NCBI RefSeq assembly: GCF_005405065.1
Contig: NZ_BJDI01000014.1
Span: forward strand, 1 to 64,000
Origin: Lactiplantibacillus nangangensis
Lineage (GTDB): Bacteria > Bacillota > Bacilli > Lactobacillales > Lactobacillaceae
Reading direction: 5' to 3'
DNA: 64,000 nt
The translations under genes and the position numbers were made by a program. The notes beneath the pieces are model-generated. The model searched no databases. It was given only the letters and a program-made list of their open reading frames with translations, and was not told the DNA's origin. This document shows positions 1-64,000 of this stretch, one piece after another; the stretch's first letter is position 1; each line of letters starts with the position of its first letter.

Positions 1-36
1 ATAACTGGAAAGGCGGTCGTTTCATATCATGATTAC

Positions 37-73
37 GAGGGCCGAGCGAAGCGACACCCTCAGATAGTTTTTT
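37..73 (+). terminator. Intrinsic terminator of an upstream gene outside the window
   Basis: GAGGG (37-41) pairs with CCCTC (57-61), and a run of six T follows at 68-73. The gene it serves lies left of the window. The rest of 1-158 is leader DNA; a TATAAT-like hexamer at 121-126 may be the -10 for the next genes, without a convincing -35. Confidence 0.5.
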
Positions 74-158
74 GTGCGCTCGAAACCAGCTTCATCCTAT
101 CAATCCCCCGCTAAACAGCCTATAATTAACTCATCACAATTAAAAGGTGGGAAGGGTT

Positions 159-359
159 ATGCAAGAAGGATACTTAGAACAACGTTTAATCGGCCAGCGA
201 TTCGAACTCAAAAGTGCGGACTTAACTGACGGAATCGCGTTTTATGGCATCTTTTACCATATCCATGCCGCAACCCCGTTACACGCAGGGGACTTAGTCG
301 AAATCGTGCAAGCCAATGCGCACGGCTTAACGGTCACAGTGGTTGCGCCTCACCAATAG
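159..359 (+). CDS. Small NfeD-like OB-fold protein
   Basis: A 66-residue protein. The C-terminal half reads as a short beta-rich OB-fold segment (AGDLVEIVQANAHGLTVTVV), like the soluble C-terminal domain of NfeD proteins, but there is no membrane part. I chose ATG 159 because an AGGTGGGAAGG ribosome site lies just upstream; a GTG at 147 is also in frame. The stop lies 14 bases before the SPFH gene, and NfeD-type domains usually pair with SPFH proteins, so the two are probably one operon acting in membrane microdomain organisation. The NfeD link rests on fold pattern and context, not on strong residue identity. Confidence 0.7.
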   Translation: MQEGYLEQRLIGQRFELKSADLTDGIAFYGIFYHIHAATPLHAGDLVEIVQANAHGLTVTVVAPHQ

Positions 360-372
360 GGGGAATTGTATT

Positions 373-1275
373 ATGGTCACATTGATCGTCAGCATCATCG
401 TTCTATTACTCATCATCGCGTTACTCGTTGGGTCAATTCGCATCATCACTCAACCAAATCAAGGCGTAGTCCTGACATTTGGGAAGTTCGAACGAGTCCT
501 GAGTTCTGGTTTTCATTTTATTAAACCATTTATCTCACGCGTAATCACCGTAAATACCGCTCAAACACCGGTAGACTTGAATCAACAAGTCGTCATCACT
601 AAAGATAACGCCGAAATTTCAGTTAAGATTTCACTTAAATATCACGTAACCAATATTGAAGATTTTGTTTTCAAAAACGAAGATTCCGTTCGGAGTATGA
701 TTCAAGATACGCGGGCCGCTTTGCGGGGCATTATTGGGAACAAAGAATTGAATGAAGTGTTAAATGGGACCCAAGAGATCAACGCCGCTTTATTCAAGGA
801 AATTTCTTCAGTTACCGCTGGCTATGGGCTGAACGTTGACCGAGTCAATATTGATTCGGTCAACCCCTCGGCAGATATCCAAGCCTCAATGAACAAATTA
901 CTCCAAGCGACCCGGGAACGGGATGCGACCATTGCGACCGCTGAAGGTAAGAGCCGTTCCATTACGCTTGAAAACGAAGCTAACAACAAGGCCTTGCTCG
1001 CAACCAACAAGGCTCAAAACGAAGCCTTGGTCAACAGCGCGACGGCCAAAGCCACAGCAATCCAAACCGAAGCTGACGCCGACGCTTACCGGACTAAGAT
1101 TTTAAATGCAGCCTTAAGCCAATCATCTGAAAATTACTTTATCTTCCAAAACACCGAGGCCGTCAAAGCCTTAGCCAATGGCGACGCCAATACCGTTGTC
1201 TTACCGAACCAAACATTAGATAGCCTAGGCTTGATTCCAGCACTCACCAAAGTCGGTCAACTCACTAAAAAATAA
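373..1275 (+). CDS. SPFH/Band 7 membrane protein (stomatin/prohibitin-like)
   Basis: A 300-residue protein with one N-terminal membrane helix (about residues 2-23) followed by a Band 7 domain: TQPNQGVVLTFGKF, then SGFHFIKPF and VNTAQTPVDL. The region from about residue 180 is Ala/Glu/Lys-rich (ATIATAEGKS, ATKATAIQTEADADA type) and is the expected flotillin/stomatin-like coiled coil. Family members oligomerise on the membrane and scaffold proteases or microdomains; the client here is unknown. Start ATG 373 follows an AGGGGGA site. The preceding NfeD-like gene supports the assignment. Confidence 0.9.
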   Translation: MVTLIVSIIVLLLIIALLVGSIRIITQPNQGVVLTFGKFERVLSSGFHFIKPFISRVITVNTAQTPVDLNQQVVITKDNAEISVKISLKYHVTNIEDFVFKNEDSVRSMIQDTRAALRGIIGNKELNEVLNGTQEINAALFKEISSVTAGYGLNVDRVNIDSVNPSADIQASMNKLLQATRERDATIATAEGKSRSITLENEANNKALLATNKAQNEALVNSATAKATAIQTEADADAYRTKILNAALSQSSENYFIFQNTEAVKALANGDANTVVLPNQTLDSLGLIPALTKVGQLTKK

Positions 1276-1284
1276 CGTTACGTC

Positions 1285-1315
1285 ACGCGCGCCTTGCAGC
1301 AGGTCGCGCGTTTTT
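1285..1315 (+). terminator. Terminator after the SPFH gene
   Basis: ACGCGCG-type arm at 1285-1292 pairs with CGCGCGT at 1305-1311, followed by a T run. It separates the SPFH gene from the symporter gene. Confidence 0.7.
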
Positions 1316-1392
1316 ATTCACTTAAATATCATCAATCACTTAACTGGTGTACAATTGAAACACGCAAAATCTATCGAATTGAGGATGATAAC

Positions 1393-2712
1393 TTGAAACA
1401 ACCTTGGCAAACGGCTTGGCCGGAACGAATCAGCTACGGGTTGAGCGACGCCGCCGATAACTTAGTCTTTCAAATGATGACAACGTACCTGCTGTTTTTT
1501 TACACCGACGTCTATGGCCTCTCAACGAGCGCTGCGGCCATTCTGTTCGTTGTTGCCCGCTTGGCCGACGTGGTCGAAAGTTTAATTATCGGTGTCATGA
1601 TTGATCGCACTCACTCCCGTTTCGGTAAAAGTCGGCCATTCTTTCTCTGGTATGCCCTGCCCTACGTGATTTTCGCCACACTAACCTTCGTGACGCCCAA
1701 CTTTGGCAGTACCGGCAAACTAATCTGGGCTTACGTCACTTACCTTGGTCTCGGTTTCTTCTACACGGCTGTGAACTTGCCGATTACTTCGATTCTGCCG
1801 ACCCTCTCCCAAAATGAACACGAATTAACGCTACTTGGCGTGATTCGACAATTTTTTGGTAGCTCGGTACAACTTGTCGTCGCCGTCTTCACCTTGCCAT
1901 TAGTTGCCTTCTTCGGCCATGGCAACCAGCAACACGGTTTTCTTTTAACAATTAGCTTATTCAGTTTGATTTCGTTAGGCTTGATCTGGAATACCTTTTT
2001 CCAAGTCCACGAACGTTTCAGTCAACCAGAGCAGGCCCATCAACCCCTTAGTGAGGTCTGGGCCATGCTCAAAAAGAATCAGCCATGGCTCGTCATCTCA
2101 ATCGTGATCCTGCTATATTGGCTAACGACCGCCATCAAAAATCAGACGACCATTTATTATTTCAAATATTTGTTACACAACGAAAGCCTCGTGCCAATCG
2201 TCAACGGCTTCACGTTTGCTTCACTCATTGGCGTCATTTTAATCGTGCGAGCGACTCGAAAAATCGGTAAAAAACGGACGATGTTAACTGGCATCTTAAT
2301 CGCCGCTATCGGCCAATTGGGATTGGCTATCGGCGCAGAAATTCAAAATTTGGGCCTGATTTTTGGTGCCACGTTTGTCAATTCAATCGGGAATGGGCTA
2401 ATCATTGGGCTAGTTTCGATCATGATTGCCGATACAATTCGCTATGGGATGAGCATGGGCATCCAGGCTGAAGGAATCTTAGCCTCCACTGATGACTTTG
2501 GTGTCAATGTTGGGCTGGGGCTCGGTGGACTAGTCACCGCTGGGTTATTTCATTTATCAGGCTATGCAGCGAACCACACCCAGAATCTCGCAACTCAGCA
2601 CATGATCACCTTAAACTACGCTTGGTTGCCACTAGGACTGTATGGCTTAATGTTCATCATCCTTTGGTTTTATAATGAAAAGCGATTACTTATGGCAATT
2701 AACCAAAATTAG
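1393..2712 (+). CDS. GPH-family sugar:cation symporter
   Basis: A 439-residue polytopic membrane protein of the glycoside-pentoside-hexuronide family (MelB/XynP/UidB type). Visible signatures are ERISYGLSDAADNLVF at the N terminus, the loop ADVVESLIIGVMIDRTHSRFGKSRPFFLW, and the central RKIGKKRT loop. About 12 hydrophobic segments fit the fold. There is no C-terminal EIIA domain, so it is not a LacS-type fusion. The preferred start is TTG 1393, placed after GAGGATGATAA; upstream in-frame codons encode sequence unlike the family. No glycosidase is adjacent, so the substrate is not known. Confidence 0.85.
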   Translation: MKQPWQTAWPERISYGLSDAADNLVFQMMTTYLLFFYTDVYGLSTSAAAILFVVARLADVVESLIIGVMIDRTHSRFGKSRPFFLWYALPYVIFATLTFVTPNFGSTGKLIWAYVTYLGLGFFYTAVNLPITSILPTLSQNEHELTLLGVIRQFFGSSVQLVVAVFTLPLVAFFGHGNQQHGFLLTISLFSLISLGLIWNTFFQVHERFSQPEQAHQPLSEVWAMLKKNQPWLVISIVILLYWLTTAIKNQTTIYYFKYLLHNESLVPIVNGFTFASLIGVILIVRATRKIGKKRTMLTGILIAAIGQLGLAIGAEIQNLGLIFGATFVNSIGNGLIIGLVSIMIADTIRYGMSMGIQAEGILASTDDFGVNVGLGLGGLVTAGLFHLSGYAANHTQNLATQHMITLNYAWLPLGLYGLMFIILWFYNEKRLLMAINQN

Positions 2713-2770
2713 GCAACCAGAATAAGTCTGGGAGAGAATTCCAGACTTATTCTGGTTGCCTAATTTTTAT
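2708..2770 (+). terminator. Long perfect hairpin terminator after the symporter
   Basis: A 24-bp perfect stem (arms 2708-2731 and 2741-2764) closes on a nine-base loop and ends in ATTTTTAT. The stop codon of the symporter sits inside the left arm. Confidence 0.9.
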
Positions 2771-2780
2771 AGACGAAACG

Positions 2781-2892
2781 TGGAACAAAAGGCTGCGACC
2801 TCCGCTTAGCTACGAAAGTCAAACGATTGAAAATGCCAAACATTCGACTTTCTAGGCTATGCTCGGTAGCAGACCGCCTTTTGCCCCACTCT
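2781..2892. repeat. Long imperfect inverted repeat (about 110 bp)
   Basis: The arms GTGG..CAAAAGGC (about 2781-2793) and GCCTTTTG..CCAC (about 2877-2890) pair, and an inner GAAAGTC/GACTTTC pair extends the cruciform. It lies just 3' of the minus-strand EAL gene and may end its transcript, but its length and interrupted pairing look more like a dispersed intergenic element. No second copy was found in this window. Confidence 0.55.
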
Positions 2893-2901
2893 CATTATTT
2901 T

Positions 2902-3558
2902 TTAAACGATACTTGGTAAAACGGGTTTGCTATAGAGGTAACCTTGATGAATATTAATGCCATACTTGGCAGCTAATTTTTGATCATGTTCATCTTCGAC
3001 CCCTTCGAGGATCATGGTTAGGTCATACTTTCGGGCTTGTTGTACCCAGAAGTCCAACTGTTTCGGAATCTGGTCAGCCGTGCCATTCATACGAAAGTTT
3101 TGCATGGCAAATTTGATTTTATCTGCATAAGGTAAGAACGCCTTAATGTCCGCATATGTATTGTCAGTGCCGACATCGTCCAAGTCGAGCTTCATATCAT
3201 GCGCGTGCAGAATTTCACTGTAGCGTTGCATTTCTGGCAAAGTGGGCGTTTCGGTCAATTCAATCGCCAAACGGACTGGAATAATCTTCTTCTGGAGCGT
3301 CAAAATTGTTTCGAGGGTCTCCGGTTCTGAAAATTGTGCACGATTTAGATTGAAGGCTAAAAATTGATTCGTAATTTTTGAGCCCAATTCAGCAATGGTT
3401 GCTTCAATTAACTTGGCTTGGTCAGCCACGGAAAGCTCCAAAAAACTCGTCGGCACTGTCCAACCATCCTGCTTTGACTTTCGTAATAACGCTTCATAGC
3501 CATAAATTTGATGCGTATCGATATCAACTTGTGGTTGCACAAAGAATTTAAAAATAAT
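2902..3558 (-). CDS. EAL-domain protein with a probable AUU start
   Basis: About 218 residues forming one EAL (cyclic-di-GMP phosphodiesterase-type) domain: YGYEALLR, FNLNRAQF, IELTE, LDLDDVGTDN, a lysine in KIKFA, EGVED and HQGYLYSKP. Most metal/catalytic positions are present, but the Asp of the usual K-I-D element is replaced (KIKFA), so activity is uncertain. The first ATG/GTG-type codon (GTG 3540) lies far from the ribosome site and would cut the FFVQPQVD strand. AGGAGG at 3564-3569 is positioned for ATT at 3556-3558, giving a complete domain start. No GGDEF protein is in the window. Confidence 0.75.
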   Translation of the reverse strand: MIFKFFVQPQVDIDTHQIYGYEALLRKSKQDGWTVPTSFLELSVADQAKLIEATIAELGSKITNQFLAFNLNRAQFSEPETLETILTLQKKIIPVRLAIELTETPTLPEMQRYSEILHAHDMKLDLDDVGTDNTYADIKAFLPYADKIKFAMQNFRMNGTADQIPKQLDFWVQQARKYDLTMILEGVEDEHDQKLAAKYGINIHQGYLYSKPVLPSIV

Positions 3559-3741
3559 GCTCTCCTCCTAACGCCTGTTTGCCCCAGTTGCAGGTGAGTT
3601 TCTACAATAATCTTATTGTAAGATAAACGCCGCTTGCGTGCAATTGATTAACGTCATTCAACATAAAAATATTTATCAATCGATTATCCAACATAAAACA
3701 TGACGATATTTGAGTAAAATGTGCGAATTGACTCGTTCCAC

Positions 3742-3786
3742 AAAAAAACTGTTTTTAAGTTATCAGCTCTGATAACTCAAAAACAG
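3742..3786 (-). terminator. Terminator of fba
   Basis: CTGTTTTTAAGTTATCAG (3749-3766) pairs with its near-perfect complement ending at 3786. On the minus strand the stem is followed by seven T. Confidence 0.85.
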
Positions 3787-3853
3787 CTTTAGTTTATTTT
3801 AAAAGTCATAAGAAAAGCCGACCGGAGTCGACTCTTCTGAATCAAAAATCCAA

Positions 3854-4717
3854 TTATTTAACTGCTGGAGTCTTGAACCAGCCAATACGTGATGTGATAA
3901 CATCAACGATAGCTTTCTTACCAGGAGCCAATAACTTACGAGGATCGTAGCCTTTACCGATTTGGTCTGCGCCAGATTCGATATAAGCACGGGTAGCGTT
4001 AGCGAAAGCAACTTGGTTTTCGGTGTTAACGTTAACCTTGCTGATACCCATTTCAACGGCTTTAACGATTTGGTCCTTAGGAATACCAGAACCACCGTGC
4101 AATACCATTGGCATCTTAACAGCGTCTGAGATTTCTTGTAAACGATCGAAGTGTAAGCCAGTCCAGTTTTCTGGGTACTTACCATGGATGTTACCAATCC
4201 CAGCAGCTAAGATATCAATACCAGTAGCAGCTAAAGTCTTAGCTTCTTCAACAGAGGCTAATTCACCTTCACCGATGATACCGTCTTCTTCACCACCAAT
4301 TGAACCAACTTCGGCTTCAACAGAGATGCCTTTAGCATGAGCTAATTTGACGATTTCCTTAGTCTTTTCTAAGTTTTCGGCAAATGGTAAATCATGACCA
4401 TCAAACATAACTGATGAGAAACCAACTTCGATACATTCTTTGGCAGCTTCGTAGTTACCATGGTCTAAATGCATGACAACTGGAACAGTAATGTTCATGC
4501 TTTCCATAGTATCAGCAACTAAGTCCATAACGAGCTTGTAACCGCCCATGTACTTAGCAGCGCCCATTGAAACTTGAAGAATAACTGGGGTGTTTGTATC
4601 TTGGGCACCCTTTAAGATGCAACGAGTCCATTCAAGGTTGTTAGTGTTGAACGCACCAATAGCGTAATGGTTCTTGTATGCGTCTTGTGTCATATCAACA
4701 GCATTTACAAATGACAT
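3854..4717 (-). CDS. fba: Class II fructose-1,6-bisphosphate aldolase
   Basis: A 287-residue zinc-dependent aldolase cleaving fructose-1,6-bisphosphate to dihydroxyacetone phosphate and glyceraldehyde-3-phosphate, in the cytoplasmic glycolytic pathway. Visible motifs: IGAFNTNNLEW, the zinc/active-site stretch VVMHLDHGNYEAAKECIEVGF, FDGHDLPF, EAEVGSIGGEEDG, and VLHGGSGIP with a zinc-ligand histidine. Length and ends match the family. ATG 4717 is preceded by AGGAGGG. The gene is monocistronic, ended by the hairpin at 3742-3786, and divergent from the acetaldehyde dehydrogenase gene. Confidence 0.97.
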   Translation of the reverse strand: MSFVNAVDMTQDAYKNHYAIGAFNTNNLEWTRCILKGAQDTNTPVILQVSMGAAKYMGGYKLVMDLVADTMESMNITVPVVMHLDHGNYEAAKECIEVGFSSVMFDGHDLPFAENLEKTKEIVKLAHAKGISVEAEVGSIGGEEDGIIGEGELASVEEAKTLAATGIDILAAGIGNIHGKYPENWTGLHFDRLQEISDAVKMPMVLHGGSGIPKDQIVKAVEMGISKVNVNTENQVAFANATRAYIESGADQIGKGYDPRKLLAPGKKAIVDVITSRIGWFKTPAVK

Positions 4718-4768
4718 AAAAATAACCCTCCTAGGTTAATTAAGAGATACGATTTTTGAATCACATTC

Positions 4769-4798
4769 ATTTTAGCATACTTTACCCTAGAGTGATAA
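4769..4798 (-). promoter_or_regulatory. Probable fba promoter
   Basis: On the minus strand an extended -10 TGcTAAAAT (hexamer at 4769-4774) lies about 50 bases upstream of the fba start, with TTATCA at 4793-4798 and an 18-base spacer. Match to consensus is moderate. Confidence 0.45.
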
Positions 4799-4985
4799 CC
4801 GATTTGCGATATTTCTTAACCAACCCAACCCGCTTAACACCGGGGCTCGCCAGACCATTGCAAATGTAAGCCTTTTCAAGAATATCATACGATTTATAAC
4901 GACTTTAGTTGCGACAGTCAACTAATGATAAAAATTAAGTTAGTTAATTTGTGAAATATATAACTAAATATTAGTATATCAATAA

Positions 4986-4999
4986 TGTAAGCGCTTTCT
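4986..4999 (+). promoter_or_regulatory. Candidate cre (CcpA) site
   Basis: TGTAAGCGCTTTCT matches the cre consensus TGWAANCGNTNWCA at all but the last position. It lies in the 439-bp region between fba and the acetaldehyde dehydrogenase gene, about 80 bp upstream of the likely dehydrogenase promoter. The rest of that divergent region is AT-rich and carries no gene. Confidence 0.55.
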
Positions 5000-5076
5000 T
5001 TAATTTCACAATAAGGTACAGTAAGACCGGCGTTATCTCAACTATTCTAATATTTGTTGCAACTAAAAAGTTTGTA

Positions 5077-5104
5077 TTTACATTTGTGAAGAAGTGTTTA
5101 TAAT
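5077..5104 (+). promoter_or_regulatory. Promoter of the acetaldehyde dehydrogenase gene
   Basis: TTTACA (5077-5082), a 16-base spacer and TATAAT (5099-5104) precede the gene. TTGTGAAAT elements at about 4946 and 5110 resemble Rex half-sites (TTGTGAAAT...TTCACAA), but the second halves are poor. Confidence 0.6.
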
Positions 5105-5156
5105 AGGACTTGTGAAATAAACAACAAGTATCGTATTGCTTAGGAGGAACCACTCG

Positions 5157-6527
5157 ATGTTGAAAGAAATTGATGCAAAAACTGAAGTTAAACAATCAAT
5201 TGATCGCCTAGTGTTAAATGCCTCTTTGGCTGCCAGCCGTTTGGAAGTCATGGACCAAGACCAAATTGATGAAGCTGTTACTGCCATGGCCCACGCGGCA
5301 CATGCTGCTCGTGGGATGTTAGCTGCAATGGCCGTTGACGAAACTGGCCGTGGGAACTATCGCGACAAAGTTGCCAAGAACGATTTTGCGGCCAAAAACG
5401 TCTATAACTACCTTAAAGATGACAAAACGGTCGGTATTATTAGTGACGATCCCGTTAGTGGGATTACGAAAGTTGCCGAACCCGTTGGGATTATTGCTGG
5501 TGTCACACCAGTAACCAACCCTACTTCTACGGTCATCTTCAATGCGATGCTTGCTTTAAAGACTCGGAATCCAATCATCTTCGGCTTCCATCCTTTTGCA
5601 CAAAAGTGTTGTGTGGAAACCGGGAAGATCATCCGCGATGCTGCTGAAGCTGCGGGTGCACCTAAAGATTGGATTCAATGGATCAAGGTGCCTAGCATGG
5701 AAGCGACTAGCGCTTTGATGAACCACAAAGGTGTTGCCACGATTATTGCCACTGGTGGTGCTGGCATGGTCAAAACGGCCTACTCCACCGGGAAACCAGC
5801 CTTAGGGGTTGGTCCTGGTAACGTCCCTTGCTTCATTGAAAAGACCGCCGATGTTAAACAGGCGGTCAATGATGTCATCACGTCTAAGTCATTCGATAAC
5901 GGCATGATTTGCGCCTCCGAATCCAACTTAATCGTTGATGACAGCATCTATGATCAAGTCAAAACTGAATTAAGCCATAATGGCGTCTATTTCGTTGGCG
6001 ATGACCATTTCAAAGCCCTCGAAAGCACCGTCATGAATTTGAAAAAACAAGCTGTTGATCCAAAAGTCGCTGGTCAAACTCCATGGCAGATTGCACAATG
6101 GGCGGGCTTCGATGTCCCCGTTGACACTAAAGTCTTAGCCGTTGAACTTCCTGACATCGGTGGTGATCAAGTCCTTTCACGTGAAAAGTTGTCACCAGTT
6201 TTGGCCGTCGTTCACGCCAAAGATACAAAAGCTGGCTTCAACTTAATGAAACGGAGCTTGTCACTCGGTGGCTTGGGTCATACCGCCACTTTGCACACGA
6301 CTGATGAAGCCGTTATGAATGACTTTGCGATTGAAATGACCGCTTGCCGGGCTTTGATCAACGTGCCATCATCTCAAGGTGCAATTGGTTTCAAATATGA
6401 CAATGTTGCGCCATCATTAACGTTAGGCTGCGGGACTTGGGGTCATAACTCAATTTCCCATAACTTGGAAGACTGGGACTTATTGAATATCAAGACCGTT
6501 GCCAAGCGTTTGAACAAGATTCGTTAA
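5157..6527 (+). CDS. acdH: CoA-acylating acetaldehyde dehydrogenase
   Basis: A 456-residue NAD-dependent enzyme interconverting acetyl-CoA and acetaldehyde, equivalent to the N-terminal half of AdhE or to EutE/PduP. Visible: PVGIIAGVTPVTNPTSTVIF, the nucleotide-binding stretch GVGPGNVPCFIEKTAD, and the catalytic cysteine in DNGMICASESNLIVDD. There is no iron alcohol dehydrogenase half, so it is a stand-alone aldehyde dehydrogenase. The AGGAGG at 5142-5147 fits ATG 5157. cre and Rex-like sequences upstream fit control by carbon source and NADH/NAD balance. The symbol follows L. plantarum usage as I recall it. Confidence 0.9.
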   Translation: MLKEIDAKTEVKQSIDRLVLNASLAASRLEVMDQDQIDEAVTAMAHAAHAARGMLAAMAVDETGRGNYRDKVAKNDFAAKNVYNYLKDDKTVGIISDDPVSGITKVAEPVGIIAGVTPVTNPTSTVIFNAMLALKTRNPIIFGFHPFAQKCCVETGKIIRDAAEAAGAPKDWIQWIKVPSMEATSALMNHKGVATIIATGGAGMVKTAYSTGKPALGVGPGNVPCFIEKTADVKQAVNDVITSKSFDNGMICASESNLIVDDSIYDQVKTELSHNGVYFVGDDHFKALESTVMNLKKQAVDPKVAGQTPWQIAQWAGFDVPVDTKVLAVELPDIGGDQVLSREKLSPVLAVVHAKDTKAGFNLMKRSLSLGGLGHTATLHTTDEAVMNDFAIEMTACRALINVPSSQGAIGFKYDNVAPSLTLGCGTWGHNSISHNLEDWDLLNIKTVAKRLNKIR

Positions 6528-6563
6528 ACCTTCAATTTTACAGATGTAATCCTTTTGCCGCCC

Positions 6564-6611
6564 AAAAGCGCCGCTACTCAGCAAGTTAGCTTGCTAGTAA
6601 CGGCGCTTTTT
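6564..6611. terminator. Bidirectional terminator
   Basis: AAAAGCGCCG-type arm starting at 6564 pairs with the arm ending CGGCGCTTTTT at 6611; inner AGCAAG/CTTGCT pairs extend the stem. T runs occur on both strands, serving acdH and the convergent ABC permease gene. Confidence 0.9.
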
Positions 6612-6617
6612 CGTGGT

Positions 6618-7643
6618 CTAAGCCATTTTTTTAAATTTAAACGCATCCCAAGCATGATCCGGACGATATAAGATCAAACGCCCGACACTCCAAGTTAAAT
6701 AACCGACAATTATCGCTAAAATCAAACTGATACTGAATGGTATTTCACCCACATAGCTGTTGATCACAACCGCATAAACGGTCCGGCCAAATGACGAAAA
6801 ACCAACCGCAACAGCTAAATAGAAAACTGTTAGCCATAGAAACGCTAGTCGAAAACGTGGAAATAACATAAAGTTGCCGGAATTTTCTAACGATAAGTGC
6901 TTGAAGGCCCAATGATCCATGCCCCATAAGAACCCAATAATCACAAAGCTTAACCCCGCAAAAACCCCTAATCCCGGCCAAGTTGACTGATCAAGGTGAG
7001 CCAAATAACTTGTGTGGTAAGGATCCACACCAATCGCATAACTAACTAGATTAAAGGCGCCTTCTAACGCAAAAATCAAGCTAGGAATCGAAATTAGTGT
7101 AAAGATGACACTTGCCACCGCCTGACCGAGCCATAACCCAATCGTGGTAACAATCGCGTACAAGGCCAGTAAAAACAGTAACTGACTTAACATATAACGC
7201 AGCTCCGGTCCCCACTGCAGATTATAATTAACCGCACGATGGCTCAGCACCCGCAAAGTCCCTAAAAATAGCAAATGCATGGTGACAAAGCTGCCGATAA
7301 TGACACTCCCAAAAATGACTAGTTTTTGCGTAAAGAGCTGATGCCGTGTCGCCCGTAAACTAAATAAATAATGATTAAAGTTTGTATAGTTGTCCCACAT
7401 AAAAGTCAGCCAACCTAAAATTAAGATCACGATAAAATTGATAATCAACATTGTTATCCCGCCAGTTTCAGCAGTATAGCCACCGCTGGTAAACAGCCGT
7501 GCTGACTTGCCAGCTAGCGCGTTACTGATGACAGCCGTATCACTTGCAGATTTAAACCCGGTGATTAGTAGCACCGCAATAGCCGTCCACAAAATGCCCC
7601 GATAACGATGCCACAATAGGCGTCTAATTTCATGATTACTCAT
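6618..7643 (-). CDS. ABC transporter membrane subunit
   Basis: A 341-residue protein with about nine hydrophobic segments (for example LLITGFKSA, IINFIVILILGWLTF, FVIIGFLWGMDHWAF, ISLILAIIVGYLTWSVG). It starts 14 bases after the ABC ATPase gene and is surely its partner. ABC-2-type permeases linked to YtrA-type GntR regulators usually act in export or drug/peptide stress; no substrate can be read here. The protein has no recognisable enzymatic domain. Confidence 0.8.
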   Translation of the reverse strand: MSNHEIRRLLWHRYRGILWTAIAVLLITGFKSASDTAVISNALAGKSARLFTSGGYTAETGGITMLIINFIVILILGWLTFMWDNYTNFNHYLFSLRATRHQLFTQKLVIFGSVIIGSFVTMHLLFLGTLRVLSHRAVNYNLQWGPELRYMLSQLLFLLALYAIVTTIGLWLGQAVASVIFTLISIPSLIFALEGAFNLVSYAIGVDPYHTSYLAHLDQSTWPGLGVFAGLSFVIIGFLWGMDHWAFKHLSLENSGNFMLFPRFRLAFLWLTVFYLAVAVGFSSFGRTVYAVVINSYVGEIPFSISLILAIIVGYLTWSVGRLILYRPDHAWDAFKFKKMA

Positions 7644-7657
7644 TGTTTGATTTCCCC

Positions 7658-8551
7658 CTATGACAATAATTCATAATCGCCCGCATCCGTTAAATTGGCC
7701 ATGAATAAATCGGTCAAGGATAACGGTAACGTTTCTTGAAAGGCTGGCTCAGTCGCTGCCAAGGCCGCTTGTAACGTTGGTGTAAAGTCTTCAAAGACGA
7801 CCACGATGACTCGACCAGAAACACTGACAATGTGACCTTGTTCCCGCAATAAAGCTGGAATCTTTTTATCCCGGTAAACCAATTGTAGTTTACGCGCCTG
7901 TAACCGCATCGTTTCTAGTTGGTAGTCATGAATTAATCGGCCGCCCTTTAGCATCAATGCCCGGTCAATGATCCCTTCTAGCTCACTCAAATTGTGTGAA
8001 GCAATCATAATCGCCCGTTTTTGGGTGGCCGCCTCATCAATCAAGATACTCAACACATTTTTGCGAACAATCACATCTAGGCCATCTAACGGTTCATCCA
8101 AAAAGATGTAAGGAGCACCCGTTGCCACACTCAGGATAATCGTGAATAGGCCAAACATCCCTTTAGAAAAATGACGCAACTTCTGATTGGCGGCCAAACC
8201 GTAGCGTGTCAGTAGTTGATTGAATTTTGCCAAATCGAAGTCAGGATAAGCCACTTGATAGTACCAGGCCACTTGTTGCGCCGTGGCACCCTTAAAAAAG
8301 TTGGCCTGCGGATCGACAAAACTTAAGCGTGTTCGCAAATCCGGCTGAGTGAGCAATGTCTCCCCATCAACGGTAATCGTCCCTCGGTCCAACAAGTATT
8401 GCCCATTGATCGTCCGAAATAGCGTCGTCTTACCGACCCCGTTTCGCCCAATGACCCCCACGATTTGTCCGGGTTGAATTTCAAAACTAATTTGGTCTAA
8501 TGTCGCTTCATGATTGATTTGCTTACATAAGCCACTAACTTTCAAACTCAT
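7658..8551 (-). CDS. ABC transporter ATP-binding protein (YtrB-like)
   Basis: A 297-residue ABC ATPase: Walker A GRNGVGKTTLF, a divergent signature LRHFSKGMFGL, Walker B YIFLDEPLDGLD and the H-loop ASHNLSELE. A C-terminal extension of about 80 residues follows the nucleotide-binding domain. ATG 8551 follows a GGAGG site and overlaps the stop of the GntR-type gene. The order regulator-ATPase-permease is that of ytr-like operons. Because the regulator has a nonsense codon, the pair may be derepressed, or poorly translated if coupling is lost. Confidence 0.9.
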   Translation of the reverse strand: MSLKVSGLCKQINHEATLDQISFEIQPGQIVGVIGRNGVGKTTLFRTINGQYLLDRGTITVDGETLLTQPDLRTRLSFVDPQANFFKGATAQQVAWYYQVAYPDFDLAKFNQLLTRYGLAANQKLRHFSKGMFGLFTIILSVATGAPYIFLDEPLDGLDVIVRKNVLSILIDEAATQKRAIMIASHNLSELEGIIDRALMLKGGRLIHDYQLETMRLQARKLQLVYRDKKIPALLREQGHIVSVSGRVIVVVFEDFTPTLQAALAATEPAFQETLPLSLTDLFMANLTDAGDYELLS

Positions 8552-8910
8552 AATGACTGGTCCTCCATTTTCGTTAACCAAGTGATCAAGTCGGCAATGG
8601 TTACGCCTGATTGACTCGCTTGCAACACTAATTGTTGTAGCTTCACTTGAAGTTCCGCCTGCGCGGCACTTGGATCAAGTGCATTGACGTAAGTTCCTTT
8701 GCCGGGAACTGTTCTAATCACTTGTTGTGCTTCGAGCTATTTATACGCTTTACTGACCGTGTTGGGATTAAGTAGGTGTTGTTTGGCCATCTCACGGACC
8801 GATGGTAACTGATCATCCGCCTGCAAGATGCCTTGCGAAATTTCACGTTTAAGTCCCGCCACAAGTTGGGCGTAGTACGGTTGTCCACTATCATGATCGA
8901 TTACAACCAT
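8548..8910 (-). pseudogene. YtrA-type GntR regulator interrupted by an in-frame TAG
   Basis: Read straight through, the frame encodes 120 residues: a GntR winged helix (QPYYAQLVAGLKREI, DQLPSVREMAKQHLLNPNTVSKAYK), a stop at codon 58 (8737-8739), then LEAQQVIRTVPGKGTYV and a short C-terminal tail, as in YtrA proteins. The helix-turn-helix stays intact up to the stop. Normal members read K-x-L-E at the break, so one base change (for example CAG to TAG) explains it. GTG-rich GGAGGTGA precedes ATG 8910, and the frame ends four bases inside the ATPase start. Confidence 0.85.
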
Positions 8911-8930
8911 GCCGTCACCTCCGTAACTGT

Positions 8931-8970
8931 ATTATACTGTACTAGGTGTATTGTACGATGCCATACAGTT
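8931..8970 (-). promoter_or_regulatory. Promoter of the GntR-ABC operon
   Basis: On the minus strand TATAAT (8931-8936) lies 20 bases upstream of the GGAGGTGA ribosome site. It is embedded in repeated ACTGTAT/TACAGT elements (8925-8970), plausible operator half-sites for the adjacent regulator. Confidence 0.5.
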
Positions 8971-9092
8971 GAGTACAAGCGTTGAAAGGTTAATTTTTGG
9001 TAAATTAAAAAGCCACCATCAATCATTGACAGTCGCTCTATTGATCACACTATTCTCAATATCATAAGAATTCCAGTTATACAAACTTGAAA

Positions 9093-9398
9093 TCACCCGA
9101 TATTATCCCTGACCCAGTCAGCAACCGGCATCCCACCAATGGCACATAGCTCGACATCTGACCATCGTTGTTGTAAAGATTTTCCATCAAAAACTGGTGC
9201 CGTAAATAATTCTTCAGCGCTTTTAAACTCACAGCCACCCGGAATATCACATTTTCCAATCCAATACGGTAAAGCACTTTCTGGTAAGTAACCGATATAA
9301 TGTTCTATTTCTGCCGAATCACTACGAAAATAAAAATAAGTCTCATCGACCGGCACTTTATTCTCAAATTGTTGTTGTAAAAAATCACAGTCTATCAC
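9093..9398 (-). CDS. Hypothetical protein, 101 residues
   Basis: A soluble, acidic protein with no family I recognise. It has a DETYFYFRSDSAEIEHYIGYLPESALPYWIGKCDIPGG core, suggesting an all-beta/alpha immunity-like or SMI1-like small domain, but that is only an impression. The start is GTG 9398 after TTGAGG. It lies 32 bases after the next small membrane protein gene on the same strand. Confidence 0.55.
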   Translation of the reverse strand: MIDCDFLQQQFENKVPVDETYFYFRSDSAEIEHYIGYLPESALPYWIGKCDIPGGCEFKSAEELFTAPVFDGKSLQQRWSDVELCAIGGMPVADWVRDNIG

Positions 9399-9430
9399 GA
9401 TTCAACCTCAATCTACTGAAAAATATCTAA

Positions 9431-9616
9431 TTATTTCCGCCGTAACTCGCTGGCAGCATATTCCATGATTCCCATTAAGACGACTAAACTAATTGGAAAA
9501 GCAATCGCGCTCACGGCTAAGCTAGCAGTCAATTCGAAGAAATAAAAGACAAAGGCTAGTAAAACAATCGCGGCAATCAACATTTCAGTATCCACTATTC
9601 CCCAGTGCTTGATCAT
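9431..9616 (-). CDS. Small membrane protein, 61 residues
   Basis: Two hydrophobic segments (about residues 11-27 and 31-48) and a charged tail ASELRRK. ATG 9616 follows CGAGG. No family recognised. It sits between two other uncharacterised minus-strand genes. Confidence 0.55.
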   Translation of the reverse strand: MIKHWGIVDTEMLIAAIVLLAFVFYFFELTASLAVSAIAFPISLVVLMGIMEYAASELRRK

Positions 9617-9757
9617 CAGGACAACCTCGTTTCGATTTATTTTATCACCACGAGTGTAACACGAATCGCATCAGTTTATGAGAGTGTACCCTTAAGAATC
9701 TGGTTAGAATTATTTTAATAATATACGTGGCTAGAATAGCTAAACTTCTGCGAAATA

Positions 9758-10417
9758 TTAGTCACTGTGTCGATTCAAATAACGTAAATAGCCGAACATC
9801 CCACCAAGTAAACTAACGAAGCCAACCGAAAGCGTCGAAAGAAAAACAACAAAACTCAAAGCACCCAAGATAAAGCTTGTCACACCAACAATAAAGCTTA
9901 TTCTAGCACCTAAAATAATCACGAGTTGCCAATTATTACGTGCCCGTGAGTCAGTAATTTGTACGCCCAACACTCGTTGCTTTGGCAAATATGGAATCAG
10001 TACCCCAACAATTGAGATCAAAATGCCAATGGCAGTACCATTATCATTTAAAGCCGTCGTACTAAAAGCCACTGGTAAAACCACTAATATAGCAGTGTAA
10101 ACCAAGTAAACAACTTGTAAATCTAAGCGCAGTGCTTGAACTAATTTACGCAACGATGCTGGCGAGCAGATGCTTAACACCCAAAAGGCCGTTAATATTA
10201 GCAATAGTGGAATTGGCCTAATTGGCTGAATCGTTTTTGACTTAAAACCAGTTAATTGTAAGAACCAAACTAACATCAACATGAACCCATTGAGACTTTC
10301 CAATTTTCTTAAATTAACTTGAAATTGCTCTGGTATCAGCATCCCAATCACCACGTTTCTAATGATGTAACTGTCTACTAAGGGTTGAAAGTGTTGTGAA
10401 TTCAGTAACACTGGCAT
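9758..10417 (-). CDS. Polytopic membrane protein, weakly SdpI-like
   Basis: A 219-residue protein with about six hydrophobic segments. The stretch IPYLPKQRVLGVQITDSRARNNW resembles the G-N-x-L-P...G-I-R-T...W pattern of SdpI/YhfL-type proteins, some of which give immunity to membrane-active toxins. The resemblance is weak and the N-terminal half is not recognisable. The ribosome site (AAGG) is poor, so the exact start is uncertain. About 140 bp separate it from the small membrane protein gene. Confidence 0.5.
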   Translation of the reverse strand: MPVLLNSQHFQPLVDSYIIRNVVIGMLIPEQFQVNLRKLESLNGFMLMLVWFLQLTGFKSKTIQPIRPIPLLLILTAFWVLSICSPASLRKLVQALRLDLQVVYLVYTAILVVLPVAFSTTALNDNGTAIGILISIVGVLIPYLPKQRVLGVQITDSRARNNWQLVIILGARISFIVGVTSFILGALSFVVFLSTLSVGFVSLLGGMFGYLRYLNRHSD

Positions 10418-10451
10418 TGGTTATGCCTTAAATGGACTTATGTGGCTCATT

Positions 10452-10658
10452 ACTCAGAACAGTTGACTAGCTGTAGGTTGTTGCTGATAGCATCGGGCGT
10501 GTTGGTGGCGTTTGACCGGTGTTTTTCCGGTCTTACACCACGGACCGGTCGGGAGATTTGCGGGCTTGGCAAAGCTTCCGGGCGAGGGGCAAGACGTTTC
10601 TCAGGCTTGACCCGGCCCCTCGCCCGCATGTTATCAGCAGTAACCGGAAGCGGCATTG
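10452..10658. repeat. Dispersed repeat family A, copy 1
   Basis: A GC-rich intergenic element of about 207 bp, nearly identical to 38910-39118 and, over its last 60 bp, to 44737-44797. It contains inverted pairs: GGGCGAGGGG...CCCCTCGCCC, ACCGG...CCGGT, and outer arms GGTTGTTGCTGATA...TATCAGCAGTAACC. No gene is credible inside it. The flanking parts of 10418-10837 hold no gene I can support. Confidence 0.85.
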
Positions 10659-10837
10659 ACTGACTATCTTTCATGGCTTGATTAGTAATGGCATCCTTTA
10701 TCTGCCTATTAAGTGAAATCATAATACGTGCCAAAAACAGCAACAACCTTACAGCTTCGTTCAGTCAACAAAAAAACGCTTTTCCAATCTAGCTAGCCCT
10801 TCAGGACCACCCAGAATTGAAAAAACGCTATAGTTCA

Positions 10838-11365
10838 CTAAGCTAACACCCGTGTCATCGTTGTTACTGCTAAACGCCCATTGTCCGCCAATGGCAAGAA
10901 TAATTGATCGCCGTCATCAAAGCCGAGTTTCTTCCAAAAGGCTTCGACCACTGTATCTGACGAAACACGCGTTAATTGTAGGCAATGAATGTTACTCTTT
11001 AACGCAGCTTTCATCAACCCAGTCGCAATCACGCTCCCCACTGAACGCCGTTGATAAGGATTGCCCACCATTAATAAGCCAATGAATAAAAAGTCCTGTT
11101 CTGGATATTGATTCAAAATATCCAATACCGCAACCAAATGATTGGCTAAATAAAAGCCAAAGACTTGTTTTTGGGCTGCTTCGATTTCACCCGGATGCGC
11201 CGTCAAGTCATCTTGAATTTCAGCCCAACTTAACTCATTGGGTGAAAACTGTTGATGATAGTCCGGATTGGTTTGTTCTAACGCCAACAAATCAGCTTGA
11301 TCTGCCATCGTTAACAACCGAATTTTAAAACTAGGTAATTCTGCTTGCAATGTTGCTAATTTCAT
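10838..11365 (-). CDS. GNAT-family N-acetyltransferase
   Basis: A 175-residue protein with GNAT features: the N-terminal strand FKIRLLTMADQADLLALEQ, central strands VFGFYLANHLVAVLDIL, and the acetyl-CoA loop region VGNPYQRRSVGSVIATGLMKAAL. Substrate unknown. It follows the second GNAT gene by eight bases and is likely co-transcribed. Confidence 0.8.
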   Translation of the reverse strand: MKLATLQAELPSFKIRLLTMADQADLLALEQTNPDYHQQFSPNELSWAEIQDDLTAHPGEIEAAQKQVFGFYLANHLVAVLDILNQYPEQDFLFIGLLMVGNPYQRRSVGSVIATGLMKAALKSNIHCLQLTRVSSDTVVEAFWKKLGFDDGDQLFLPLADNGRLAVTTMTRVLA

Positions 11366-11373
11366 TTTTATTT

Positions 11374-11859
11374 TTACTCCAATACTTTTTCCATGTTAAA
11401 CCAAGTTTCGCCGGCATGACTCGAGTCGGCAACGCCTTGGTTTTGGTAACCATTCTGTTCATAGAATGGGACTAGTCGTGCTAAACAGGTTAGCGCCACA
11501 CTCGTCCGTTGGGCTTGGCGGGCCACCTGTTCCAGTGCTGCCAAAAGTTGACTGCCAATCTTTTGATGGCGAGCTAATGGTGAGACGGCCAACGTAAAGA
11601 CCAACTGATGCCCACCGCGCACTAAATTAGTCGGCGTTTTGGCAAACATTTCGTCTTCAATATAGCGCGCTTTGACCGCGGGCCCCACAATAAACCCTAA
11701 AATCATGTCACCCTCGCGCGCCACTAAAAAGGTCGTGGCTAATTTTTCGATCCGTTCACGATAAGCCGCTTCGCTGCCCGCCTCTGCCACCGAAAAACCG
11801 GCCTTTTCAATGGCTAACAATTGCGGCAAATCTGTCGGTCTAACTGGTGTAATTTCCAT
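11374..11859 (-). CDS. GNAT-family N-acetyltransferase
   Basis: A 161-residue protein. N terminus EITPVRPTDLPQLLAIEKAGF, then MILGFIVGP, the acetyl-CoA-binding V-x-x-x-x-R-x-x-x-I-G-S-Q-L-L pattern (LAVSPLARHQKIGSQLLAAL) and FYEQNGYQNQG near the end. This layout resembles arylalkylamine/spermidine-type acetyltransferases. ATG 11859; the divergent ASCH gene lies on the other side of a 195-bp region. Confidence 0.85.
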   Translation of the reverse strand: MEITPVRPTDLPQLLAIEKAGFSVAEAGSEAAYRERIEKLATTFLVAREGDMILGFIVGPAVKARYIEDEMFAKTPTNLVRGGHQLVFTLAVSPLARHQKIGSQLLAALEQVARQAQRTSVALTCLARLVPFYEQNGYQNQGVADSSHAGETWFNMEKVLE

Positions 11860-11982
11860 TCGTTCCGCCCCCTAGTAAGTACCTCTAGTATAGCAAAGCC
11901 CCGGCAAAACGGCGGCGTTTTCGGTCAACCAAACTTTTCGCCATTTAAAAAAGCGGTTAGCATGTCGCTTTTACAGTTGACA

Positions 11983-11991
11983 TGCTATACT
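11983..11991 (+). promoter_or_regulatory. Extended -10 promoter for the ASCH gene
   Basis: TGcTATACT at 11983-11991; the -35 region is weak. A TTGACA lies at 11977-11982 but is too close to act as its -35. Confidence 0.4.
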
Positions 11992-12054
11992 TAGGTTGTG
12001 AATTCGGTTACAACAACGTGAATTCAATATTCTTATTGAAATTAGGTGACTATT

Positions 12055-12522
12055 ATGCCAGCACAATCAGCAGAGCAATTATGGAAAGACTTTAATGAAA
12101 CGACCGATACTAACGGCGCTTCTTATCAAACGCGTTGGTTTGGAGAACAAAACAATCCTACCCAAGTTCAAGCGTTGACCGATGCGATTTTGTCTGGAGC
12201 CAAAACAGCGACCACGACACCATTGGATACTTATACCGCCGAACAAGTGGCAATTCCACAAGTTGGTGACTACAACGTCTTGTTAGATGGCAATATGAAA
12301 CCCGTTGCGGTTCTTAAAACCGTCGTTTCCGAATTAATCCCGTTTTATCGGATCTCCGGTGAACACGCTTATCACGAAGGTGACGGCGATGGCACTATCG
12401 GTGACTGGCGGAAACGTAAGACCGAAGAATTCACCCCAGCCTTAGAGGATCATGGTCTGTCACTGACACCAGATACCCCAATGGTTAGTGAAGTCTTCGA
12501 ACTCGTTTATCGCGCCGATTAA
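12055..12522 (+). CDS. ASCH-domain protein
   Basis: A 155-residue protein with the ASCH fold: WFGEQNNPTQVQALTDAILSGAKTATTTPL (the G-x-K-x-x-T motif), VGDYNVLLDGNMKPVAVLKT, and the tail VFELVY. ASCH domains are PUA-like and predicted to bind RNA; some bacterial members act on modified nucleosides. The N-terminal AEQLWKDF is typical of the Firmicute subgroup. ATG 12055 follows TTAGGTGAC. It is monocistronic, with a terminator at 12539-12574. Confidence 0.88.
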   Translation: MPAQSAEQLWKDFNETTDTNGASYQTRWFGEQNNPTQVQALTDAILSGAKTATTTPLDTYTAEQVAIPQVGDYNVLLDGNMKPVAVLKTVVSELIPFYRISGEHAYHEGDGDGTIGDWRKRKTEEFTPALEDHGLSLTPDTPMVSEVFELVYRAD

Positions 12523-12538
12523 CTTAATAATCCTGCTC

Positions 12539-12574
12539 ACGGCCTAAGACCGGTGTGTCTTGGGCCGTTTTTTT
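12539..12574 (+). terminator. Terminator after the ASCH gene
   Basis: ACGGCC-AAGAC arm pairs with GTCTT-GGCCGT, followed by seven T. Confidence 0.9.
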
Positions 12575-12612
12575 GATAGCTTCATCGTTCACCACTTTCA
12601 CCAAATTTTAAT

Positions 12613-12640
12613 TTGTCAGCAACTGTTTTTTCGCTATAAT
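12613..12640 (+). promoter_or_regulatory. Promoter of the regulator-potABCD operon
   Basis: TTGTCA (12613-12618), a 16-base spacer and TATAAT (12635-12640), about 58 bases before the regulator's ATG. Confidence 0.7.
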
Positions 12641-12697
12641 AATTAAAGCTTAAACTAAACTTGTTGTTTACTATTACAAAACAAAGAGGTGATTGTC

Positions 12698-13240
12698 ATG
12701 GATATCGGTCAACGCATTCGCAACTTGCGCATGCAAAAACAATTGACCCAAGAGGAATTGGGTGAACGAACAGATTTGAGCAAAGGCTATATTTCTCAGC
12801 TGGAACATAATCAGTCGTCACCCTCGATGGAAACGTTCTTTGCCATCCTAGAAGTTTTAGGTGAGACGCCGGCCGCTTTTTTCACACCAGAAACGCCGAC
12901 GGATAAGATCGTTTATCATCCAAATGAACAAATCATTTTTGACGATGAAGCCCTGGGCTATCAACTAAAATGGTTAATACCGGCATCGAACGAGAATGAA
13001 CTCGAGCCCGTAAAGATCAGGTTAGCTCCCAACGGTCGCTTCAAACCCTTCGAGCCCTCGCCAGCGGAGACGTTAATTATCGTCCAAGCTGGCACGCTCA
13101 ATTTGCACTTAGGAACCCAAGACTACCGCGCAAGCGCTGGCGATAGCTTGTACTTCCACGCGACTAAGGCGCACCAACTCACGAATGCTGGGACCGAACC
13201 ATGCACCTTCACCCTCGTGACAACGGCGTCCTACTTGTAA
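12698..13240 (+). CDS. XRE-family regulator with cupin domain (PuuR-like)
   Basis: A 180-residue protein. Residues 1-60 form a Cro/CI helix-turn-helix (IGQRIRNLRMQKQLTQEELGERTDLSKGYISQLE); residues about 110-175 form a cupin barrel (FKPFEPSPAETLIIVQAGTLNLHLGTQDYRASAGDSLYFHATKAHQ). This architecture is typical of regulators beside potABCD, and the cupin is thought to sense a polyamine or related ligand. ATG 12698 follows AGAGGTGA. It is 21 bases from potA, so probably the first gene of the operon and likely autoregulatory. Confidence 0.92.
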   Translation: MDIGQRIRNLRMQKQLTQEELGERTDLSKGYISQLEHNQSSPSMETFFAILEVLGETPAAFFTPETPTDKIVYHPNEQIIFDDEALGYQLKWLIPASNENELEPVKIRLAPNGRFKPFEPSPAETLIIVQAGTLNLHLGTQDYRASAGDSLYFHATKAHQLTNAGTEPCTFTLVTTASYL

Positions 13241-13261
13241 ACTTAAAAGGAGGCTTTCAAA

Positions 13262-14359
13262 TTGTCGGATAATACGCAACCAATCATTCGCTTAACCAAT
13301 ATTTGTAAAAGTTATGGGGATCAGCAGATTCTCAAAGATATCAATTTAGAACTTGAGGCGGGAAAATTTTATACGTTACTGGGGCCGTCCGGTTGTGGAA
13401 AGACCACGATTTTACGGACCATTGCAGGCTTTACTGATGCCACCGCCGGTCAGGTTTACTTTGACGGCCAAGTCATTAACGAGTTGCCAGCGAACCAACG
13501 CCAAGTCAATACAGTTTTTCAAGACTACGCGCTCTTTCCTCATTTAAATGTGGCTGAAAACGTTGGCTTTGGCTTAAAACTACATAAAATTGCCAAGGCC
13601 GAGATTGAGGAACGGGTCCAAAAAGCCCTCGCCCTCGTCCAGTTGGCTGATTTTGGGGACCGCGAGATCAGTGAGATCTCCGGCGGACAACAACAACGGG
13701 TCGCGATTGCCCGGGCCCTCGTCATGCAACCTAAAGTTCTCCTGCTAGACGAACCCTTATCGGCGCTGGATGCCAAATTGCGCAAAGATATGCAGTATGA
13801 ACTTCGGGACTTGCAACAACGCCTCGGCATCACCTTTTTGTTCGTCACCCATGACCAAGAAGAAGCCCTCGCAATGAGTGACGAAATCTTCGTCATGAAT
13901 AATGGTCAAATCTTACAAGGTGGGACGCCCGTCGATATTTACGACGAACCCATCAACCACTTTGTCGCCAACTTTATTGGTGAAAGTAATATTATCCCCG
14001 GTAAAATGCGCAAAGATTATACCGTTGAGTTTGTCGGCAAAACCTTTGAATGCGCTGATGCTGGGATGCGACCGAACGAAGCCGTGGAAATCGTCTTGCG
14101 CCCAGAAGACTTGGATATCGTCCCAGCTGATCAAGGCAAGCTCGTCGTGACAGTGGACTCACAACTCTTCCGTGGTAATTATTTTGAAATCGTCGCTTAT
14201 GATAACGACCAAAATGAATGGCTCGTGCATTCCACCAATCCGGCCGACGAAGGAACGCCAATTGGCTTAACGTTTGATCCACAAGATATTCATGTCATGC
14301 GGCTACACGAAACCGAAGCGGCCTTCGATGCACGACTTGAACAATACGAAGACGATTAG
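13262..14359 (+). CDS. potA: Spermidine/putrescine ABC transporter ATP-binding protein
   Basis: A 365-residue importer ATPase: Walker [14 protein letters not shown]-loop [10 protein letters not shown], signature [17 protein letters not shown], Walker [13 protein letters not shown]-loop [14 protein letters not shown], and a C-terminal regulatory TOBE domain (about 240-350). Start is TTG 13262 behind AAAGGAGG; no ATG fits. First transporter gene of potABCD. Confidence 0.96.
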
Positions 14360-14370
14360 GGGGGATCACA

Positions 14371-15207
14371 ATGCAACGAAAACAACGCTTGAGCCGGAAC
14401 ACGGCTTACTTTGTGCCCTACTCGCTTTGGATTTTGCTCTTCGTGATTGCCCCCGTCCTTTTGTTGATCTATCAATCATTTTTCAACATTGATGGGCAAT
14501 TCACCTTTGGCAACTATCAAACGTACTTCTCATCCAGCACTTACTTGATGATGACCGTTAACTCAGTTTGGTACGCCTTTTTGATTACACTAGCAACCTT
14601 GCTGATTAGCTATCCAACCGCCTATCTGCTCAATGAGACCAAGCATCCGCAGCTTTGGTTATTACTAATAATCATGCCAACTTGGATCAATTTACTACTC
14701 AAGGCCTACGCCTTCATCGGAATCTTTAGTCAGGCTGGCATTGCGAATCAATTTTTAAGTTTTATCGGCATTGGTCCAAAACAATTACTCTTCACGAACT
14801 TTAGTTTCGTCTTTGTCGCGGCCTACATTCAGATTCCATTCATGGTCTTGCCAATCTATAATTCAATCAGTGAGCTGAAGCCATCCTACGTCAACGCGAG
14901 TCGCGATCTGGGCGCCACGAATTGGCAAACGTTTAGTCGCGTGATTTTCCCATTGACCATGCCTGGGGTTAAGGCTGGGATTCAGGCCGTCTTCATTCCA
15001 TCGCTCTCCCTCTTCATGTTGACCCGTTTAATCGGCGGTAACAAAGTCATCACGTTAGGGACGGCTATCGAAGAACATTTCTTGACGACGATGAACTGGG
15101 GCATGGGTTCCACGATTGGCGTCGTCCTGATTGTCGCCATGATTATTATTATGTGGCTCACCGGTGGTAGTGGTAAACGCCACGCACGAAAGGGGCTGAC
15201 AAAATGA
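14371..15207 (+). CDS. potB: Spermidine/putrescine ABC transporter permease
   Basis: A 278-residue inner-membrane permease with six hydrophobic segments. The ATPase-contact motif SRDLGATNWQTFSRVIFPLTMPG carries the EAA-loop pattern (A-x-D-L-G-A...F...P-L..P-G). It starts 11 bases after potA and overlaps potC by ATGA. Confidence 0.95.
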   Translation: MQRKQRLSRNTAYFVPYSLWILLFVIAPVLLLIYQSFFNIDGQFTFGNYQTYFSSSTYLMMTVNSVWYAFLITLATLLISYPTAYLLNETKHPQLWLLLIIMPTWINLLLKAYAFIGIFSQAGIANQFLSFIGIGPKQLLFTNFSFVFVAAYIQIPFMVLPIYNSISELKPSYVNASRDLGATNWQTFSRVIFPLTMPGVKAGIQAVFIPSLSLFMLTRLIGGNKVITLGTAIEEHFLTTMNWGMGSTIGVVLIVAMIIIMWLTGGSGKRHARKGLTK

Positions 15208-16016
15208 CACAACGACGCTTCAAATGGCGCAACTTATACTTGTGGTTAGTATTTATTGTCTTGTACGCGCCAATCATTTTCTTAGTGGTCTACTCTTTCA
15301 GTAAGGGCGATACCATGAATAATTTTCATGGTTTTACTTGGTCACATTATCAAGATTTATTTGCGGATACTCGGCTAATTGCTATTTTCTTAGAGACACT
15401 TTTGATTGCACTATTGTCCTCATTGTTAGCGACAATGATTGGGACGTTGGGCGCTTTGGGAATCAATAACACCACCCGTCCCGTGACTAAAAACACCATT
15501 TTAGCGTTAAACAATATCTTAATGGTCTCACCTGATGTCATTATCGGGGCCAGCTTTTTGATCTTCTTCACGGCGCTAAAGATTCCATTGGGGTTTGGCT
15601 CAGTCTTGCTCAGCCATATTGCTTTTTCAATTCCAATCGTGGTCTTAATGGTCTTGCCGAAAATCCAAGAAATGAGTACCAGTTTGTTAGATGCAGCGGC
15701 GGATCTGGGCGCCAATAATTGGCAATTACTCAGCCAAGTCATCGTGCCTTATATCATGCCCGGAATTTTTTCCGGTTTCTTTATGGCGTTGACCTACTCG
15801 CTGGATGACTTTGCGGTCACCTTCTTCGTCACTGGGAACGGCTTTACGACCTTGTCCGTGGAAATTTACTCACGGGCGCGCCAAGGGATCAATTTGGAAA
15901 TCAATGCCCTCTCTGGCTTGATGTTCCTAATGGCCATGGTCCTCGTGATCGGGTATTACTTTATCAATCAATACAGCAGTCGCCATCGGGCTAATGTTAG
16001 GAGGCGGCGGAAATGA
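15204..16016 (+). CDS. potC: Spermidine/putrescine ABC transporter permease
   Basis: A 270-residue permease with six hydrophobic segments and the EAA-type loop LLDAAADLGANNWQLLSQVIVPYIMPG; then the PotC-typical LDDFAVTFFVTG. Its ATGA start overlaps the potB stop and its own stop overlaps potD, showing tight translational coupling. Confidence 0.95.
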   Translation: MTQRRFKWRNLYLWLVFIVLYAPIIFLVVYSFSKGDTMNNFHGFTWSHYQDLFADTRLIAIFLETLLIALLSSLLATMIGTLGALGINNTTRPVTKNTILALNNILMVSPDVIIGASFLIFFTALKIPLGFGSVLLSHIAFSIPIVVLMVLPKIQEMSTSLLDAAADLGANNWQLLSQVIVPYIMPGIFSGFFMALTYSLDDFAVTFFVTGNGFTTLSVEIYSRARQGINLEINALSGLMFLMAMVLVIGYYFINQYSSRHRANVRRRRK

Positions 16017-17083
16017 AGAAATTATTTAGTATGATTATTGGTCTTTTCGTCATTTGCGGCCTACTCGCCTTTGGGGCTCACCGCCTGCAAGCAAGTACCG
16101 GTAGCAATGGTTCGAAAGTCCTGAATTTATACACTTGGGGCGATTATATCGATCCGAGCCTGTTGACCAAATTTCAAAAACGGACTGGTTACCATGTCAA
16201 CGTTGAAACTTTCGATAGCAACGAAGCGATGTTCACTAAGATCAAGCAAGGCGGGACAAGCTATGATTTGACGGTGCCAAGCGATTACATGATCGAAAAG
16301 ATGAAGGAAGCCAAGTTATTATTGCCGTTAGATAAAGCTAAGTTAACTGGTATGAAAAACTACGATCCACGTTTCTTAAACCTAGACTTCGACCGTGACA
16401 ACAAATACTCCGTGCCCTACTTCTGGGGAACCCTAGGTATTATTTATAATGATAAATTTGTCAAACCAGGCAGTATTCAACACTGGAATGATCTCTGGGA
16501 AAAACAGTACAAGAATAAGATCATGTTGATTGACAGTGCCCGCGACGTGATGGGCTTCTCGCTTGCTTCCATGGGAAAATCCATGAACACCACCGATCCA
16601 GCCACATTGCTGGCGGCCGAAAATAAGCTTAACCGCTTAGCACCAAACGTTAAGGCCGTCGTCGCTGACGAAATTAAAATGTACATGAGTCAAAACGAAG
16701 CGGCGGTCGCAGTGGATTGGTCCGGTGAAGCTTCCGAAATGCTCGATAACAACTCGCACCTCCATTACGTTGTCCCATCTGAAGGCAGCAATCTTTGGTT
16801 CGACAACTTAGTCATTCCAAAGACTGCAAAGCATTTTAAAGCCATTTATGCCTTCTTAAACTTCATGAGTGACCCTAAAAACGCTGCGCAAAACGCTGAA
16901 TATATTGGCTATGCGACGCCGAATATGAAAGCGAAGGCCCTGTTACCAAAAGCGATTCGAAACGACCGTCAATTTTATCCAGACAACAAAACGATTGAAC
17001 ATTTACAAATTTACAAGAACTTATCACCAGAAAAAGTCGGTTTATATAATGACCGTTACCTTGAATTTAAAATGCATCATTAA
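16013..17083 (+). CDS. potD: Spermidine/putrescine-binding protein
   Basis: A 356-residue extracellular solute-binding protein: N-terminal hydrophobic helix (about 5-22) and then VLNLYTWGDYIDPSLLTKF, DSNEAMFTKIKQGGTSYDLTVPSDYM, and VPYFWGTLGIIYND, all typical of PotD. No lipobox cysteine fits (the only nearby Cys is in LFVICGL), so anchoring would be by an uncleaved signal helix, or the protein is released after LQA. It ends the operon. Confidence 0.94.
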   Translation: MKKLFSMIIGLFVICGLLAFGAHRLQASTGSNGSKVLNLYTWGDYIDPSLLTKFQKRTGYHVNVETFDSNEAMFTKIKQGGTSYDLTVPSDYMIEKMKEAKLLLPLDKAKLTGMKNYDPRFLNLDFDRDNKYSVPYFWGTLGIIYNDKFVKPGSIQHWNDLWEKQYKNKIMLIDSARDVMGFSLASMGKSMNTTDPATLLAAENKLNRLAPNVKAVVADEIKMYMSQNEAAVAVDWSGEASEMLDNNSHLHYVVPSEGSNLWFDNLVIPKTAKHFKAIYAFLNFMSDPKNAAQNAEYIGYATPNMKAKALLPKAIRNDRQFYPDNKTIEHLQIYKNLSPEKVGLYNDRYLEFKMHH

Positions 17084-17084
17084 T

Positions 17085-17120
17085 AAAAAGCGACTGAGAA
17101 AAATTTTTCAGTCGCTTTTT
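17085..17120 (+). terminator. Terminator of potABCD
   Basis: AAAAAGCGACTGA pairs with TCAGTCGCTTTTT across a short loop. Confidence 0.93.
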
Positions 17121-17174
17121 GGGTTGGATTGAATGCTAAAATTAAGTTAAGACACAACTTTGGAGGCTGTGGTT

Positions 17175-17945
17175 ATGAAATCGTTTAAACGGGGATTCGG
17201 TCTAGCTTGTCTATTATTTATTTGGGTCATTGCCCTTTATTTTGGGGCGGCAGAATTAGTCCACTTAAAGTTCATTCCAATGCATTGGACGGGAATTTTT
17301 CAAGATACGGTCGTGTTAATTGGGGTCTGGGGGTTCAATCAATTATTCGGGCACGTGCCAGTCAAACTCTGGTCTGGTCACCATTTCGGCCAACAATTAC
17401 GCACAGCCCTTCCTGCCATCATTTTGGTCGGCTTACTGGCTGCCGTTAACTTGGGTAAATTGAGCCAACTCCCTTTTAGCGGCGCCATCATCTTTTACAG
17501 CTGCTACGTCCTACTCATCGGAATTACCGAAGAGTACGTCTTTCGCGGTGTCTTACTGCCAATCGTGGCCCGGTCATTTCCGGGTAAAGCGTTACTCAGT
17601 ATCGTGATCAGTAGTGCATTTTTCGGAGGCATGCACCTGATCAACACCTCGCATCTATCACTGAGCTACGTCCTGCCACAGATTCTTTTCGCCATGTTAT
17701 TGGGAACTTTATTTGGTGGGATTTACGTGCGGACGCATAACTTGACGATTCCCATCATCTTGCATTGTTTGACCGACATTTCGATCATCGTCCAACTGGT
17801 TCAACATCCAACAAATGCCAGCAATCTCGATATGCCTGTGCAGACTTCACTAATTGTTGCTGGGGTCTATTTCATTTTATTGATCTTAGCCATCATCTGG
17901 GTCGCACGCCAAACCAAACGATCAACGATTCTAACTGAACGATAA
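17175..17945 (+). CDS. CPBP-family intramembrane metalloprotease
   Basis: A 256-residue membrane protein with about eight hydrophobic segments and the three CPBP (CAAX protease/bacteriocin-processing) motifs: TEEYVFRG (E-E-x-x-x-R), FFGGMHLIN (F-x-x-x-H) and HCLTDIS (H). In lactobacilli such proteins are often tied to bacteriocin immunity, but none is adjacent here. ATG 17175 is chosen from the GGAGG at 17161-17165. Confidence 0.88.
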   Translation: MKSFKRGFGLACLLFIWVIALYFGAAELVHLKFIPMHWTGIFQDTVVLIGVWGFNQLFGHVPVKLWSGHHFGQQLRTALPAIILVGLLAAVNLGKLSQLPFSGAIIFYSCYVLLIGITEEYVFRGVLLPIVARSFPGKALLSIVISSAFFGGMHLINTSHLSLSYVLPQILFAMLLGTLFGGIYVRTHNLTIPIILHCLTDISIIVQLVQHPTNASNLDMPVQTSLIVAGVYFILLILAIIWVARQTKRSTILTER

Positions 17946-17958
17946 AAAGGGTAAACTA

Positions 17959-17994
17959 AACGCCTAGCGACCACTAATCCGGTCGCTAGGCGTT
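17959..17994. terminator. Hairpin between convergent genes
   Basis: AACGCCTAGCGACC pairs perfectly with GGTCGCTAGGCGTT. T tracts are short on both strands, so it is a modest terminator for the CPBP gene and the convergent small membrane protein gene. Confidence 0.7.
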
Positions 17995-18001
17995 GGTTAT
18001 T

Positions 18002-18271
18002 TTATAACGACGTAATGAACACAAATTTCAACACTGAAACAACTAGTAACAGTAACGTTAGTCCCAAACTTATCCGATTTAATGGTTGTCGATCACGCGT
18101 GTCGGCAAAAATTAAAAACTGGCCGTTTAAAACTAGCAGTGAGCTGAATGCTAATCCGGCCAATAACCATTCCTGACTAAAGCTCACCGTCAACACTAAT
18201 AGCCCACTAACCAATGTCACAAACGCTACTTTTAGCTTGGTGATGGGATAGCGGATTTCAGAAGTCGTCAT
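18002..18271 (-). CDS. Small membrane protein, 89 residues
   Basis: Three hydrophobic segments (about 15-33, 36-55, 67-88). ATG 18271 follows GGGGGG. No family recognised. It is 37 bases downstream of ndh on the same strand and could be co-transcribed with it. Confidence 0.6.
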   Translation of the reverse strand: MTTSEIRYPITKLKVAFVTLVSGLLVLTVSFSQEWLLAGLAFSSLLVLNGQFLIFADTRDRQPLNRISLGLTLLLLVVSVLKFVFITSL

Positions 18272-18308
18272 TTTAAAGCCCCCCAAAAAGCCTCAAAACT
18301 AGTTGAAT

Positions 18309-19511
18309 TTAATGATACAGGTCAAACCGACCTTTGCTAAACATCGTACTCAAATGAGCACTTTCAACCAACGAACGGTCCGTAATCACCTTTTTCAAAA
18401 CGGAGGCAGGATAACCATGCACCGGCTTATTGTTACTGAAAATTTCACCGATGCCATCCCGATCACTAAGAGACGCCACCGTCCCACTTGAATGATAGAC
18501 AAATGGCGTTGTCATTTGGTTATGCCGTAGTGCACCAATATTTTTGGCAGCTTGTTCACCACAGGCTAATGCAATCTGCGCAGTAGTTGGATAAGGACGT
18601 TGACTCGCTGGATCCATGACTGCCGCCACATCCCCCACGATAAAGACTTCAGGATGATCTTTCAACGACAAATCTGGTTCAACCATGACCCGATTACGCC
18701 GTTGGTCAAAGCCAGAATCCGCAATGACTTGCGAGCCACTGACACCAACTGTCCAAATAATCGTATTCGCCGCAAATTCATGACTTTGGTCATTACTATC
18801 TTTATAAACGACCGCTCCGGGCTTGATGGCTTCGATAATCGACCCCAGCATCATTTCAACTTGATGTTTCGCCATAAAGTTCAACGCATAGTCGCGTAAG
18901 TCTTGCGTAAACATCGGTAAAATGGATGGCATCCGTTCCAAACAAACGAGCTTGATTGCTGGCGTGCCATATTTTGCTTGGAGTTTTGGCAACGACTGGG
19001 TCAATTCACCTAAGAGTTCAATCCCAGTAAAGCCCGCCCCACAGACTGCAATCTTCAAGTCATTGTGATCTTTGGTTTCACGATAACCTTTAATGGTCGC
19101 TTCAATATGTTGATAAACTGCCTGTGAGCTTGCTAAATCATCCATCGCTAACGCATTAGTATCCGCACCAGCTACCCCAAAAGTTTCTGATTGGAAACCA
19201 AGTGCTAGCACTAAATAGTCATAATTCAGATCTGCCTGTTCAGCTAACGTAATGACCTTTTGATCAATATCCACATGGGTGACCGCCGCCTGAACAAATT
19301 GCACACCTTTACCAATCACTGACCGAATATCATACGTGATCCGGTCCGGGTCAATCGTCCCCGCCGCAACTTCGTGTAAATTAGTCTTTTCCGTGTGAAT
19401 CGCAGTTTTGTCGACCAAAATCAGCTCATCACCACTTGGTAACGATTTTTGTAAAAATTTAACGGCACGCATCCCGGCATAGCCGCCACCCAATACTACT
19501 GTTGTTGCCAT
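18309..19511 (-). CDS. ndh: Type II NADH dehydrogenase (non-proton-pumping)
   Basis: A 400-residue FAD enzyme oxidising NADH and passing electrons to membrane quinone. Two Rossmann motifs are visible: GGGYAGMRA (8-16) for FAD and AVCGAGFTGIELLGEL (about 158-173) for NADH; the FAD ribose motif VFIVGDVAAVMDP lies at about 290-303. The C-terminal part reads HSSGTVASLSDRDGIGEI. ATG 19511 follows AAAGGGGAT. In such bacteria it works with heme-dependent respiration or as a redox valve, alongside the pyruvate oxidase and FAD oxidase genes in this window. Confidence 0.93.
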   Translation of the reverse strand: MATTVVLGGGYAGMRAVKFLQKSLPSGDELILVDKTAIHTEKTNLHEVAAGTIDPDRITYDIRSVIGKGVQFVQAAVTHVDIDQKVITLAEQADLNYDYLVLALGFQSETFGVAGADTNALAMDDLASSQAVYQHIEATIKGYRETKDHNDLKIAVCGAGFTGIELLGELTQSLPKLQAKYGTPAIKLVCLERMPSILPMFTQDLRDYALNFMAKHQVEMMLGSIIEAIKPGAVVYKDSNDQSHEFAANTIIWTVGVSGSQVIADSGFDQRRNRVMVEPDLSLKDHPEVFIVGDVAAVMDPASQRPYPTTAQIALACGEQAAKNIGALRHNQMTTPFVYHSSGTVASLSDRDGIGEIFSNNKPVHGYPASVLKKVITDRSLVESAHLSTMFSKGRFDLYH

Positions 19512-19898
19512 ATTAGTTAATCCCCTTTGTTAAACCTAATTCTGATTAAAGCTCTTGTTGCTACTCGCTTTTAGCCTTTTAACAAACTATTATTATTCAG
19601 GACTGTACAAGTATCAACTTCTCAGTTATCACTATGGTACACTGTCGGCTCAAAAAAATCAGCTATTACTGCGCATTAATTTCATCAACTAGCTTTCTAA
19701 CTGTATTTTTCTTCAACCGCACGACATTTTCAATAGCATCGTTATCATTGTTTGTCAGTTACACCCACCAATATCTCGGTTTAACCTTTTACGAATACAC
19801 TGACTTTAAGTTCCTATCAAAATAAGCCATAAAAATATCAGTCTAACAGCTGTCTCATTTAGGAGAAGTTGTTAAACTGATTGGCTGCTTCTTCAACT
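19512..19898. other. Intergenic region without a supportable gene
   Basis: An AT-rich 387-bp gap containing the ndh promoter region. On the minus strand near 19670-19760 a 30-codon open stretch encodes NDNDAIENVVRLKKNTVRKL and stops; it has no start and may be a gene remnant. Confidence 0.4.
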
Positions 19899-20432
19899 TT
19901 AGGATTCTAAGGGCATCGAATATTTTGTAAATTTGGCAAATTGTTCATTTTCTGGAATTAAGATACTCAACCGAGCCGCTGCTGTCCGATTCCGATAGTC
20001 ATCAGCTCGGGTCGTGAAATAAAATTGCGCACTTTTTTCAGTTGGATCTTCGACTTCTTTTTGCGTAAACGGCCGGCCATCAAGATGGCGCATCGGAATA
20101 CTCATGTTGCTATAGCCATACGGAATATTTAGCCACATCCCATGAGTGATATTATAGTTGCCGCGTTTATTGCCATAATGGCTGGGCTTAAGCTGCTGTA
20201 TTTTCATGACGACTGCCACTTGCCGCTCATTACCAGACTGAGTAGTTTTAGTTGTTAACACTTTGAAATTCACAGAGTCTGTTTTAACCCACTGGCCTTG
20301 TGAAAACATTTTTTCGCGAACGGGATGCTGATCAACTTGATTAAGGTCATAATAGCGTTTACCTGCCAAGCCAACACCGGCGATTATGATGATAACAACA
20401 ACCAGCCACCTGAGCGATTTAGACAATTTCAT
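19899..20432 (-). CDS. Membrane-anchored exported protein of the ABC locus
   Basis: A 177-residue protein with one N-terminal membrane helix (residues about 8-25) and an extracytoplasmic domain of about 150 residues (WVKTDSVNFKVLTTKTT, VAVVMKIQQLKPSHYGNKRG, WLNIPYGYSNMSIPMRHLDG). Strand content suggests an Ig-like or DUF-type beta domain; no family is recognised. The gene overlaps the ABC ATPase gene by 14 bases, so it is the last gene of the exporter operon and a candidate accessory or immunity protein. Confidence 0.75.
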   Translation of the reverse strand: MKLSKSLRWLVVVIIIIAGVGLAGKRYYDLNQVDQHPVREKMFSQGQWVKTDSVNFKVLTTKTTQSGNERQVAVVMKIQQLKPSHYGNKRGNYNITHGMWLNIPYGYSNMSIPMRHLDGRPFTQKEVEDPTEKSAQFYFTTRADDYRNRTAAARLSILIPENEQFAKFTKYSMPLES

Positions 20433-21054
20433 CCACAGTCCCAGCCTTTACTTTAATTCGCTTAGTCGCAACCTGTTCAATAAAATCCCGATCGTGTGAC
20501 GTGATTAAAAATGTTGACCCTACAAGCTGAAGCTTCTTAATATAGCCAATCAAGTTTTGCACACTAGTTTCATCCAGCGCATTCGTTGGTTCATCCAACA
20601 CAATCAAGTCGCACTGACCTAACATCGCCTGTGCGATGCCTAATTTTTGTTTCATTCCTAACGAAAACTTTCTGACCTTAGTCCGGTTATCAACCGGTAG
20701 CTCAAATTGCGTCAACAATTGCCGAATAGCCGTCTCATCAACATTTTCAAGCAAGTCTGCAATCAACTGTAAGTTTTTAAATGCCGAAAATTCGGTTAAT
20801 ACACTCGGCGTTTCAATCAAGACCCCCGCCCGGATTGGATAACGTCCACTAACAGTCACCTTGGAACCATTAACGGTAACCGTCCCAGTCGTTTTAATCA
20901 GACCCAAGATGGCTTTTAAAATTAACGTTTTCCCAGAACCATTAATCCCCTCTAAAGTGGTCACCGACCCTTCTTCAGCCACAAATGATACATTGGTCAG
21001 CAATTGTTTACCAGTAATGGTTTTGCCAACATGATCTAATTCAATCAGTGCCAT
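20419..21054 (-). CDS. ABC transporter ATP-binding protein
   Basis: A 211-residue ABC ATPase: Walker A GINGSGKTLILK, signature VRKFSLGMKQKLGIAQAM, Walker B LIVLDEPTNALD, H-loop LITSHDRDF. It is short and exporter-like (bacitracin/lantibiotic self-protection type). The start chosen is ATG 21054, after GGAAGTGAG; an in-frame ATG at 21072 would overlap the upstream gene. It energises the three membrane proteins encoded upstream. Confidence 0.9.
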   Translation of the reverse strand: MALIELDHVGKTITGKQLLTNVSFVAEEGSVTTLEGINGSGKTLILKAILGLIKTTGTVTVNGSKVTVSGRYPIRAGVLIETPSVLTEFSAFKNLQLIADLLENVDETAIRQLLTQFELPVDNRTKVRKFSLGMKQKLGIAQAMLGQCDLIVLDEPTNALDETSVQNLIGYIKKLQLVGSTFLITSHDRDFIEQVATKRIKVKAGTVDEIV

Positions 21055-21062
21055 ATTTTCAC

Positions 21063-21773
21063 TCACTTCCATTCAGTCTTGCCATAAATGCCAACGTACA
21101 ACATGCCAATAATTAAGTCACTAATGACCAATAGCCAAGATAACCCCGGCTTTAATCCCAACAACCTCGGCCACATCGTCAAGTTGATTGGGTTGATGAG
21201 ACTGACCGTAAAGACCGTATAAGTGAGTAATACAATCGGTAAAAGCAATCCCCCAACTGGATGAATCCAGCCTGCAAACTGCTGTATTAACGCAAGTAAC
21301 ATCAATACCCAAAATAATTGCCAGCCAAAGTTAAGATAAGTCACCAGTATCTGTTGCCAGTCAATTTTCGATCGAAATAGCTCAACACTAAGTCCGATTA
21401 GCTGGACAGTACAAACATAACTAAAGTTGACACCGCTCATTAAAATAAGATTATTGAGCCCAAACTGGCACTTAGTGTACCCATACCCTTTAACTTTAAT
21501 AAACAGGTTCACCCACAGTTGTTTAAAACTATCCCCCACGATAAACGCAGGAAAAATCAGCAATAACAACCAAAACGGTGGTAAATACGGATAGCCTTGT
21601 TGAACCGCCGTGAAATCAGGACCAGTAATCGTTGCCCTTAAAATTGAAATACGCATCGGTAATTGACTCGTGTGAACGAGAATTAGGACTAGATAACCGC
21701 CAAGTAACCAATACAATCGTTTAGAGATCAGTGACCAAAAATAGAGCCATTGACTATATAGCAACTTTTTCAT
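21063..21773 (-). CDS. ABC-2-like membrane protein
   Basis: A 236-residue protein with six hydrophobic segments beginning MKKLLYSQWLYFWSLISKRLYWLLGGYLVLILVH. It has the general shape of small exporter permeases found with DUF2712-type secreted proteins (recalled, not searched). It is one of three adjacent, mutually dissimilar membrane proteins in the operon, nine bases before the ATPase gene. Confidence 0.75.
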   Translation of the reverse strand: MKKLLYSQWLYFWSLISKRLYWLLGGYLVLILVHTSQLPMRISILRATITGPDFTAVQQGYPYLPPFWLLLLIFPAFIVGDSFKQLWVNLFIKVKGYGYTKCQFGLNNLILMSGVNFSYVCTVQLIGLSVELFRSKIDWQQILVTYLNFGWQLFWVLMLLALIQQFAGWIHPVGGLLLPIVLLTYTVFTVSLINPINLTMWPRLLGLKPGLSWLLVISDLIIGMLYVGIYGKTEWK

Positions 21774-21774
21774 C

Positions 21775-22455
21775 TTAGTAATCTCGCTGCTTGATCAAAA
21801 TCAATAACAGTTGCATCAATACGTACAGGATTAACATCAATATACCCCAGCTAGCGAACTTATTGATTGGTGCTTGCGATGCAGTAAATTGCCAAAACGG
21901 CATCGATAGTTTGTTCAAATATAGTGAAAAGAAAATCATATTGGCACCTAGCACGACCGTTGCGCCAATCAATTTACTTTTCGTCAGCTGAAAAGCTACC
22001 AGTGCAACGATCACCAGTACCATTTGATTTCCAAGAACTTCAAATGTGCTGAATATCAAAACAAGTGCTGCTTGGAAATTGATCATAATGCCAATATGCC
22101 AGCTCATGACTAACGTTGTCACCGCCCAAGGAAGCCAAAGCGCTGTCTGAACCAATGTGCTCTGTATTACCCACTGCTGGTATAGCGTTTTACGGCAGCC
22201 AGAAATTAAATAATCGACTTGTCGATAGCTTAATTGTGTGATACTAATGAGCGCTGTGACTGGTAAATAAACTAACCCTAGCAAGTAGGCATCAAACCAG
22301 GTAACGTACACGTTAGCAAAGGTGGCTGGTACTTGGTTGATCATCATTAGCTTACTGACAACCATCAACATTATTAAGCCATAGGTGACGCTCATTGGTT
22401 TTAGAAATAGTGGTAAATATCGGACTTGTTGCCGACCAATCTTATAAATCTGCAA
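21775..22455 (-). CDS. ABC-2-like membrane protein
   Basis: A 226-residue protein with six hydrophobic segments (for example SVTYGLIMLMVVSKLMMI, WVIQSTLVQTALWLPWAVTTLV, ILMLILYVLMQLLLILI). It overlaps the upstream membrane protein gene by 14 bases and ends one base before the next, so the three are translationally coupled. No independent function can be read. Confidence 0.75.
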   Translation of the reverse strand: MQIYKIGRQQVRYLPLFLKPMSVTYGLIMLMVVSKLMMINQVPATFANVYVTWFDAYLLGLVYLPVTALISITQLSYRQVDYLISGCRKTLYQQWVIQSTLVQTALWLPWAVTTLVMSWHIGIMINFQAALVLIFSTFEVLGNQMVLVIVALVAFQLTKSKLIGATVVLGANMIFFSLYLNKLSMPFWQFTASQAPINKFASWGILMLILYVLMQLLLILIKQRDY

Positions 22456-23236
22456 GTTTTCTCGCTCCGATCCGCGTTAAGACGCCAATAAGACCGATCA
22501 TAACCAACGTCAGGATAATCATCCCCACGAAACTCGTATTTGAAGTCGCTGATTGCTTTAAGAAATCCATTGGTGCAAAGCTTCCCGAAAAAAAGTGAAG
22601 CTCTTGAATGAGTAGTAATCCTAATTGTAGCAACAGACCGGTACTTAATGCCAAGAACCGATTTTTCAAATGTAGTGACATGGCGGTGATAAACGTTGCA
22701 AAGAGACCACCCCAAAGAAGTACCAAGCTGATGTTCAACAACGAATGTACCCAAGGATGTTGATAATACAAGCCAACACCAAAAGTATTCGCGTGTATCA
22801 CTAAGATATTCTGATTCAATAAATTATCTGGAACAATGCTTGGGTAGAACAAGGCAAAGAAGCTAATATTTAGAAGCAACGGCAATGCAACAATTAGCCC
22901 ACCCAGAATAAATGACCACGCATAATAGGTAGCGACAACTTTTGCCAATACCCCTTTTAATCTTAGTTGCATCAAATAACCATTTTCAGCATCTTTTTTC
23001 AACAACGTTGCAGCTGGTAATGCCGCTAGCAACGGGATAACTAAATAATAGGTCACAGCTGCAAAATTGAACCCATCAACGCCCATCCAGAGCGTGAAGG
23101 GCGAGTCCAAAAAAATATTTTTTTGACCCAAGTGTGACCGTAACCGCTGATATAGCTGAATCATTGGCAATACCAATGCCAGCATGACCGAGAACAAAAG
23201 TGCTTGTTTATTAAATCGATGCCACAAGTTAATCAC
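22442..23236 (-). CDS. ABC-2-like membrane protein
   Basis: A 264-residue protein with six or seven hydrophobic segments; loops NIFLDSPFTLWMGVDGFNF and FTAATLLKKDAENG-type. Start is GTG 23236 behind AAAGGAGG. It is the first intact gene after the frameshifted secreted protein gene and 68 bases from it, with a small GTATAGT/ACTATAC hairpin in the gap that may act as attenuator. Confidence 0.75.
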   Translation of the reverse strand: MINLWHRFNKQALLFSVMLALVLPMIQLYQRLRSHLGQKNIFLDSPFTLWMGVDGFNFAAVTYYLVIPLLAALPAATLLKKDAENGYLMQLRLKGVLAKVVATYYAWSFILGGLIVALPLLLNISFFALFYPSIVPDNLLNQNILVIHANTFGVGLYYQHPWVHSLLNISLVLLWGGLFATFITAMSLHLKNRFLALSTGLLLQLGLLLIQELHFFSGSFAPMDFLKQSATSNTSFVGMIILTLVMIGLIGVLTRIGARKLADL

Positions 23237-23277
23237 AGTTTTTCCTCCTTTAGATTACTTTGAAGCGATATGTATAG

Positions 23278-23289
23278 TGTGGAGATGAG
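23278..23289 (+). repeat. Left arm of a 12-bp inverted repeat flanking the secreted-protein gene
   Basis: TGTGGAGATGAG; its exact reverse complement is at 23744-23755, in the 5' leader of the same gene, just before the ribosome site. The two copies are 454 bp apart. Confidence 0.6.
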
Positions 23290-23304
23290 ACTATACTTTA
23301 GTAG

Positions 23305-23722
23305 TTAAACACTGTCTGGGCTCCAAACACCTGCTGCTGACAAGTTCTTGATACTTGTACTATTAATCCGCACAGAAATTCCTGATCCATACTCTTCAAC
23401 TGCCGTATTCCATAAGTAATCAACTTGCCCTTTGTATGAGTTATAGGCATGATCATGATTGACAGCAGTCCCGTCACCAAGTGCAGCCCAAATCCTAATA
23501 TAATCGCCATCACCCGACATATACGTCGTATGATTGTAGTACGATGTTGTATCAGTCTTAATACGCACAGGTGTATTATCGTTTTGGCTCCAAAATCTAT
23601 ACTCATTGCTCCAGTTAGGAATCTCCGAAATTAGAGGCTTGTACATTAAAAGCACCAACACCTAATCCAGTAAAGACAATTGCTGTTGCTGCAACCAGTC
23701 CCATTTTCTTAAATACAGTCAT
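23305..23722 (-). pseudogene. Frameshifted secreted DUF2712-like protein
   Basis: From ATG 23722 (AGGAG site) the frame encodes a signal peptide MTVFKKMGLVAATAIVF...GAFNVQA-SNFGDS and stops at 23615-23617. The mature part continues in the next frame: NWSNEYRFWSQNDNTPVRIK, YMSGDGDYIRIWAALGD, and a C-terminal GVWSPDSV. One base removed near the stop would join them into about 138 residues. The N-terminal export signal and G-x-W-S-P-D-S ending are what I associate with DUF2712 proteins encoded beside ABC exporters. Its function is unknown; the break could be a mutation or a sequencing error. Confidence 0.75.
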
Positions 23723-23743
23723 TTTGTCACTCCTTTTTCCCCC

Positions 23744-23755
23744 CTCATCTCCACA
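23744..23755 (-). repeat. Right arm of the 12-bp inverted repeat
   Basis: On the minus strand it reads TGTGGAGATGAG and lies in the 5' leader; see the left arm at 23278-23289. Confidence 0.6.
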
Positions 23756-24322
23756 AACGTAATATACAGGAAAACATCATTGACGTAAAATATCTTTTTA
23801 AGCAGCTCTTCTTAATATAACTATTATAATGATCACTTTTATATACAAGCGTACAAGCGTCCTTAACTTGCCATTTGTTTTTTTATTTTGTTGTCATGGC
23901 ATACAATTATTCCTAGCAAGGATGTCTTTTTAAAATTTGTTCAACAATCATTATCCTTAAGAATTAACATAATCTGCATATATCTCTTCAATTATATATG
24001 GATCATTCATTAGAAATTTATTACTTTATTTTAGATACCTTAAAACAATCGATAACTCTAACGATCACTATCCAATGACCCAATATATTCAATGAGCTCT
24101 CCTAACAAACACTACAAAATTAGTACTACACGTTATAAGAATAATTGCCATACCGCCTCGAGCAACCACATACTTCTAGAATATAAAGTTTCAAAATAAT
24201 TTTCACCTACTTTATTACATTATATGGTGTTTACACCCTGACAATAAATAGACATTTTTATACCTAGGCTCTATACTTCCAATCAATAAATGTTGTCGGT
24301 GATTTTTGGGAGGATAACTGTT
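23756..24322. other. AT-rich intergenic region
   Basis: No gene longer than about 30 codons with a ribosome site was found on either strand. On the minus strand TTTACG-N17-TATATT near 23770-23800 is a plausible promoter of the secreted-protein gene. A GGTGTttACACC palindrome at about 24226-24237 may be an operator for the plus-strand gene at 24323. Base composition differs from the flanking conserved blocks. Confidence 0.4.
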
Positions 24323-24967
24323 ATGAAAATGATAAAGATTTTTCTTAATGCATATTTTAAAAATGGCCTTTTATTTCTTATAATAATTTATTTAATCACA
24401 GCTCCACGGGCAGGCCCTTTTGTATTTCGTTGGAATATTCAAAACTTATATTTAACTTGTGCCTACTTGATGTTCTATCCACTAATAATCCTAGCAAGTC
24501 CAAAGCAGATAGTTCAGAAAATAAAGTTCACCTCCGTAGCATCAAAATCATATAATCAAGATATTAAGGATATTCCAAGCTAGGAAAGAAGAACATGGAG
24601 TACCATTAATCCAATGATCAGCAATCGCAGTATTATGATACAAAATAGTGCTTCGGATGATTTTATTTCTGGTATTGTAAACTTTCTTGTTCGGGGTATG
24701 GTGCTAATTTTTTCTGGACCAATCTTGTTATTCATATATTCCAAATCATTGCTTAAAAATCGATGTACTAACTATGAAAAAAATAAATTACTGTTATTAT
24801 TGCCAATTATTGCTTTATCAATTCTTGGAAGTAGCTTAACAGCACATGCAGCAACCCATTTCTACACAGTAAAATTACAAAATGCTTCATCACATTACGA
24901 ATTGCCAGTAGGATTTGGCGAAGATGATGGTGATGGTGATGGTAATATCGTCTGGCCTGTCCAATAG
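24323..24967 (+). pseudogene. Membrane protein/secreted peptide gene interrupted by an in-frame stop
   Basis: ATG 24323 behind GGGAGGAT opens a frame of 86 residues with two hydrophobic segments, ending at TAG 24581-24583. The same frame continues without a break to 24967: another hydrophobic segment (NFLVRGMVLIFSGPILLFIY), then a signal-peptide-like stretch NKLLLLLPIIALSILGSSLTAHA and a 38-residue tail with the acidic GEDDGDGDGNIVWP. The last part alone looks like a small exported peptide; one extra A in the A7 run after ATG 24774 would give it its own start, but no ribosome site is seen. No family recognised. Confidence 0.5.
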
Positions 24968-25159
24968 TCTAAATATAGAAGACTAATCTGCGTCATTCTG
25001 ACCCCAGTTGATTCACGAAAAGTAGTTCAGGACCTTTGAATCGTTAGACGATAAGGCACCGAGCTATTTTTCATGAGTAAGCTGGTATATTCTTTGTTTC
25101 TTAATATTATTAACAATTGTTCCATATTGTTACTGATCATTGACTGTGGTTAAATCACG

Positions 25160-25181
25160 TTATAACAACCGGTTGTTATAA
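25160..25181 (+). promoter_or_regulatory. Perfect 22-bp palindrome overlapping the peptide-gene promoter
   Basis: The half-site TTATAACAACC is followed directly by its reverse complement. The right arm overlaps an extended -10 (TGtTATAAT, hexamer 25177-25182). The size fits a dimeric repressor such as a TetR-type protein, but no regulator gene is in the locus. Confidence 0.7.
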
Positions 25182-25207
25182 TTTAGATTGAGAAGAGAGA
25201 GATAGGT

Positions 25208-25270
25208 ATGGACATTCAAGAAGTTATTGAAGTACATGAGAGTCTTCAAAATCGTGTTGGTGGGCAATAA
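25208..25270 (+). CDS. Candidate RiPP/microcin C-like precursor peptide, 20 residues
   Basis: A short frame encoding MDIQEVIEVHESLQNRVGGQ, with purine-rich GAGAGAGATAGG upstream. It has its own promoter, an operator-like palindrome, and a strong terminator before the next gene, so it is transcribed as an abundant small message. The next gene encodes an E1-like adenylating enzyme with a peptide-recognition-type N-terminal domain, as in microcin C and pantocin loci. Residues 3-17 could form an amphipathic helix (I3, V6, I7, V9, L13, V17) suited to leader recognition; the C terminus is Gly-Gly-Gln. That it is translated and modified is inference from context. Confidence 0.6.
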   Translation: MDIQEVIEVHESLQNRVGGQ

Positions 25271-25290
25271 TATTTTAGTTGAACTAGAGG

Positions 25291-25329
25291 GTGTCTATTC
25301 AAGTGTGATTTTGAGTAGACACTTTTTTT
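25291..25329 (+). terminator. Terminator/attenuator between peptide and E1-like genes
   Basis: A 12-bp stem (25291-25302 with 25311-25322, one G-U pair), eight-base loop and seven T. In microcin C operons a hairpin at this place limits readthrough so the peptide message is made in excess; the same is likely here. Confidence 0.9.
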
Positions 25330-25344
25330 ATAGGAGGGTTATAA

Positions 25345-26403
25345 ATGAATTTTAATAAACCAATGATGAAGCCAATGCTGATTCCATTCATTAATGAAGA
25401 ACATACAGGTATCAGAATAGGTGGGTTTCAAGCAAGAATTGCTAGAGACATTATTGTAAGTAACCCACAGGAATTCTTAGGATTTCTGAAAGACTTAAAT
25501 GGTGAAAACACTTTGGACATATTGCAGCAAAAATATAACTTAAATAGCCTTCAAATGAATAACCTATTGCAAAAGCTAAAAGAGTGTGGGGCAATCTATG
25601 AAAATAATAGTAAAAACTTCTCTGAAAAAGAAATAAGACTCTATAATAGAAACATCAATTTTTTTGCATGGATAGATATTGTAGGAAAGTATTACAATTA
25701 CTGGGATGTTCAAGAAACGTTAAAAAAGAGTAAGGTGTTACTCCTCGGTGCTGGTGGTACAGGGAGTAATACTGCTCTAAACCTAGCCCGACTCGGATTT
25801 GGAACTATTACTATTATTGATGGCGATAATGTCGAGGAATCTAACTTAAATCGTCAAACGTATTCACAAGCTGATATTGGTCTTTCTAAGGTTCAAGTGT
25901 TAAAAAAACACTTAGAATCAATTAATCCAATGATTAAAATTGTGCAAAAGAAATGTTGGATAGATACTTTGAATGATCTTACGAAGTTAGGATCTAACTT
26001 TGATATTCTGCTTGATTGTATTGACAAGCCCGAAAATTTACCAACAATTCTGGATAAGTATTGTAAGGAAACAGGTACACCATGGGTTTTAGGGGGGTAT
26101 GCAAGTACTGTCATAAATCATGCGATTTTTGATGGCTCAACTGTTGGATTTGATGAGTTAGTTAAACGCGACCGCGAAAAATATTTGGCATCTCGTGAAA
26201 TCTTCAAAAACACTTTTTGGAAATGGGATAATGCAATTATTTCTCCTATAGCTAATATTTCTGGTAGTATTTCAAGTTTGTATGCACTATACTATGTGAC
26301 CAGTCTTAAAAAGTTAAAAATGGGCATTGTACAGCACATTGATTTCTTTAATTTACAAAACTTAGCCTACTTTTCTTATATATTAGGTGATAGTCAAAAA
26401 TAA
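25345..26403 (+). CDS. E1/ThiF-like peptide-adenylating enzyme (MccB/PaaA-like)
   Basis: A 352-residue protein. Residues about 8-90 resemble a PqqD-like winged-helix recognition domain (MKPMLIPFINEEHTGIRIGG ... FLKDLNGENTLDILQQKY). Residues about 125-290 form the E1 adenylation domain: nucleotide loop VLLLGAGGTGSNTALNLARLG, IIDGDNVEESNLNRQTYSQ with the conserved Asn-Arg, GLSKVQVL with the conserved Lys, and LLDCIDKPENL with the conserved Asp. I see no pair of CxxC zinc motifs, and no obvious catalytic Cys loop. Such enzymes activate a peptide C terminus or side chain with ATP. ATG 25345 is behind AGGAGGGT. The AT-rich composition sets it apart from the chromosome core. Confidence 0.85.
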   Translation: MNFNKPMMKPMLIPFINEEHTGIRIGGFQARIARDIIVSNPQEFLGFLKDLNGENTLDILQQKYNLNSLQMNNLLQKLKECGAIYENNSKNFSEKEIRLYNRNINFFAWIDIVGKYYNYWDVQETLKKSKVLLLGAGGTGSNTALNLARLGFGTITIIDGDNVEESNLNRQTYSQADIGLSKVQVLKKHLESINPMIKIVQKKCWIDTLNDLTKLGSNFDILLDCIDKPENLPTILDKYCKETGTPWVLGGYASTVINHAIFDGSTVGFDELVKRDREKYLASREIFKNTFWKWDNAIISPIANISGSISSLYALYYVTSLKKLKMGIVQHIDFFNLQNLAYFSYILGDSQK

Positions 26404-26425
26404 AGGCGTCAGGAAGTGATCGTTG

Positions 26426-27646
26426 ATGCTAATTAAACAAAACGTCAATTTTAGGCATCTATTTGCTGGCAGACTCGCCAGCAATTGTGGGGATAGTATG
26501 TATATGATTGCACTTTCCTGGTACATACTAGTTCTGACTAAAAGCACGATGTGGGTTGGAATTTTTAATTTTGCAGTTTTTTCCCCGAATGTTGTTTCAT
26601 TTTTATTTGGACCAGTCATCGATCGATACGATAAGCGGAAAATATTAATTTTTCTTGAACTGTTTCAAGCGCTAGTTATCGGAGTGATGACGTTGCTTCT
26701 AATGCAACCGAGTAAAAATAGTCAGCCAATCATTATTTGTTTATTGGCGGCGATAGCTTCTTTTGGTAGCATTAATGCATATACTGTTCAAGATGCACTA
26801 ATTCCTAAATTAGTTCCAGCAAAATCGCTACCGACTGCTGAAATGTATATGTCTTTTTCGTATAATGCTAGCGATTATATTTTTAACGCAATCACCGGTT
26901 TTGCACTAAAAATCATTAGCTATCCAGTGATACTAATACTTGATATTGCGTCATTTATATTTTCTGCACGGACATTTTCAAAAATCATCAGCCCTGAACA
27001 AGTGAAATTTGTTAAGCATAACCATCAAGACTTTCGACAATTCTGTCTGAACCTAATAACGCCGTTTAAACTACTGTACAAGTCAAAGATAGTTTGGGCA
27101 ATTTGTGTCGGCAGTAGTGCGATAAATTTCTTGTTTGGTGGTTTAAATGTCTATACGTTGCTAATTGCGAAATCTTTTGGCGGAGTTACTTTTTTTGGAA
27201 TCATGTCGGCAATTGGCGCATTAGGAACGACGCTAGGCGCTACCTTTCTTGCAAATCGTTGTTTAAAACGGTTCAAGATTGGGCTCGCTTTTTGTCTCAC
27301 GACGTTACTTTTTGGCGTGGCGCTCGTTGGTGCATTTATCTTCAACGCCTCACTGGAACTATTTTTAACTGCATGGCTATTGTTCTTTTCGTTTTTAGGA
27401 ATCAATCAAACAATGCAAAAACCGATCTTACAAAGTAATTTACCTGCTAAAAATATTGGTTCAGTTTTAAGTTGCTTTTACACCCTAACTGTCACAACAA
27501 TTCCAATTGGCTCGGTGTTTTTTGGTTATGTGGCAAAAATGATGGATTGGCGTATTTTCACTTTGATATTTGGTCTCACAACAATGCTACTTGGTGTTGT
27601 CTATTTATTAAATACAAAGTTACGCCAATTTGATCTCTGCAAATAA
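26426..27646 (+). CDS. MFS transporter, probable exporter of the peptide product
   Basis: A 406-residue protein with about 12 hydrophobic segments and MFS signatures (FRHLFAGRLASNCGDSMYMIALSWYI, FLFGPVIDRYDKRKILIFLELFQA). This MFS-3/MdtH-like clade includes macrolide effluxers and MccC-type microcin exporters. It starts 22 bases after the E1-like gene with AGGAAGTGAT, so the two are co-transcribed, and its likely role is export of, or self-protection from, the modified peptide. The substrate is inferred from position only. Confidence 0.85.
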   Translation: MLIKQNVNFRHLFAGRLASNCGDSMYMIALSWYILVLTKSTMWVGIFNFAVFSPNVVSFLFGPVIDRYDKRKILIFLELFQALVIGVMTLLLMQPSKNSQPIIICLLAAIASFGSINAYTVQDALIPKLVPAKSLPTAEMYMSFSYNASDYIFNAITGFALKIISYPVILILDIASFIFSARTFSKIISPEQVKFVKHNHQDFRQFCLNLITPFKLLYKSKIVWAICVGSSAINFLFGGLNVYTLLIAKSFGGVTFFGIMSAIGALGTTLGATFLANRCLKRFKIGLAFCLTTLLFGVALVGAFIFNASLELFLTAWLLFFSFLGINQTMQKPILQSNLPAKNIGSVLSCFYTLTVTTIPIGSVFFGYVAKMMDWRIFTLIFGLTTMLLGVVYLLNTKLRQFDLCK

Positions 27647-27742
27647 TCGTAAAAGTAATGAAATTTTTTTGTTGTATTTACTATTTTTTATCAGTTTACT
27701 CTTCAATGATATGGGTTTGGGACAGACATTCCTGATTCACTT

Positions 27743-27789
27743 AAAAAAGGTAGCTCTAAAGATTACATGATTTTCAGAGTTACTTTTTT
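27743..27789 (+). terminator. Terminator of the E1-MFS operon
   Basis: AAAAAAGGTAGCTCT pairs with AGAGTTACTTTTTT, extended by AGAT/ATGATTTT-type inner pairs; it ends in six T. Confidence 0.75.
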
Positions 27790-28458
27790 GAAATTATACA
27801 CATAAACCCCTTCTATTCTTAAAATTCTGCCCTCCAGGAAAAAATTATCTTCATGTAAATGAATCACACTAGTAACCAGACCACTTAAAAGTCAATCTCA
27901 TTTAAAATATCAACAACACACTATCGTTAATGATAAGTCCTATTATTAAGGCTTACATAGCGGCTACTGAGTGCCCAAACACCACCATAATTACTAACTG
28001 TTTTCTTATTTTATTACGTACGGTCTACTTTTCAGATCATAAGATTGCTCACATAGCTAATGAAGTCTTTGTGATGCAGTGGTTTATTGACAATAGTTAT
28101 TCCATACCGAGTTCTTGAACCCTTGACCATTTTCAAAGTAACCCTAAAACTAAATTGCTAATTACTGGGCTCTTCAAGGGTTTTCATGATTACCTAAACA
28201 TACTTGTTTTTTGATGAAGCATCGAACAAAAATCTTAATTACTGCCAATAAATGTAGTTACATTTAGAACAAGATTGTCGAAAGAACTGAGCCTAAACAC
28301 GAAGATAAAGTTACACGTCTTTAACATGAATCAAATGATTATAAAGAAAAATGGTATCAATTGCTACAAACCAGCAACTGACGCCACTTACTTAGATTGG
28401 TTCTAGGGCTTCCCAGCTTCCATCAGATTATTCCCACCAATGTCCGTCGAAAATAACC
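27790..28458. other. AT-rich region with a probable gene remnant
   Basis: No intact gene. On the plus strand 28273-28455 reads IVERTEPKHEDKVTRL-stop-HESNDYKEKWYQLLQTSN-stop-RHLLRLVLGLPSFHQIIPTN and then TAA; the charged, heptad-like composition looks like decayed coding sequence of unknown origin, possibly mobile. The AT-rich accessory block ends here, next to ackA. Confidence 0.35.
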
Positions 28459-29673
28459 CTATTTAGCGATTGGCGCGCGATGTGTCAAGCGTTCCACATC
28501 CCGAACGATCATTAATTCTTCATTAGTTGGCACAACCATTACCGTGACCGGTTCGTTTGGCTTACTGATCACTTGTTCAACGCCATGACAATTGTTCTTG
28601 TCTTCGTCGATCGTGATGCCGAAGTAACCCAACTGATTTAAAATCCGTGACCGCATTGCAACAGAGTTTTCACCGACCCCAGCTGTAAAGACCAAGGCAT
28701 CCAAGCCGTTCATTTCAGCGATGTAGCTGCCGATATATTTAATGACCCGGTTGGCAAAAATCTCTAGGGCAAGTTCTGCGCGATGATTATGATCATTATT
28801 CGCCGCATTATCCAAATCCCGCATGTCGGGTGACACGCCAGAAATACCTAATAGCCCTGACTTATTATTCAAAATATCAATAAAGTCTTGGACATCAGAA
28901 ATACCGAGGTGCCGCATCAAAAACGGAATCATCGAGGCATCAATATCCCCAGAACGCGTACTCATTGTGATCCCGGCTAACGGTGTGAAACCCATCGACG
29001 TATCAATGGCTTTACCGTGATCAAACGCGGTAATTGACGCACCAGAGCCTAAATGTAACGTGATCAATTTCAAGTCTGCTAACGGCTTGCCGAGTAATTC
29101 AGCGGTCCGTTGGGCGACATAACGATGACTCGTGCCGTGTGCCCCATATTTACGAGCGCCAAATTGTTTGTAATACTCGTAAGGCACGCTGTAGAGGTAA
29201 TTGACCTCAGGCATCGTTACATACAAGGACGTATCGAATACGGCAACTTGTACCGCTTTTGGTAACAATTGCTGGAACACTTCAATATAATAGGCCTGCG
29301 TTGGATTATGTAGCGGCGCATACTCTGATAAATCTTTGATTTGTTTCAACGTGGTTGGGGTAATGACCACGGAATCTTTAAAGTCTTCCCCACCAGCAAC
29401 GATCCGATGACCGATGCCTGTAATCTCGGTCAAATGTTCAACGATTCCGTCACTCTTCAAGCGGGTCAGCACCATTGCCGCCGCTTCTTGTGCATTAATT
29501 TTATCATGTGTCTCCGAATACTTATCGCCATCGGCCTTCTTTAAAACAAACACCGAATTCGATAACCCCAAACGGTCAACCATCCCTGAGGCGATCACCG
29601 TTTCTTCTGGTAAGCTGAAAAGCTTCCACTTCAAAGTTGAACTACCCGCATTAATTGCTAATACTTTTGCCAT
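28459..29673 (-). CDS. ackA: Acetate kinase
   Basis: A 404-residue cytoplasmic kinase converting acetyl-phosphate and ADP to acetate and ATP. Visible family motifs: VLAINAGSSTLKWKLF at the N terminus, VFDTSLYVTMPEVNYLYSVP, RKYGAHGTSHRYV, LITLHLGSGASITAFDHGKA, DTSMGFTPLAGITMSTRSGDID and VFTAGVGENS. ATG 29673 follows GGAGGAAATAG. It takes the acetyl-phosphate made by the pyruvate oxidase encoded at 42836-44593. A good cre site lies upstream. Confidence 0.96.
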   Translation of the reverse strand: MAKVLAINAGSSTLKWKLFSLPEETVIASGMVDRLGLSNSVFVLKKADGDKYSETHDKINAQEAAAMVLTRLKSDGIVEHLTEITGIGHRIVAGGEDFKDSVVITPTTLKQIKDLSEYAPLHNPTQAYYIEVFQQLLPKAVQVAVFDTSLYVTMPEVNYLYSVPYEYYKQFGARKYGAHGTSHRYVAQRTAELLGKPLADLKLITLHLGSGASITAFDHGKAIDTSMGFTPLAGITMSTRSGDIDASMIPFLMRHLGISDVQDFIDILNNKSGLLGISGVSPDMRDLDNAANNDHNHRAELALEIFANRVIKYIGSYIAEMNGLDALVFTAGVGENSVAMRSRILNQLGYFGITIDEDKNNCHGVEQVISKPNEPVTVMVVPTNEELMIVRDVERLTHRAPIAK

Positions 29674-29729
29674 TATGTCTATTTCCTCCATCCGTCATCA
29701 AGTGTGCCTATTGCTAGTGTAACTAATAT

Positions 29730-29743
29730 TGAATACGCTTTCA
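29730..29743 (-). promoter_or_regulatory. Candidate cre (CcpA) site upstream of ackA
   Basis: TGAATACGCTTTCA (plus strand) differs from the TGWAANCGNTNWCA consensus at one position. It begins 57 bases upstream of the ackA start codon; CcpA control of ackA is established in other Firmicutes. Confidence 0.6.
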
Positions 29744-29882
29744 AGGATAGGATGAAAAAGGCCATAAATTGTGTGAAAATTAACTTAAGTTAAGCAACTT
29801 TGATCGTATCTTCAAAGCATATCATGCATTTGTGCAGGACCAATTAAGCTATAATTAAGTTAATGAAAGTGAGGTGCTCACT

Positions 29883-30242
29883 ATGAAAAGACCATTTAAT
29901 TGGACGCTCAGTCAGTTATTTGCTAGCTTATCACTCATTCTCGGTTTGGGACTCTTAATCGTCGCCTTACTAATCAGCTTTGGCACTAGCGTGAGCGTGG
30001 AAGCTACCGTCACGGCGCTGGTGCTGATGCTCATCAGCCTTATCTTTTTACACCCGGTGCCCCTCAAAATTCTCGCACCCATGATTGGCCTCATCAGTTT
30101 GAGCGCTGGCTACGCGACTTACTTTAGCACCCAACACTCATGGCTAGCTAGTGTGTTGGCGGTTGTGATTGTCGCTGGCCTGATCAGCTATGGCTTTAGC
30201 TTACGGCGCAGCTTGAAACGGCGGCACAGCCAATGGTACTAA
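29883..30242 (+). CDS. Small membrane protein, 119 residues
   Basis: Four hydrophobic segments (about 13-31, 37-55, 60-76, 86-104) and a basic C-terminal tail LRRSLKRRHSQWY. ATG 29883 follows GTGAGGTG. No family recognised. Divergent from ackA and monocistronic. Confidence 0.65.
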   Translation: MKRPFNWTLSQLFASLSLILGLGLLIVALLISFGTSVSVEATVTALVLMLISLIFLHPVPLKILAPMIGLISLSAGYATYFSTQHSWLASVLAVVIVAGLISYGFSLRRSLKRRHSQWY

Positions 30243-30251
30243 CAATCACTT

Positions 30252-30285
30252 AAAGTCATTCGTCATCACGGCGAATGACTTTTTT
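30252..30285 (+). terminator. Terminator
   Basis: AAAGTCATTCG pairs with CGAATGACTTT, followed by T. Confidence 0.88.
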
Positions 30286-30332
30286 AGACCATTAATTGAT
30301 GAGCTGATCCGTCAACTTTCAGCAGACAAAAC

Positions 30333-30351
30333 CGAACGTCTGTTTTATAAT
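30333..30351 (+). promoter_or_regulatory. Candidate LexA (SOS) box overlapping the -10
   Basis: CGAACGTCTGTTTT (30333-30346) matches the Firmicute LexA/DinR consensus CGAACRNRYGTTYG at 12 of 14 positions. A TATAAT follows at 30346-30351. It lies directly before the helicase gene. Confidence 0.5.
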
Positions 30352-30383
30352 AGGTGATAATTATGTTCAGAAAGGAGTTTGGC

Positions 30384-32762
30384 ATGCCCACTAAAATCGG
30401 GATTCGACAACTGGTTGAATTCGTCTTGCGTAAAGGCGATCTCAACGAAGTGAAAAATAGTCAAAATACGGCTTTAGAAGGCGCTAAGATTCACCGCCAA
30501 CTCCAAAGTAGCCGCTCCGAAGCTTATCAAAGTGAAGTGTATTTAAAAACGACTGTCACCATGAACGGCGCGGATTATTTGATTTCTGGCCGGGCAGATG
30601 GCGTTCAGACGACCGATGATGGTATTCTCATTGAAGAAATCAAGACTTCTGATCAAGCCTTTGATGACTTGACCGACAATACTCGTGACCTCTATTGGGG
30701 TCAAGTTCAGGTCTACGGTTATTTAATTTTACAAGACCACCCGGAGTTAACCGAAGTTACGTTGCAATTGACTTACTTTCAAGTCTTAACTAAAAAGATT
30801 ACAAAGACACAACGGGTGTTGTCGCGGGCCGAGCTCGACGCCTTCTTCAAAGCCTTAGTGACAGAATACGAGTACTGGCTGACGTTACGCGCGGACTTAC
30901 GGCAACAACGTAATGCTTCCATTAAAACACTACCTTTTCCTTTCCCCAGCTATCGCACTGGTCAACGTGAACTGGCAGCGGCAGTCTATAAAACGATTCA
31001 TTTTCAAAAACGACTCTTCGTAGAAGCCCCAACCGGTACGGGTAAAACGATCTCCACATTATTCCCCGCGATTAAAGCGATGGGTGAAGACGAAATTGAA
31101 CGACTCTTCTATTTAACGGCCAAACAAAGCACGCGCCACGTTGCCGAGGAAGCCGTTGACCTGATGAGTCACGATGGGCTGAAGCTGAAAAGTATCACCT
31201 TAACGGCCAAGGACCAGATTCGGTTTCCAGAAGAACAAGACCTGCCACCGGAAGAAAATCCCTTCATGGTCGGCTATTATGATCGCTTGAAGCCTGGTTT
31301 GAAGGATATCTTAACACACGAGAACCAGCTCACTCGCCCCGTTATTGAAAAATACGCACGGGCGCACACGCTTGATCCGTTTGAATTTTCGCTAGACATT
31401 TCACTTTTTTGTGATGTCATCATTTGTGACTATAACTATCTGTTTGATCCGCTGGTCTACTTACAACGTTTCTTCAGCGAAGAAGATCACGACAACTTTT
31501 TCTTAGTGGATGAAGTACACAACTTGGTCAGTCGGTCGCGCGATATGTTCTCCGCGGAGATTAGTGACGCCAAAATCGCTTATTTGCTCAAGTTAGCGAA
31601 ACCTGACAAGTCTCAGCCTAGTGATGACTTACAACGTGAGCTAAAAAAGGTTCGCCGCAGTTTTGGCCGCATCAGTCAGGCACTGATTGATGATGACGTC
31701 ACGGAACAACTATCCATTGAACCACCAGAAAAGCTCAGTCGCACGTTACGCAACTTCAACGACTTCATCAGTGATTGGCTACAAAAACAACAGCCATCCG
31801 CTTTGCTTGACGCCGTCCGCGATTACTTTTTTGACTGCCTGACATTTGTCAAAATCAGCGACCTCTATGACGGGAGCTATCAAACGAGAACCGTCTTGGA
31901 CGGGCATCATGTCACCGTGAAAGAACTGTGTCTAGACCCGAGTGACTTTTTGGACCGCTCGCTGAAGTTAGGCGCCGGTGCCGTCTTATTTTCGGCAACG
32001 CTATCGCCAATGACTTATTACCAACGGGTTTTAGGTGGTGAAGCCAACAGCTTAGCTTACCAATTGCCCTCACCGTTTCCACCAAAGCACCAAGCCATCT
32101 TGGTCACACAATATGTGCAAACGACTTATCATGAACGCCCACACAGTGAAGCGGCGATTGTGGCCAGTCTCAAGGCTTTAGTGACGGCTAAAACTGGTAA
32201 TTATTTAATTTTCTTTCCATCGTATGGCTATTTAACCCAAATTAAAGCGGCGTTTGAACTAGCGAATCCGGAGATCCAGACCACGACGCAAGTCAACGCT
32301 ATGACTGGCAGTGAACGTCAGGCTTTCTTAGATCAATTCCAAGCAAATCCAAAACAAACTTTAGTTGGTTTTTGCGTCTTGGGCGGAATTTTCTCGGAAG
32401 GCATTGATTTACGTGGCGACCGGCTGATTGGCGTTGCCATTGTCAGTGTTGGCTTGCCGGGAATCAATCCCGAAACCAATTTGATTCGGGATTACTATGA
32501 TCACGATAACGGTCAGGGCTTCGCTTATGCTTACCAGTTGCCTGGCATGAACAATGTTTTACAGGCTGCTGGCCGCCTGATTCGGAGCAGTCATGACACT
32601 GGCATTATTTTATTACTCGATCAACGCTTTGCCAGTCGGCGCTATACCAACTTATTTCCACCACACTGGCAATATTTTCAATCGATTTATTCGGTACCAC
32701 AATTGCAGGCGACGATTACCAATTTTTGGCAGCAAACGGAGGGACTTACTCATGAAGACTAA
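30384..32762 (+). CDS. DinG/XPD-like superfamily 2 DNA helicase with N-terminal nuclease-like domain
   Basis: A 792-residue protein. The N-terminal part has a Cas4/PD-(D/E)XK-like region (SGRADGVQTTDDGILIEEIKTSD ... YWGQVQVYGYLIL). The helicase part has Walker A APTGTGKT (about 214-221), DEVH (about 374), SEGIDLRGDRLIGVAIVSVGLP and motif VI AAGRLIRS. Between Walker A and DEVH, where this family has four Fe-S cysteines (the KEKICF...CNPE-C-P type), the sequence is TAKDQIRFPEEQDLPPEENPF: the cysteines are gone. ATG 30384 follows AAAGGAG. First gene of an SOS-box-preceded operon; a DNA repair role is likely. Confidence 0.85.
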   Translation: MPTKIGIRQLVEFVLRKGDLNEVKNSQNTALEGAKIHRQLQSSRSEAYQSEVYLKTTVTMNGADYLISGRADGVQTTDDGILIEEIKTSDQAFDDLTDNTRDLYWGQVQVYGYLILQDHPELTEVTLQLTYFQVLTKKITKTQRVLSRAELDAFFKALVTEYEYWLTLRADLRQQRNASIKTLPFPFPSYRTGQRELAAAVYKTIHFQKRLFVEAPTGTGKTISTLFPAIKAMGEDEIERLFYLTAKQSTRHVAEEAVDLMSHDGLKLKSITLTAKDQIRFPEEQDLPPEENPFMVGYYDRLKPGLKDILTHENQLTRPVIEKYARAHTLDPFEFSLDISLFCDVIICDYNYLFDPLVYLQRFFSEEDHDNFFLVDEVHNLVSRSRDMFSAEISDAKIAYLLKLAKPDKSQPSDDLQRELKKVRRSFGRISQALIDDDVTEQLSIEPPEKLSRTLRNFNDFISDWLQKQQPSALLDAVRDYFFDCLTFVKISDLYDGSYQTRTVLDGHHVTVKELCLDPSDFLDRSLKLGAGAVLFSATLSPMTYYQRVLGGEANSLAYQLPSPFPPKHQAILVTQYVQTTYHERPHSEAAIVASLKALVTAKTGNYLIFFPSYGYLTQIKAAFELANPEIQTTTQVNAMTGSERQAFLDQFQANPKQTLVGFCVLGGIFSEGIDLRGDRLIGVAIVSVGLPGINPETNLIRDYYDHDNGQGFAYAYQLPGMNNVLQAAGRLIRSSHDTGIILLLDQRFASRRYTNLFPPHWQYFQSIYSVPQLQATITNFWQQTEGLTHED

Positions 32763-33468
32763 ACTAACGCGCCAACTTGAAAGTACGCTATATCAATATT
32801 GTTTGGAACAAGGCGCGTACGTCGTCGAAGAAGTTTCGATGCCAGACGATCGTGGTATCGTGGATACCTTGAGTTACCAGCAGTTACCCGATGGCAGCAT
32901 CGATTGGCGTTGCTATGAGCTTAAAGTGACCAAGGCTGATTTCCATTCCAAGGCGAAGCTATCTTTCATTGGCAACTATAATTATTTCGTTTTGCCACAA
33001 AAGTTATATGCAGAAGTCGCTGACGAAATTCCGAGTCATATCGGCGTGTTGATCTATCGTGCTTTTGACCAGCGGGCCATGGACTTAGCCCCTCAGACGT
33101 TGCGCGCCCCTGGCTTTCTGACCGTAGCTAAAAAAGCCCAGCACCAAGCCTTGCAAGTCGATCCCGAACCATTGACTGCCCACTTTATCGCCTCCCTATT
33201 TCGCGAAGTCGATAAGGCGAAACGCGTGAAGAAGGGCCTTAAGCTGTACTCAGATGATCAATTGTACAAGGAACTGCGTAAGCGTGCTCAGGCTGGCTAT
33301 GATGTTTACGATCCCGAACAAAACTTGTATGACCGCTTTCTCGCTGACAGTCAAAATGACGCCATTACGGCTTTACAAGAAGAACTTGACGCCCGGAATG
33401 CCGACTACCACGCCTTGCAGCTGAAGTACCAAGCCTTATCCCAACCAGATTTGAGGGAGCAATTATGA
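32752..33468 (+). CDS. PD-(D/E)XK-like nuclease (MmcB-like)
   Basis: A 238-residue protein. Residues 1-110 show a restriction-endonuclease-like core: VVEEVSMPDDRGIVDTLSY, CYELKVTKADFHSKAKLSF (E-x-K motif) and NYNYFVLPQKLYAEV, as in MmcB-like DNA repair proteins. The C-terminal part is charged and partly coiled-coil. It overlaps the helicase gene by 11 bases and the following gene by four, so the three are translated together. Confidence 0.75.
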   Translation: MKTKLTRQLESTLYQYCLEQGAYVVEEVSMPDDRGIVDTLSYQQLPDGSIDWRCYELKVTKADFHSKAKLSFIGNYNYFVLPQKLYAEVADEIPSHIGVLIYRAFDQRAMDLAPQTLRAPGFLTVAKKAQHQALQVDPEPLTAHFIASLFREVDKAKRVKKGLKLYSDDQLYKELRKRAQAGYDVYDPEQNLYDRFLADSQNDAITALQEELDARNADYHALQLKYQALSQPDLREQL

Positions 33469-34382
33469 CCTACTACCCTTACTTTCGCGGTCGGATGTAC
33501 GACCTGCTCGCACTCAAAGCTCTAGCGGAACAACAACAATTGGGGCCGAAAATCATTCCCATTATTGAGCCAGTTCGGGACTCGAAGGAATTGCAACAAA
33601 CGGTGCAAACTTTGATTGATCAACAACAGCCGTTTAGCGTGGTCGCGAACCCCCAAGTCAGCGTTTACGGGTTGAACAACACTAAGTTATATCCGCTACC
33701 AGCCACCAACGACTTGCCGTTTTACCACCCAAGCGCCATTTTAGCCGCCGATTTCAGTTCGGATTTTTTAACCACGGCAACCGGCCAAACCAGTCTGTTG
33801 ATAGCAAATAACTATCCGTTACTCAAAGCCTACCAGCGCACGGCAATGCTCAAAAAAGTGGGCGGCATCTTAATTCCGGACGAAGCGCGGCACCATCAAC
33901 TGGCTGGCGAGCGAGCCATCTTATTGACTGACCCACTCACCTTTCGGCCACACGTCGCTGACTATGCCGACTTAACCGATGAATTTTTCACGGCGGCCAA
34001 TTGGGTGACCCCACCGTTTGGCACACAAGGTTATGGCGACTACTCGATGGTCGGTAGCGTTTATTTTGACAAAGGAATGCCGTCACGCGCCATTGCGCTC
34101 CACCTAATTTACGTCACGGCGACCGGCCAACTTCGAATTCATCACTTTGTTTCCGACAGCAATGACAGCATGCGCGGCCAAAAGCAAAAATTTTTCGAAG
34201 CACTCAAAAAATTAACCATTTGGGCACCGACTCACTTGCACGGTTTGAACGCCACCCCCGCACTCGCTGAATTATTGGCCTACCAAGCCGGAACAAAATT
34301 TCCTGGCTTAGGGACGATCAAGAAATTAGCGTTGATGCACCATTTACAACTCATACACCGCCTGCTGACTTTAAACGACTAG
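33465..34382 (+). CDS. sce7725-family/T4 beta-protein-like protein
   Basis: A 305-residue protein opening MTYYPYFRGRMYDLLALKAL, then PIIEPVRDSKELQ, the start typical of the sce7725 family (related to the T4 beta-protein group). These proteins are of unknown function and often sit beside nucleases in defence-like islands. Here it overlaps the PD-(D/E)XK-like gene, supporting a joint role with the helicase and nuclease. Later stretches (FDKGMPSRAIALHLIYVTATGQLRIHHFVSD) fit the family. Confidence 0.7.
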   Translation: MTYYPYFRGRMYDLLALKALAEQQQLGPKIIPIIEPVRDSKELQQTVQTLIDQQQPFSVVANPQVSVYGLNNTKLYPLPATNDLPFYHPSAILAADFSSDFLTTATGQTSLLIANNYPLLKAYQRTAMLKKVGGILIPDEARHHQLAGERAILLTDPLTFRPHVADYADLTDEFFTAANWVTPPFGTQGYGDYSMVGSVYFDKGMPSRAIALHLIYVTATGQLRIHHFVSDSNDSMRGQKQKFFEALKKLTIWAPTHLHGLNATPALAELLAYQAGTKFPGLGTIKKLALMHHLQLIHRLLTLND

Positions 34383-34417
34383 TGTTATACTTAGATTCAT
34401 TACAGGAGGGACCACTT

Positions 34418-34792
34418 ATGGCTAAACATGAATCAGCCTGGAAAACGATGATCCATTATTACAAAGATGAACATGCCGCCATTCACGCTCCCATGGTCTA
34501 TGGCGACATCTGGGTACGGACTAAATCTCGCCAACGCATGGTCTTCGGCTTAACGGCCACCGCACAACAAGCGTTAGGCGACATTATTAAAATCGAGACT
34601 CCCCAAATTAACGCCCACTTTAACGCCGGTGAAACGCTAATGACGATTACCGGGACTAACATGATTAAAAAATTACCCACGCCATTCAATATTACCGTCC
34701 AAGAAGTGAACAGCGAACTCGCTGCGGATCCCGCCGCCATGGCTGGTAACGTTGAGAAAGATAATTGGTTAACCAAACTTAAGGCAGATTAA
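34418..34792 (+). CDS. GcvH-like protein lacking the lipoyl lysine
   Basis: A 124-residue lipoyl-domain protein: MVFGLTATAQQALGDIIKIETPQINAHFNAGETL aligns without gaps to the H-protein core (G-I-T-x-x-A-Q-x-x-L-G-D). At the lipoylation position (E-S-V-K in GcvH) it reads T-G-T-N, with Asn81 in place of the lysine. No glycine cleavage genes are near. ATG 34418 is behind AGGAGG, 35 bases after the sce7725-like gene. It may be a non-lipoylated structural relative; its role is unknown. Confidence 0.75.
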   Translation: MAKHESAWKTMIHYYKDEHAAIHAPMVYGDIWVRTKSRQRMVFGLTATAQQALGDIIKIETPQINAHFNAGETLMTITGTNMIKKLPTPFNITVQEVNSELAADPAAMAGNVEKDNWLTKLKAD

Positions 34793-35046
34793 CGTTAACT
34801 TTGTTAATTACTTAAAGTAAGCATGCTTGTTTGAGTCCCAACCGGGTTTAGGTGGTTACCAGCACTGGCCTAGCCCGTTAAATTTAAAATCACCAAAACT
34901 ATTAACCGCCGTAACCCAATGCTTAATGCCGGGTTATAGCGGTTAATTTTGCTTTTTAACCTTCAAATCAAGCTCGCAAAGCCCAAATTGGTACATATGA
35001 AAGCGGTTACTAATGGCCGAAATTATTACCAAATTAGTTTTGATAT
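34793..35046. other. Intergenic DNA without a visible gene
   Basis: AT-rich spacer; no terminator hairpin with a T run was seen after the GcvH-like gene. The right part leads into the shared LysM-gene motif. Confidence 0.4.
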
Positions 35047-35140
35047 ATTACGAAGTATTACAAAAAACGCCTTATGTTACAAACACCCCGCCATTTCGTA
35101 AAATAACTGGTATTCGTTTGTTACAATAAGCGGTTATACT
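35047..35140 (+). promoter_or_regulatory. Shared upstream motif and promoter of LysM gene 1
   Basis: ATTACG-N4-ATTACA-N13-GTTACA at 35047-35081, then TATACT (-10) at 35135-35140. The same arrangement precedes the other two LysM genes. Confidence 0.65.
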
Positions 35141-35216
35141 ATTGCTTAGTTAAGGTGCTTGGAATGAAATTCGGGACCAAGCAATTCGGACTAAAAATAG
35201 GGAGTGTACATTACTT

Positions 35217-35816
35217 ATGAAAATGAAGAATGTTTTATTATCTACTGCTGCAGCCGCTTCTAGTCTTTTTGCTATTGGTGCCACTGCCCAAGCAGCTACG
35301 GTTACTGTTAAAGCTGGGGATACGGTTTCTGAAATTGCCGATCAACACAACACAACGATCGATGCGATTCAAAAAGCCAACCAATTAAACAATGTTAACT
35401 TGATCTTCGTTGGTCAACAGTTGGAAGTTAATGGGACTAGCAATACTGCGACGACCCAAACGCAATCAACTCAAACGACGACGACTCAAGCTAGCCAATC
35501 ATCAAACCAAAATACCAATACACAAAGTTACAGCGCACCAGCTGCTAAGACACCAGCACCAGCAGCATCGACTTCTAACTATAGTAACAATGGTTCAGAT
35601 AGTTCTGCTAAAGCTTGGATCGCCAACAAAGAATCTGGCGGCTCATACGGCGCACGTAACGGCCAATACATTGGTAAGTATCAATTAAGTGCTTCCTACT
35701 TAGGTGGCGACTACTCAGCAGCTAACCAAGAACGTGTTGCTGAAAATTACGTTTCATCACGTTACGGTTCATGGTCAGCTGCTAAGTCACACTGGCTCTC
35801 AACTGGTTGGTACTAA
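35217..35816 (+). CDS. LysM peptidoglycan-binding transglycosylase-like protein 1
   Basis: A 199-residue secreted protein. Signal peptide with cleavage near AQA-ATVTV (residue 26); one LysM domain (about 28-72: VKAGDTVSEIADQHNTTIDAIQKANQ...IFVGQQLEV); a Thr/Ser/Gln-rich linker; and a C-terminal transglycosylase-like domain (SSAKAWIANKESGGSYGARN, with Glu in NKESGGSY). Such extracellular wall hydrolases are the dominant secreted proteins in this group. ATG 35217; the ribosome site GGGAG is rather distant, and ATG 35223 is an alternative. Confidence 0.9.
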   Translation: MKMKNVLLSTAAAASSLFAIGATAQAATVTVKAGDTVSEIADQHNTTIDAIQKANQLNNVNLIFVGQQLEVNGTSNTATTQTQSTQTTTTQASQSSNQNTNTQSYSAPAAKTPAPAASTSNYSNNGSDSSAKAWIANKESGGSYGARNGQYIGKYQLSASYLGGDYSAANQERVAENYVSSRYGSWSAAKSHWLSTGWY

Positions 35817-35836
35817 ACTTAAATTAAAATCATGAT

Positions 35837-35869
35837 AACAGGTTGCCAATCTGGTGACCTGTTTTTTTT
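35837..35869 (+). terminator. Terminator of LysM gene 1
   Basis: ACAGGT-type arm pairs with ACCTGT, then eight T. Confidence 0.85.
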
Positions 35870-36129
35870 GTGCCATTTTACGATTACCTGAACAGCCAAT
35901 ACGCCTAAATTCGATTATTGCAATTTTCGAGTGATTTGGTCCTGATTTTTACAACTATTGTGAAAACATAATCTAATGATAATTCTGAAAAATAGCTTTA
36001 AACGGATTTTTCAATCACACCACTTATTAAATTATTTATCATCAAACCACTCCTTTTCGATGACTAGTCACTCACTTTGGGACAAATTCACGGGTTTATC
36101 ACAATTTCACCCCAAAATAGGCACCGAAT

Positions 36130-36223
36130 ATTACAATTCATTACAAAAATCGGCTTATATTACAAGATGGGGGGTAAAACGTAACCTCCTGTTTATTGTG
36201 TTGCAACACTGGCTCGGTATACT
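36130..36223 (+). promoter_or_regulatory. Shared upstream motif and promoter of LysM gene 2
   Basis: ATTACA-N4-ATTACA-N13-ATTACA at 36130-36164; TATACT at 36218-36223, exactly as far from the motif (59 bases) as in gene 1; TTGTGT at 36196-36201 is a possible -35. The rest of 35870-36340 carries no gene. Confidence 0.65.
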
Positions 36224-36340
36224 AGTCATTGTTAATTAGTTACGGCGACATTAGTTGTCGCTAACTAAAGACTCGTAAACGTAAATAATAATAGATAAGT
36301 AAACCGACCCATCCAACTAATAGGAGAGTGCATACACATT

Positions 36341-37081
36341 ATGAAAATCAAAAATCTTGTATTATCATCTGCCGCAGCTTTAGCTTTATTCGCTGCTACA
36401 ACCACTGCTGCTGACGCCGCTACTGTAACGGTCAAAGCCGGTGACACGGTTGCTGAAATTGCCAACACTTATAACACAACTGTTAACGCCATTCGCGATG
36501 CGAACCATTTATCAAATGTTAACTTGATCTTCGTTGGCGACAAGCTTGAAGTTGGTGGCACTACTGCCGCTGCTTCAACAACCAGCACTCCAGTTGCTAA
36601 TACAACTGCTGCAACCACGACAACTCAAAGCACCCAAACTGTTGCTGCTAAGACGACACCTGCAACGACTACCACTGCGACTCACTCAGCTAGTGCTAGT
36701 TCTGTATCGACCACGCCTAAAGCAACGGTTTCAAGCTCAAACAGTTATCATGCAGCTGCTGCAAGTTCTTCATATGTGGCACCAAAACAAAACACAACTG
36801 TTGCTGCTAAACCAGCCGCAACTCAATCAACACCTGCAACTAACAACAACGCTAGCTCAAGTGAAAACTCAGCTAAAGCTTGGATTGCCAACAAAGAATC
36901 TGGTGGTTCATACTCAGCAACTAACGGCCAATACGTTGGTAAGTATCAATTAAGCAAGTCATACTTGAATGGTGACTACTCAGCCGCTAACCAAGAACGT
37001 GTTGCTAACAACTACGTTTCTTCACGTTATGGTTCATGGGCTGCTGCCAAAGCACATTCACAAGCTCACGGTTGGTACTAA
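36341..37081 (+). CDS. LysM peptidoglycan-binding transglycosylase-like protein 2
   Basis: A 246-residue paralogue of protein 1: signal peptide ending ADA-ATVTV (about residue 27), a LysM domain, a longer Ala/Thr/Ser-rich linker (about 80-170), and the same C-terminal domain with NKESGGSY and YGSWAAAKAHSQAHGWY. Tandem with gene 1, but each has its own promoter and terminator. Likely a tandem duplication. Confidence 0.9.
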   Translation: MKIKNLVLSSAAALALFAATTTAADAATVTVKAGDTVAEIANTYNTTVNAIRDANHLSNVNLIFVGDKLEVGGTTAAASTTSTPVANTTAATTTTQSTQTVAAKTTPATTTTATHSASASSVSTTPKATVSSSNSYHAAAASSSYVAPKQNTTVAAKPAATQSTPATNNNASSSENSAKAWIANKESGGSYSATNGQYVGKYQLSKSYLNGDYSAANQERVANNYVSSRYGSWAAAKAHSQAHGWY

Positions 37082-37101
37082 ACTAAATTAGTTATCCCTT
37101 G

Positions 37102-37129
37102 AAAGCATCGCTACGGCGGTGCTTTTTTT
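37102..37129 (+). terminator. Terminator of LysM gene 2
   Basis: AAAGCATCGC pairs with GCGGTGCTTT, then seven T. Confidence 0.85.
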
Positions 37130-37278
37130 AGTTTGGCGTGGGATAAATTCAGGCTTTTTGCATGACAAATTTGATGAACCTTTCGCAATAAATTTGTTAA
37201 TTATCCTTTCAAGCACCAGCCAAAAAGGGTATCGTTAACCTATGACGTATTTTTTGAATTTTCATGGAGGATTTTTTA

Positions 37279-38016
37279 ATGAAACGATTTCGTACCGCTG
37301 GCCTACTTTGGATCGTGATGATCATCACCCTCATTGTCGTTGGCCTAGTTTTCAAGGACACTGGTTTACACCAACTTCCTTTCTTCACCAAAGTCATCAG
37401 TCAAGAAGTTGTTTGCTTCCTGATTGTCTACATTCTGAATAAAGTTTGGTCCCGCCAAACGGTTCACTTTATCAGTCCGGTGCGACTGCGCAAACAATTA
37501 GGTGTCGTCTGGCCTTTAATTTTAATTCTACTTTTTTTCGACATTAGCGTTTTAACCATTGGTCCGGCTTTCAAAGGTGTGGTGGTCAACATTATCACCG
37601 TGCTGTTAATCGGACTTTTCGAGGAATATTTGTCACGGGGCGTCTTATTCACTCTCTTCCTCACCGATTTAAATGGGCGCTCTCATGGTCTATTACGTGC
37701 CACCGTCTTTAGCAGTCTGCTATTTAGCCTGTCACACCTCATTAACTTGTCGCACCAAAGCTTTGGTGTTACCTTACTACAACTTGGATTCGCCTTTGCT
37801 TTTGGTTTCTTACTCTGTGGCGTTTATTACAAGACGGGCTCGCTAATTTGGCCCATCTTAATTCATGCGATGAACGATTTTATCGGCTTCAACACTCACC
37901 CGACGACCAGTTTGCAATTATCTTCAACGGTCGTTTGGGTCCAGTTAACCGAAATCGTCGTGATTTTCGTCTTAGCGCTCTATGTCTTTAGTCGCCACAA
38001 TAAAATTACCATTTAA
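37279..38016 (+). CDS. CPBP-family intramembrane metalloprotease 2
   Basis: A 245-residue membrane protein with the motifs FEEYLSRGVLF (E-E-x-x-x-R), FSLSHLINLSH and HAMNDFIG. It shares its layout with the CPBP protein at 17175-17945. ATG 37279 follows GGAGG. The target is unknown. Confidence 0.87.
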   Translation: MKRFRTAGLLWIVMIITLIVVGLVFKDTGLHQLPFFTKVISQEVVCFLIVYILNKVWSRQTVHFISPVRLRKQLGVVWPLILILLFFDISVLTIGPAFKGVVVNIITVLLIGLFEEYLSRGVLFTLFLTDLNGRSHGLLRATVFSSLLFSLSHLINLSHQSFGVTLLQLGFAFAFGFLLCGVYYKTGSLIWPILIHAMNDFIGFNTHPTTSLQLSSTVVWVQLTEIVVIFVLALYVFSRHNKITI

Positions 38017-38023
38017 AAAATAA

Positions 38024-38071
38024 CCTGATTAGTCAGTCCGCTCCAGCGAGCTTGGCCAATCAGGCTTTTTT
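38024..38071 (+). terminator. Terminator
   Basis: CCTGATT pairs with AATCAGG over a GC-rich loop, followed by T. Confidence 0.6.
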
Positions 38072-38157
38072 AATGAGCAGGTCAGCTCACTGGTGCGACC
38101 CTGAGACAAATTAGTTATAATAGATTTTAATAAATACACTAATAAGGACGGCTAACA

Positions 38158-38760
38158 ATGACCAACTCAAAGATGACTGAAAAAGAGAAGTGTTTTGCGC
38201 AAATGTGGTACGACCCGAATGGGGATCCCTCACTCATCCAGGAACGCGCCGTAGCCGATGAGCTCTGTACCGAAATCAATCGCTTGGGTCAGACTAGTGA
38301 CCGACGACAACAGTTACTCGAAAAACTCTTTCCTAATCGCGCTGCAGATGTCACGATCATGAATCCGATTTGGGCTGATTACGGCAAGTACACGTCAATC
38401 GGCAAAGGCAGTTTTATTAACCGCAACGCCTATCTCATGGATGAAGCGAAAATCACTATCGGCGAAAACTGCTTCATTGGGCCAAATGTCGGACTCTACA
38501 CGGCCAATCATGCCTTAGTCGCGTCGGAACGGAATACTGGTATCGAAATTGCCTTGCCGATTACCCTTGAAGACAACGTTTGGTTAGGCGGCAACGTCTG
38601 CATCGTGCCTGGCGTAACCATTGGAACTGGCAGTGTCATTGGCGCGAATAGCTTGGTCAGCAAAGATATTCCCGCAAACGTGGTCGCCGCTGGGAATCCT
38701 TGTCGTGTCATCCGGCCAATCACTGAAGCTGATCGAATCTCACACTTAATTCAACACTAG
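38158..38760 (+). CDS. Maltose/galactoside O-acetyltransferase-like enzyme
   Basis: A 200-residue left-handed beta-helix acetyltransferase (LacA/Maa type). The N-terminal Mac domain MTEKEKCFAQMWYDP is followed by hexapeptide repeats (IGKGSFINRNAYLMDEAKITIGENCFIGPNVGLYT), the catalytic His in TANHAL, and a C-terminal VVAAGNPCRVIRPI. It transfers acetyl from acetyl-CoA to a sugar hydroxyl. ATG 38158 follows AAGGA; a TATAAT at 38116-38121 is its likely -10. Confidence 0.9.
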   Translation: MTNSKMTEKEKCFAQMWYDPNGDPSLIQERAVADELCTEINRLGQTSDRRQQLLEKLFPNRAADVTIMNPIWADYGKYTSIGKGSFINRNAYLMDEAKITIGENCFIGPNVGLYTANHALVASERNTGIEIALPITLEDNVWLGGNVCIVPGVTIGTGSVIGANSLVSKDIPANVVAAGNPCRVIRPITEADRISHLIQH

Positions 38761-38779
38761 CCTTAAACTAAAGTCAGAA

Positions 38780-38826
38780 ACTCGCCCAATTCTAGTTGTT
38801 AGTAGAATTAGACGAGTCTTTTATTT
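38780..38826 (+). terminator. Terminator
   Basis: ACTCG..AATTCTA pairs with TAGAATT..CGAGT, then T-rich DNA. Confidence 0.75.
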
Positions 38827-38909
38827 TATAAACAACTAAACATCAAAATTGCCCTGAATCCAGTAATACTAGTTTTGGCTATGCGAAAAATCGTTTCATA
38901 CGGATCACT

Positions 38910-39118
38910 GCTCAAAACAGTTAACTAGCTGTAAGTTGTTGCTGATAGCATCGGGCGTGTAGGTGGCGTTTGACCGGCGCATTCCCGGTCTTACACCACG
39001 GACCGGCCGGGAGATTTTCGGGCTTGGCAAAACTTCCGGGCGAGGGGCAAGACGTTTCTAAGGCTTGACCCGGTCCCTCGCCCGCATGTTATCAGCAACA
39101 ACCGGAAGCGGCAATTAT
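38910..39118. repeat. Dispersed repeat family A, copy 2
   Basis: A near-identical copy of 10452-10658 in the same orientation. Hairpin loops differ (for example between ACCGG and CCGGT) while most stem positions are kept, some through G-U pairs. Confidence 0.85.
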
Positions 39119-39131
39119 CAACTAAATAAAT

Positions 39132-39167
39132 AAAAAAATCCGATCCACCATGACAGTGAATCGGACC
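39132..39167 (-). terminator. Terminator of LysM gene 3
   Basis: ATCCGATCCAC pairs with GTGAATCGGA; seven T on the minus strand. Confidence 0.85.
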
Positions 39168-39185
39168 AAGTTAATTATCTAAATT

Positions 39186-39797
39186 TTAGTACCAGCCGTT
39201 AGCTAACCAGTGCGCTTTTGCGGCACTCCATGAGCCGTAACGGGATGAAACGTAGCTGTTAGCAACCTTTTCTTGGTTGGCAGCTGAATAGTCACCATTT
39301 AAGTATGATGAGCTCAATTGATACTTACCAACATATTGGCCATTTGAAGCGGTGTATGAACCACCAGATTCTTTATTGGCAATCCAAGCTTTAGCTGAGC
39401 TATCACTTGAATCTGTTGATGATGTTGTGGTCGTTGCCGCAGCGGTATTTGCGCTAGTTGTTGTATTTTGGCTAGCGTTAGTCGTGTTTTGGCTAGTAGT
39501 CGTGTTTTGAGTCGTTGATGAAGTCGTATTTTGACTCGTCGTATTAGTTGTTGTAGCAGTCGTTGTCGTGGTAGCAGCACCATTGACTTCAAGTTGGTCG
39601 CCAACATAGATCAAGTTAACATTTTTTAGGTTGTTAGCTTTTTGGATGGCACTAACCGTCGTTTGATGGTCACTAGCAATTTTTGCAACGGTGTCACCAG
39701 ATTTAACTGTGACGGTCGCAGCATTAGCGGCGGTCGTGGTAACAGCGAACAAACCTAGGGCAGCAACAGTTGATAAGACAAGATTTTTAGCTTTCAT
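39186..39797 (-). CDS. LysM peptidoglycan-binding transglycosylase-like protein 3
   Basis: A 203-residue paralogue of the two tandem LysM proteins, on the opposite strand: signal peptide ending ANA-ATVTV, a LysM domain VKSGDTVAKIASDHQTTVSAIQKANN, a Thr/Asn/Gln-rich linker and the C-terminal SSAKAWIANKESGGSYTASN domain ending ANGWY. ATG 39797 behind ATAGGAGTG. Confidence 0.9.
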   Translation of the reverse strand: MKAKNLVLSTVAALGLFAVTTTAANAATVTVKSGDTVAKIASDHQTTVSAIQKANNLKNVNLIYVGDQLEVNGAATTTTTATTTNTTSQNTTSSTTQNTTTSQNTTNASQNTTTSANTAAATTTTSSTDSSDSSAKAWIANKESGGSYTASNGQYVGKYQLSSSYLNGDYSAANQEKVANSYVSSRYGSWSAAKAHWLANGWY

Positions 39798-39887
39798 TAA
39801 AAGACAACACTCCTATAATTTTTTGTAAGTTTCTATCGATAAGGTTCAATGATTCTCTTGATCAGTCGCAACCAATCAACAAAATCT

Positions 39888-39981
39888 AGTATACCGGGTC
39901 AGTGTTGCAGTGGTATCAATGGGACGTTACATTTTTAGGGGTCAGTTGTAATAAAAGCCCGTTTTCGTAATACTTTGTAAC
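39888..39981 (-). promoter_or_regulatory. Shared upstream motif and promoter of LysM gene 3
   Basis: On the minus strand GTTACA-N4-ATTACG-N12-ATTACA (39981 to 39948), then TATACT (39893-39888), 60 bases on. Same architecture as genes 1 and 2. Confidence 0.65.
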
Positions 39982-40026
39982 ACTACTTGGTTGCCTTAAC
40001 CAATTAATCTGACACGTGAAGTCGCC

Positions 40027-40068
40027 AAAAAGCGCTCAACACGGCCGTTTTGACCACGTTGAGCGCTT
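40027..40068 (-). terminator. Terminator of the MacB-type ABC operon
   Basis: AAGCGCTCAAC pairs perfectly with GTTGAGCGCTT; on the minus strand T follows. Confidence 0.88.
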
Positions 40069-40077
40069 GATTCTAGC

Positions 40078-40737
40078 TTAGGCTTCTAAAGTAAATTCAT
40101 GCTTGGCTAAACGATAAGCATAATCACAAGCCGCCGCAACATCGGGTTCATGGGTGACGATAATCACACATTTATGCTGTTCATGGGCAATTTTTTGGAA
40201 TTGTTCAATCACATATTGTGTATTTTCTTCATCCAAGTTCCCAGTCGGTTCATCGGCAACCACCAGTTTCGCATCACACACCATGGTTCGCGCAATGGCA
40301 ACGCGTTGCTGTTGACCACCAGACAGTTTCTGAACATTTTTAGTCATCTGTTCATCCGTAATCCCAAGGGTCTGCAACATGTCCATCGCAAATTTTTTAT
40401 CCCCTTTATGACTGGAACTGGTCACTGCCATCGCCGTTAACAAATTATTTAATGGCGACATATAAGTGAATAAATTATAGGACTGGAACACGATTGCGAC
40501 ATGCGATTTTCGATAGTTGGTCAATCCTAACTGATTAATGGGCTCACCATTCAGTTCAATTTGACCGGCACGCGGCTTATCAAGTCCCGCCAGTAACGAC
40601 AGGAAGGTTGTTTTTCCAGAACCACTTTGACCGACGATCGCATAAGAATGTCCTGATTTAAATTCGAGGTTCACATGCTCGAACAGACTATTTTCTTGGC
40701 GATCATACCAATAACCAATATCATTCGCTTTTAACAT
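40078..40737 (-). CDS. ABC transporter ATP-binding protein (LolD/MacB type)
   Basis: A 219-residue ATPase: Walker A VGQSGSGKTTFL, signature [18 protein letters not shown], Walker B LVVADEPTGNLDEEN, and VTHEPDVAAACDYAYRL. This is the mechanotransmission type that pairs with FtsX-fold permeases. ATG 40737 follows GGAG; an in-frame ATG six bases upstream is possible. It lies 15 bases after its permease gene. Confidence 0.93.
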   Translation of the reverse strand: MLKANDIGYWYDRQENSLFEHVNLEFKSGHSYAIVGQSGSGKTTFLSLLAGLDKPRAGQIELNGEPINQLGLTNYRKSHVAIVFQSYNLFTYMSPLNNLLTAMAVTSSSHKGDKKFAMDMLQTLGITDEQMTKNVQKLSGGQQQRVAIARTMVCDAKLVVADEPTGNLDEENTQYVIEQFQKIAHEQHKCVIIVTHEPDVAAACDYAYRLAKHEFTLEA

Positions 40738-40752
40738 GGTCAAAACTCCTCT

Positions 40753-42183
40753 CTAATCAATCAAGACTTTCTTCGGTTGTAGCCGCAGAATCCCACCAGA
40801 CGCTAACATAATGGATAAGAACATAATTGCTAACCCGAAACCTCCGAGTTCAACTAAGTCCATTACCGAGACATTAATGTCTAATTCAGCTTGTTTTTGC
40901 GCTGAAACGGACCCGGTGCCGCTACTACCAGGAGCACCACTGCCGCCAGGGCCTTGTTGGGTACTGGTCGAGCTCGTTGTCGTTGCGGTAGTCGTTTGTT
41001 GTGAAACCAACTGTTGGCCCAGTTGATTGCCGACAAATTTGCCACCGGCACCGGCAATCGCGATGGAAACAATCAAAACCATGACCATTTCAGTGAAGAA
41101 TTGGGCCACAATCTTCCAGCGTGCTTCACCTAATGAGAGCAAGACGCCAATTTCATAACGACGTTCCCGAATCATCAAGATGACAATCAACGCTAAGATA
41201 ATCGTCCCAGCAATCGCCACTAACCAAACGATTTTATCGGCAAATGATTTCACGTTAGCCATCGACGCTTTAACAGTTTGATAACTGCTATCATCCGTCG
41301 TCAACGAATATTTCGACGTGTTGATCAAAGCTTTTCCAGCCGTTTTAACTGAACTAACTTTCGCTGGATCAGAAACATTAAAGGTCACTGAATCAGCGGT
41401 ATTTTTATATTTAGCGCCTTTGACCGTGTTGGCAAAAGTATAAGACGTATAAACACTATTAGCCGGATCAGTCGCGCCAGGACCTTGTTGGGTGCTCGTG
41501 CTAGACGAGGCTTTATAAATCCCAACGACCTTCAAAGTATAAGTCTTCTTCGTTCCAGTCGTGGCTTTCAATTTAATTGAGTCGCCGACTTTTAAGCTAT
41601 CTTCCTTAGCCAGTTCACTTTCGATCACGACATTGTTCGTGCCCTCATCGGCCGTTGTGATGCCACGGCCTTTAGTGATCTTGCTAGAACTGTTTTCAAA
41701 AGCGGAAGTAGCGCTAGTTGAGGTCACCCCAGAAATCGCAATATCTCCGGAACTCGTCGTGCTACCACCCATCCCTTTCATGCCACCACCATTACTGTCC
41801 GAAGAACCAGATGTGGAAATGGCGTCAAAACCAGTTGCATTGGCTGACGTTGAAACGGTCGCGGTGCAACTTGCCACATTATTAAGCTTGGCAATCTTGG
41901 CTGCGTCGCTTAACTTAACCGGTGACGTCGTCAGTTTCGGTCGACTGGTCTTGCTGGTCGACGTGCTACTGCGCATCTTTTTGAACGCCGCTTCCCGGTT
42001 CGCCGATAAAGTAACGGTCGCGCCGACACTTTGCTTGGCATTATTCGTTGCCGTATCGGCCGCGTTCCGAATCAACAGGCCGGCCAAAACAAATAACATA
42101 ATAGCGGATGTGACCAGAATCAAAAGAATTGAACGACCCTTCTTCGCCGTTAAATTAAGCCATGCACGTTTAAAAAAATTCAT
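40753..42183 (-). CDS. FtsX/MacB-fold ABC permease
   Basis: A 476-residue protein: N-terminal helix (about 17-38), a large extracellular domain (about 40-310) rich in Ser/Thr/Gly including an SGSSDSNGGGMKGMGGSTTS stretch, then three helices typical of the FtsX C-terminal domain, with REERYEIGVLLSLGEARWKI between them. Export or sensing of a peptide or envelope signal is likely; the substrate is unknown. ATG 42183 is behind GAGGAGGA. Confidence 0.9.
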   Translation of the reverse strand: MNFFKRAWLNLTAKKGRSILLILVTSAIMLFVLAGLLIRNAADTATNNAKQSVGATVTLSANREAAFKKMRSSTSTSKTSRPKLTTSPVKLSDAAKIAKLNNVASCTATVSTSANATGFDAISTSGSSDSNGGGMKGMGGSTTSSGDIAISGVTSTSATSAFENSSSKITKGRGITTADEGTNNVVIESELAKEDSLKVGDSIKLKATTGTKKTYTLKVVGIYKASSSTSTQQGPGATDPANSVYTSYTFANTVKGAKYKNTADSVTFNVSDPAKVSSVKTAGKALINTSKYSLTTDDSSYQTVKASMANVKSFADKIVWLVAIAGTIILALIVILMIRERRYEIGVLLSLGEARWKIVAQFFTEMVMVLIVSIAIAGAGGKFVGNQLGQQLVSQQTTTATTTSSTSTQQGPGGSGAPGSSGTGSVSAQKQAELDINVSVMDLVELGGFGLAIMFLSIMLASGGILRLQPKKVLID

Positions 42184-42386
42184 TCTTAATCCTCCTCAAA
42201 TAAGTATTAGTCCTGCTTTGCTCTGAACGTCTCTCAATTTACAGGGTAAAAAGGACTAAATTATGACCTTACTGGGGTCTTTCAATGGTTAAGCACCGAA
42301 TATTTTTGATAAGCGGTTACTAATGCTGTGATGCGGTGGTTGAAAAAGAAAAGAGAAGCTATTTACAGCCGCCCTTGTCTTTTACA

Positions 42387-42512
42387 TTAAAAATTGATAC
42401 TAATTTTGATCGTAATATGAACAGCTAGAATTAGAAATATCATAATTGAGTACTGGTCTCTGAACTCCTGACTTTTAATTTGGTCAGAAATATAATCAAT
42501 GATTCTCTTCAT
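42387..42512 (-). CDS. Small hydrophobic peptide, 41 residues
   Basis: ATG 42512, preceded by a strong GGGGAGG site, opens a frame for MKRIIDYISDQIKSQEFRDQ followed by a single membrane segment YSIMIFLILAVHITIKIS. A charged amphipathic N terminus and one helix recall small membrane regulators or type I toxins, but no toxin family is matched. It lies alone in the 652-bp gap between the MacB-type operon and the oxidase gene. Confidence 0.5.
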   Translation of the reverse strand: MKRIIDYISDQIKSQEFRDQYSIMIFLILAVHITIKISINF

Positions 42513-42741
42513 GTTGGCCTGCCTCCCCTCTTGGACTATCTTTACTTTACCTTTTTAATTTCAACGTGTTTGAGCACAATTTGATTTACGCTCCTACAAT
42601 TAATCAATTCTAGATCTCATAAATAATGAAAAAATTGTAATCATTCTCCATCTCATCTAAATATCAAATAAACAAATGTCAAACCAACAATTTTGCTTAT
42701 GTAAAATTCCTCAAAGAAGGTATCTAAAAAATCAAGTCGAC

Positions 42742-42793
42742 AAAAAAGAGGTAATTATCTAAAACCTAAATTGGTTTCTAGATAATTACCTCT
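42742..42793 (-). terminator. Terminator of the pyruvate oxidase gene
   Basis: AGAGGTAATTATCTA pairs perfectly with TAGATAATTACCTCT; on the minus strand six T follow. Confidence 0.92.
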
Positions 42794-42835
42794 ATAAAAT
42801 TCATATCCAACCAAGAAAAAATAATCATATTTCGT

Positions 42836-44593
42836 TTATTTCACACCGAATTGACTAAAGTAAGCTGAAAGTGGTTGTAACTCTTCAGCATCGTATTGAT
42901 GCTTAAAAGTCGCGACGGAAGCCGCCGAAGTCTTTTGTGGATCGACATCTAAAATTTCAACTGGTAAACCACGCTTGGCCGTAATTTTAGCGTCAATCAA
43001 AACGGGTCGTCCCGCCTTAATTTCAGCCATCGCCGTTTCAAACGCCCCATGTAATTGATCAAAATGCTCAACCTTAATCCCTTTGACTCCCATGCCTTCC
43101 GCAATCATCGCAAAGTCGGCGCCAATTAAATCGATACCATAGTAAGGTTGTGGCACATCTTCTTGTTCCGACTTAATAAAGTTCAGCGTCTGATTAGAAG
43201 TCACGATGTTAAAGATTGGCAACTGGTATTTCACTTCGGTCAGCAAGTCTTGCATGACCATTGAAAAGGCCCCATCACCTGCAACATTAAAGGCTTGCCG
43301 GTCTGGATAACTCAACTTGGCGGCAATCGCACCTGGGACACCAGCCCCCATCGTCGCAAATAATGCTGAAGTGAGCAATTTTTGCTTTGGGTTCATTTGT
43401 AAGAACCGGAAACTGTTGATCGTGTTATCCCCAACATCCATCGAAAAGACGGCATCATCGGCTGCGACCCGATTGATTTCACGGTAAACTTGTTCGTATT
43501 CCAATGGGTCCGTCGTCCGATTACTTAACTTCTGGAGATATTGTTTCCAAGCTGCCATGTCAGCTTGCGCCGCTTGATAATACGGTGACGGTGCGGCCGG
43601 TTCACTCAATGCTAAGGCCCGATTAATGAAAGCTTTCGCATCCCCATTAATACCATAATCCAAATGATGATGCCGGCCAAACTTGCCAGAATCCAATTCG
43701 ATCTGGACGTATTTGAAATCATGCGTTGTATACATGATTTGGGCAAAGGAGTAGTCAGCACCCACGGAAACAACCAAGTCCGTAATCGCCATGAGTTCAT
43801 CAGCAGCCTTCGAAGCAGCACGATAAGCACTCCCCATATTACCGGCAAAGGTATCTGGAATCACGCCCTTAGCGAGACCCGTGATAATAATTGGCACTTG
43901 CAGCTTATCTGCCAATTGCATCATCGCTTCGGTGGCACCGCGAGTCCCTTGTCCCACGTGAAAGACGGGATACTTTGCTTTTTTGATCAAGCCTAAAACG
44001 TGTTCGATCTGGTCATCTGGAATCGCAGGCGCCGTCACTAAACCTGCAGGGACACTCGCTGAATCGTATGCAACATCTGGAATTTCCGCATAACCAAAAT
44101 CATTTGGAATCGTAACGACCGCGACTCCTTTTTCTTTATAAGCGGTCCGAATCGCTTTATCCACGACATAGGGCAAACTTTCTGGTGTCATGATTGTCCG
44201 ATTAAAGACTGCCACATCGCTAAACATAGGTTCTTCAGCAAATTCTTGGAAGTAGTCATAATTCATATTTGTGTGAGCAACTTGGCCAACCAAGGCTAAA
44301 ACGGGGACGTGATCTTCCTTCGCGTCATACAGACCATTCAACAAATTGACCGCACCTGGTCCCGCAGACCCAAAAGCCACGCCAATTTTACCAGTCAGCT
44401 TGGCTTCTGCCGCTGCGGCCAGTGCCCCGACTTGTTCATGTCGAACTTGAATATAGTGTAATCGCGTTTGTTCCACGTCCAATGCATGCATCGTCGAGTT
44501 AAATGACCCACCGGCATAGCCATAAATTTGCTTGATGCCCCAAGCTTCCAGAACTTTTAACATTGCGACTGATGCTTCAACCGTTTTAACCAT
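42836..44593 (-). CDS. pox: Pyruvate oxidase
   Basis: A 585-residue TPP- and FAD-dependent flavoenzyme: pyruvate + phosphate + O2 to acetyl-phosphate, CO2 and H2O2. N-terminal TPP half KVLEAWGIKQIYGYAGGSFNS with the catalytic Glu in YIQVRHEQVGALAAAAEAKLTG; TPP-Mg motif VAGDGAFSMVMQDLLTEVKYQLPIFNIVTSNQTLNFIK. Length and ends match the L. plantarum/streptococcal SpxB family. The start codon follows AAGAAGG. A perfect cre lies between promoter and start. Acetate kinase (28459-29673) uses its product. Confidence 0.95.
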   Translation of the reverse strand: MVKTVEASVAMLKVLEAWGIKQIYGYAGGSFNSTMHALDVEQTRLHYIQVRHEQVGALAAAAEAKLTGKIGVAFGSAGPGAVNLLNGLYDAKEDHVPVLALVGQVAHTNMNYDYFQEFAEEPMFSDVAVFNRTIMTPESLPYVVDKAIRTAYKEKGVAVVTIPNDFGYAEIPDVAYDSASVPAGLVTAPAIPDDQIEHVLGLIKKAKYPVFHVGQGTRGATEAMMQLADKLQVPIIITGLAKGVIPDTFAGNMGSAYRAASKAADELMAITDLVVSVGADYSFAQIMYTTHDFKYVQIELDSGKFGRHHHLDYGINGDAKAFINRALALSEPAAPSPYYQAAQADMAAWKQYLQKLSNRTTDPLEYEQVYREINRVAADDAVFSMDVGDNTINSFRFLQMNPKQKLLTSALFATMGAGVPGAIAAKLSYPDRQAFNVAGDGAFSMVMQDLLTEVKYQLPIFNIVTSNQTLNFIKSEQEDVPQPYYGIDLIGADFAMIAEGMGVKGIKVEHFDQLHGAFETAMAEIKAGRPVLIDAKITAKRGLPVEILDVDPQKTSAASVATFKHQYDAEELQPLSAYFSQFGVK

Positions 44594-44621
44594 GATAGTA
44601 GCCTTCTTTTAAAAATATTAT

Positions 44622-44635
44622 TGTTAGCGTTTTCA
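44622..44635 (-). promoter_or_regulatory. cre (CcpA) site of the pyruvate oxidase gene
   Basis: On the minus strand TGAAAACGCTAACA matches TGWAANCGNTNWCA at every fixed position. It lies 29-42 bases upstream of the start and downstream of the -10, a roadblock position, which fits glucose repression. Confidence 0.8.
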
Positions 44636-44646
44636 ACAACGGGTTA

Positions 44647-44675
44647 AATATACATCTAGTTGGTGCAAAATTCAA
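44647..44675 (-). promoter_or_regulatory. Promoter of the pyruvate oxidase gene
   Basis: TTGAAT, 17-base spacer, TATATT on the minus strand (44675 to 44647). Confidence 0.7.
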
Positions 44676-44696
44676 TTGTAAACAACCGAATTAAGC

Positions 44697-44735
44697 AAAA
44701 AGATTGCGGTTAACTTAATTCACCGCAATCTTTTT
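44697..44735. terminator. Terminator-like hairpin
   Basis: AAAAAGATTGCGGT pairs with ACCGCAATCTTTTT; symmetric, so it works in both directions. It ends the tag transcript on the minus strand. Confidence 0.85.
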
Positions 44736-44736
44736 G

Positions 44737-44797
44737 AGGCTTGACCCGGTCCCTCGTCCGTATGTTATCAATAACAACCGGAAGCAACAATCAACAA
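44737..44797. repeat. Dispersed repeat family A, partial copy 3
   Basis: About 60 bp equal to the 3' end of copies 1 and 2 (AGGCTTGACCCGGTCCCTCG ... ACCGGAAGC), with a few changes. The 5' part is missing, and a terminator hairpin borders the break. Confidence 0.75.
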
Positions 44798-44818
44798 CTA
44801 TTTTTCACCTTTTAGTTA

Positions 44819-45379
44819 CTAATTTAATTTTTCTGGTGCCCAATCACAGGTCACTAAATGATCATTAATTAAGCCTGCACCTTGTAAATAGGAATAGACT
44901 GTCGTTGGCCCGACAAACTTAAAGCCGCGCTGCTTCATGGCTTTCGAAACCCGCTTCGCTAAATCATTGGTAGCTGGAATCTCCGCCGCACTCGTCCACG
45001 CCTGCCGAATGGGCTGACCATCGACAAACGACCACAGCCAATCTGCATACGTCGAGCCAGCCGGCCAAGCTTGGATCACTTTAGCATTATTGATCGTCGC
45101 CGCTAACTTTTGACGATGGCGAATAATACGGGCATCTTGTAAGAGCCGCTCGATATCCGTGTCAGTCATGGCGGCCACCTTGCTGACCTCATAATCATAG
45201 AAGTCTTCTTTAAAGGCGGCACGTTTATTTAAAACAGTTTGCCAACTTAAACCCGCCTGGTAGGTCTCCAAACACAATAATTCAAACAATTTTTGTTGGT
45301 CATGCTGTGGGCGTCCCCATTCGTGATCATGATAATCCTGCATTAACGGCGTTGAATTCGCCCAGTCACATCGAGTCAT
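44819..45379 (-). CDS. tag: DNA-3-methyladenine glycosylase I
   Basis: A 186-residue base-excision enzyme removing 3-methyladenine: TRCDWANSTPLMQDYHDHEWGRP (zinc Cys and His), LLCLETYQAGLSWQTVLNKRAAF, and the C-terminal HLVTCDWAP with the last zinc ligands. ATG 45379 is chosen because AAGGA is eight bases away; another ATG nine bases upstream lies against the ribosome site. A nearly perfect LexA box upstream suggests SOS control. Confidence 0.94.
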   Translation of the reverse strand: MTRCDWANSTPLMQDYHDHEWGRPQHDQQKLFELLCLETYQAGLSWQTVLNKRAAFKEDFYDYEVSKVAAMTDTDIERLLQDARIIRHRQKLAATINNAKVIQAWPAGSTYADWLWSFVDGQPIRQAWTSAAEIPATNDLAKRVSKAMKQRGFKFVGPTTVYSYLQGAGLINDHLVTCDWAPEKLN

Positions 45380-45438
45380 TTCGGCCATCCTTCCTAATCG
45401 ATTAAGTTTGATTACAGCATACCATAAAAAGCCCAGTT

Positions 45439-45452
45439 CGAACATACGTTCT
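45439..45452 (-). promoter_or_regulatory. LexA (SOS) box upstream of tag
   Basis: CGAACATACGTTCT (plus strand) matches CGAACRNRYGTTYG at 13 of 14 positions. It lies about 60 bases upstream of the tag start. Confidence 0.65.
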
Positions 45453-45464
45453 TTAACTGATATC

Positions 45465-45517
45465 AAAAAACGGTGCGTCTCAAATCAGTCAGCCGACCAA
45501 TTTAAGAAACACCGTTT
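45465..45517 (-). terminator. Terminator of the MMPL gene
   Basis: AAACGGTG pairs with CACCGTTT over a long loop; six T follow on the minus strand. Confidence 0.6.
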
Positions 45518-45541
45518 CAAAGCACGATTCAGTTTTTCAAC

Positions 45542-48500
45542 TTATTTGTGTGACCGTTTCGTCGGTTCATCCGTGGTCGATTCATCTTCCATGTTATCCG
45601 TCAATGGATAAGTCAAACGAATCAACGCTGGGATCACCGTTGGAATGGCGAATACCAGGATAATCAACCCGATAATCACGACCATCGCCACTTGGATCAA
45701 GGTCAAGACACCAGATGGCATCAAGGCCGCGAACGTTCCGCTTAAGATCAAGGCAGCGGATAAGACGACCGCACCGATAACCGAAGCTGCCCGAACGATC
45801 CGGGTACTTGGCGTCGCCGCCGTATTATCAAACTCACGGTACTTCATCATCAAGAAGATACTGTAATCAACCCCGAGGGCAATTAACATGATGAAACCGA
45901 AGAATGGTGTGTTCCAAGTCAACATATCTTGACCCATAATCATACTGCTCAACAACTTCGTAATACTCAAGGACATAATGTAAGCCAATAACAAGGTCCC
46001 GATAATGTAGAACGGTTGTAGGACAGAACGTGTGATAACCATTAAGGCTAACAAGATCCCGATTAACATGATTGCCGCCGTCCGCACAAAGTCACTCGAC
46101 GCGATGGCTTGGGTATCATTGGTTTCAGAAGTTTGACCACCGATTGCGATTGTCGAGCCAGCCAATGACGTCCCTTTCAACGTGTTCTGAGCTTGTGTTT
46201 GGATAGCAGAGATCTTGTTCATCGCTGCCTTAGAACTAGGATTATCTTTCAAGACGATCGTTAACTTCGTGGCATGATAATTATCAGACATGTACGTGTT
46301 CAACGCCGTCTTGTAAGTTTTACTCTTCAAAGTAGCCTTTGGAACGTAATAAGTCTTCGCTGCATCAGAGTTCTTCAAACCAACGAGGTAACTGTTAGCT
46401 GAACCAACACCTTTATTAATGGTCTTAGTCCCATCACTAGCGGTTGCCAATCCTTTTTGTAACGTGCCCATCTGTTTAACCAAGCTTTGTAACGTGGTGT
46501 ACATGGTTTGGTTACCAGCGGCCACTTGGGAAGCACCGGCAGTTAACGTCCCTGAATTTGCAGCCAACTTATTCGTCCCAGCATCTAAAGCACCGATAGC
46601 ACTCACAAGTGTTGGTACTTGGCCCTGCAACGTGGTTAAACCGGTTGAAACTTGACCAGAACCAGCCGCTAATTGACTCACACCACTAGCTAAAGCTGGT
46701 ACTTGGGCATTCAACTGTGCGTTACCATTGGCCACTTGAGAAGCACCAGCTGATAACTTGCTGATACCACTAACCAAAGTTGGCACTTGAGCATTCAATT
46801 GACCATTGCCTGTGGCGACTTGCGATGCGCCAGATGATAGCTGACTAATGGCACTAACTAAAGCTGGTACTTGGGTATTTAATTGACCATTACCTGTGGC
46901 AACTTGGGCAGCACCGCTGTTCAAGGCACTAGAGTTGGCAACCAATTGATTGGTCCCTGCTGCTAAGGCACCAATGGCACCAGTCAACGTTGGAACTTGC
47001 GAACTCAACGTATTAATGCCGCTGTTGACAGTTGAAACCCCGTTATTAATCTTATTAGCGCCAGTTGCTGCCGTGGCAACACCACTCGTGTAAGACCCCA
47101 TCTTAGTTGCTAAACCACTTGTCCCGGTCTTCAATTGATCTAACCCAGTGGCAATTTGACTTGAGCCACTAACTAGGCCAGGCGTTGTCGTCGTCCCAGA
47201 CAAAGCCGCTTCGATCTTTTGCGTTTGGGCAATCGCAGTTTCGAGTTTAGCAATTGCTTCTAACGAGCCTTCATTAGCTTTAATGGTCCCTGCTGCTAAA
47301 GTGCTTAAGTCTGAGAGTGAACTCAATTCACCACTCAGCTTTTGCATCTTATCAGCAGCCGTACTAATCCCAGCTAACTGAGTCTGTAAATCGTTCAAAG
47401 CTTGTAACCCATCATCAGCTGTTGTTGCAGAACCAGCTTTAGTCGTTGCCGTCGAACTTGTGTTGGCACTATTCTGGGCGTTGACTTGTGACGTCACGGC
47501 TGAACTGATGGCCGCCTTCTGTTCTGAAGTTGCCGATGAACCAGCCGCAGCAATTGCTGCAGAAGCTACTGCATTCGCATTAACCGACTTCGTGCTAGTA
47601 CTGTTACCAGCTGCATCTTTGCTCGAGGCACTGGCTAAAGCACTCTTAATTTTAGTCATATCTGAATTGATGCCAGATTTTGACTGACTTAAAGCATCTG
47701 CAGTGGTTGTTAATGAAGAAATGCTTGTTTTAACATTTCCGGACCCATCTACTAGGGCCTGCATTTGCGTGTTGATTGCATTCAAACTATTCTTTAACGT
47801 CGTCAGTTGTGCCGTGTCCGCAGAGCCAGATGCTGCTTTAACTTGTTCTTCCATCTGACTTAAACCAGTAGCCACAGTAGCGGCGCCCGTTTGTAACGTC
47901 CCAACACTCGTTGCCAAATCTTGCGTCCCAGAATTGAGAGCATCATTGTTGTCGCTCAATGCCTTCAAACCGGACGTTAAACTATTAGTCCCAGTCAATA
48001 ATGACCCAGTCCCATCAGATAAGGCTGCGATACCACTCGTTAAGGAACCCGTACCATCGTTCAACGTATTAAGGTTCTTGTTGACCGTATAAACACCATC
48101 AGTATATTTAACAACACCTTGTTTTAAGGTGTTCGAGCCACTGGCTAACTGACTAACACCATTTGACAACGTCCCAGTTTGACCATTCAATGTGTTCAAA
48201 CCAGTGCTGACTTGTTGCGACCCACTTGCTAACTTGCTAGTCGCACCAGCCAACGTCCCAGTCTTGCCACTTAAAGTAGTCAAACCGGTGCTAACTTGTT
48301 GTGACCCACTTGCTAACTTGCTAGTCGCACTAGCTAACGTGCCAGTCTTGCCATTTAACGTGTTTAGCCCAGTCGTGACTTGTTGTGACCCATTCGCTAA
48401 TTTGTTCACGCCACTCGACAAGGCCCCCGTCTTACTGCTTAATTGATCCAACCCATTATTCACGGTATAAACACCGTTCGTATAAGTGACCAACCCATCG

Positions 48501-50071
48501 GAAAGGCTTTTGGCACCATCAGCTAATTCTTTAGCACTGCTGACACCGGAAGACATGTTTGAGCCCTTCAGTTGACTATTGGCACTGTCTAAGCCGCTAC
48601 TAATCTTCTTTAAGCCCTTGCTTGCTGAGGTCATCCCAGTTGTGACCGTCCCCAATTGCTTGTTGACGTATAGGTCACTAATTTCTGACCCCCCTGGTTG
48701 ACTGACAGAAGCAACCGTTTTGACACCCTTAACCTTCTTCAATTGACGTGTTAAGTTATCTACGGCTTTAATATCTTTTTCGTTATTTAAAGCATGATCT
48801 GATTTGATATAAAGGGTCGATGGTTCCGCAGTCCCCTTCGAGAAATGCGCTTGAACCACTTTGAACCCTTTTTTAGCAGGAATCGAATCATTCAATTCTG
48901 CCAAAGTATCATAATTTAATTGATTGCTGTAGTTGAAGACAAATGGTGCCGCGACCCCTAAGACCACGACTAACGCAATCAAAGGATACTGCACGGACCC
49001 TTTTGAAATGCCACGCCACATTTTGCTCGTACTACCACCAGCAAAGTTCTTAGATGGCCAAAATAGCTTTGGTCCCAGCAATGCCATGAAAAATGGATTC
49101 AAAGTTAACAAAACTAACAAGAGGATGGCAACCGCTACGGCAACCCCCACGGCAGAACGATAAATCGAGAAGTTGGCTAATCCTAGGGCACTAAACCCAA
49201 TCAATAGTGAGGAACCACTATAGAGAATCGTCCGGCCAGCTATCTTCAACGCTCGCCCAGTCGCGGCGACTGGACTATCGCCATGACTGAGTTCTTCTTT
49301 GAATTGATCGAACATTAAAATATTGTAGTCGGTCCCAATCCCAAAGAGGACCACGACCATAAAGACTTGGGTGAAGTTCGACAATGGAAAATTGAACTTG
49401 TCGACTAGATTCATCACAATGCTCAACGAAATAATGAACGATAACCCAACGGATAATAATGACACAATTGGGGTAATCGGTGATTTGAAGACTAACGTTA
49501 ACACGATGAAAATAAAGACGACCGTGATAATTTCAGTTTTCTGTAACCCAGTTTCGGTTTCTTGCGTAAAGTCGTCAGTTAAGATGTCACTCCCAGTAAC
49601 GTACGTTTTAACGCCACTGGTTTTGGCCCCTTGCGTGATAGTTTTAGTCATATTCGTCACAGTCTGGTTTTCACCAACCATTAGTTGTAATAACTGTGTC
49701 GATTTATCTTTAGAAATCAATTGTTTCTTTGCAGCGGCATTATCGCTCGCTGCGGTCATTGATTTAACATGATATTTAGACTTTTGGACTTTGAAGCGTT
49801 GAATCGTCCCATCGATTTTTTGCTTCTGAGTCGCAGTTAATGGCTTATCACCATTATTGAACACGACGACCACTTGACGCGTGTTATTTTGATGACGCCC
49901 CCAGTGATTTTGAATCACAGACGCAACTTGACTCTTCGCGCTACTTGGCAATTGGGTTTGGCCCTTATCACGGACTAAACTGCTGACATTTGGTAAGAAC
50001 ACGATGGCCGCCACCATCACGATCAACCAAACGACAGCCTGTATGGTAAATTGTCTACGGCTCCCTTTCAA
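45542..50071 (-). CDS. Giant MMPL/RND-type membrane protein with repeat-rich extracellular domain
   Basis: 1509 residues. Membrane helix at about 9-29; first MMPL helix cluster at about 175-345 with LFGIGTDYNILMFDQFKEEL and AGRTILYSGSSLLIGFSALGL; second cluster near the C terminus with GVDYSIFLMMKYREFDN. Between them residues about 480-1290 form a long repeat region (LASGSQQVSTGLTTLSGKTG, QVATGNGQLNTQVPALVSAI types) like YhgE/Pip heptad repeats and probably a helical rod outside the cell. Such proteins export lipids or drugs, or serve as phage receptors. A TetR regulator is divergent. Confidence 0.9.
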   Translation of the reverse strand: MKGSRRQFTIQAVVWLIVMVAAIVFLPNVSSLVRDKGQTQLPSSAKSQVASVIQNHWGRHQNNTRQVVVVFNNGDKPLTATQKQKIDGTIQRFKVQKSKYHVKSMTAASDNAAAKKQLISKDKSTQLLQLMVGENQTVTNMTKTITQGAKTSGVKTYVTGSDILTDDFTQETETGLQKTEIITVVFIFIVLTLVFKSPITPIVSLLSVGLSFIISLSIVMNLVDKFNFPLSNFTQVFMVVVLFGIGTDYNILMFDQFKEELSHGDSPVAATGRALKIAGRTILYSGSSLLIGFSALGLANFSIYRSAVGVAVAVAILLLVLLTLNPFFMALLGPKLFWPSKNFAGGSTSKMWRGISKGSVQYPLIALVVVLGVAAPFVFNYSNQLNYDTLAELNDSIPAKKGFKVVQAHFSKGTAEPSTLYIKSDHALNNEKDIKAVDNLTRQLKKVKGVKTVASVSQPGGSEISDLYVNKQLGTVTTGMTSASKGLKKISSGLDSANSQLKGSNMSSGVSSAKELADGAKSLSDGLVTYTNGVYTVNNGLDQLSSKTGALSSGVNKLANGSQQVTTGLNTLNGKTGTLASATSKLASGSQQVSTGLTTLSGKTGTLAGATSKLASGSQQVSTGLNTLNGQTGTLSNGVSQLASGSNTLKQGVVKYTDGVYTVNKNLNTLNDGTGSLTSGIAALSDGTGSLLTGTNSLTSGLKALSDNNDALNSGTQDLATSVGTLQTGAATVATGLSQMEEQVKAASGSADTAQLTTLKNSLNAINTQMQALVDGSGNVKTSISSLTTTADALSQSKSGINSDMTKIKSALASASSKDAAGNSTSTKSVNANAVASAAIAAAGSSATSEQKAAISSAVTSQVNAQNSANTSSTATTKAGSATTADDGLQALNDLQTQLAGISTAADKMQKLSGELSSLSDLSTLAAGTIKANEGSLEAIAKLETAIAQTQKIEAALSGTTTTPGLVSGSSQIATGLDQLKTGTSGLATKMGSYTSGVATAATGANKINNGVSTVNSGINTLSSQVPTLTGAIGALAAGTNQLVANSSALNSGAAQVATGNGQLNTQVPALVSAISQLSSGASQVATGNGQLNAQVPTLVSGISKLSAGASQVANGNAQLNAQVPALASGVSQLAAGSGQVSTGLTTLQGQVPTLVSAIGALDAGTNKLAANSGTLTAGASQVAAGNQTMYTTLQSLVKQMGTLQKGLATASDGTKTINKGVGSANSYLVGLKNSDAAKTYYVPKATLKSKTYKTALNTYMSDNYHATKLTIVLKDNPSSKAAMNKISAIQTQAQNTLKGTSLAGSTIAIGGQTSETNDTQAIASSDFVRTAAIMLIGILLALMVITRSVLQPFYIIGTLLLAYIMSLSITKLLSSMIMGQDMLTWNTPFFGFIMLIALGVDYSIFLMMKYREFDNTAATPSTRIVRAASVIGAVVLSAALILSGTFAALMPSGVLTLIQVAMVVIIGLIILVFAIPTVIPALIRLTYPLTDNMEDESTTDEPTKRSHK
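46500..48440. repeat. Internal degenerate tandem repeats of the MMPL gene
   Basis: Two blocks (about 46500-46990 and 48030-48440) carry repeat units of about 80-105 bp encoding G-x-x-Q-V-x-x-G-x-x-x-L-x-x-Q/K-x-x-x-L. Adjacent units at 48180-48400 are almost identical, suggesting recent unit gain. Confidence 0.7.
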
Positions 50072-50199
50072 TGTTATATCCCTTCCCTAGTTCAGATTCT
50101 AAAACGACATCGTGACATTTAATCAACAATGTGTTTAAATAATAACAACATGTTAGTTGAAAATTAAAGAAAATTCAAGCAACAATTTTCATAATTTCG

Positions 50200-50240
50200 T
50201 CATTAAATAAACAAAAGTGGCGAAATTGTTTACTTAATGA
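50200..50240. promoter_or_regulatory. Candidate TetR operator between MMPL and regulator genes
   Basis: TCATTAAATAAAC (50200-50212) and GTTTACTTAATGA (50228-50240) form an inverted repeat with one mismatch. A second nested pair, AATTTCG/CGAAATT, starts at 50193 and ends at 50227. Confidence 0.55.
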
Positions 50241-50252
50241 GGTGAAATAATT

Positions 50253-50846
50253 ATGGTAGGAACTAAAAATAATCGGCGGTCGCAAATGACCGAACGACTC
50301 ATCCAAAATAGCTTGATTGAGCTGTTGCAGAACCATCCGATTAATGAAATCACCGTAACTGCCGTTTGCAAATTAGCGGACATTAATCGTGGGACCTTCT
50401 ACGCTCACTATGAAGACGTTAAAGATTGTATGCACACGATGGAACAAGACGCGACAAAAGAATTATTGGCCGTCATTAACGAACATAAAGATCCTAATTC
50501 GTTACGTGCCATTTTAACGGGTATCTTTGAAATCGTGAAACGACGCCATGCCGTAACCTCGTTTATCCTGACGACTGATCAAGATTTCTTAATGACTTTC
50601 ATCGCCATCACCAAACGTGAAATTCTGGAAGATGACCGTGTCAAGGTCGCCAACCTCAAACCGCGTGAGGGGCAATATATGTTTGAATATTACCTCAACG
50701 GGATTGTCGGTGTCGTTCGCTACTGGCTTAAAAGCGGCCTAGAAGAGTCACCAGAACAACTTGCGAACTTTATTAACGATTGGTGGTACCGTGGTAAACC
50801 CTTTAAAGAACTCTCAAATAAGTCGGGCAACTTTAGCGACAATTAG
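50253..50846 (+). CDS. TetR/AcrR-family regulator
   Basis: A 197-residue regulator: helix-turn-helix RLIQNSLIELLQNHPINEITVTAVCKLADINRGTFYAHYEDVKDC and a C-terminal domain of the TetR_C_8 kind (FEYYLNGIVGVVRYWLKSGLEESPEQLANFINDWW). ATG 50253 follows GAGGTGAAAT. Divergent from the MMPL gene, which it probably represses from the inverted repeat in between. Confidence 0.92.
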   Translation: MVGTKNNRRSQMTERLIQNSLIELLQNHPINEITVTAVCKLADINRGTFYAHYEDVKDCMHTMEQDATKELLAVINEHKDPNSLRAILTGIFEIVKRRHAVTSFILTTDQDFLMTFIAITKREILEDDRVKVANLKPREGQYMFEYYLNGIVGVVRYWLKSGLEESPEQLANFINDWWYRGKPFKELSNKSGNFSDN

Positions 50847-51131
50847 ACCATCACGCCCTTTCTGCAGAGATAACAGTTATTCTGTAAATAACTATTACGT
50901 TATCGATTAAATCTGTCAAAAACAGCACTGACAATCGATATCGCTTAGTTATAACACCTACATTAAAAATATCATGACTGCTAAAATAGTGAAAGAATTC
51001 CACCTTTAAAATCAAGTGGAAACTGGCTTAGACCACTCATTGCCAGCCGCAGCTAGTCCGTTATTTGCTAAGTGACTCAATTATTATAACAACTCAAAAC
51101 AACCTTGAACTTGATGACCATCAAGTCCGCC
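50847..51131. other. Intergenic DNA with no visible gene
   Basis: AT-rich spacer between the TetR gene and the terminator of the alarmone synthetase gene; no open frame with a ribosome site was found. Confidence 0.4.
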
Positions 51132-51182
51132 AAAAAGGCGTCATCTAAAACCAATTGACTGGTTTTTAGATGACGCCTTTTA
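51132..51182 (-). terminator. Terminator of the alarmone synthetase gene
   Basis: AAAAGGCGTCATCTAAAA pairs with its complement ending at 51181; T on both strands. Confidence 0.9.
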
Positions 51183-51186
51183 ACTT

Positions 51187-51876
51187 TTAACCATCCGACT
51201 TAGGTGGTCGCTGATCATACATTCGTTCTTTGATATCATCCATTTCCTGATCTAGTTGCGTAATCAAATGAGCTTTTTCCGTCAAAGACTGCCGCAACGC
51301 CGCTTGATTCGGGACATTCTTCTTATAGTTCAGTTCATGTTCCAACGACGCCCAAAAGTTCATGGCAATCGTCCGGACCTGCAACTCGACCTCAATAATA
51401 TTCGGACCATCAACGGTGTAGACTGGTACGCCTAAAATCAAGTGCAAGCTTTGATAACCATTTGGCTTGGGATGATGAATATAATCCTTCACTTTGAGAA
51501 CTTTTAAATCCGCTTGTGTAGCTAATAAGTCTTCAACGGTTTTCACATCGCTCAGGAAGCGTACAATCAACCGAATCCCCGCAATGTCATGCAGGTTCGT
51601 GTAGACTGCCTCAAGGGTCAGGGGTAAATGCTTTCGCTGCATTTTGCCAACAATACTCTCGGGCGATTTGATTCGCGATTGCTTACTGTCGATTAGGGCA
51701 TAGCCATAGCGCAGTTCATATTCACGACTAATATAATCTAATTTATCTAAAACTAATTTCATCGCAACTTCATACCGTAATGAATAAGCTTTTAATTGAT
51801 CCACCGCCTGTAATAACTCAGGTGGTGCTGGCAAAAATTGATCCGGTTCAGTTGTTTGAGACTCTGGTTTACTCAC
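51187..51876 (-). CDS. Small alarmone synthetase (RelP/RelQ type)
   Basis: A 229-residue (p)ppGpp synthetase without hydrolase domain, transferring pyrophosphate from ATP to GDP/GTP. Motifs: SRIKSPESIVGKMQRK (ATP binding), IAGIRLIVRF, KPNGYQSLHLI (G-Y-x-S-x-H) and ELQVRTIAMNFWASLEHEL (E-x-Q-x-R-T). It is clearly of the single-domain class, but I cannot decide between RelP and RelQ. ATG 51876. Confidence 0.92.
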   Translation of the reverse strand: MSKPESQTTEPDQFLPAPPELLQAVDQLKAYSLRYEVAMKLVLDKLDYISREYELRYGYALIDSKQSRIKSPESIVGKMQRKHLPLTLEAVYTNLHDIAGIRLIVRFLSDVKTVEDLLATQADLKVLKVKDYIHHPKPNGYQSLHLILGVPVYTVDGPNIIEVELQVRTIAMNFWASLEHELNYKKNVPNQAALRQSLTEKAHLITQLDQEMDDIKERMYDQRPPKSDG

Positions 51877-51925
51877 TTATCTCTCGCTCCAATGACTTTC
51901 TCTTTGCACGCTTATGCGTTCGTGC

Positions 51926-52213
51926 TTATTGAATGGTCACGATCCATTCACGGACAATCTGATTATAATCAATCAAATATTGGTCATCGCCAACTTGATA
52001 GCCCAAACGACCATTGACATCTTTGAAATCACTCGGAATCAGGCCATGACCTTCGAGCACGTTTAAATGCCCTGCAACCATCCGATCCTCTAGAAAATGC
52101 TCGAATCGTTGCCAGAAACGTTGAAAACTTGCAAAATCAACGACGTCAAAGACTTCGTTGCGCAAGACCTCGGCATCAAATTCAAGCCGAACATTCGAAC
52201 CTTTTGGTGTCAA
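51926..52213 (-). CDS. Hypothetical protein, 95 residues
   Basis: A soluble, acidic protein (EVFDVVDFASFQRFWQRFEHFLED ... VNGRLGYQVGDDQYLIDYNQ) with no family recognised. TTG 52213 follows GGGGAGGAACG. It lies 49 bases upstream of the alarmone synthetase gene and may be co-transcribed. Confidence 0.6.
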   Translation of the reverse strand: MTPKGSNVRLEFDAEVLRNEVFDVVDFASFQRFWQRFEHFLEDRMVAGHLNVLEGHGLIPSDFKDVNGRLGYQVGDDQYLIDYNQIVREWIVTIQ

Positions 52214-52315
52214 TTACGTTCCTCCCCAGCTACTCTTAATACTTTAATCATAAGCATAAACGTGTCGCGGTGCAATCATTAACTTGCGAATTAGAATGCT
52301 TTTAGGTGAAATTTA

Positions 52316-52344
52316 AAAAGTCCGAGGCAATCCCTCGAACTTTT
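52316..52344. terminator. Terminator
   Basis: AAAAGT-CGAGG pairs with CCTCG-ACTTTT; serves the FAD oxidase gene on the minus strand. Confidence 0.8.
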
Positions 52345-52380
52345 CGTGGTACTAATTCAATTGCGACACAAAAAATGTCG

Positions 52381-53775
52381 TTAGTTAATCTTCCGTTTTG
52401 GATTTAAAATACCCATTGGATCAAATAACGCTTTAATTTGATGTTGTAACTGATCAACATCTTCCCCTAACTCAGCGTTGTTCCATTGATTCTTCAACAT
52501 GCCAACCGCGTGTTCACCAGAAATCGTTCCGCCAAGCGCTAACGTCTTGTGGAACATTTCTTGTAACGCCACGATTATATTATCCGGCACCTTGGTAGCT
52601 TCTTTTGGCCAAACTAAAGTTGGATGCACGTTACCATCACCGGCATGGCCCGCCGTATAGATTTTGACATCTAAGCGTTGCGCTAAATCTTGAATGTAGT
52701 CCATTAATGGGGCTAATTGTGACAGCGGGACCGCCATATCTTCCATAATATGGTTCTGACCGGCAAAGACGGCTGGCAACATATCCCGACGTAACTTTTC
52801 CAACTTGGCCTGTTCTTCTGGGTCCTCGGTAACCGTGACATTCTTAGCTTGTTTATCAGCTAACAACTGCTTAACAAGCTGCATGCTAGCCTCGCCACCA
52901 TTGTCTAGTTTAAAAATCAACATCGCTGCACTATCGGTAGCGTAGTTAGTCTTTTCATACCGATCCAATGCCGCCACAGTCTGCGCATCCAACGCTTCGA
53001 GCATTGTTGGATAAACGCCAGAGATTCGAATCGCCGTAACGGCTTTTGCTAAAGCCGTCATATTTTCAAAGAAAGCGACCCCCATGACTGGCGTACCTAA
53101 TGGAATTGGCATTAATTTAACGATCACTTTGGTCACGATTCCTAAGGTGCCTTCTGAGCCGACCATGAGTTGTGTCAAATCGTAACCGAACGCTTGCTTA
53201 AGGGTCCGACCACCTAACGTGATCTCACGACCATCCGCCAGTACAACTGTTAAGCCAAGGACATTGTCTTTCGTCGCACCATACTTCACGGTGCTCATCC
53301 CACCAGCATTGGTCATCACATTACCACCAATCCCCGAAATGGGCTTTGAACCTGGATCTGGCGCATAAAACATGCCTTCTTTGCGGGCTGCTTGGTCCAA
53401 ATCGCCATTAATAACGCCTGGTTCAATCACCGCTAGAGAATCTGCCTTACTAATTTCAAGAATATGATTCATTTTAGCCGTTGATAAAATTAAACCACCG
53501 GCAATCCCATCGGAACCAATCACTGTACTGGTTGTTTGTGATTGTGGAATGACTGGCAAATGGTACTTGCGCGCAATTTTCAGCGTGCCTTGAATGTCGG
53601 CCGTCGACTGAGCTTCAATATAGGCCAGAGCCAAGCCACTGTCGTCATCGGTCAATCTTTTACTAAAAGAAAACTTTTGTAACGTTTCGGGGTCGGTTAA
53701 AACTCGATCTGCCGGAACTTGTTGTTTTAAATCTGTCAAAACATCTGTATCAGAAAACGCTTTAAACGTTGTCAA
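52381..53775 (-). CDS. GlcD-type FAD-linked 2-hydroxyacid oxidase/dehydrogenase
   Basis: A 464-residue flavoprotein of the glycolate/D-lactate dehydrogenase group. FAD-binding PCMH domain: SGIGGNVMTNAGGMSTVKYGATKDNVLGL and VGSEGTLGIVTKVIVKLMP. C-terminal FAD_oxidase_C: HAGDGNVHPTLVWP and GGTISGEHAVGMLK. Glycolate or D-lactate is the likely substrate; which one cannot be read. Start ATG 53775. Confidence 0.92.
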   Translation of the reverse strand: MTTFKAFSDTDVLTDLKQQVPADRVLTDPETLQKFSFSKRLTDDDSGLALAYIEAQSTADIQGTLKIARKYHLPVIPQSQTTSTVIGSDGIAGGLILSTAKMNHILEISKADSLAVIEPGVINGDLDQAARKEGMFYAPDPGSKPISGIGGNVMTNAGGMSTVKYGATKDNVLGLTVVLADGREITLGGRTLKQAFGYDLTQLMVGSEGTLGIVTKVIVKLMPIPLGTPVMGVAFFENMTALAKAVTAIRISGVYPTMLEALDAQTVAALDRYEKTNYATDSAAMLIFKLDNGGEASMQLVKQLLADKQAKNVTVTEDPEEQAKLEKLRRDMLPAVFAGQNHIMEDMAVPLSQLAPLMDYIQDLAQRLDVKIYTAGHAGDGNVHPTLVWPKEATKVPDNIIVALQEMFHKTLALGGTISGEHAVGMLKNQWNNAELGEDVDQLQHQIKALFDPMGILNPKRKIN

Positions 53776-53991
53776 ACTAACATCTCCAATTCATTCAAAT
53801 TCAATTCATTTTCAGTATAGTCCAACTTCTTAGAATTGACTGCTTCTAAGTCTCAGCCCAATTTGCATAGTTTCCTATCAAAGCGCCTTTGATGGTATCT
53901 ATTTTTTGAATTAAGTACACTCAAAATAGGTATTTTTCAGTTGACCGCGAAAACGGTATGCTAACAACTGTAGTTTCAAAAGGAGGGCACT

Positions 53992-55026
53992 ATGCAACAT
54001 ATGAGACATTCTAAATTACGACCATGGTTGATTGCGGGGGGCTTAATTGCCCTGATCGCACTCATCACCGTTGGGGTCATTATTCGTCAAGCACAGGCCC
54101 GTTACCAGTCAGCCGTTTATACTGGCTCCAGTTCTAGTCAACCGGTCAATGCCAACAAACCAATCAGTATCCTGTTACTCGGCGTCGATACCGGTGCAGA
54201 CGGCCGAATCGACAAAGGTAATTCCGATACGATTATGGTCGTGACCATTAATCCGAAAACTGAAAAGACCGTGATCACAAGTATTCCCCGTGATACTTTG
54301 GCCCAGATGGTCGGCACGAAAACGACTAATGTACAAAAGTTAAACGCGGCCTACAATATTGGTGGGTCAAAAATGGCTAAGGCCAGCGTCAGTCGACTCT
54401 TTAACGTCCCTATCAACTATTACGCGACAATCAATATGGGTGGCTTAAAGCAAATCGTCGATGCTGTTGGTGGCGTCACCATCACCAGTTCAATGAACGT
54501 GACCTTTGATCACATCACCACGACTAAAGGTACCCATCATTTAAATGGCAAACAAGCTTTAAGCTACACGCGCATGCGCTATCAAGATCCGCGGGGCGAT
54601 TACGGCCGTCAATTGCGACAACAACAAGTTATGAAAGCCGTCTTGACCAAGCTAACTAAAACTAGTACCGCGTCACATTACGGCGAATTGCTCAGTTCAC
54701 TAAAAGGCAATTTAAAGACTGATCTGAGCTTTAACGACTTAGTTTCGTTAGCGACCCACGACCGTGCGAATACTAAGCACATTAAATCGACCCAAGTTGT
54801 TGGGACCGGTGCGTGGATCAATACGAGCTCTTACCAAATTTTAAGCACCAAGAAACTGCAAGCCACTTCCGATGCGATTCGCACCCAATTAGGCTTGAAT
54901 ACCGAGAAGTTGACCAACGTAGAGACCCAACTCAACGCCCTCAATCCAACTTACGATGGCGTCAACAATCAGAATTACAATACCAATGGTTTAGATACCA
55001 TTACCTACACAGATGGGACTTACTAA
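53992..55026 (+). CDS. LytR-CpsA-Psr (LCP) family cell-wall transferase
   Basis: A 344-residue protein with one N-terminal membrane helix (about 11-31) and an extracellular LCP domain: ISILLLGVDTGADG, SDTIMVVTINPKTEKTVITSIPRDTL, KLNAAYNIGG, and LSYTRMRYQDPRGDYGRQLRQQQVM. LCP enzymes attach teichoic acids or polysaccharides to peptidoglycan using the pyrophosphate-binding arginines seen here. ATG 53992 is behind AAAGGAGG. Confidence 0.94.
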   Translation: MQHMRHSKLRPWLIAGGLIALIALITVGVIIRQAQARYQSAVYTGSSSSQPVNANKPISILLLGVDTGADGRIDKGNSDTIMVVTINPKTEKTVITSIPRDTLAQMVGTKTTNVQKLNAAYNIGGSKMAKASVSRLFNVPINYYATINMGGLKQIVDAVGGVTITSSMNVTFDHITTTKGTHHLNGKQALSYTRMRYQDPRGDYGRQLRQQQVMKAVLTKLTKTSTASHYGELLSSLKGNLKTDLSFNDLVSLATHDRANTKHIKSTQVVGTGAWINTSSYQILSTKKLQATSDAIRTQLGLNTEKLTNVETQLNALNPTYDGVNNQNYNTNGLDTITYTDGTY

Positions 55027-55032
55027 CTCCTA

Positions 55033-55083
55033 AAACACGCGCTAAGCAGACCGAATTGTCGGTAAGCTTAGCGCGTGTTTTTA
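55033..55083 (+). terminator. Terminator of the LCP gene
   Basis: AAACACGCGCTAAGC pairs with GCTTAGCGCGTGTTT, then T. Confidence 0.93.
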
Positions 55084-55094
55084 TATAATCTACA

Positions 55095-55490
55095 TTTGGT
55101 GCTAGTTGGTTTTATATTGCCTGGTTGGTCCAGAATCGGCTGGAACGTGGTGGCCACGTTTGGAAGCCAAAGAGCGGTCTTCCAAGCTGGGGGTTATCTA
55201 AGTCGGAAAATCACCGACCAAGATAAATGACATCACTGAGCCAATTCTGGCCCACCCAACGTTAATTAACAGCTATTAAAAAATTAATGATTGATCATTT
55301 TTAGTTCAGTTATTTAGCCGAGAGGTTGGTTGCTAAAATGCTCAGCCGTGTCGTTGGCCTTAGTGCGAGTGGTCTGCTCGGACTTAGGCCAAGGCCAGTT
55401 TTGAAGACCGCTTTTTGGCTTCAAAATGGCCCATGGCGTTCCAGCATTTTAGCAACCAACCGGCGGGCGGCAATTTCAACTAGCACCAAG
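55095..55490. repeat. Dispersed repeat family B, copy 1 (396 bp, terminal inverted repeats)
   Basis: Ends are inverted repeats (TTTGGTGCTAGTTG at 55095, CAACTAGCACCAAG at 55477-55490). An inner perfect inverted pair GGTTGGTTGCTAAAATGCT (about 55324) and AGCATTTTAGCAACCAACC (about 55443) brackets a segment with its own small palindromes. No coding capacity is credible. The layout suggests a MITE-like element. Confidence 0.75.
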
Positions 55491-55504
55491 CATATAAGCA
55501 ATTT

Positions 55505-55771
55505 TTAGGCAATCAAGGTCTGTTGCCAATTTTGAAATAAGGTAATCAAACCACCCGTATTATCATTAAATTCATACATTTTATGATTGGTCGTCGCAAT
55601 CGCCGAATCATGGTTGATCAAGAGGTCACTCAACCTTAGCGTCAATTCAAAGGGCTTGAAGGCTTGGGTCGAATGGACTTTGATCCAATTTGTGTGCTGA
55701 TCCGCTGCCACATAAAAGTACTGCGCCATCGTCGTTTCTAGATCCACCTGTTTTAAAATTCCCGTTTTCAT
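55505..55771 (-). CDS. Hypothetical protein, 88 residues
   Basis: A soluble protein (MAQYFYVAADQHTNWIKVHSTQAFKPFELTLRLSDLL) with no family recognised. ATG 55771 follows GGGGCGGA. It begins 15 bases after repeat B copy 1. Confidence 0.55.
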   Translation of the reverse strand: MKTGILKQVDLETTMAQYFYVAADQHTNWIKVHSTQAFKPFELTLRLSDLLINHDSAIATTNHKMYEFNDNTGGLITLFQNWQQTLIA

Positions 55772-56002
55772 CACGTCCGCCCCAATCCGTTTAAGTTATG
55801 AGTTCACTATAAGTGCTGAAACGGGTTTCAGGTCAAGGAAAATCGTTCAGAAAATTAAACTGCAATTTCAATTGTTACATTTTAATAACACTATGCTAAA
55901 ACACTAGGCATATTAGTCAAATGGTTGTACTATATATTTGAACGTTAATTCACGGGCTTGCTTAATCGTGCAAGCTACTTCAAGTTAAAGGAGTTGCCCA
56001 CC

Positions 56003-56314
56003 ATGATTCAGACCAAATCAGCACACCAACAAAAATTCTGCTATTTAATTGAATTGACCGGTGATATCTACACCGATCTTTTGGTCGCGCTTTCGGCTGA
56101 TGAGCAAAAAATCGGTGATTGGGAGCGTGTTTATTCCGCAAAATTACCGACTTGGCGCCTTTGGACTAACGAAAATGCCGATACGGTCCGCTACGTGGTC
56201 TCACACGTGATTGCCCGGTATTCACTACCGCAAAATGATTATTGGTTGATCCAATATGAAGGCAATGACCATCAGCATCCAACCATGTTACATCCGCGAT
56301 TCCACACGCGCTAA
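56003..56314 (+). CDS. Hypothetical protein, 103 residues
   Basis: A soluble protein with TGDIYTDLLVALSADEQKIGDW and VRYVVSHVIARYSLPQNDYW; no family recognised. ATG 56003 follows AAAGGAG. Confidence 0.6.
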   Translation: MIQTKSAHQQKFCYLIELTGDIYTDLLVALSADEQKIGDWERVYSAKLPTWRLWTNENADTVRYVVSHVIARYSLPQNDYWLIQYEGNDHQHPTMLHPRFHTR

Positions 56315-56343
56315 CCTAAAAATTCAAGCACTTGCGTTTAAAG

Positions 56344-56374
56344 ACGTTTGGAAAAATTCCAAACGCCTTTTTTG
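56344..56374. terminator. Bidirectional terminator
   Basis: GACGTTTGGAA pairs with TTCCAAACGCC-type arm and a T run; it lies between convergent genes. Confidence 0.85.
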
Positions 56375-56399
56375 TCTGCAATTTAAGGGGGCAACTTTT

Positions 56400-57491
56400 C
56401 TAATCACTCGTGACCGGGCCACTAAAATATGGTTCTTCAATCGTTATTGTCGCCGCGTCAAAATCAACTGTTGTTAACGCGCCATACGGTAAGGCCGTCC
56501 GTGGATAAGCGTGCCCAAAGTTGACATTCATCAAAATTGGCAAGTGCCACTTCTCCGTGGCGGCTAACAATCGGTCACGATAGGCGTCGTAATAACGCTC
56601 ATTCTGCGGTTTCCCGACAATGATTCCCGCAACCGCGCCGAGAATACCTACAGCCGCTAGTTTTGCCAACATCGCTTCAAATAAGTCTGGATTAGGTTGT
56701 TCATCACTCGTTTCAATGAACAATAGTCGTCCCTGCCAATCCGTAACTGATGGGACTAATTGAAACTGTTGCGCCACTTGTGCCTCATCGGGGTAACGGG
56801 TGTTAGTTAGTAAATCGTAAAAACTATCTAAACAACCACCTAGTAACCGTCCTGTGACCCGACCACTGCCGCGCAGCACATCATAATGACGTTCTTCCGG
56901 ATGATCTAGCCGCGGTTGATCTAGTTCGCTGGGCCCAAAGGCTTTGCGCTCTTCATACCAAACCGGGCTACTTTCAATGCGGGTCGTCGCCGGATTCTTA
57001 AAATAATGCTGAATCGTCTTCGCCGTATAAGGCAACAGCGTTGGGGCTAACTCGGCGAAATCATTTAAAAAGTTCGGCCCATAAAACGTCTGTAACCCCA
57101 GCCGATAGAACATTAAATGGTTAACCGTCGTGTCCGAAAATCCTGTGACCAATTTAGGATGTTCTCGAACGGACTGCACAAATTCCGGATCAGTCATCAA
57201 CAGTGGTGCTAAGCGATACGTGTCATCACCGCCAATCGCACAAATAATGCCTTTAATTTCGTCTGCTAAAAAGGCGCGCTTCAAATCGGCGGCTCGGTCT
57301 TCCGGATGCGCCTGTAAATAGGCCCGTCCGCGCAACGCATTGGGCATCACCATTGGCACTAAGCCCAATTGTTGTAGTCGTGCTAACCCGCGTTTCAATT
57401 GATGCTCACTACTGCCCTCCCCCAAAGTGCCACTGGATAAACTGACAATGGCAACTTGATCACCATGCTTTAATGCCGCTGGCTTCTGCAT
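56400..57491 (-). CDS. S66-family serine peptidase, MccF/LD-carboxypeptidase-like
   Basis: A 363-residue protein with ALKHGDQVAIVSLSSG, GIICAIGGDDTYRLAPLL, nucleophile Ser in LVTGFSDTTVNHLMFYRLG, Glu in LLFIETSDEQPNPD and His in NVNFGHAYPRTALPYG: the Ser-Glu-His triad of S66. The GGDDTYRL and FSDTTVNHLMFY stretches are closer to MccF-type (microcin C immunity) than to LdcA. Its native substrate may be muropeptide tetrapeptides or acylated nucleotides. It is 30 kb from the E1-like locus. Confidence 0.88.
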   Translation of the reverse strand: MQKPAALKHGDQVAIVSLSSGTLGEGSSEHQLKRGLARLQQLGLVPMVMPNALRGRAYLQAHPEDRAADLKRAFLADEIKGIICAIGGDDTYRLAPLLMTDPEFVQSVREHPKLVTGFSDTTVNHLMFYRLGLQTFYGPNFLNDFAELAPTLLPYTAKTIQHYFKNPATTRIESSPVWYEERKAFGPSELDQPRLDHPEERHYDVLRGSGRVTGRLLGGCLDSFYDLLTNTRYPDEAQVAQQFQLVPSVTDWQGRLLFIETSDEQPNPDLFEAMLAKLAAVGILGAVAGIIVGKPQNERYYDAYRDRLLAATEKWHLPILMNVNFGHAYPRTALPYGALTTVDFDAATITIEEPYFSGPVTSD

Positions 57492-57566
57492 TGGTCATCA
57501 CGCTTCTTTCTAATTCTTTTCTAATCATTTTATTATATTTAGTCAGCTTTGCCAACAAAAATTCCG

Positions 57567-57596
57567 AAAAAAAAGAACCCGCCGAGGCGAGTCCCT
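57567..57596 (-). terminator. Terminator of the PTS gene
   Basis: An imperfect GC-rich hairpin (57575-57583 with 57586-57595) followed on the minus strand by eight T. Confidence 0.7.
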
Positions 57597-57608
57597 TTTA
57601 AAATCAAC

Positions 57609-58937
57609 TTAAGCTTTAGCAGTTTGGGCTGCAGCAGCAGCTTCTTTTGCAGCGAAAGTCTTTTCTTCCTTAACTTTGTCACGATCCAAAGCCTTGAAGA
57701 AGAAGTAGTAAATCGCGCCATCAAGAACGATGTTAACGATTTGCATTACGGCACCAGATAAATGACCAGTTGCTAAGTAACCAGAGATAATTGGCGGCGT
57801 GGTCCAAGGAACCATGACACCCATCGTCTTAGCAACCAAACCAGTTGACATCGCAACATAAGTTGTCACAACGTTGGTTAATGGAGCTAAGATGAATGGA
57901 ATCGCCATCCGGTAGTTCATAACGATTGGCAAACCAAAGACGATTGGTTCGTTAATGTTAAAGATTGCAGGTCCGATAATCAATTTACCTAAAGTCTTAA
58001 ATTCAGCGCTCCGTGAAACAAAGGCAATCATAAATGCTAACCCAAGAGTCGCACCAGAACCACCCATGTGGATGAAGTTATCGAAGAATTGTGACGTAAC
58101 GATGTTAGGAATGGCTTTACCAGCGCTAACAGCGTGCGCGTTTTGTGACATTGCTGACAACCAGATTGGTGACATAACGCCAGAAACGACGTTGGCACCA
58201 TGAATCCCGAAGATCCAAAGTAAACAGATCAAGAATTCAGCAACTAAGGCACCTGGTAAGGTGTTACTCAATAAGCCTAATGGTTTAGCTAAAACGAATG
58301 AGATCACGTTTGGAATACTGCCCATTGGGGTAGCTTCGACAACTAAACGTAATAACCAGATTAAAACTAAGATGATGGCACCAGGAACTAAAGCAGCAAA
58401 TGAGTTGCTGACTGCCGGTGGGACACTTTCAGGCATCTTAATCGTCCAATTGCGGTGAACCATGAACACATAAAGATCGGTAATGAATAAACCAATAAGA
58501 AGAGCAGTAAACAAACCAGCCGAATCTAATTGTGTTAATGGTACCCATAAGGCCCCAGCTTTATCAGTGTTTAGCGGAATAGTTAACAGCCAAGCACTCA
58601 TTGAAACGATTGAAGCTGAGATTGGATCGACTTTGTAACTCTTAGCCATGTTATAAGAAATCCCAATAACGGCAATTAACCCCATGACATGGAATGATGC
58701 GTTGGTTGGATATTGAACAATGGTAGCCCAGTTCTTGCCAAAGGTATTTAACATGAAAGTTTGATAACCTTGGATTGGGAATTGAGCAATGATCATGAAG
58801 ACTGACCCGATGATAATCATTGGTACGGCTAATGTCATCCCATCACGTAACGCGATTAAATGACGAGAACCAGCAATCTTACCAAATAATGGGACGAGTC
58901 GGTCATTAACGAAACTTGATTTATTGTTTTCGCTCAT
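57609..58937 (-). CDS. PTS EIIC component, cellobiose/lactose family
   Basis: A 442-residue membrane permease. N terminus SFVNDRLVPLFGKIAGSRHLIALRDGM is typical of CelB; also GIHGANVVSGVMSPIW and INEPIVFGLPIVMNY. There is no fused EIIB or EIIA, so those must come from elsewhere. It imports a beta-glucoside or similar sugar. The upstream RpiR-type gene and repeated GGAAC-N3-TTCCA motif suggest local control. ATG 58937 follows GGGGGT. Confidence 0.93.
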   Translation of the reverse strand: MSENNKSSFVNDRLVPLFGKIAGSRHLIALRDGMTLAVPMIIIGSVFMIIAQFPIQGYQTFMLNTFGKNWATIVQYPTNASFHVMGLIAVIGISYNMAKSYKVDPISASIVSMSAWLLTIPLNTDKAGALWVPLTQLDSAGLFTALLIGLFITDLYVFMVHRNWTIKMPESVPPAVSNSFAALVPGAIILVLIWLLRLVVEATPMGSIPNVISFVLAKPLGLLSNTLPGALVAEFLICLLWIFGIHGANVVSGVMSPIWLSAMSQNAHAVSAGKAIPNIVTSQFFDNFIHMGGSGATLGLAFMIAFVSRSAEFKTLGKLIIGPAIFNINEPIVFGLPIVMNYRMAIPFILAPLTNVVTTYVAMSTGLVAKTMGVMVPWTTPPIISGYLATGHLSGAVMQIVNIVLDGAIYYFFFKALDRDKVKEEKTFAAKEAAAAAQTAKA

Positions 58938-59112
58938 GTCGTTGACCCCCTAGAATAATTTGAAAACGTATTGCTTAAAATCTAACGTCTTGGATATCAC
59001 AAGACCAACCGCATTATTAACTTATCGATAATGGCCAATTATCAGTTCCTAATGCAATTAACTAAATAATAGCATGTTTCATAGCTGTGGTGGTTTCAAG
59101 CCATCCAGCTGT

Positions 59113-59126
59113 TGAATACGCTTTCT
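59113..59126. promoter_or_regulatory. Candidate cre (CcpA) site of the PTS gene
   Basis: TGAATACGCTTTCT has two mismatches to cre, and shares TGAATACGCTTTC with the ackA site. Confidence 0.4.
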
Positions 59127-59199
59127 ATAAATTCTATTATACCTATCATCTCGGTAATGTATACCCTTTCAAAAAATATTGTGTAGTGTTTCTTTAAAA

Positions 59200-59229
59200 G
59201 GAACGTGTTCCATTTGTGGAATTTGTTCC
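59200..59229. promoter_or_regulatory. Paired RpiR operator candidates upstream of the PTS gene
   Basis: GGAACGTGTTCCA (59200-59212) and TGGAATTTGTTCC (59217-59229, the reverse of GGAACAAATTCCA) lie 17 bases apart. The same GGAACAAATTCCA is at 60050-60062 before the regulator gene. Confidence 0.6.
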
Positions 59230-59250
59230 TAGCAAATTCCGTCAATCGGT

Positions 59251-59982
59251 CTAATCCACTTTCTGGACACCCATCGTAATTTGTTCCAAAAAATAGACGA
59301 CCGGAAGTTGTGATAACGTGCTCCCACCACTGATAGCTCGGACTTCCGGCGTATCATAGGTCAATACAACATCCCCGATACTTGCGGCTGTGGAGTGGCT
59401 ACTGGCCGTAATCACAACTAGTTTGGCACCATTTTGTTGATAGAAGATGCCTTGTTGAATGACATCTTCCGATTCACCGGAAACCGACAACAGTAACAGC
59501 ACCGTATCCGATAAATCAACGGCGGTGACGGGTAACGGTTGCGACGTCTCATTGACCTGTAGCGCATAAACACCAAAGTTGGCTAATAAGTGGGTCCCAT
59601 AACCGGCCAGCCCCTTACTCGTTCCGGCGCCAATCAAGACGACCGTTTTGGCTTGCCGAATCAACGCCGTTGCGGCGGTAATCTTGCTCGTGACCGTGGG
59701 AACATCCATCCGGTCAAAGAAAGTCCGCATGGGCACGACAGTCTGTGACACTGGTTGCGCCGCATCCTGACGCAACTGCTCTTTCAGCGTGAACTTAAAC
59801 TCGGCGTAACCGTCATAACCCATCCGTTTCAGAAATCGTAAAATCGTTGTCGCCGAAACATGACTCTGGTTAGCCAGTTGACGAATCGTCATCGTACTGA
59901 CTTCAGCTGGATGTCCCATAATATACTTGTAAATCTCAATTTCTAGGCGATTCAGCTGTTGAACTTGATCATATGAAAACAT
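59251..59982 (-). CDS. RpiR-family transcriptional regulator
   Basis: A 243-residue regulator: N-terminal HTH_6 (IYKYIMGHPAEVSTMTIRQLANQSHVSATTILRFLKRMGYDGYAEFK) and a C-terminal SIS sugar-phosphate domain (TVVLIGAGTSKGLAGYG, LLLLSVSGESEDVIQQG). ATG 59982 follows AGGAGGTG. It lies upstream of the PTS gene on the same strand and likely senses the phosphorylated sugar. Confidence 0.92.
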   Translation of the reverse strand: MFSYDQVQQLNRLEIEIYKYIMGHPAEVSTMTIRQLANQSHVSATTILRFLKRMGYDGYAEFKFTLKEQLRQDAAQPVSQTVVPMRTFFDRMDVPTVTSKITAATALIRQAKTVVLIGAGTSKGLAGYGTHLLANFGVYALQVNETSQPLPVTAVDLSDTVLLLLSVSGESEDVIQQGIFYQQNGAKLVVITASSHSTAASIGDVVLTYDTPEVRAISGGSTLSQLPVVYFLEQITMGVQKVD

Positions 59983-60049
59983 CGCGGCACACCTCCTGAA
60001 CATTTAAATTGGTCTAATACCAAATTGATAGCCACAACCAGAACTTGTA

Positions 60050-60062
60050 GGAACAAATTCCA
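60050..60062. promoter_or_regulatory. RpiR operator candidate upstream of its own gene
   Basis: GGAACAAATTCCA, identical (inverted) to 59217-59229; suggests autoregulation. Confidence 0.55.
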
Positions 60063-60063
60063 G

Positions 60064-60357
60064 CTAGCGGTCACCCCAACGACCATCAATCTCTGGTTTG
60101 ATCGTTAAATCAGTCATTTCGAGATCACAATCAACTAAAGCCATCGTCAATTTTTCGGTGAATTCTTTGGTTTTGTATGGTGAATCGATGTGCCAAGTCC
60201 GATAACTAGGCGTCCGACTGACATTTCCGAGTGCCACAATTGCGGGCACGTCTTTCGGATCAACTTTCGCTGCTGTTTTTTTGACATCAATTGAATAGCC
60301 ATAGTGGCCGCTGTGATACAGAGCTTGCATCGCATCATTAAAGATTCCCATGTTCAT
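60064..60357 (-). CDS. Hypothetical protein, 97 residues
   Basis: A soluble protein (IFNDAMQALYHSGHYGYSIDVKK ... SPYKTKEFTEKLTMALVDCDLEMTDLTIKPEIDGRWGDR) with no family recognised. ATG 60357 follows CGAGGAAG. It precedes the RpiR gene. Confidence 0.6.
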   Translation of the reverse strand: MNMGIFNDAMQALYHSGHYGYSIDVKKTAAKVDPKDVPAIVALGNVSRTPSYRTWHIDSPYKTKEFTEKLTMALVDCDLEMTDLTIKPEIDGRWGDR

Positions 60358-60496
60358 CCCTACTTCCTCGAATTAGTTATTCCAAGTTTACCATAACTCA
60401 CTGAGGCGCTTACATTTTGCGCATAAATTTGATGAAAATAAGTCAATTTATCGATAACCTTTCACAACTATTGGCTATAATGAGACTAAATTAGAC

Positions 60497-60813
60497 GTTT
60501 CGTGTTAGTTGATTTAAATCGCCACTCTGGTTGGTCCAGAATCGACTGGAACGTGGTGGCCGCGTTTGGAAGCCAAGTGCGGTCTACCACAAGCCGGGGG
60601 TTATCTAAGTCGGAAAATCACCGACTAAGATAAACGACACCACTGAGCCAATTCTGACCCGTCCGACGTTAATTAACGGCTATTAAAAAATTATTGATTG
60701 ATTATTTTTAGTTCAGTTATTTAGCCGAGAGGTTGGCTGTTAAAATGCTCAGCCATGGCGTTCCAGCATTTTAGCAACCAACCGGCAGGCGGCAATTTTA
60801 ACTAATACCAAAC
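60497..60813. repeat. Dispersed repeat family B, copy 2 (317 bp)
   Basis: Highly similar to 55095-55490 and in the same orientation, but lacking about 80 bp between the inner inverted arms. Ends again pair (GTTTCGTGTTAGTTG with CAATTTTAACTAATACCAAAC, imperfectly). The inner stem has two changes that keep G-U pairing. It stops 37 bases before the response regulator gene. Confidence 0.75.
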
Positions 60814-60849
60814 CTTAAATGATGTGATATAGGAAGGATCAGCACTATT

Positions 60850-61554
60850 ATGAAAAAAACAATTCTAGTTGTCGAAGATGAACTCAGTCTCTCCGGCTAC
60901 TTGACCAAAGAACTCCAATTTGAAGACTTTGACGTGCTCGTTGCTAACGATGGTCTCGCCGCCATGGACATGTACACTGCTCATCAAAATGACCTTCTCT
61001 TAATCTTACTGGACTGGATGTTGCCAAAGCTAGACGGCATGGAAGTGCTGCGGCGCATCCGTAAACATGACCAAGTCCCCGTCATTATTATGACCGCACG
61101 TGACTATATTGGCGACAAAGTCGCTGGGTTAGACAACGGCGCCGATGACTACATTACCAAACCGTTTGAAATCGAAGAATTGTTGGCGCGCATTCGGGTC
61201 ATTCAACGGCGCGCTGAAAATCAACTGGAACCTAATCAAGTCTATCAACTTGATCAGATTGTCTTGGATACCAAGGCACATCGGGTTACAAATGCCGACG
61301 TCGAAGTTCAATTAACCCATCGTGAGTACGATCTACTGCATTTTTTCTTAGCGCATCCTGATGAGGTCTTCACCCGCGACGACTTGCTGGATCAAGTCTG
61401 GGGCGCCGACTTTCTGGGCCAACAAAACGTGGTCGATGTCTACGTCGGCTATTTGCGCAATAAATTAGCGACGCCAAATGCTGGGCCATTAATCAAAACG
61501 GTCCGCGGTGTCGGCTACAAATTAAGGGAGTCGATTGCGAATGCCGAAAACTAA
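60850..61554 (+). CDS. OmpR-family response regulator
   Basis: A 234-residue regulator: receiver domain with acidic pocket VVEDE, phospho-acceptor Asp in LLILLDWMLPKLDGME, Thr in IIMTARD and Lys in YITKPFE; then a winged-helix domain ending VVDVYVGYLRNKL...IKTVRGVGYKLRE. It overlaps the kinase gene by 14 bases. Signal unknown. Confidence 0.95.
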   Translation: MKKTILVVEDELSLSGYLTKELQFEDFDVLVANDGLAAMDMYTAHQNDLLLILLDWMLPKLDGMEVLRRIRKHDQVPVIIMTARDYIGDKVAGLDNGADDYITKPFEIEELLARIRVIQRRAENQLEPNQVYQLDQIVLDTKAHRVTNADVEVQLTHREYDLLHFFLAHPDEVFTRDDLLDQVWGADFLGQQNVVDVYVGYLRNKLATPNAGPLIKTVRGVGYKLRESIANAEN

Positions 61555-62917
61555 ACCCATTCCAACGTATGAACAGTTGATTAACAAAGCAATCAAACGG
61601 CTCGTCTTGACGATCACGCTCGCCATCAGTGCCGTCATCTTAGTCGTCGTTGGGGCCCAACAAACGGTCAACACTTCTCACGAAGCTCGTGAATTAATGA
61701 GTAGCCTGCATCAGGCCAACATTAACGACGTCCCCAGCTTCATTCAGTGGAATAACACGACGACTAGAAATACAAAACAAGCCGCGTTTATTCGCGTTTC
61801 GACCAAAAAAACAACCATCACGACGGCCACCAAAACCAAGCAGACGATTTTAACCTCACCATCTTCAAAGGCCTTTTTTGCGCGCCGACCAACACACCTC
61901 GTGGGAGCGTTAGTCCACGTCCGCGGTTTCGGTTTCTTCTTATCATATACGCAAAAAGACGGCAATAACACGTATCAACTGTGGGTCAGTCTTCGACGGC
62001 TGATCAATAGTTTGCTCGTTTTGATCCTGCTAATTATTATTGTCACCTTGCTAACCTTGGCCGCAGGAACTTGGTGGGCGCATCAGTTAGCTTCGCGTTT
62101 AAGCGCACCAACCATCAGTCTGTTGCATGAAACTAAATACACGTCCAATAACCCTGACGCCGACCAGCCAACCTTGACTGTGCCGACCAGTCCACGTGAA
62201 GTTAATGATCTGGGGCAAGCTTTTAATGAACTGTTAGTTGCCCAAAATGAGCGTTTACAGCACGAACGGCAATTTATCTCGGACGCCTCACATGAATTAC
62301 GAACCCCGATTGCGGCGATTCGCGGTAATCTGAGCCTAATTCGGCGACGTGGTGAGGCCCATCCGGAAGTCATTCCAGAATCCTTAAATTTTATTGATGA
62401 AGAATCACTTCGCATGCAACACTTGATTGAGAACTTATTACATTTATCACGGGCGGACCGGGCTAAATTGACCCTGACCGACCAAGATTTATCATTCTTA
62501 TTACTGCAACTAGGCGAACACTATCAACCGTCCCTCTCACAACCGTTAAAACTGGCGATTGATCCAGAGATTCACGTCAATGGTAATCCAGAGATGTTGC
62601 AACAGATCGTCGTTGCTTTATTGGATAATGCTCACAAATATTCACCAGCTGATCAGCCGATTACGTTGAGTCTACATGCCACCGAGCATGCGGTTCGTTT
62701 GGCAGTGGCTGATTTAGGCGAAGGGATTCCTGATGATCAAAAAACCGCGATTTTCCAACGATTCTACCGTGTTGATCAATCACGATCACAAGCAATTGAA
62801 GGGAGCGGCCTGGGCTTAGCCATCGTGCAACAGCTCGTTACCTTGAATCATGCCAAAATTGAAGTCACTGACAATCACCCCCAAGGGAGCATCTTTACCT
62901 TGATTTGGGCAAAATAA
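61541..62917 (+). CDS. Sensor histidine kinase
   Basis: A 458-residue membrane kinase: helices at about 18-40 and 155-178 flanking an extracellular domain of about 110 residues; HAMP-like linker; HisKA with FISDASHELRTPIAAIRGNL; HATPase with LDNAHKYSP (N box), DLGEGIPDD (G1), FQRFYRVDQSRS and GSGLGLAIVQQL (G2). ATG 61541 follows AAGGGAG. Partner of the response regulator. Confidence 0.94.
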   Translation: MPKTKPIPTYEQLINKAIKRLVLTITLAISAVILVVVGAQQTVNTSHEARELMSSLHQANINDVPSFIQWNNTTTRNTKQAAFIRVSTKKTTITTATKTKQTILTSPSSKAFFARRPTHLVGALVHVRGFGFFLSYTQKDGNNTYQLWVSLRRLINSLLVLILLIIIVTLLTLAAGTWWAHQLASRLSAPTISLLHETKYTSNNPDADQPTLTVPTSPREVNDLGQAFNELLVAQNERLQHERQFISDASHELRTPIAAIRGNLSLIRRRGEAHPEVIPESLNFIDEESLRMQHLIENLLHLSRADRAKLTLTDQDLSFLLLQLGEHYQPSLSQPLKLAIDPEIHVNGNPEMLQQIVVALLDNAHKYSPADQPITLSLHATEHAVRLAVADLGEGIPDDQKTAIFQRFYRVDQSRSQAIEGSGLGLAIVQQLVTLNHAKIEVTDNHPQGSIFTLIWAK

Positions 62918-62928
62918 TGTCGTTAAAA

Positions 62929-62981
62929 AACAATCGTATCCAAGCTGCCTACTCAGGCTTAACTTGGATACGGTTGTTTTT
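62929..62981 (+). terminator. Terminator of the two-component system
   Basis: AACAATCGTATCCAAG pairs with CTTGGATACGGTTGTT, then T. Confidence 0.9.
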
Positions 62982-63065
62982 GGTCAGAGCTCTTCCTTAT
63001 GACTATCTTCGAAACATTTCAGCTCGACTTTGCTCAGTAAAATTTTTCATTTTAAAAGCAATCGA

Positions 63066-63386
63066 CTATTCCCAACCATCAGTTTTATCAATTTTAGGGA
63101 TTTGTTTAGCGACTGCTCCTCGAACTTCGACATCAGAATACAATTGATGTTTCTCATTTAGGCGACGCACTGCTTCTTTGTTGATTAGCGCTTCCTGAAA
63201 CTGATCGATTTGGCGGACCATGCCTTCATATACTGTTACTGAAAGCACCACGCCAACTAGTTCACTGCGATCGAAGACATAAATACCAGTCTTTTCAGAC
63301 TCAGCTTTTTTGAAGACAGCTTCAACCGACTGCTTAATTTCAGTCATATCACTGGCTGGCACATTTAGTGTACACACAATACCCAT
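63066..63386 (-). CDS. Hypothetical protein, about 103-106 residues
   Basis: A soluble protein (EIKQSVEAVFKKAESEKTGIYVFDRSELVGVVLSVTVYEG) with no family recognised. ATG 63386 directly abuts the GAGAGG ribosome site, so GTG 63377, nine bases downstream of it, may be the true start. Confidence 0.6.
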   Translation of the reverse strand: MGIVCTLNVPASDMTEIKQSVEAVFKKAESEKTGIYVFDRSELVGVVLSVTVYEGMVRQIDQFQEALINKEAVRRLNEKHQLYSDVEVRGAVAKQIPKIDKTDGWE

Positions 63387-63454
63387 CCTCTCTAGTTCAA
63401 CTCAACGTTAAATGGTTATTTGTCACTCAAAACATCACAACACCATCTCTGCCG

Positions 63455-64000
63455 TTACTTCCAGCGAATCTTACTTAACACACGCCTGCCAAGGCCATTC
63501 TGCAACAGGATAAAGACTGGATAAGCACTCAATATCAGTGGCAAGTAGAACAAGGCTAAATGCCAATCTAGCAAGTTCACTAGCGAGAAGACTTTCCCCG
63601 CAAATAGAAATGCCATCACAAATAGGGTTCCCATCAATGCCACAAGCCCAATTTTAAAACGGTTCAGCGGTCGCGCCGCAATTAACAAAGCATTCAAGCT
63701 TATAATACCGGTCAGTAGCACGCTCAAAGTTGAGGTCGTCGCAAAGTTCAAATTAAACTCGGCACCTAGTAGATCAATCACCATAATATAACCGACCACC
63801 GCAATTGCAGCTGGCACGGCAATTTCCATGACTTGCTTCATGAAGCGACTCGTAATACGCGTATAGTCCGGTTGTAAGGCCAAGAAGAACGTTGGAATCC
63901 CAACCATCAACGACGAAATTGGCGTTAATTGGATCGGTTCAAAGGGATAACTGTGGGACATGAAGATAAAGATCACCGTCAAAGCGACTGAATACATTGT
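63455..64000 (-). CDS. Cation-translocating P-type ATPase, C-terminal part (runs off the window)
   Basis: The visible part is the last six membrane helices of a P-type ATPase, including SLMVGIPTFFLALQPDYTRI and an ending ILLQNGLGRRVLSKIRWK. It resembles the CtpE/YfgQ-like group of Firmicute P-type ATPases. The phosphorylation and nucleotide domains would lie beyond 64000. Substrate not determinable. Confidence 0.75.
   Translation of the reverse strand, partial: TMYSVALTVIFIFMSHSYPFEPIQLTPISSLMVGIPTFFLALQPDYTRITSRFMKQVMEIAVPAAIAVVGYIMVIDLLGAEFNLNFATTSTLSVLLTGIISLNALLIAARPLNRFKIGLVALMGTLFVMAFLFAGKVFSLVNLLDWHLALFYLPLILSAYPVFILLQNGLGRRVLSKIRWK

Follow-up and report, generated by a model that had tools for sequence, protein, structure and literature searches.

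A three-gene cassette in Lactiplantibacillus nangangensis with a microcin C-like layout and a distinct precursor type reads as a RiPP-like peptide-modification locus

We analysed a 64,000-nucleotide stretch of DNA from Lactiplantibacillus nangangensis (the window) and find that it carries a three-gene cassette with a microcin C-like build, consisting of a tiny peptide gene, a gene for a peptide-activating enzyme and a gene for an exporter. Sequence comparisons support reading this cassette as a RiPP-like peptide-modification locus and as a member of the recently recognised RRE-ThiF group (MccB, PaaA, GrcB, EnfB, IndF), since it combines an RRE fused to a ThiF/E1 domain with a short precursor gene and a transporter. 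The first-pass annotation had described a microcin C-like locus with a new kind of precursor. The layout and the distinct precursor type stand, whereas membership of the microcin C family is ruled out, despite the layout, by the lack of a C-terminal Asn, of CxxC pairs and of a detectable MccC homologue. The precursor instead has a tail of the Arg-x-Gly-Gly-x type, which probably means a differently modified product.

Results

Layout of the cassette

Read directly, the elements between 25160 and 27646 run in the order palindrome, peptide gene, hairpin with T-run, ThiF-family gene and MFS gene (Table 1). An ORF and domain scan found no extra gene within 25140-27646, and therefore no MccD, MccE or MccF in that interval; no oxygenase gene lies within it and no leader peptidase gene within the cassette. 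An Rfam search of 24500-28500 returned no match.

Table 1. Features of the cassette, with positions in the window.
Feature	Position	Strand	Basis
Perfect 22-bp palindrome TTATAACAACCGGTTGTTATAA, likely operator	25160..25181	.	Direct reading
Precursor peptide gene, MDIQEVIEVHESLQNRVGGQ, 20 aa	25208..25270	+	Direct reading; similar-tailed short ORFs 5' of enzyme in related loci; tail statistics
Hairpin then T-run, terminator/attenuator, between peptide and enzyme genes	25286..25327	+	Folding z -4.59
RRE + E1/ThiF-like adenylating enzyme, 352 aa, without CxxC pairs	25345..26403	+	Domain search, alignment, tree, profile comparisons
MFS protein, likely exporter, 406 aa from ATG	26426..27646	+	PF07690 4.7e-19; TTG start at 26423 also possible

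The palindrome, noted earlier as operator-like, has a single site at up to three mismatches across the 2.9-Mb genome, and is a likely operator; no regulator was recognised among the neighbouring ORFs scanned around the cassette. The promoter annotated here held up in part. An extended -10-like TGTTATAAT is present at 25174-25182, overlapping the palindrome in its right half. The TTGACT at 25140, however, stands 31 nt from it, and a consensus scan listed no plus-strand promoter or normally spaced hexamer pair in the palindrome region.

The peptide has the tail NRVGGQ, with Gln as its last residue, and contains no Cys, Trp, EE or EEN. As originally noted, it does not end in Asn, and neither does any of the eight distinct clade peptides described below. 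Its gene is predicted to be translated, from a weak Shine-Dalgarno sequence AGAGAGAGAT that falls under both thresholds used (5/7 in one scan, 5/6 in another), thresholds that the listed peptide genes of the relatives satisfy.

The hairpin, previously called a strong terminator, was equalled in stability by none of 200 shuffles. A hairpin also precedes the enzyme gene in all seven clade loci folded (z -2.79 to -4.59; 0-3 of 200 shuffles as stable), the long spacer of G815 being folded over its final 131 nt only, and the E. coli mccA-mccB hairpin used as a control gave z -3.11. In E. coli, the mccA-mccB intergenic terminator gives a short mccA message (PMC6495379). The consensus scan listed no terminator at the window hairpin, a miss probably due to pairing of the stem into the T-run.

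The adenylating enzyme

The enzyme matches PF00899 (E 1.3e-39) and retains R170, K182 and D227, as the claim of intact adenylation residues had it; all three are invariant in eight aligned clade members. The equivalent Arg, Lys and Asp of EnfB are reported to be needed for ATP and Mg (PMC12250964). The window enzyme is predicted to modify its precursor in an ATP-dependent manner. Among solved structures, phmmer placed MccB closest (2.5e-21), followed by a group that includes PaaA (2e-18), and an eight-sequence clade profile searched against the PDB gave 2.7e-43 for MccB and 5.9e-29 for PaaA.

Profile comparisons confirm that the N-terminal domain, earlier described as recognition-type, is RRE-like. 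The N-terminal ~105 residues of seven clade members aligned with those of nine other RRE-ThiF proteins at an hhalign probability of 98.5 (E 1.7e-15), and the joint 16-sequence profile matched the N-terminal domain of PaaA over its full length (E 1.2e-9), which made PaaA the top RRE hit among PDB entries. The same profile matched MusD (0.002) and LynD (0.024) weakly, among winged-helix regulators.

The reported lack of CxxC zinc pairs extends to every clade row scored, with none in any of the 10 distinct rows (one row a fragment), against two pairs in 37 of 41 non-clade rows, among them E. coli MccB and MoeB. This absence is not unique to the clade, since the other four non-clade rows (plasmid proteins in two cases, short frames in the other two) also depart from two pairs. 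The best 25 of 38 NCBIfam models all scored under their own cut-offs, the top one at 113.5 bits against 159. PADLOC E1-E2 matches to the enzyme simply mirror the common E1 domain. An AlphaFold2 model built from the window and Listeria proteins had a mean pLDDT of 41 and was not used.

Relatives and phylogeny

An initial database scan picked up a single relative, from Listeria cossartiae (52% identity). Matches at E 1e-30 occurred in 3/301 genomes of the family, and further matches in 1/21 of the genus and 5/345 of the order, one of the last apparently the same Listeria genome judging by coordinates. At a looser 1e-28, 54/398 genomes of the class matched, the close ones being the window and G557 only. 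The genus of the Listeria genome gave 2/25 (one being an RRE-less ThiF/MoeB-type protein), that of G557 11/284 (eight close) and that of G140 2/26. Clade members come from 13 genomes in total, the window's included; we infer the labels 'streptococcus-like' and 'Lactobacillaceae-like' that are given to relatives. The viral contigs searched held no relative, and the plasmids searched no near DNA match.

In a tree of 41 of the 52 scored ThiF-like proteins (11 duplicates, near-copies or fragments omitted), nine clade rows fall on one side of a branch with support 97/95, and the clade splits into the window, G736 and Listeria proteins versus all others. Outside it lie E. coli MccB, on a long branch whose exact position is unsure, and two outgroup rows, an annotated MoeB and a ThiF/MoeB-type protein without an RRE, the latter named by length and domain. 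The enzyme therefore does not group with MoeB/ThiF proteins; such a grouping was one of the outcomes that the first-pass annotation had set against the RiPP reading. Sulfur transfer of the MoeB/ThiF kind is rejected on the tree, the RRE and the peptide, and the enzyme has no CxxC and stays under the NCBIfam cut-off.

Precursors and their conserved tail

A short peptide gene stands 5' of the enzyme gene in 11 of the 13 clade genomes, the window's among them, so that the other outcome named against the RiPP reading, homologous loci without an upstream peptide, did not occur either; with related loci carrying upstream peptides of shared tail and the enzyme outside the MoeB group, that reading is supported. 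The precursors are MKIKKIKKVVTKKMNRASDH in Listeria, MKIKKVKKVVDKKSMRSAGGH in G736, MTVVAVQTFPGHRVGGR in G557 and G860, MSAVPYSFQGHRLGGR in G815, G872 and G858 (~430 bp upstream), MSAVPCSFQGHRLGGR in G952, MSSRLPAPKHSSLPPVGFRVGSR, a peptide with no Glu, in the Lactobacillaceae-like G140, and MTEVVELPGGWRWGKR in G186. No upstream peptide gene was found in G733 or G226; a deletion takes out peptide and RRE in G733, and in G226 the enzyme retains neither the glycine loop nor the catalytic Arg.

What these peptides share is an Arg fifth from the C-terminus in seven of eight distinct sequences, an arrangement equalled by 0/20000 shuffles; with one near-duplicate removed and any residue or column permitted, 12/20000 shuffles did as well. 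The exception is the RSAGGH peptide, with Arg sixth from the end. Gly-Gly occurs in five of the eight (GGQ, GGH, GGR) and is missing from the Listeria tail, NRASDH. The last residue is R in five, H in two, Q in one and N in none. Of the conserved upstream Gly-Gly-Gln frame that the first-pass annotation proposed to look for, a peptide with a shared tail was recovered, but not a strict GGQ ending, the relatives ending in GGR, GGH, GSR, GKR or SDH. A tail pattern devised after the peptides were seen had 14 sites among 28161 stop codons (15 sequences), eight of them 5' of the enzyme gene of a clade member. Three of these eight belong to near-identical loci, and the Listeria peptide falls outside the pattern.

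Two synonymous codon changes and a single V/L substitution separate the GHRVGGR tail from GHRLGGR, and the N-termini of these peptides differ. An ungapped alignment of the window and Listeria peptides spans 20 residues, with M1, I3, V9, N15 and R16 in common and leaders of opposite charge. Leader and RRE charges are -4/0 in the window, +7/-2 in Listeria and +6/-9 in G736; charge matching between leader and RRE points the expected way in these three pairs.

Exporter and neighbourhood

The MFS gene after the enzyme gene is as first annotated, and its product is predicted to export the modified peptide. It is TIGR00900-like, under that model's cut-off, shares 41% identity with its Listeria cossartiae counterpart (both match Pfam MFS), and has no detectable similarity to MccC (E 0.73). 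A membrane protein is encoded 3' of the enzyme in 11 of 13 clade genomes, in Listeria one gene further on and in G733 covered at its start only; none lies beside the enzyme in G736 or G226. In the other branch, ~400-aa membrane proteins occupy the exporter position and are mutually related (29-100% to that of G815). Pfam at 0.001 gave no match in five of six such loci scanned and in G186 a weak MFS match under the cut-off (8.8e-5), so the term MFS is firm for the window and Listeria only.

GC content is 0.35 in the cassette and 0.44 in the parts of the window beyond 23.0-28.5 kb. The cassette, which was probably acquired horizontally, adjoins a remnant that shares 68% identity with an intact transposase on contig 15 (572 codons, DDE_Tnp_1 7.8e-16). 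An Rgg-type regulator adjoins the G815 locus (a clear match, 2.2e-41) and the Listeria locus (PF21259 E 0.0005, under cut-off), and at the G557 locus there is an HTH regulator (HTH_3 4.9e-13) together with what may be read as a Phr-like peptide gene. In S. thermophilus, ThiF or radical SAM genes lie near 11 of 21 rgg regions (PMC12445099).

Discussion

Comparison with known systems

With the E. coli microcin C operon the cassette shares a tiny peptide gene, a hairpin, an RRE-E1 enzyme and an MFS gene in identical order, and the window enzyme has the same ATP-site residues as MccB. However, the window precursor has 20 residues and ends in Gln whereas E. coli MccA has seven; E. coli MccB has two CxxC pairs and the window enzyme none; and the cassette lacks MccD/E/F and has an MFS protein that is not detectably MccC-like. 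In the available text of an MccA survey every precursor is Asn-ended, including those of 17-56 residues in a smaller MccB group (PMC6495379).

The pantocin A system (PaaP/PaaA) likewise fuses an RRE to a ThiF-like domain, and PaaA is the PDB protein whose RRE matches best, but the window lacks its Glu-Glu-Asn core and its 2OG oxygenase PaaB, and the exporter there is EamA rather than MFS (PMC12250964). Pantocin-type double-Glu chemistry is ruled out, since EE is absent from the window peptide. Enterofaecin (EnfA/EnfB) and Ind (IndA/IndF), from enterococci and streptococci, are RRE-ThiF RiPPs with short, C-terminally modified precursors and transporters; their cores are WWIVI and NWYFI, compared with RVGGQ/GHRVGGR in the clade, and the window peptide has no such aromatic C-terminal core. 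The Ind locus also has an M16 peptidase gene, absent from the window cassette, and the Listeria relative shows an HLLEH-x72-E motif only. GrcB thiolactone loci are again RRE-ThiF, with GrcB closing a ring on a side chain, but the window precursor has no Cys and the cassette no radical SAM genes. None of the tails RVGGR, RLGGR, RVGGQ or RSAGGH appeared in papers that were on RiPPs by title among the matches listed, a scope that lay outside the lactic-acid-bacteria ThiF survey; we describe the tail as a variant within the RRE-ThiF group not found in the literature searched, its status as unreported not being established.

Proposed mechanism

RRE-ThiF members adenylate a peptide carboxyl and differ in the nucleophile, which is Asn for MccB, Glu for PaaA, Cys for GrcB, a backbone amide for EnfB and Trp for IndF (PMC12150305, PMC12250964). 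The best explanation of the locus as a whole, to which we give a probability of roughly 0.55, is a RiPP cassette with C-terminal adenylation, internal ring closure and export by the MFS protein. A short transcript, mostly ending at the hairpin, would probably yield an excess of the 20-residue peptide, the RRE would hold the N-terminal part of the peptide, and the enzyme, with ATP and Mg, would adenylate the C-terminal carboxylate of the NRVGGQ tail. Since the window peptide has no C-terminal Asn, Cys or Trp, the activated carboxyl would most likely be attacked from inside the peptide, so that one water is released and a small ring forms. The common element of the clade is an Arg before a small-residue turn, which makes ring closure via Arg or a backbone amide the first choice; the conserved Arg fifth from the end would be the best side-chain candidate, with a backbone amide next. 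The MFS protein would then export a product that is probably an antibacterial or signalling peptide.

A more specific version, which we offer tentatively and consider unlikely, is a separate RRE-E1 RiPP class of enzymes without CxxC, in which the Arg side chain attacks the adenylated R-x-G-G-(Q/H/R) C-terminus to give a five- or six-residue acylguanidine ring. The conserved Arg may instead serve recognition rather than chemistry. EnfB-like chemistry could also apply, with Arg only docking the tail while a backbone amide attacks to give a C-terminal imide ring, or an outside amine gives C-terminal amidation. EnfB is reported to do both on a 21-residue Enterococcus faecalis precursor (PMC12250964), and Gly-Gly would favour tight ring closure; however, the window peptide lacks a WWIVI-type aromatic core and EnfB was compared by description only. 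We consider this alternative unlikely as well.

The main rival to internal ring closure is transfer of a nucleotide to the last residue. Microcin C-type chemistry on a non-Asn end would join the nucleotide via the side-chain nitrogen of Gln (His or Arg in relatives), producing a Trojan-horse peptidyl nucleotide with another aminoacyl-tRNA synthetase as its target. The gene order equals that of E. coli mccA-hairpin-mccB-MFS, MccB is the best PDB match, and the last residue is Q, H or R, all with a side-chain nitrogen, in 8/8 distinct peptides. Set against these, Gln would require a six-membered imide, which is not known from the family, the enzyme has no CxxC, 25140-27646 holds no MccD/E/F, and even the longer MccA precursors in the available survey text end in Asn (PMC6495379). 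On balance we consider nucleotide transfer quite unlikely. We also considered a ubiquitin-like reading, in which an RxGG tail would be exposed once the last residue is lost. Generic ThiF/MoeB models do match, the best 25 of 38 NCBIfam models all under their cut-offs, but the separate clade, the RRE domain, the recurring peptide genes with a common tail and the exporter make it highly improbable that the enzyme is a sulfur-carrier or tRNA-modifying E1 relative next to a chance 20-codon frame.

The RRE-ThiF enzymes, as a source of new peptide chemistry, are still small in number but growing. With its lack of CxxC pairs and its defined conserved tail, the present clade offers a cheap two-component in vitro system for a new ring or conjugate, and one seemingly exchangeable cassette ties together lactic-acid-type bacteria, Listeria cossartiae and streptococcus-like genomes.

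Surroundings of the cassette

Directly 3' of the exporter gene lies a transposase-like remnant (27743-28411), decayed DNA with ~68% identity to an intact transposase gene (572 codons, DDE_Tnp_1) that the genome also carries, on its contig 15. Immediately 5' of the palindrome, a short repeat (25000-25084) recurs in several genomes of the genus and is found at contig ends in one of them, and it looks like the end of a mobile element. Further upstream is a row of membrane-protein and ABC ATPase genes reminiscent of lactococcin 972-type bacteriocin/ABC sets, in which neither the 118-aa frame nor the three membrane-type proteins found a match in the family search.

Coordinates of features outside the cassette
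Feature	Position	Strand	Source or basis
Gene row: 118-aa frame, three membrane-type proteins, ABC ATPase	window 20419-23661	-	ORF reading, family scan
327-aa protein gene between enzyme and exporter genes	L002 6049-7032		Listeria cossartiae
Further RRE-ThiF locus	L045 4050-5816		L. plantarum plasmid NZ_CP028335.1
Clade enzyme of G226	L066 1528-2502	-	glycine loop and catalytic Arg lost

Variation among related loci

The additional 327-aa protein of the Listeria locus, which had no match in the family search, carries an HLLEH-x72-E motif resembling that of M16 peptidases, and it is possible that this protein is a leader peptidase. Around 4787-4822 of the same locus, flanked by an Rgg-like gene and the precursor gene, a tiny frame (MTALIFWILGG) could be a short hydrophobic pheromone.

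The plasmid locus L045 encodes two near-identical precursors in tandem with C-terminal NGSC, together with an enzyme in which CxxC pairs are present; L053 and L043 are of a similar GSC type. Three additional RRE-ThiF loci (L011, L054 and L055) have precursor C-termini of VEGR (MSIKKIATPATVVEGR, MKITKVIAAASTVEGR).

Degenerate members of the clade

Two clade genomes, G733 and G226, lack the upstream peptide gene. The G733 locus (L051) is a copy of the G557 type with a deletion that joins the region upstream of the peptide gene to a point midway along the gene for the enzyme. The G226 enzyme has FGIDKIG in place of the glycine loop and ANLANQ in place of the catalytic Arg, and its gene adjoins one for an FAD/FMN-binding flavoprotein (PF00890, PF04205); this enzyme is perhaps a remnant with a binding function only.
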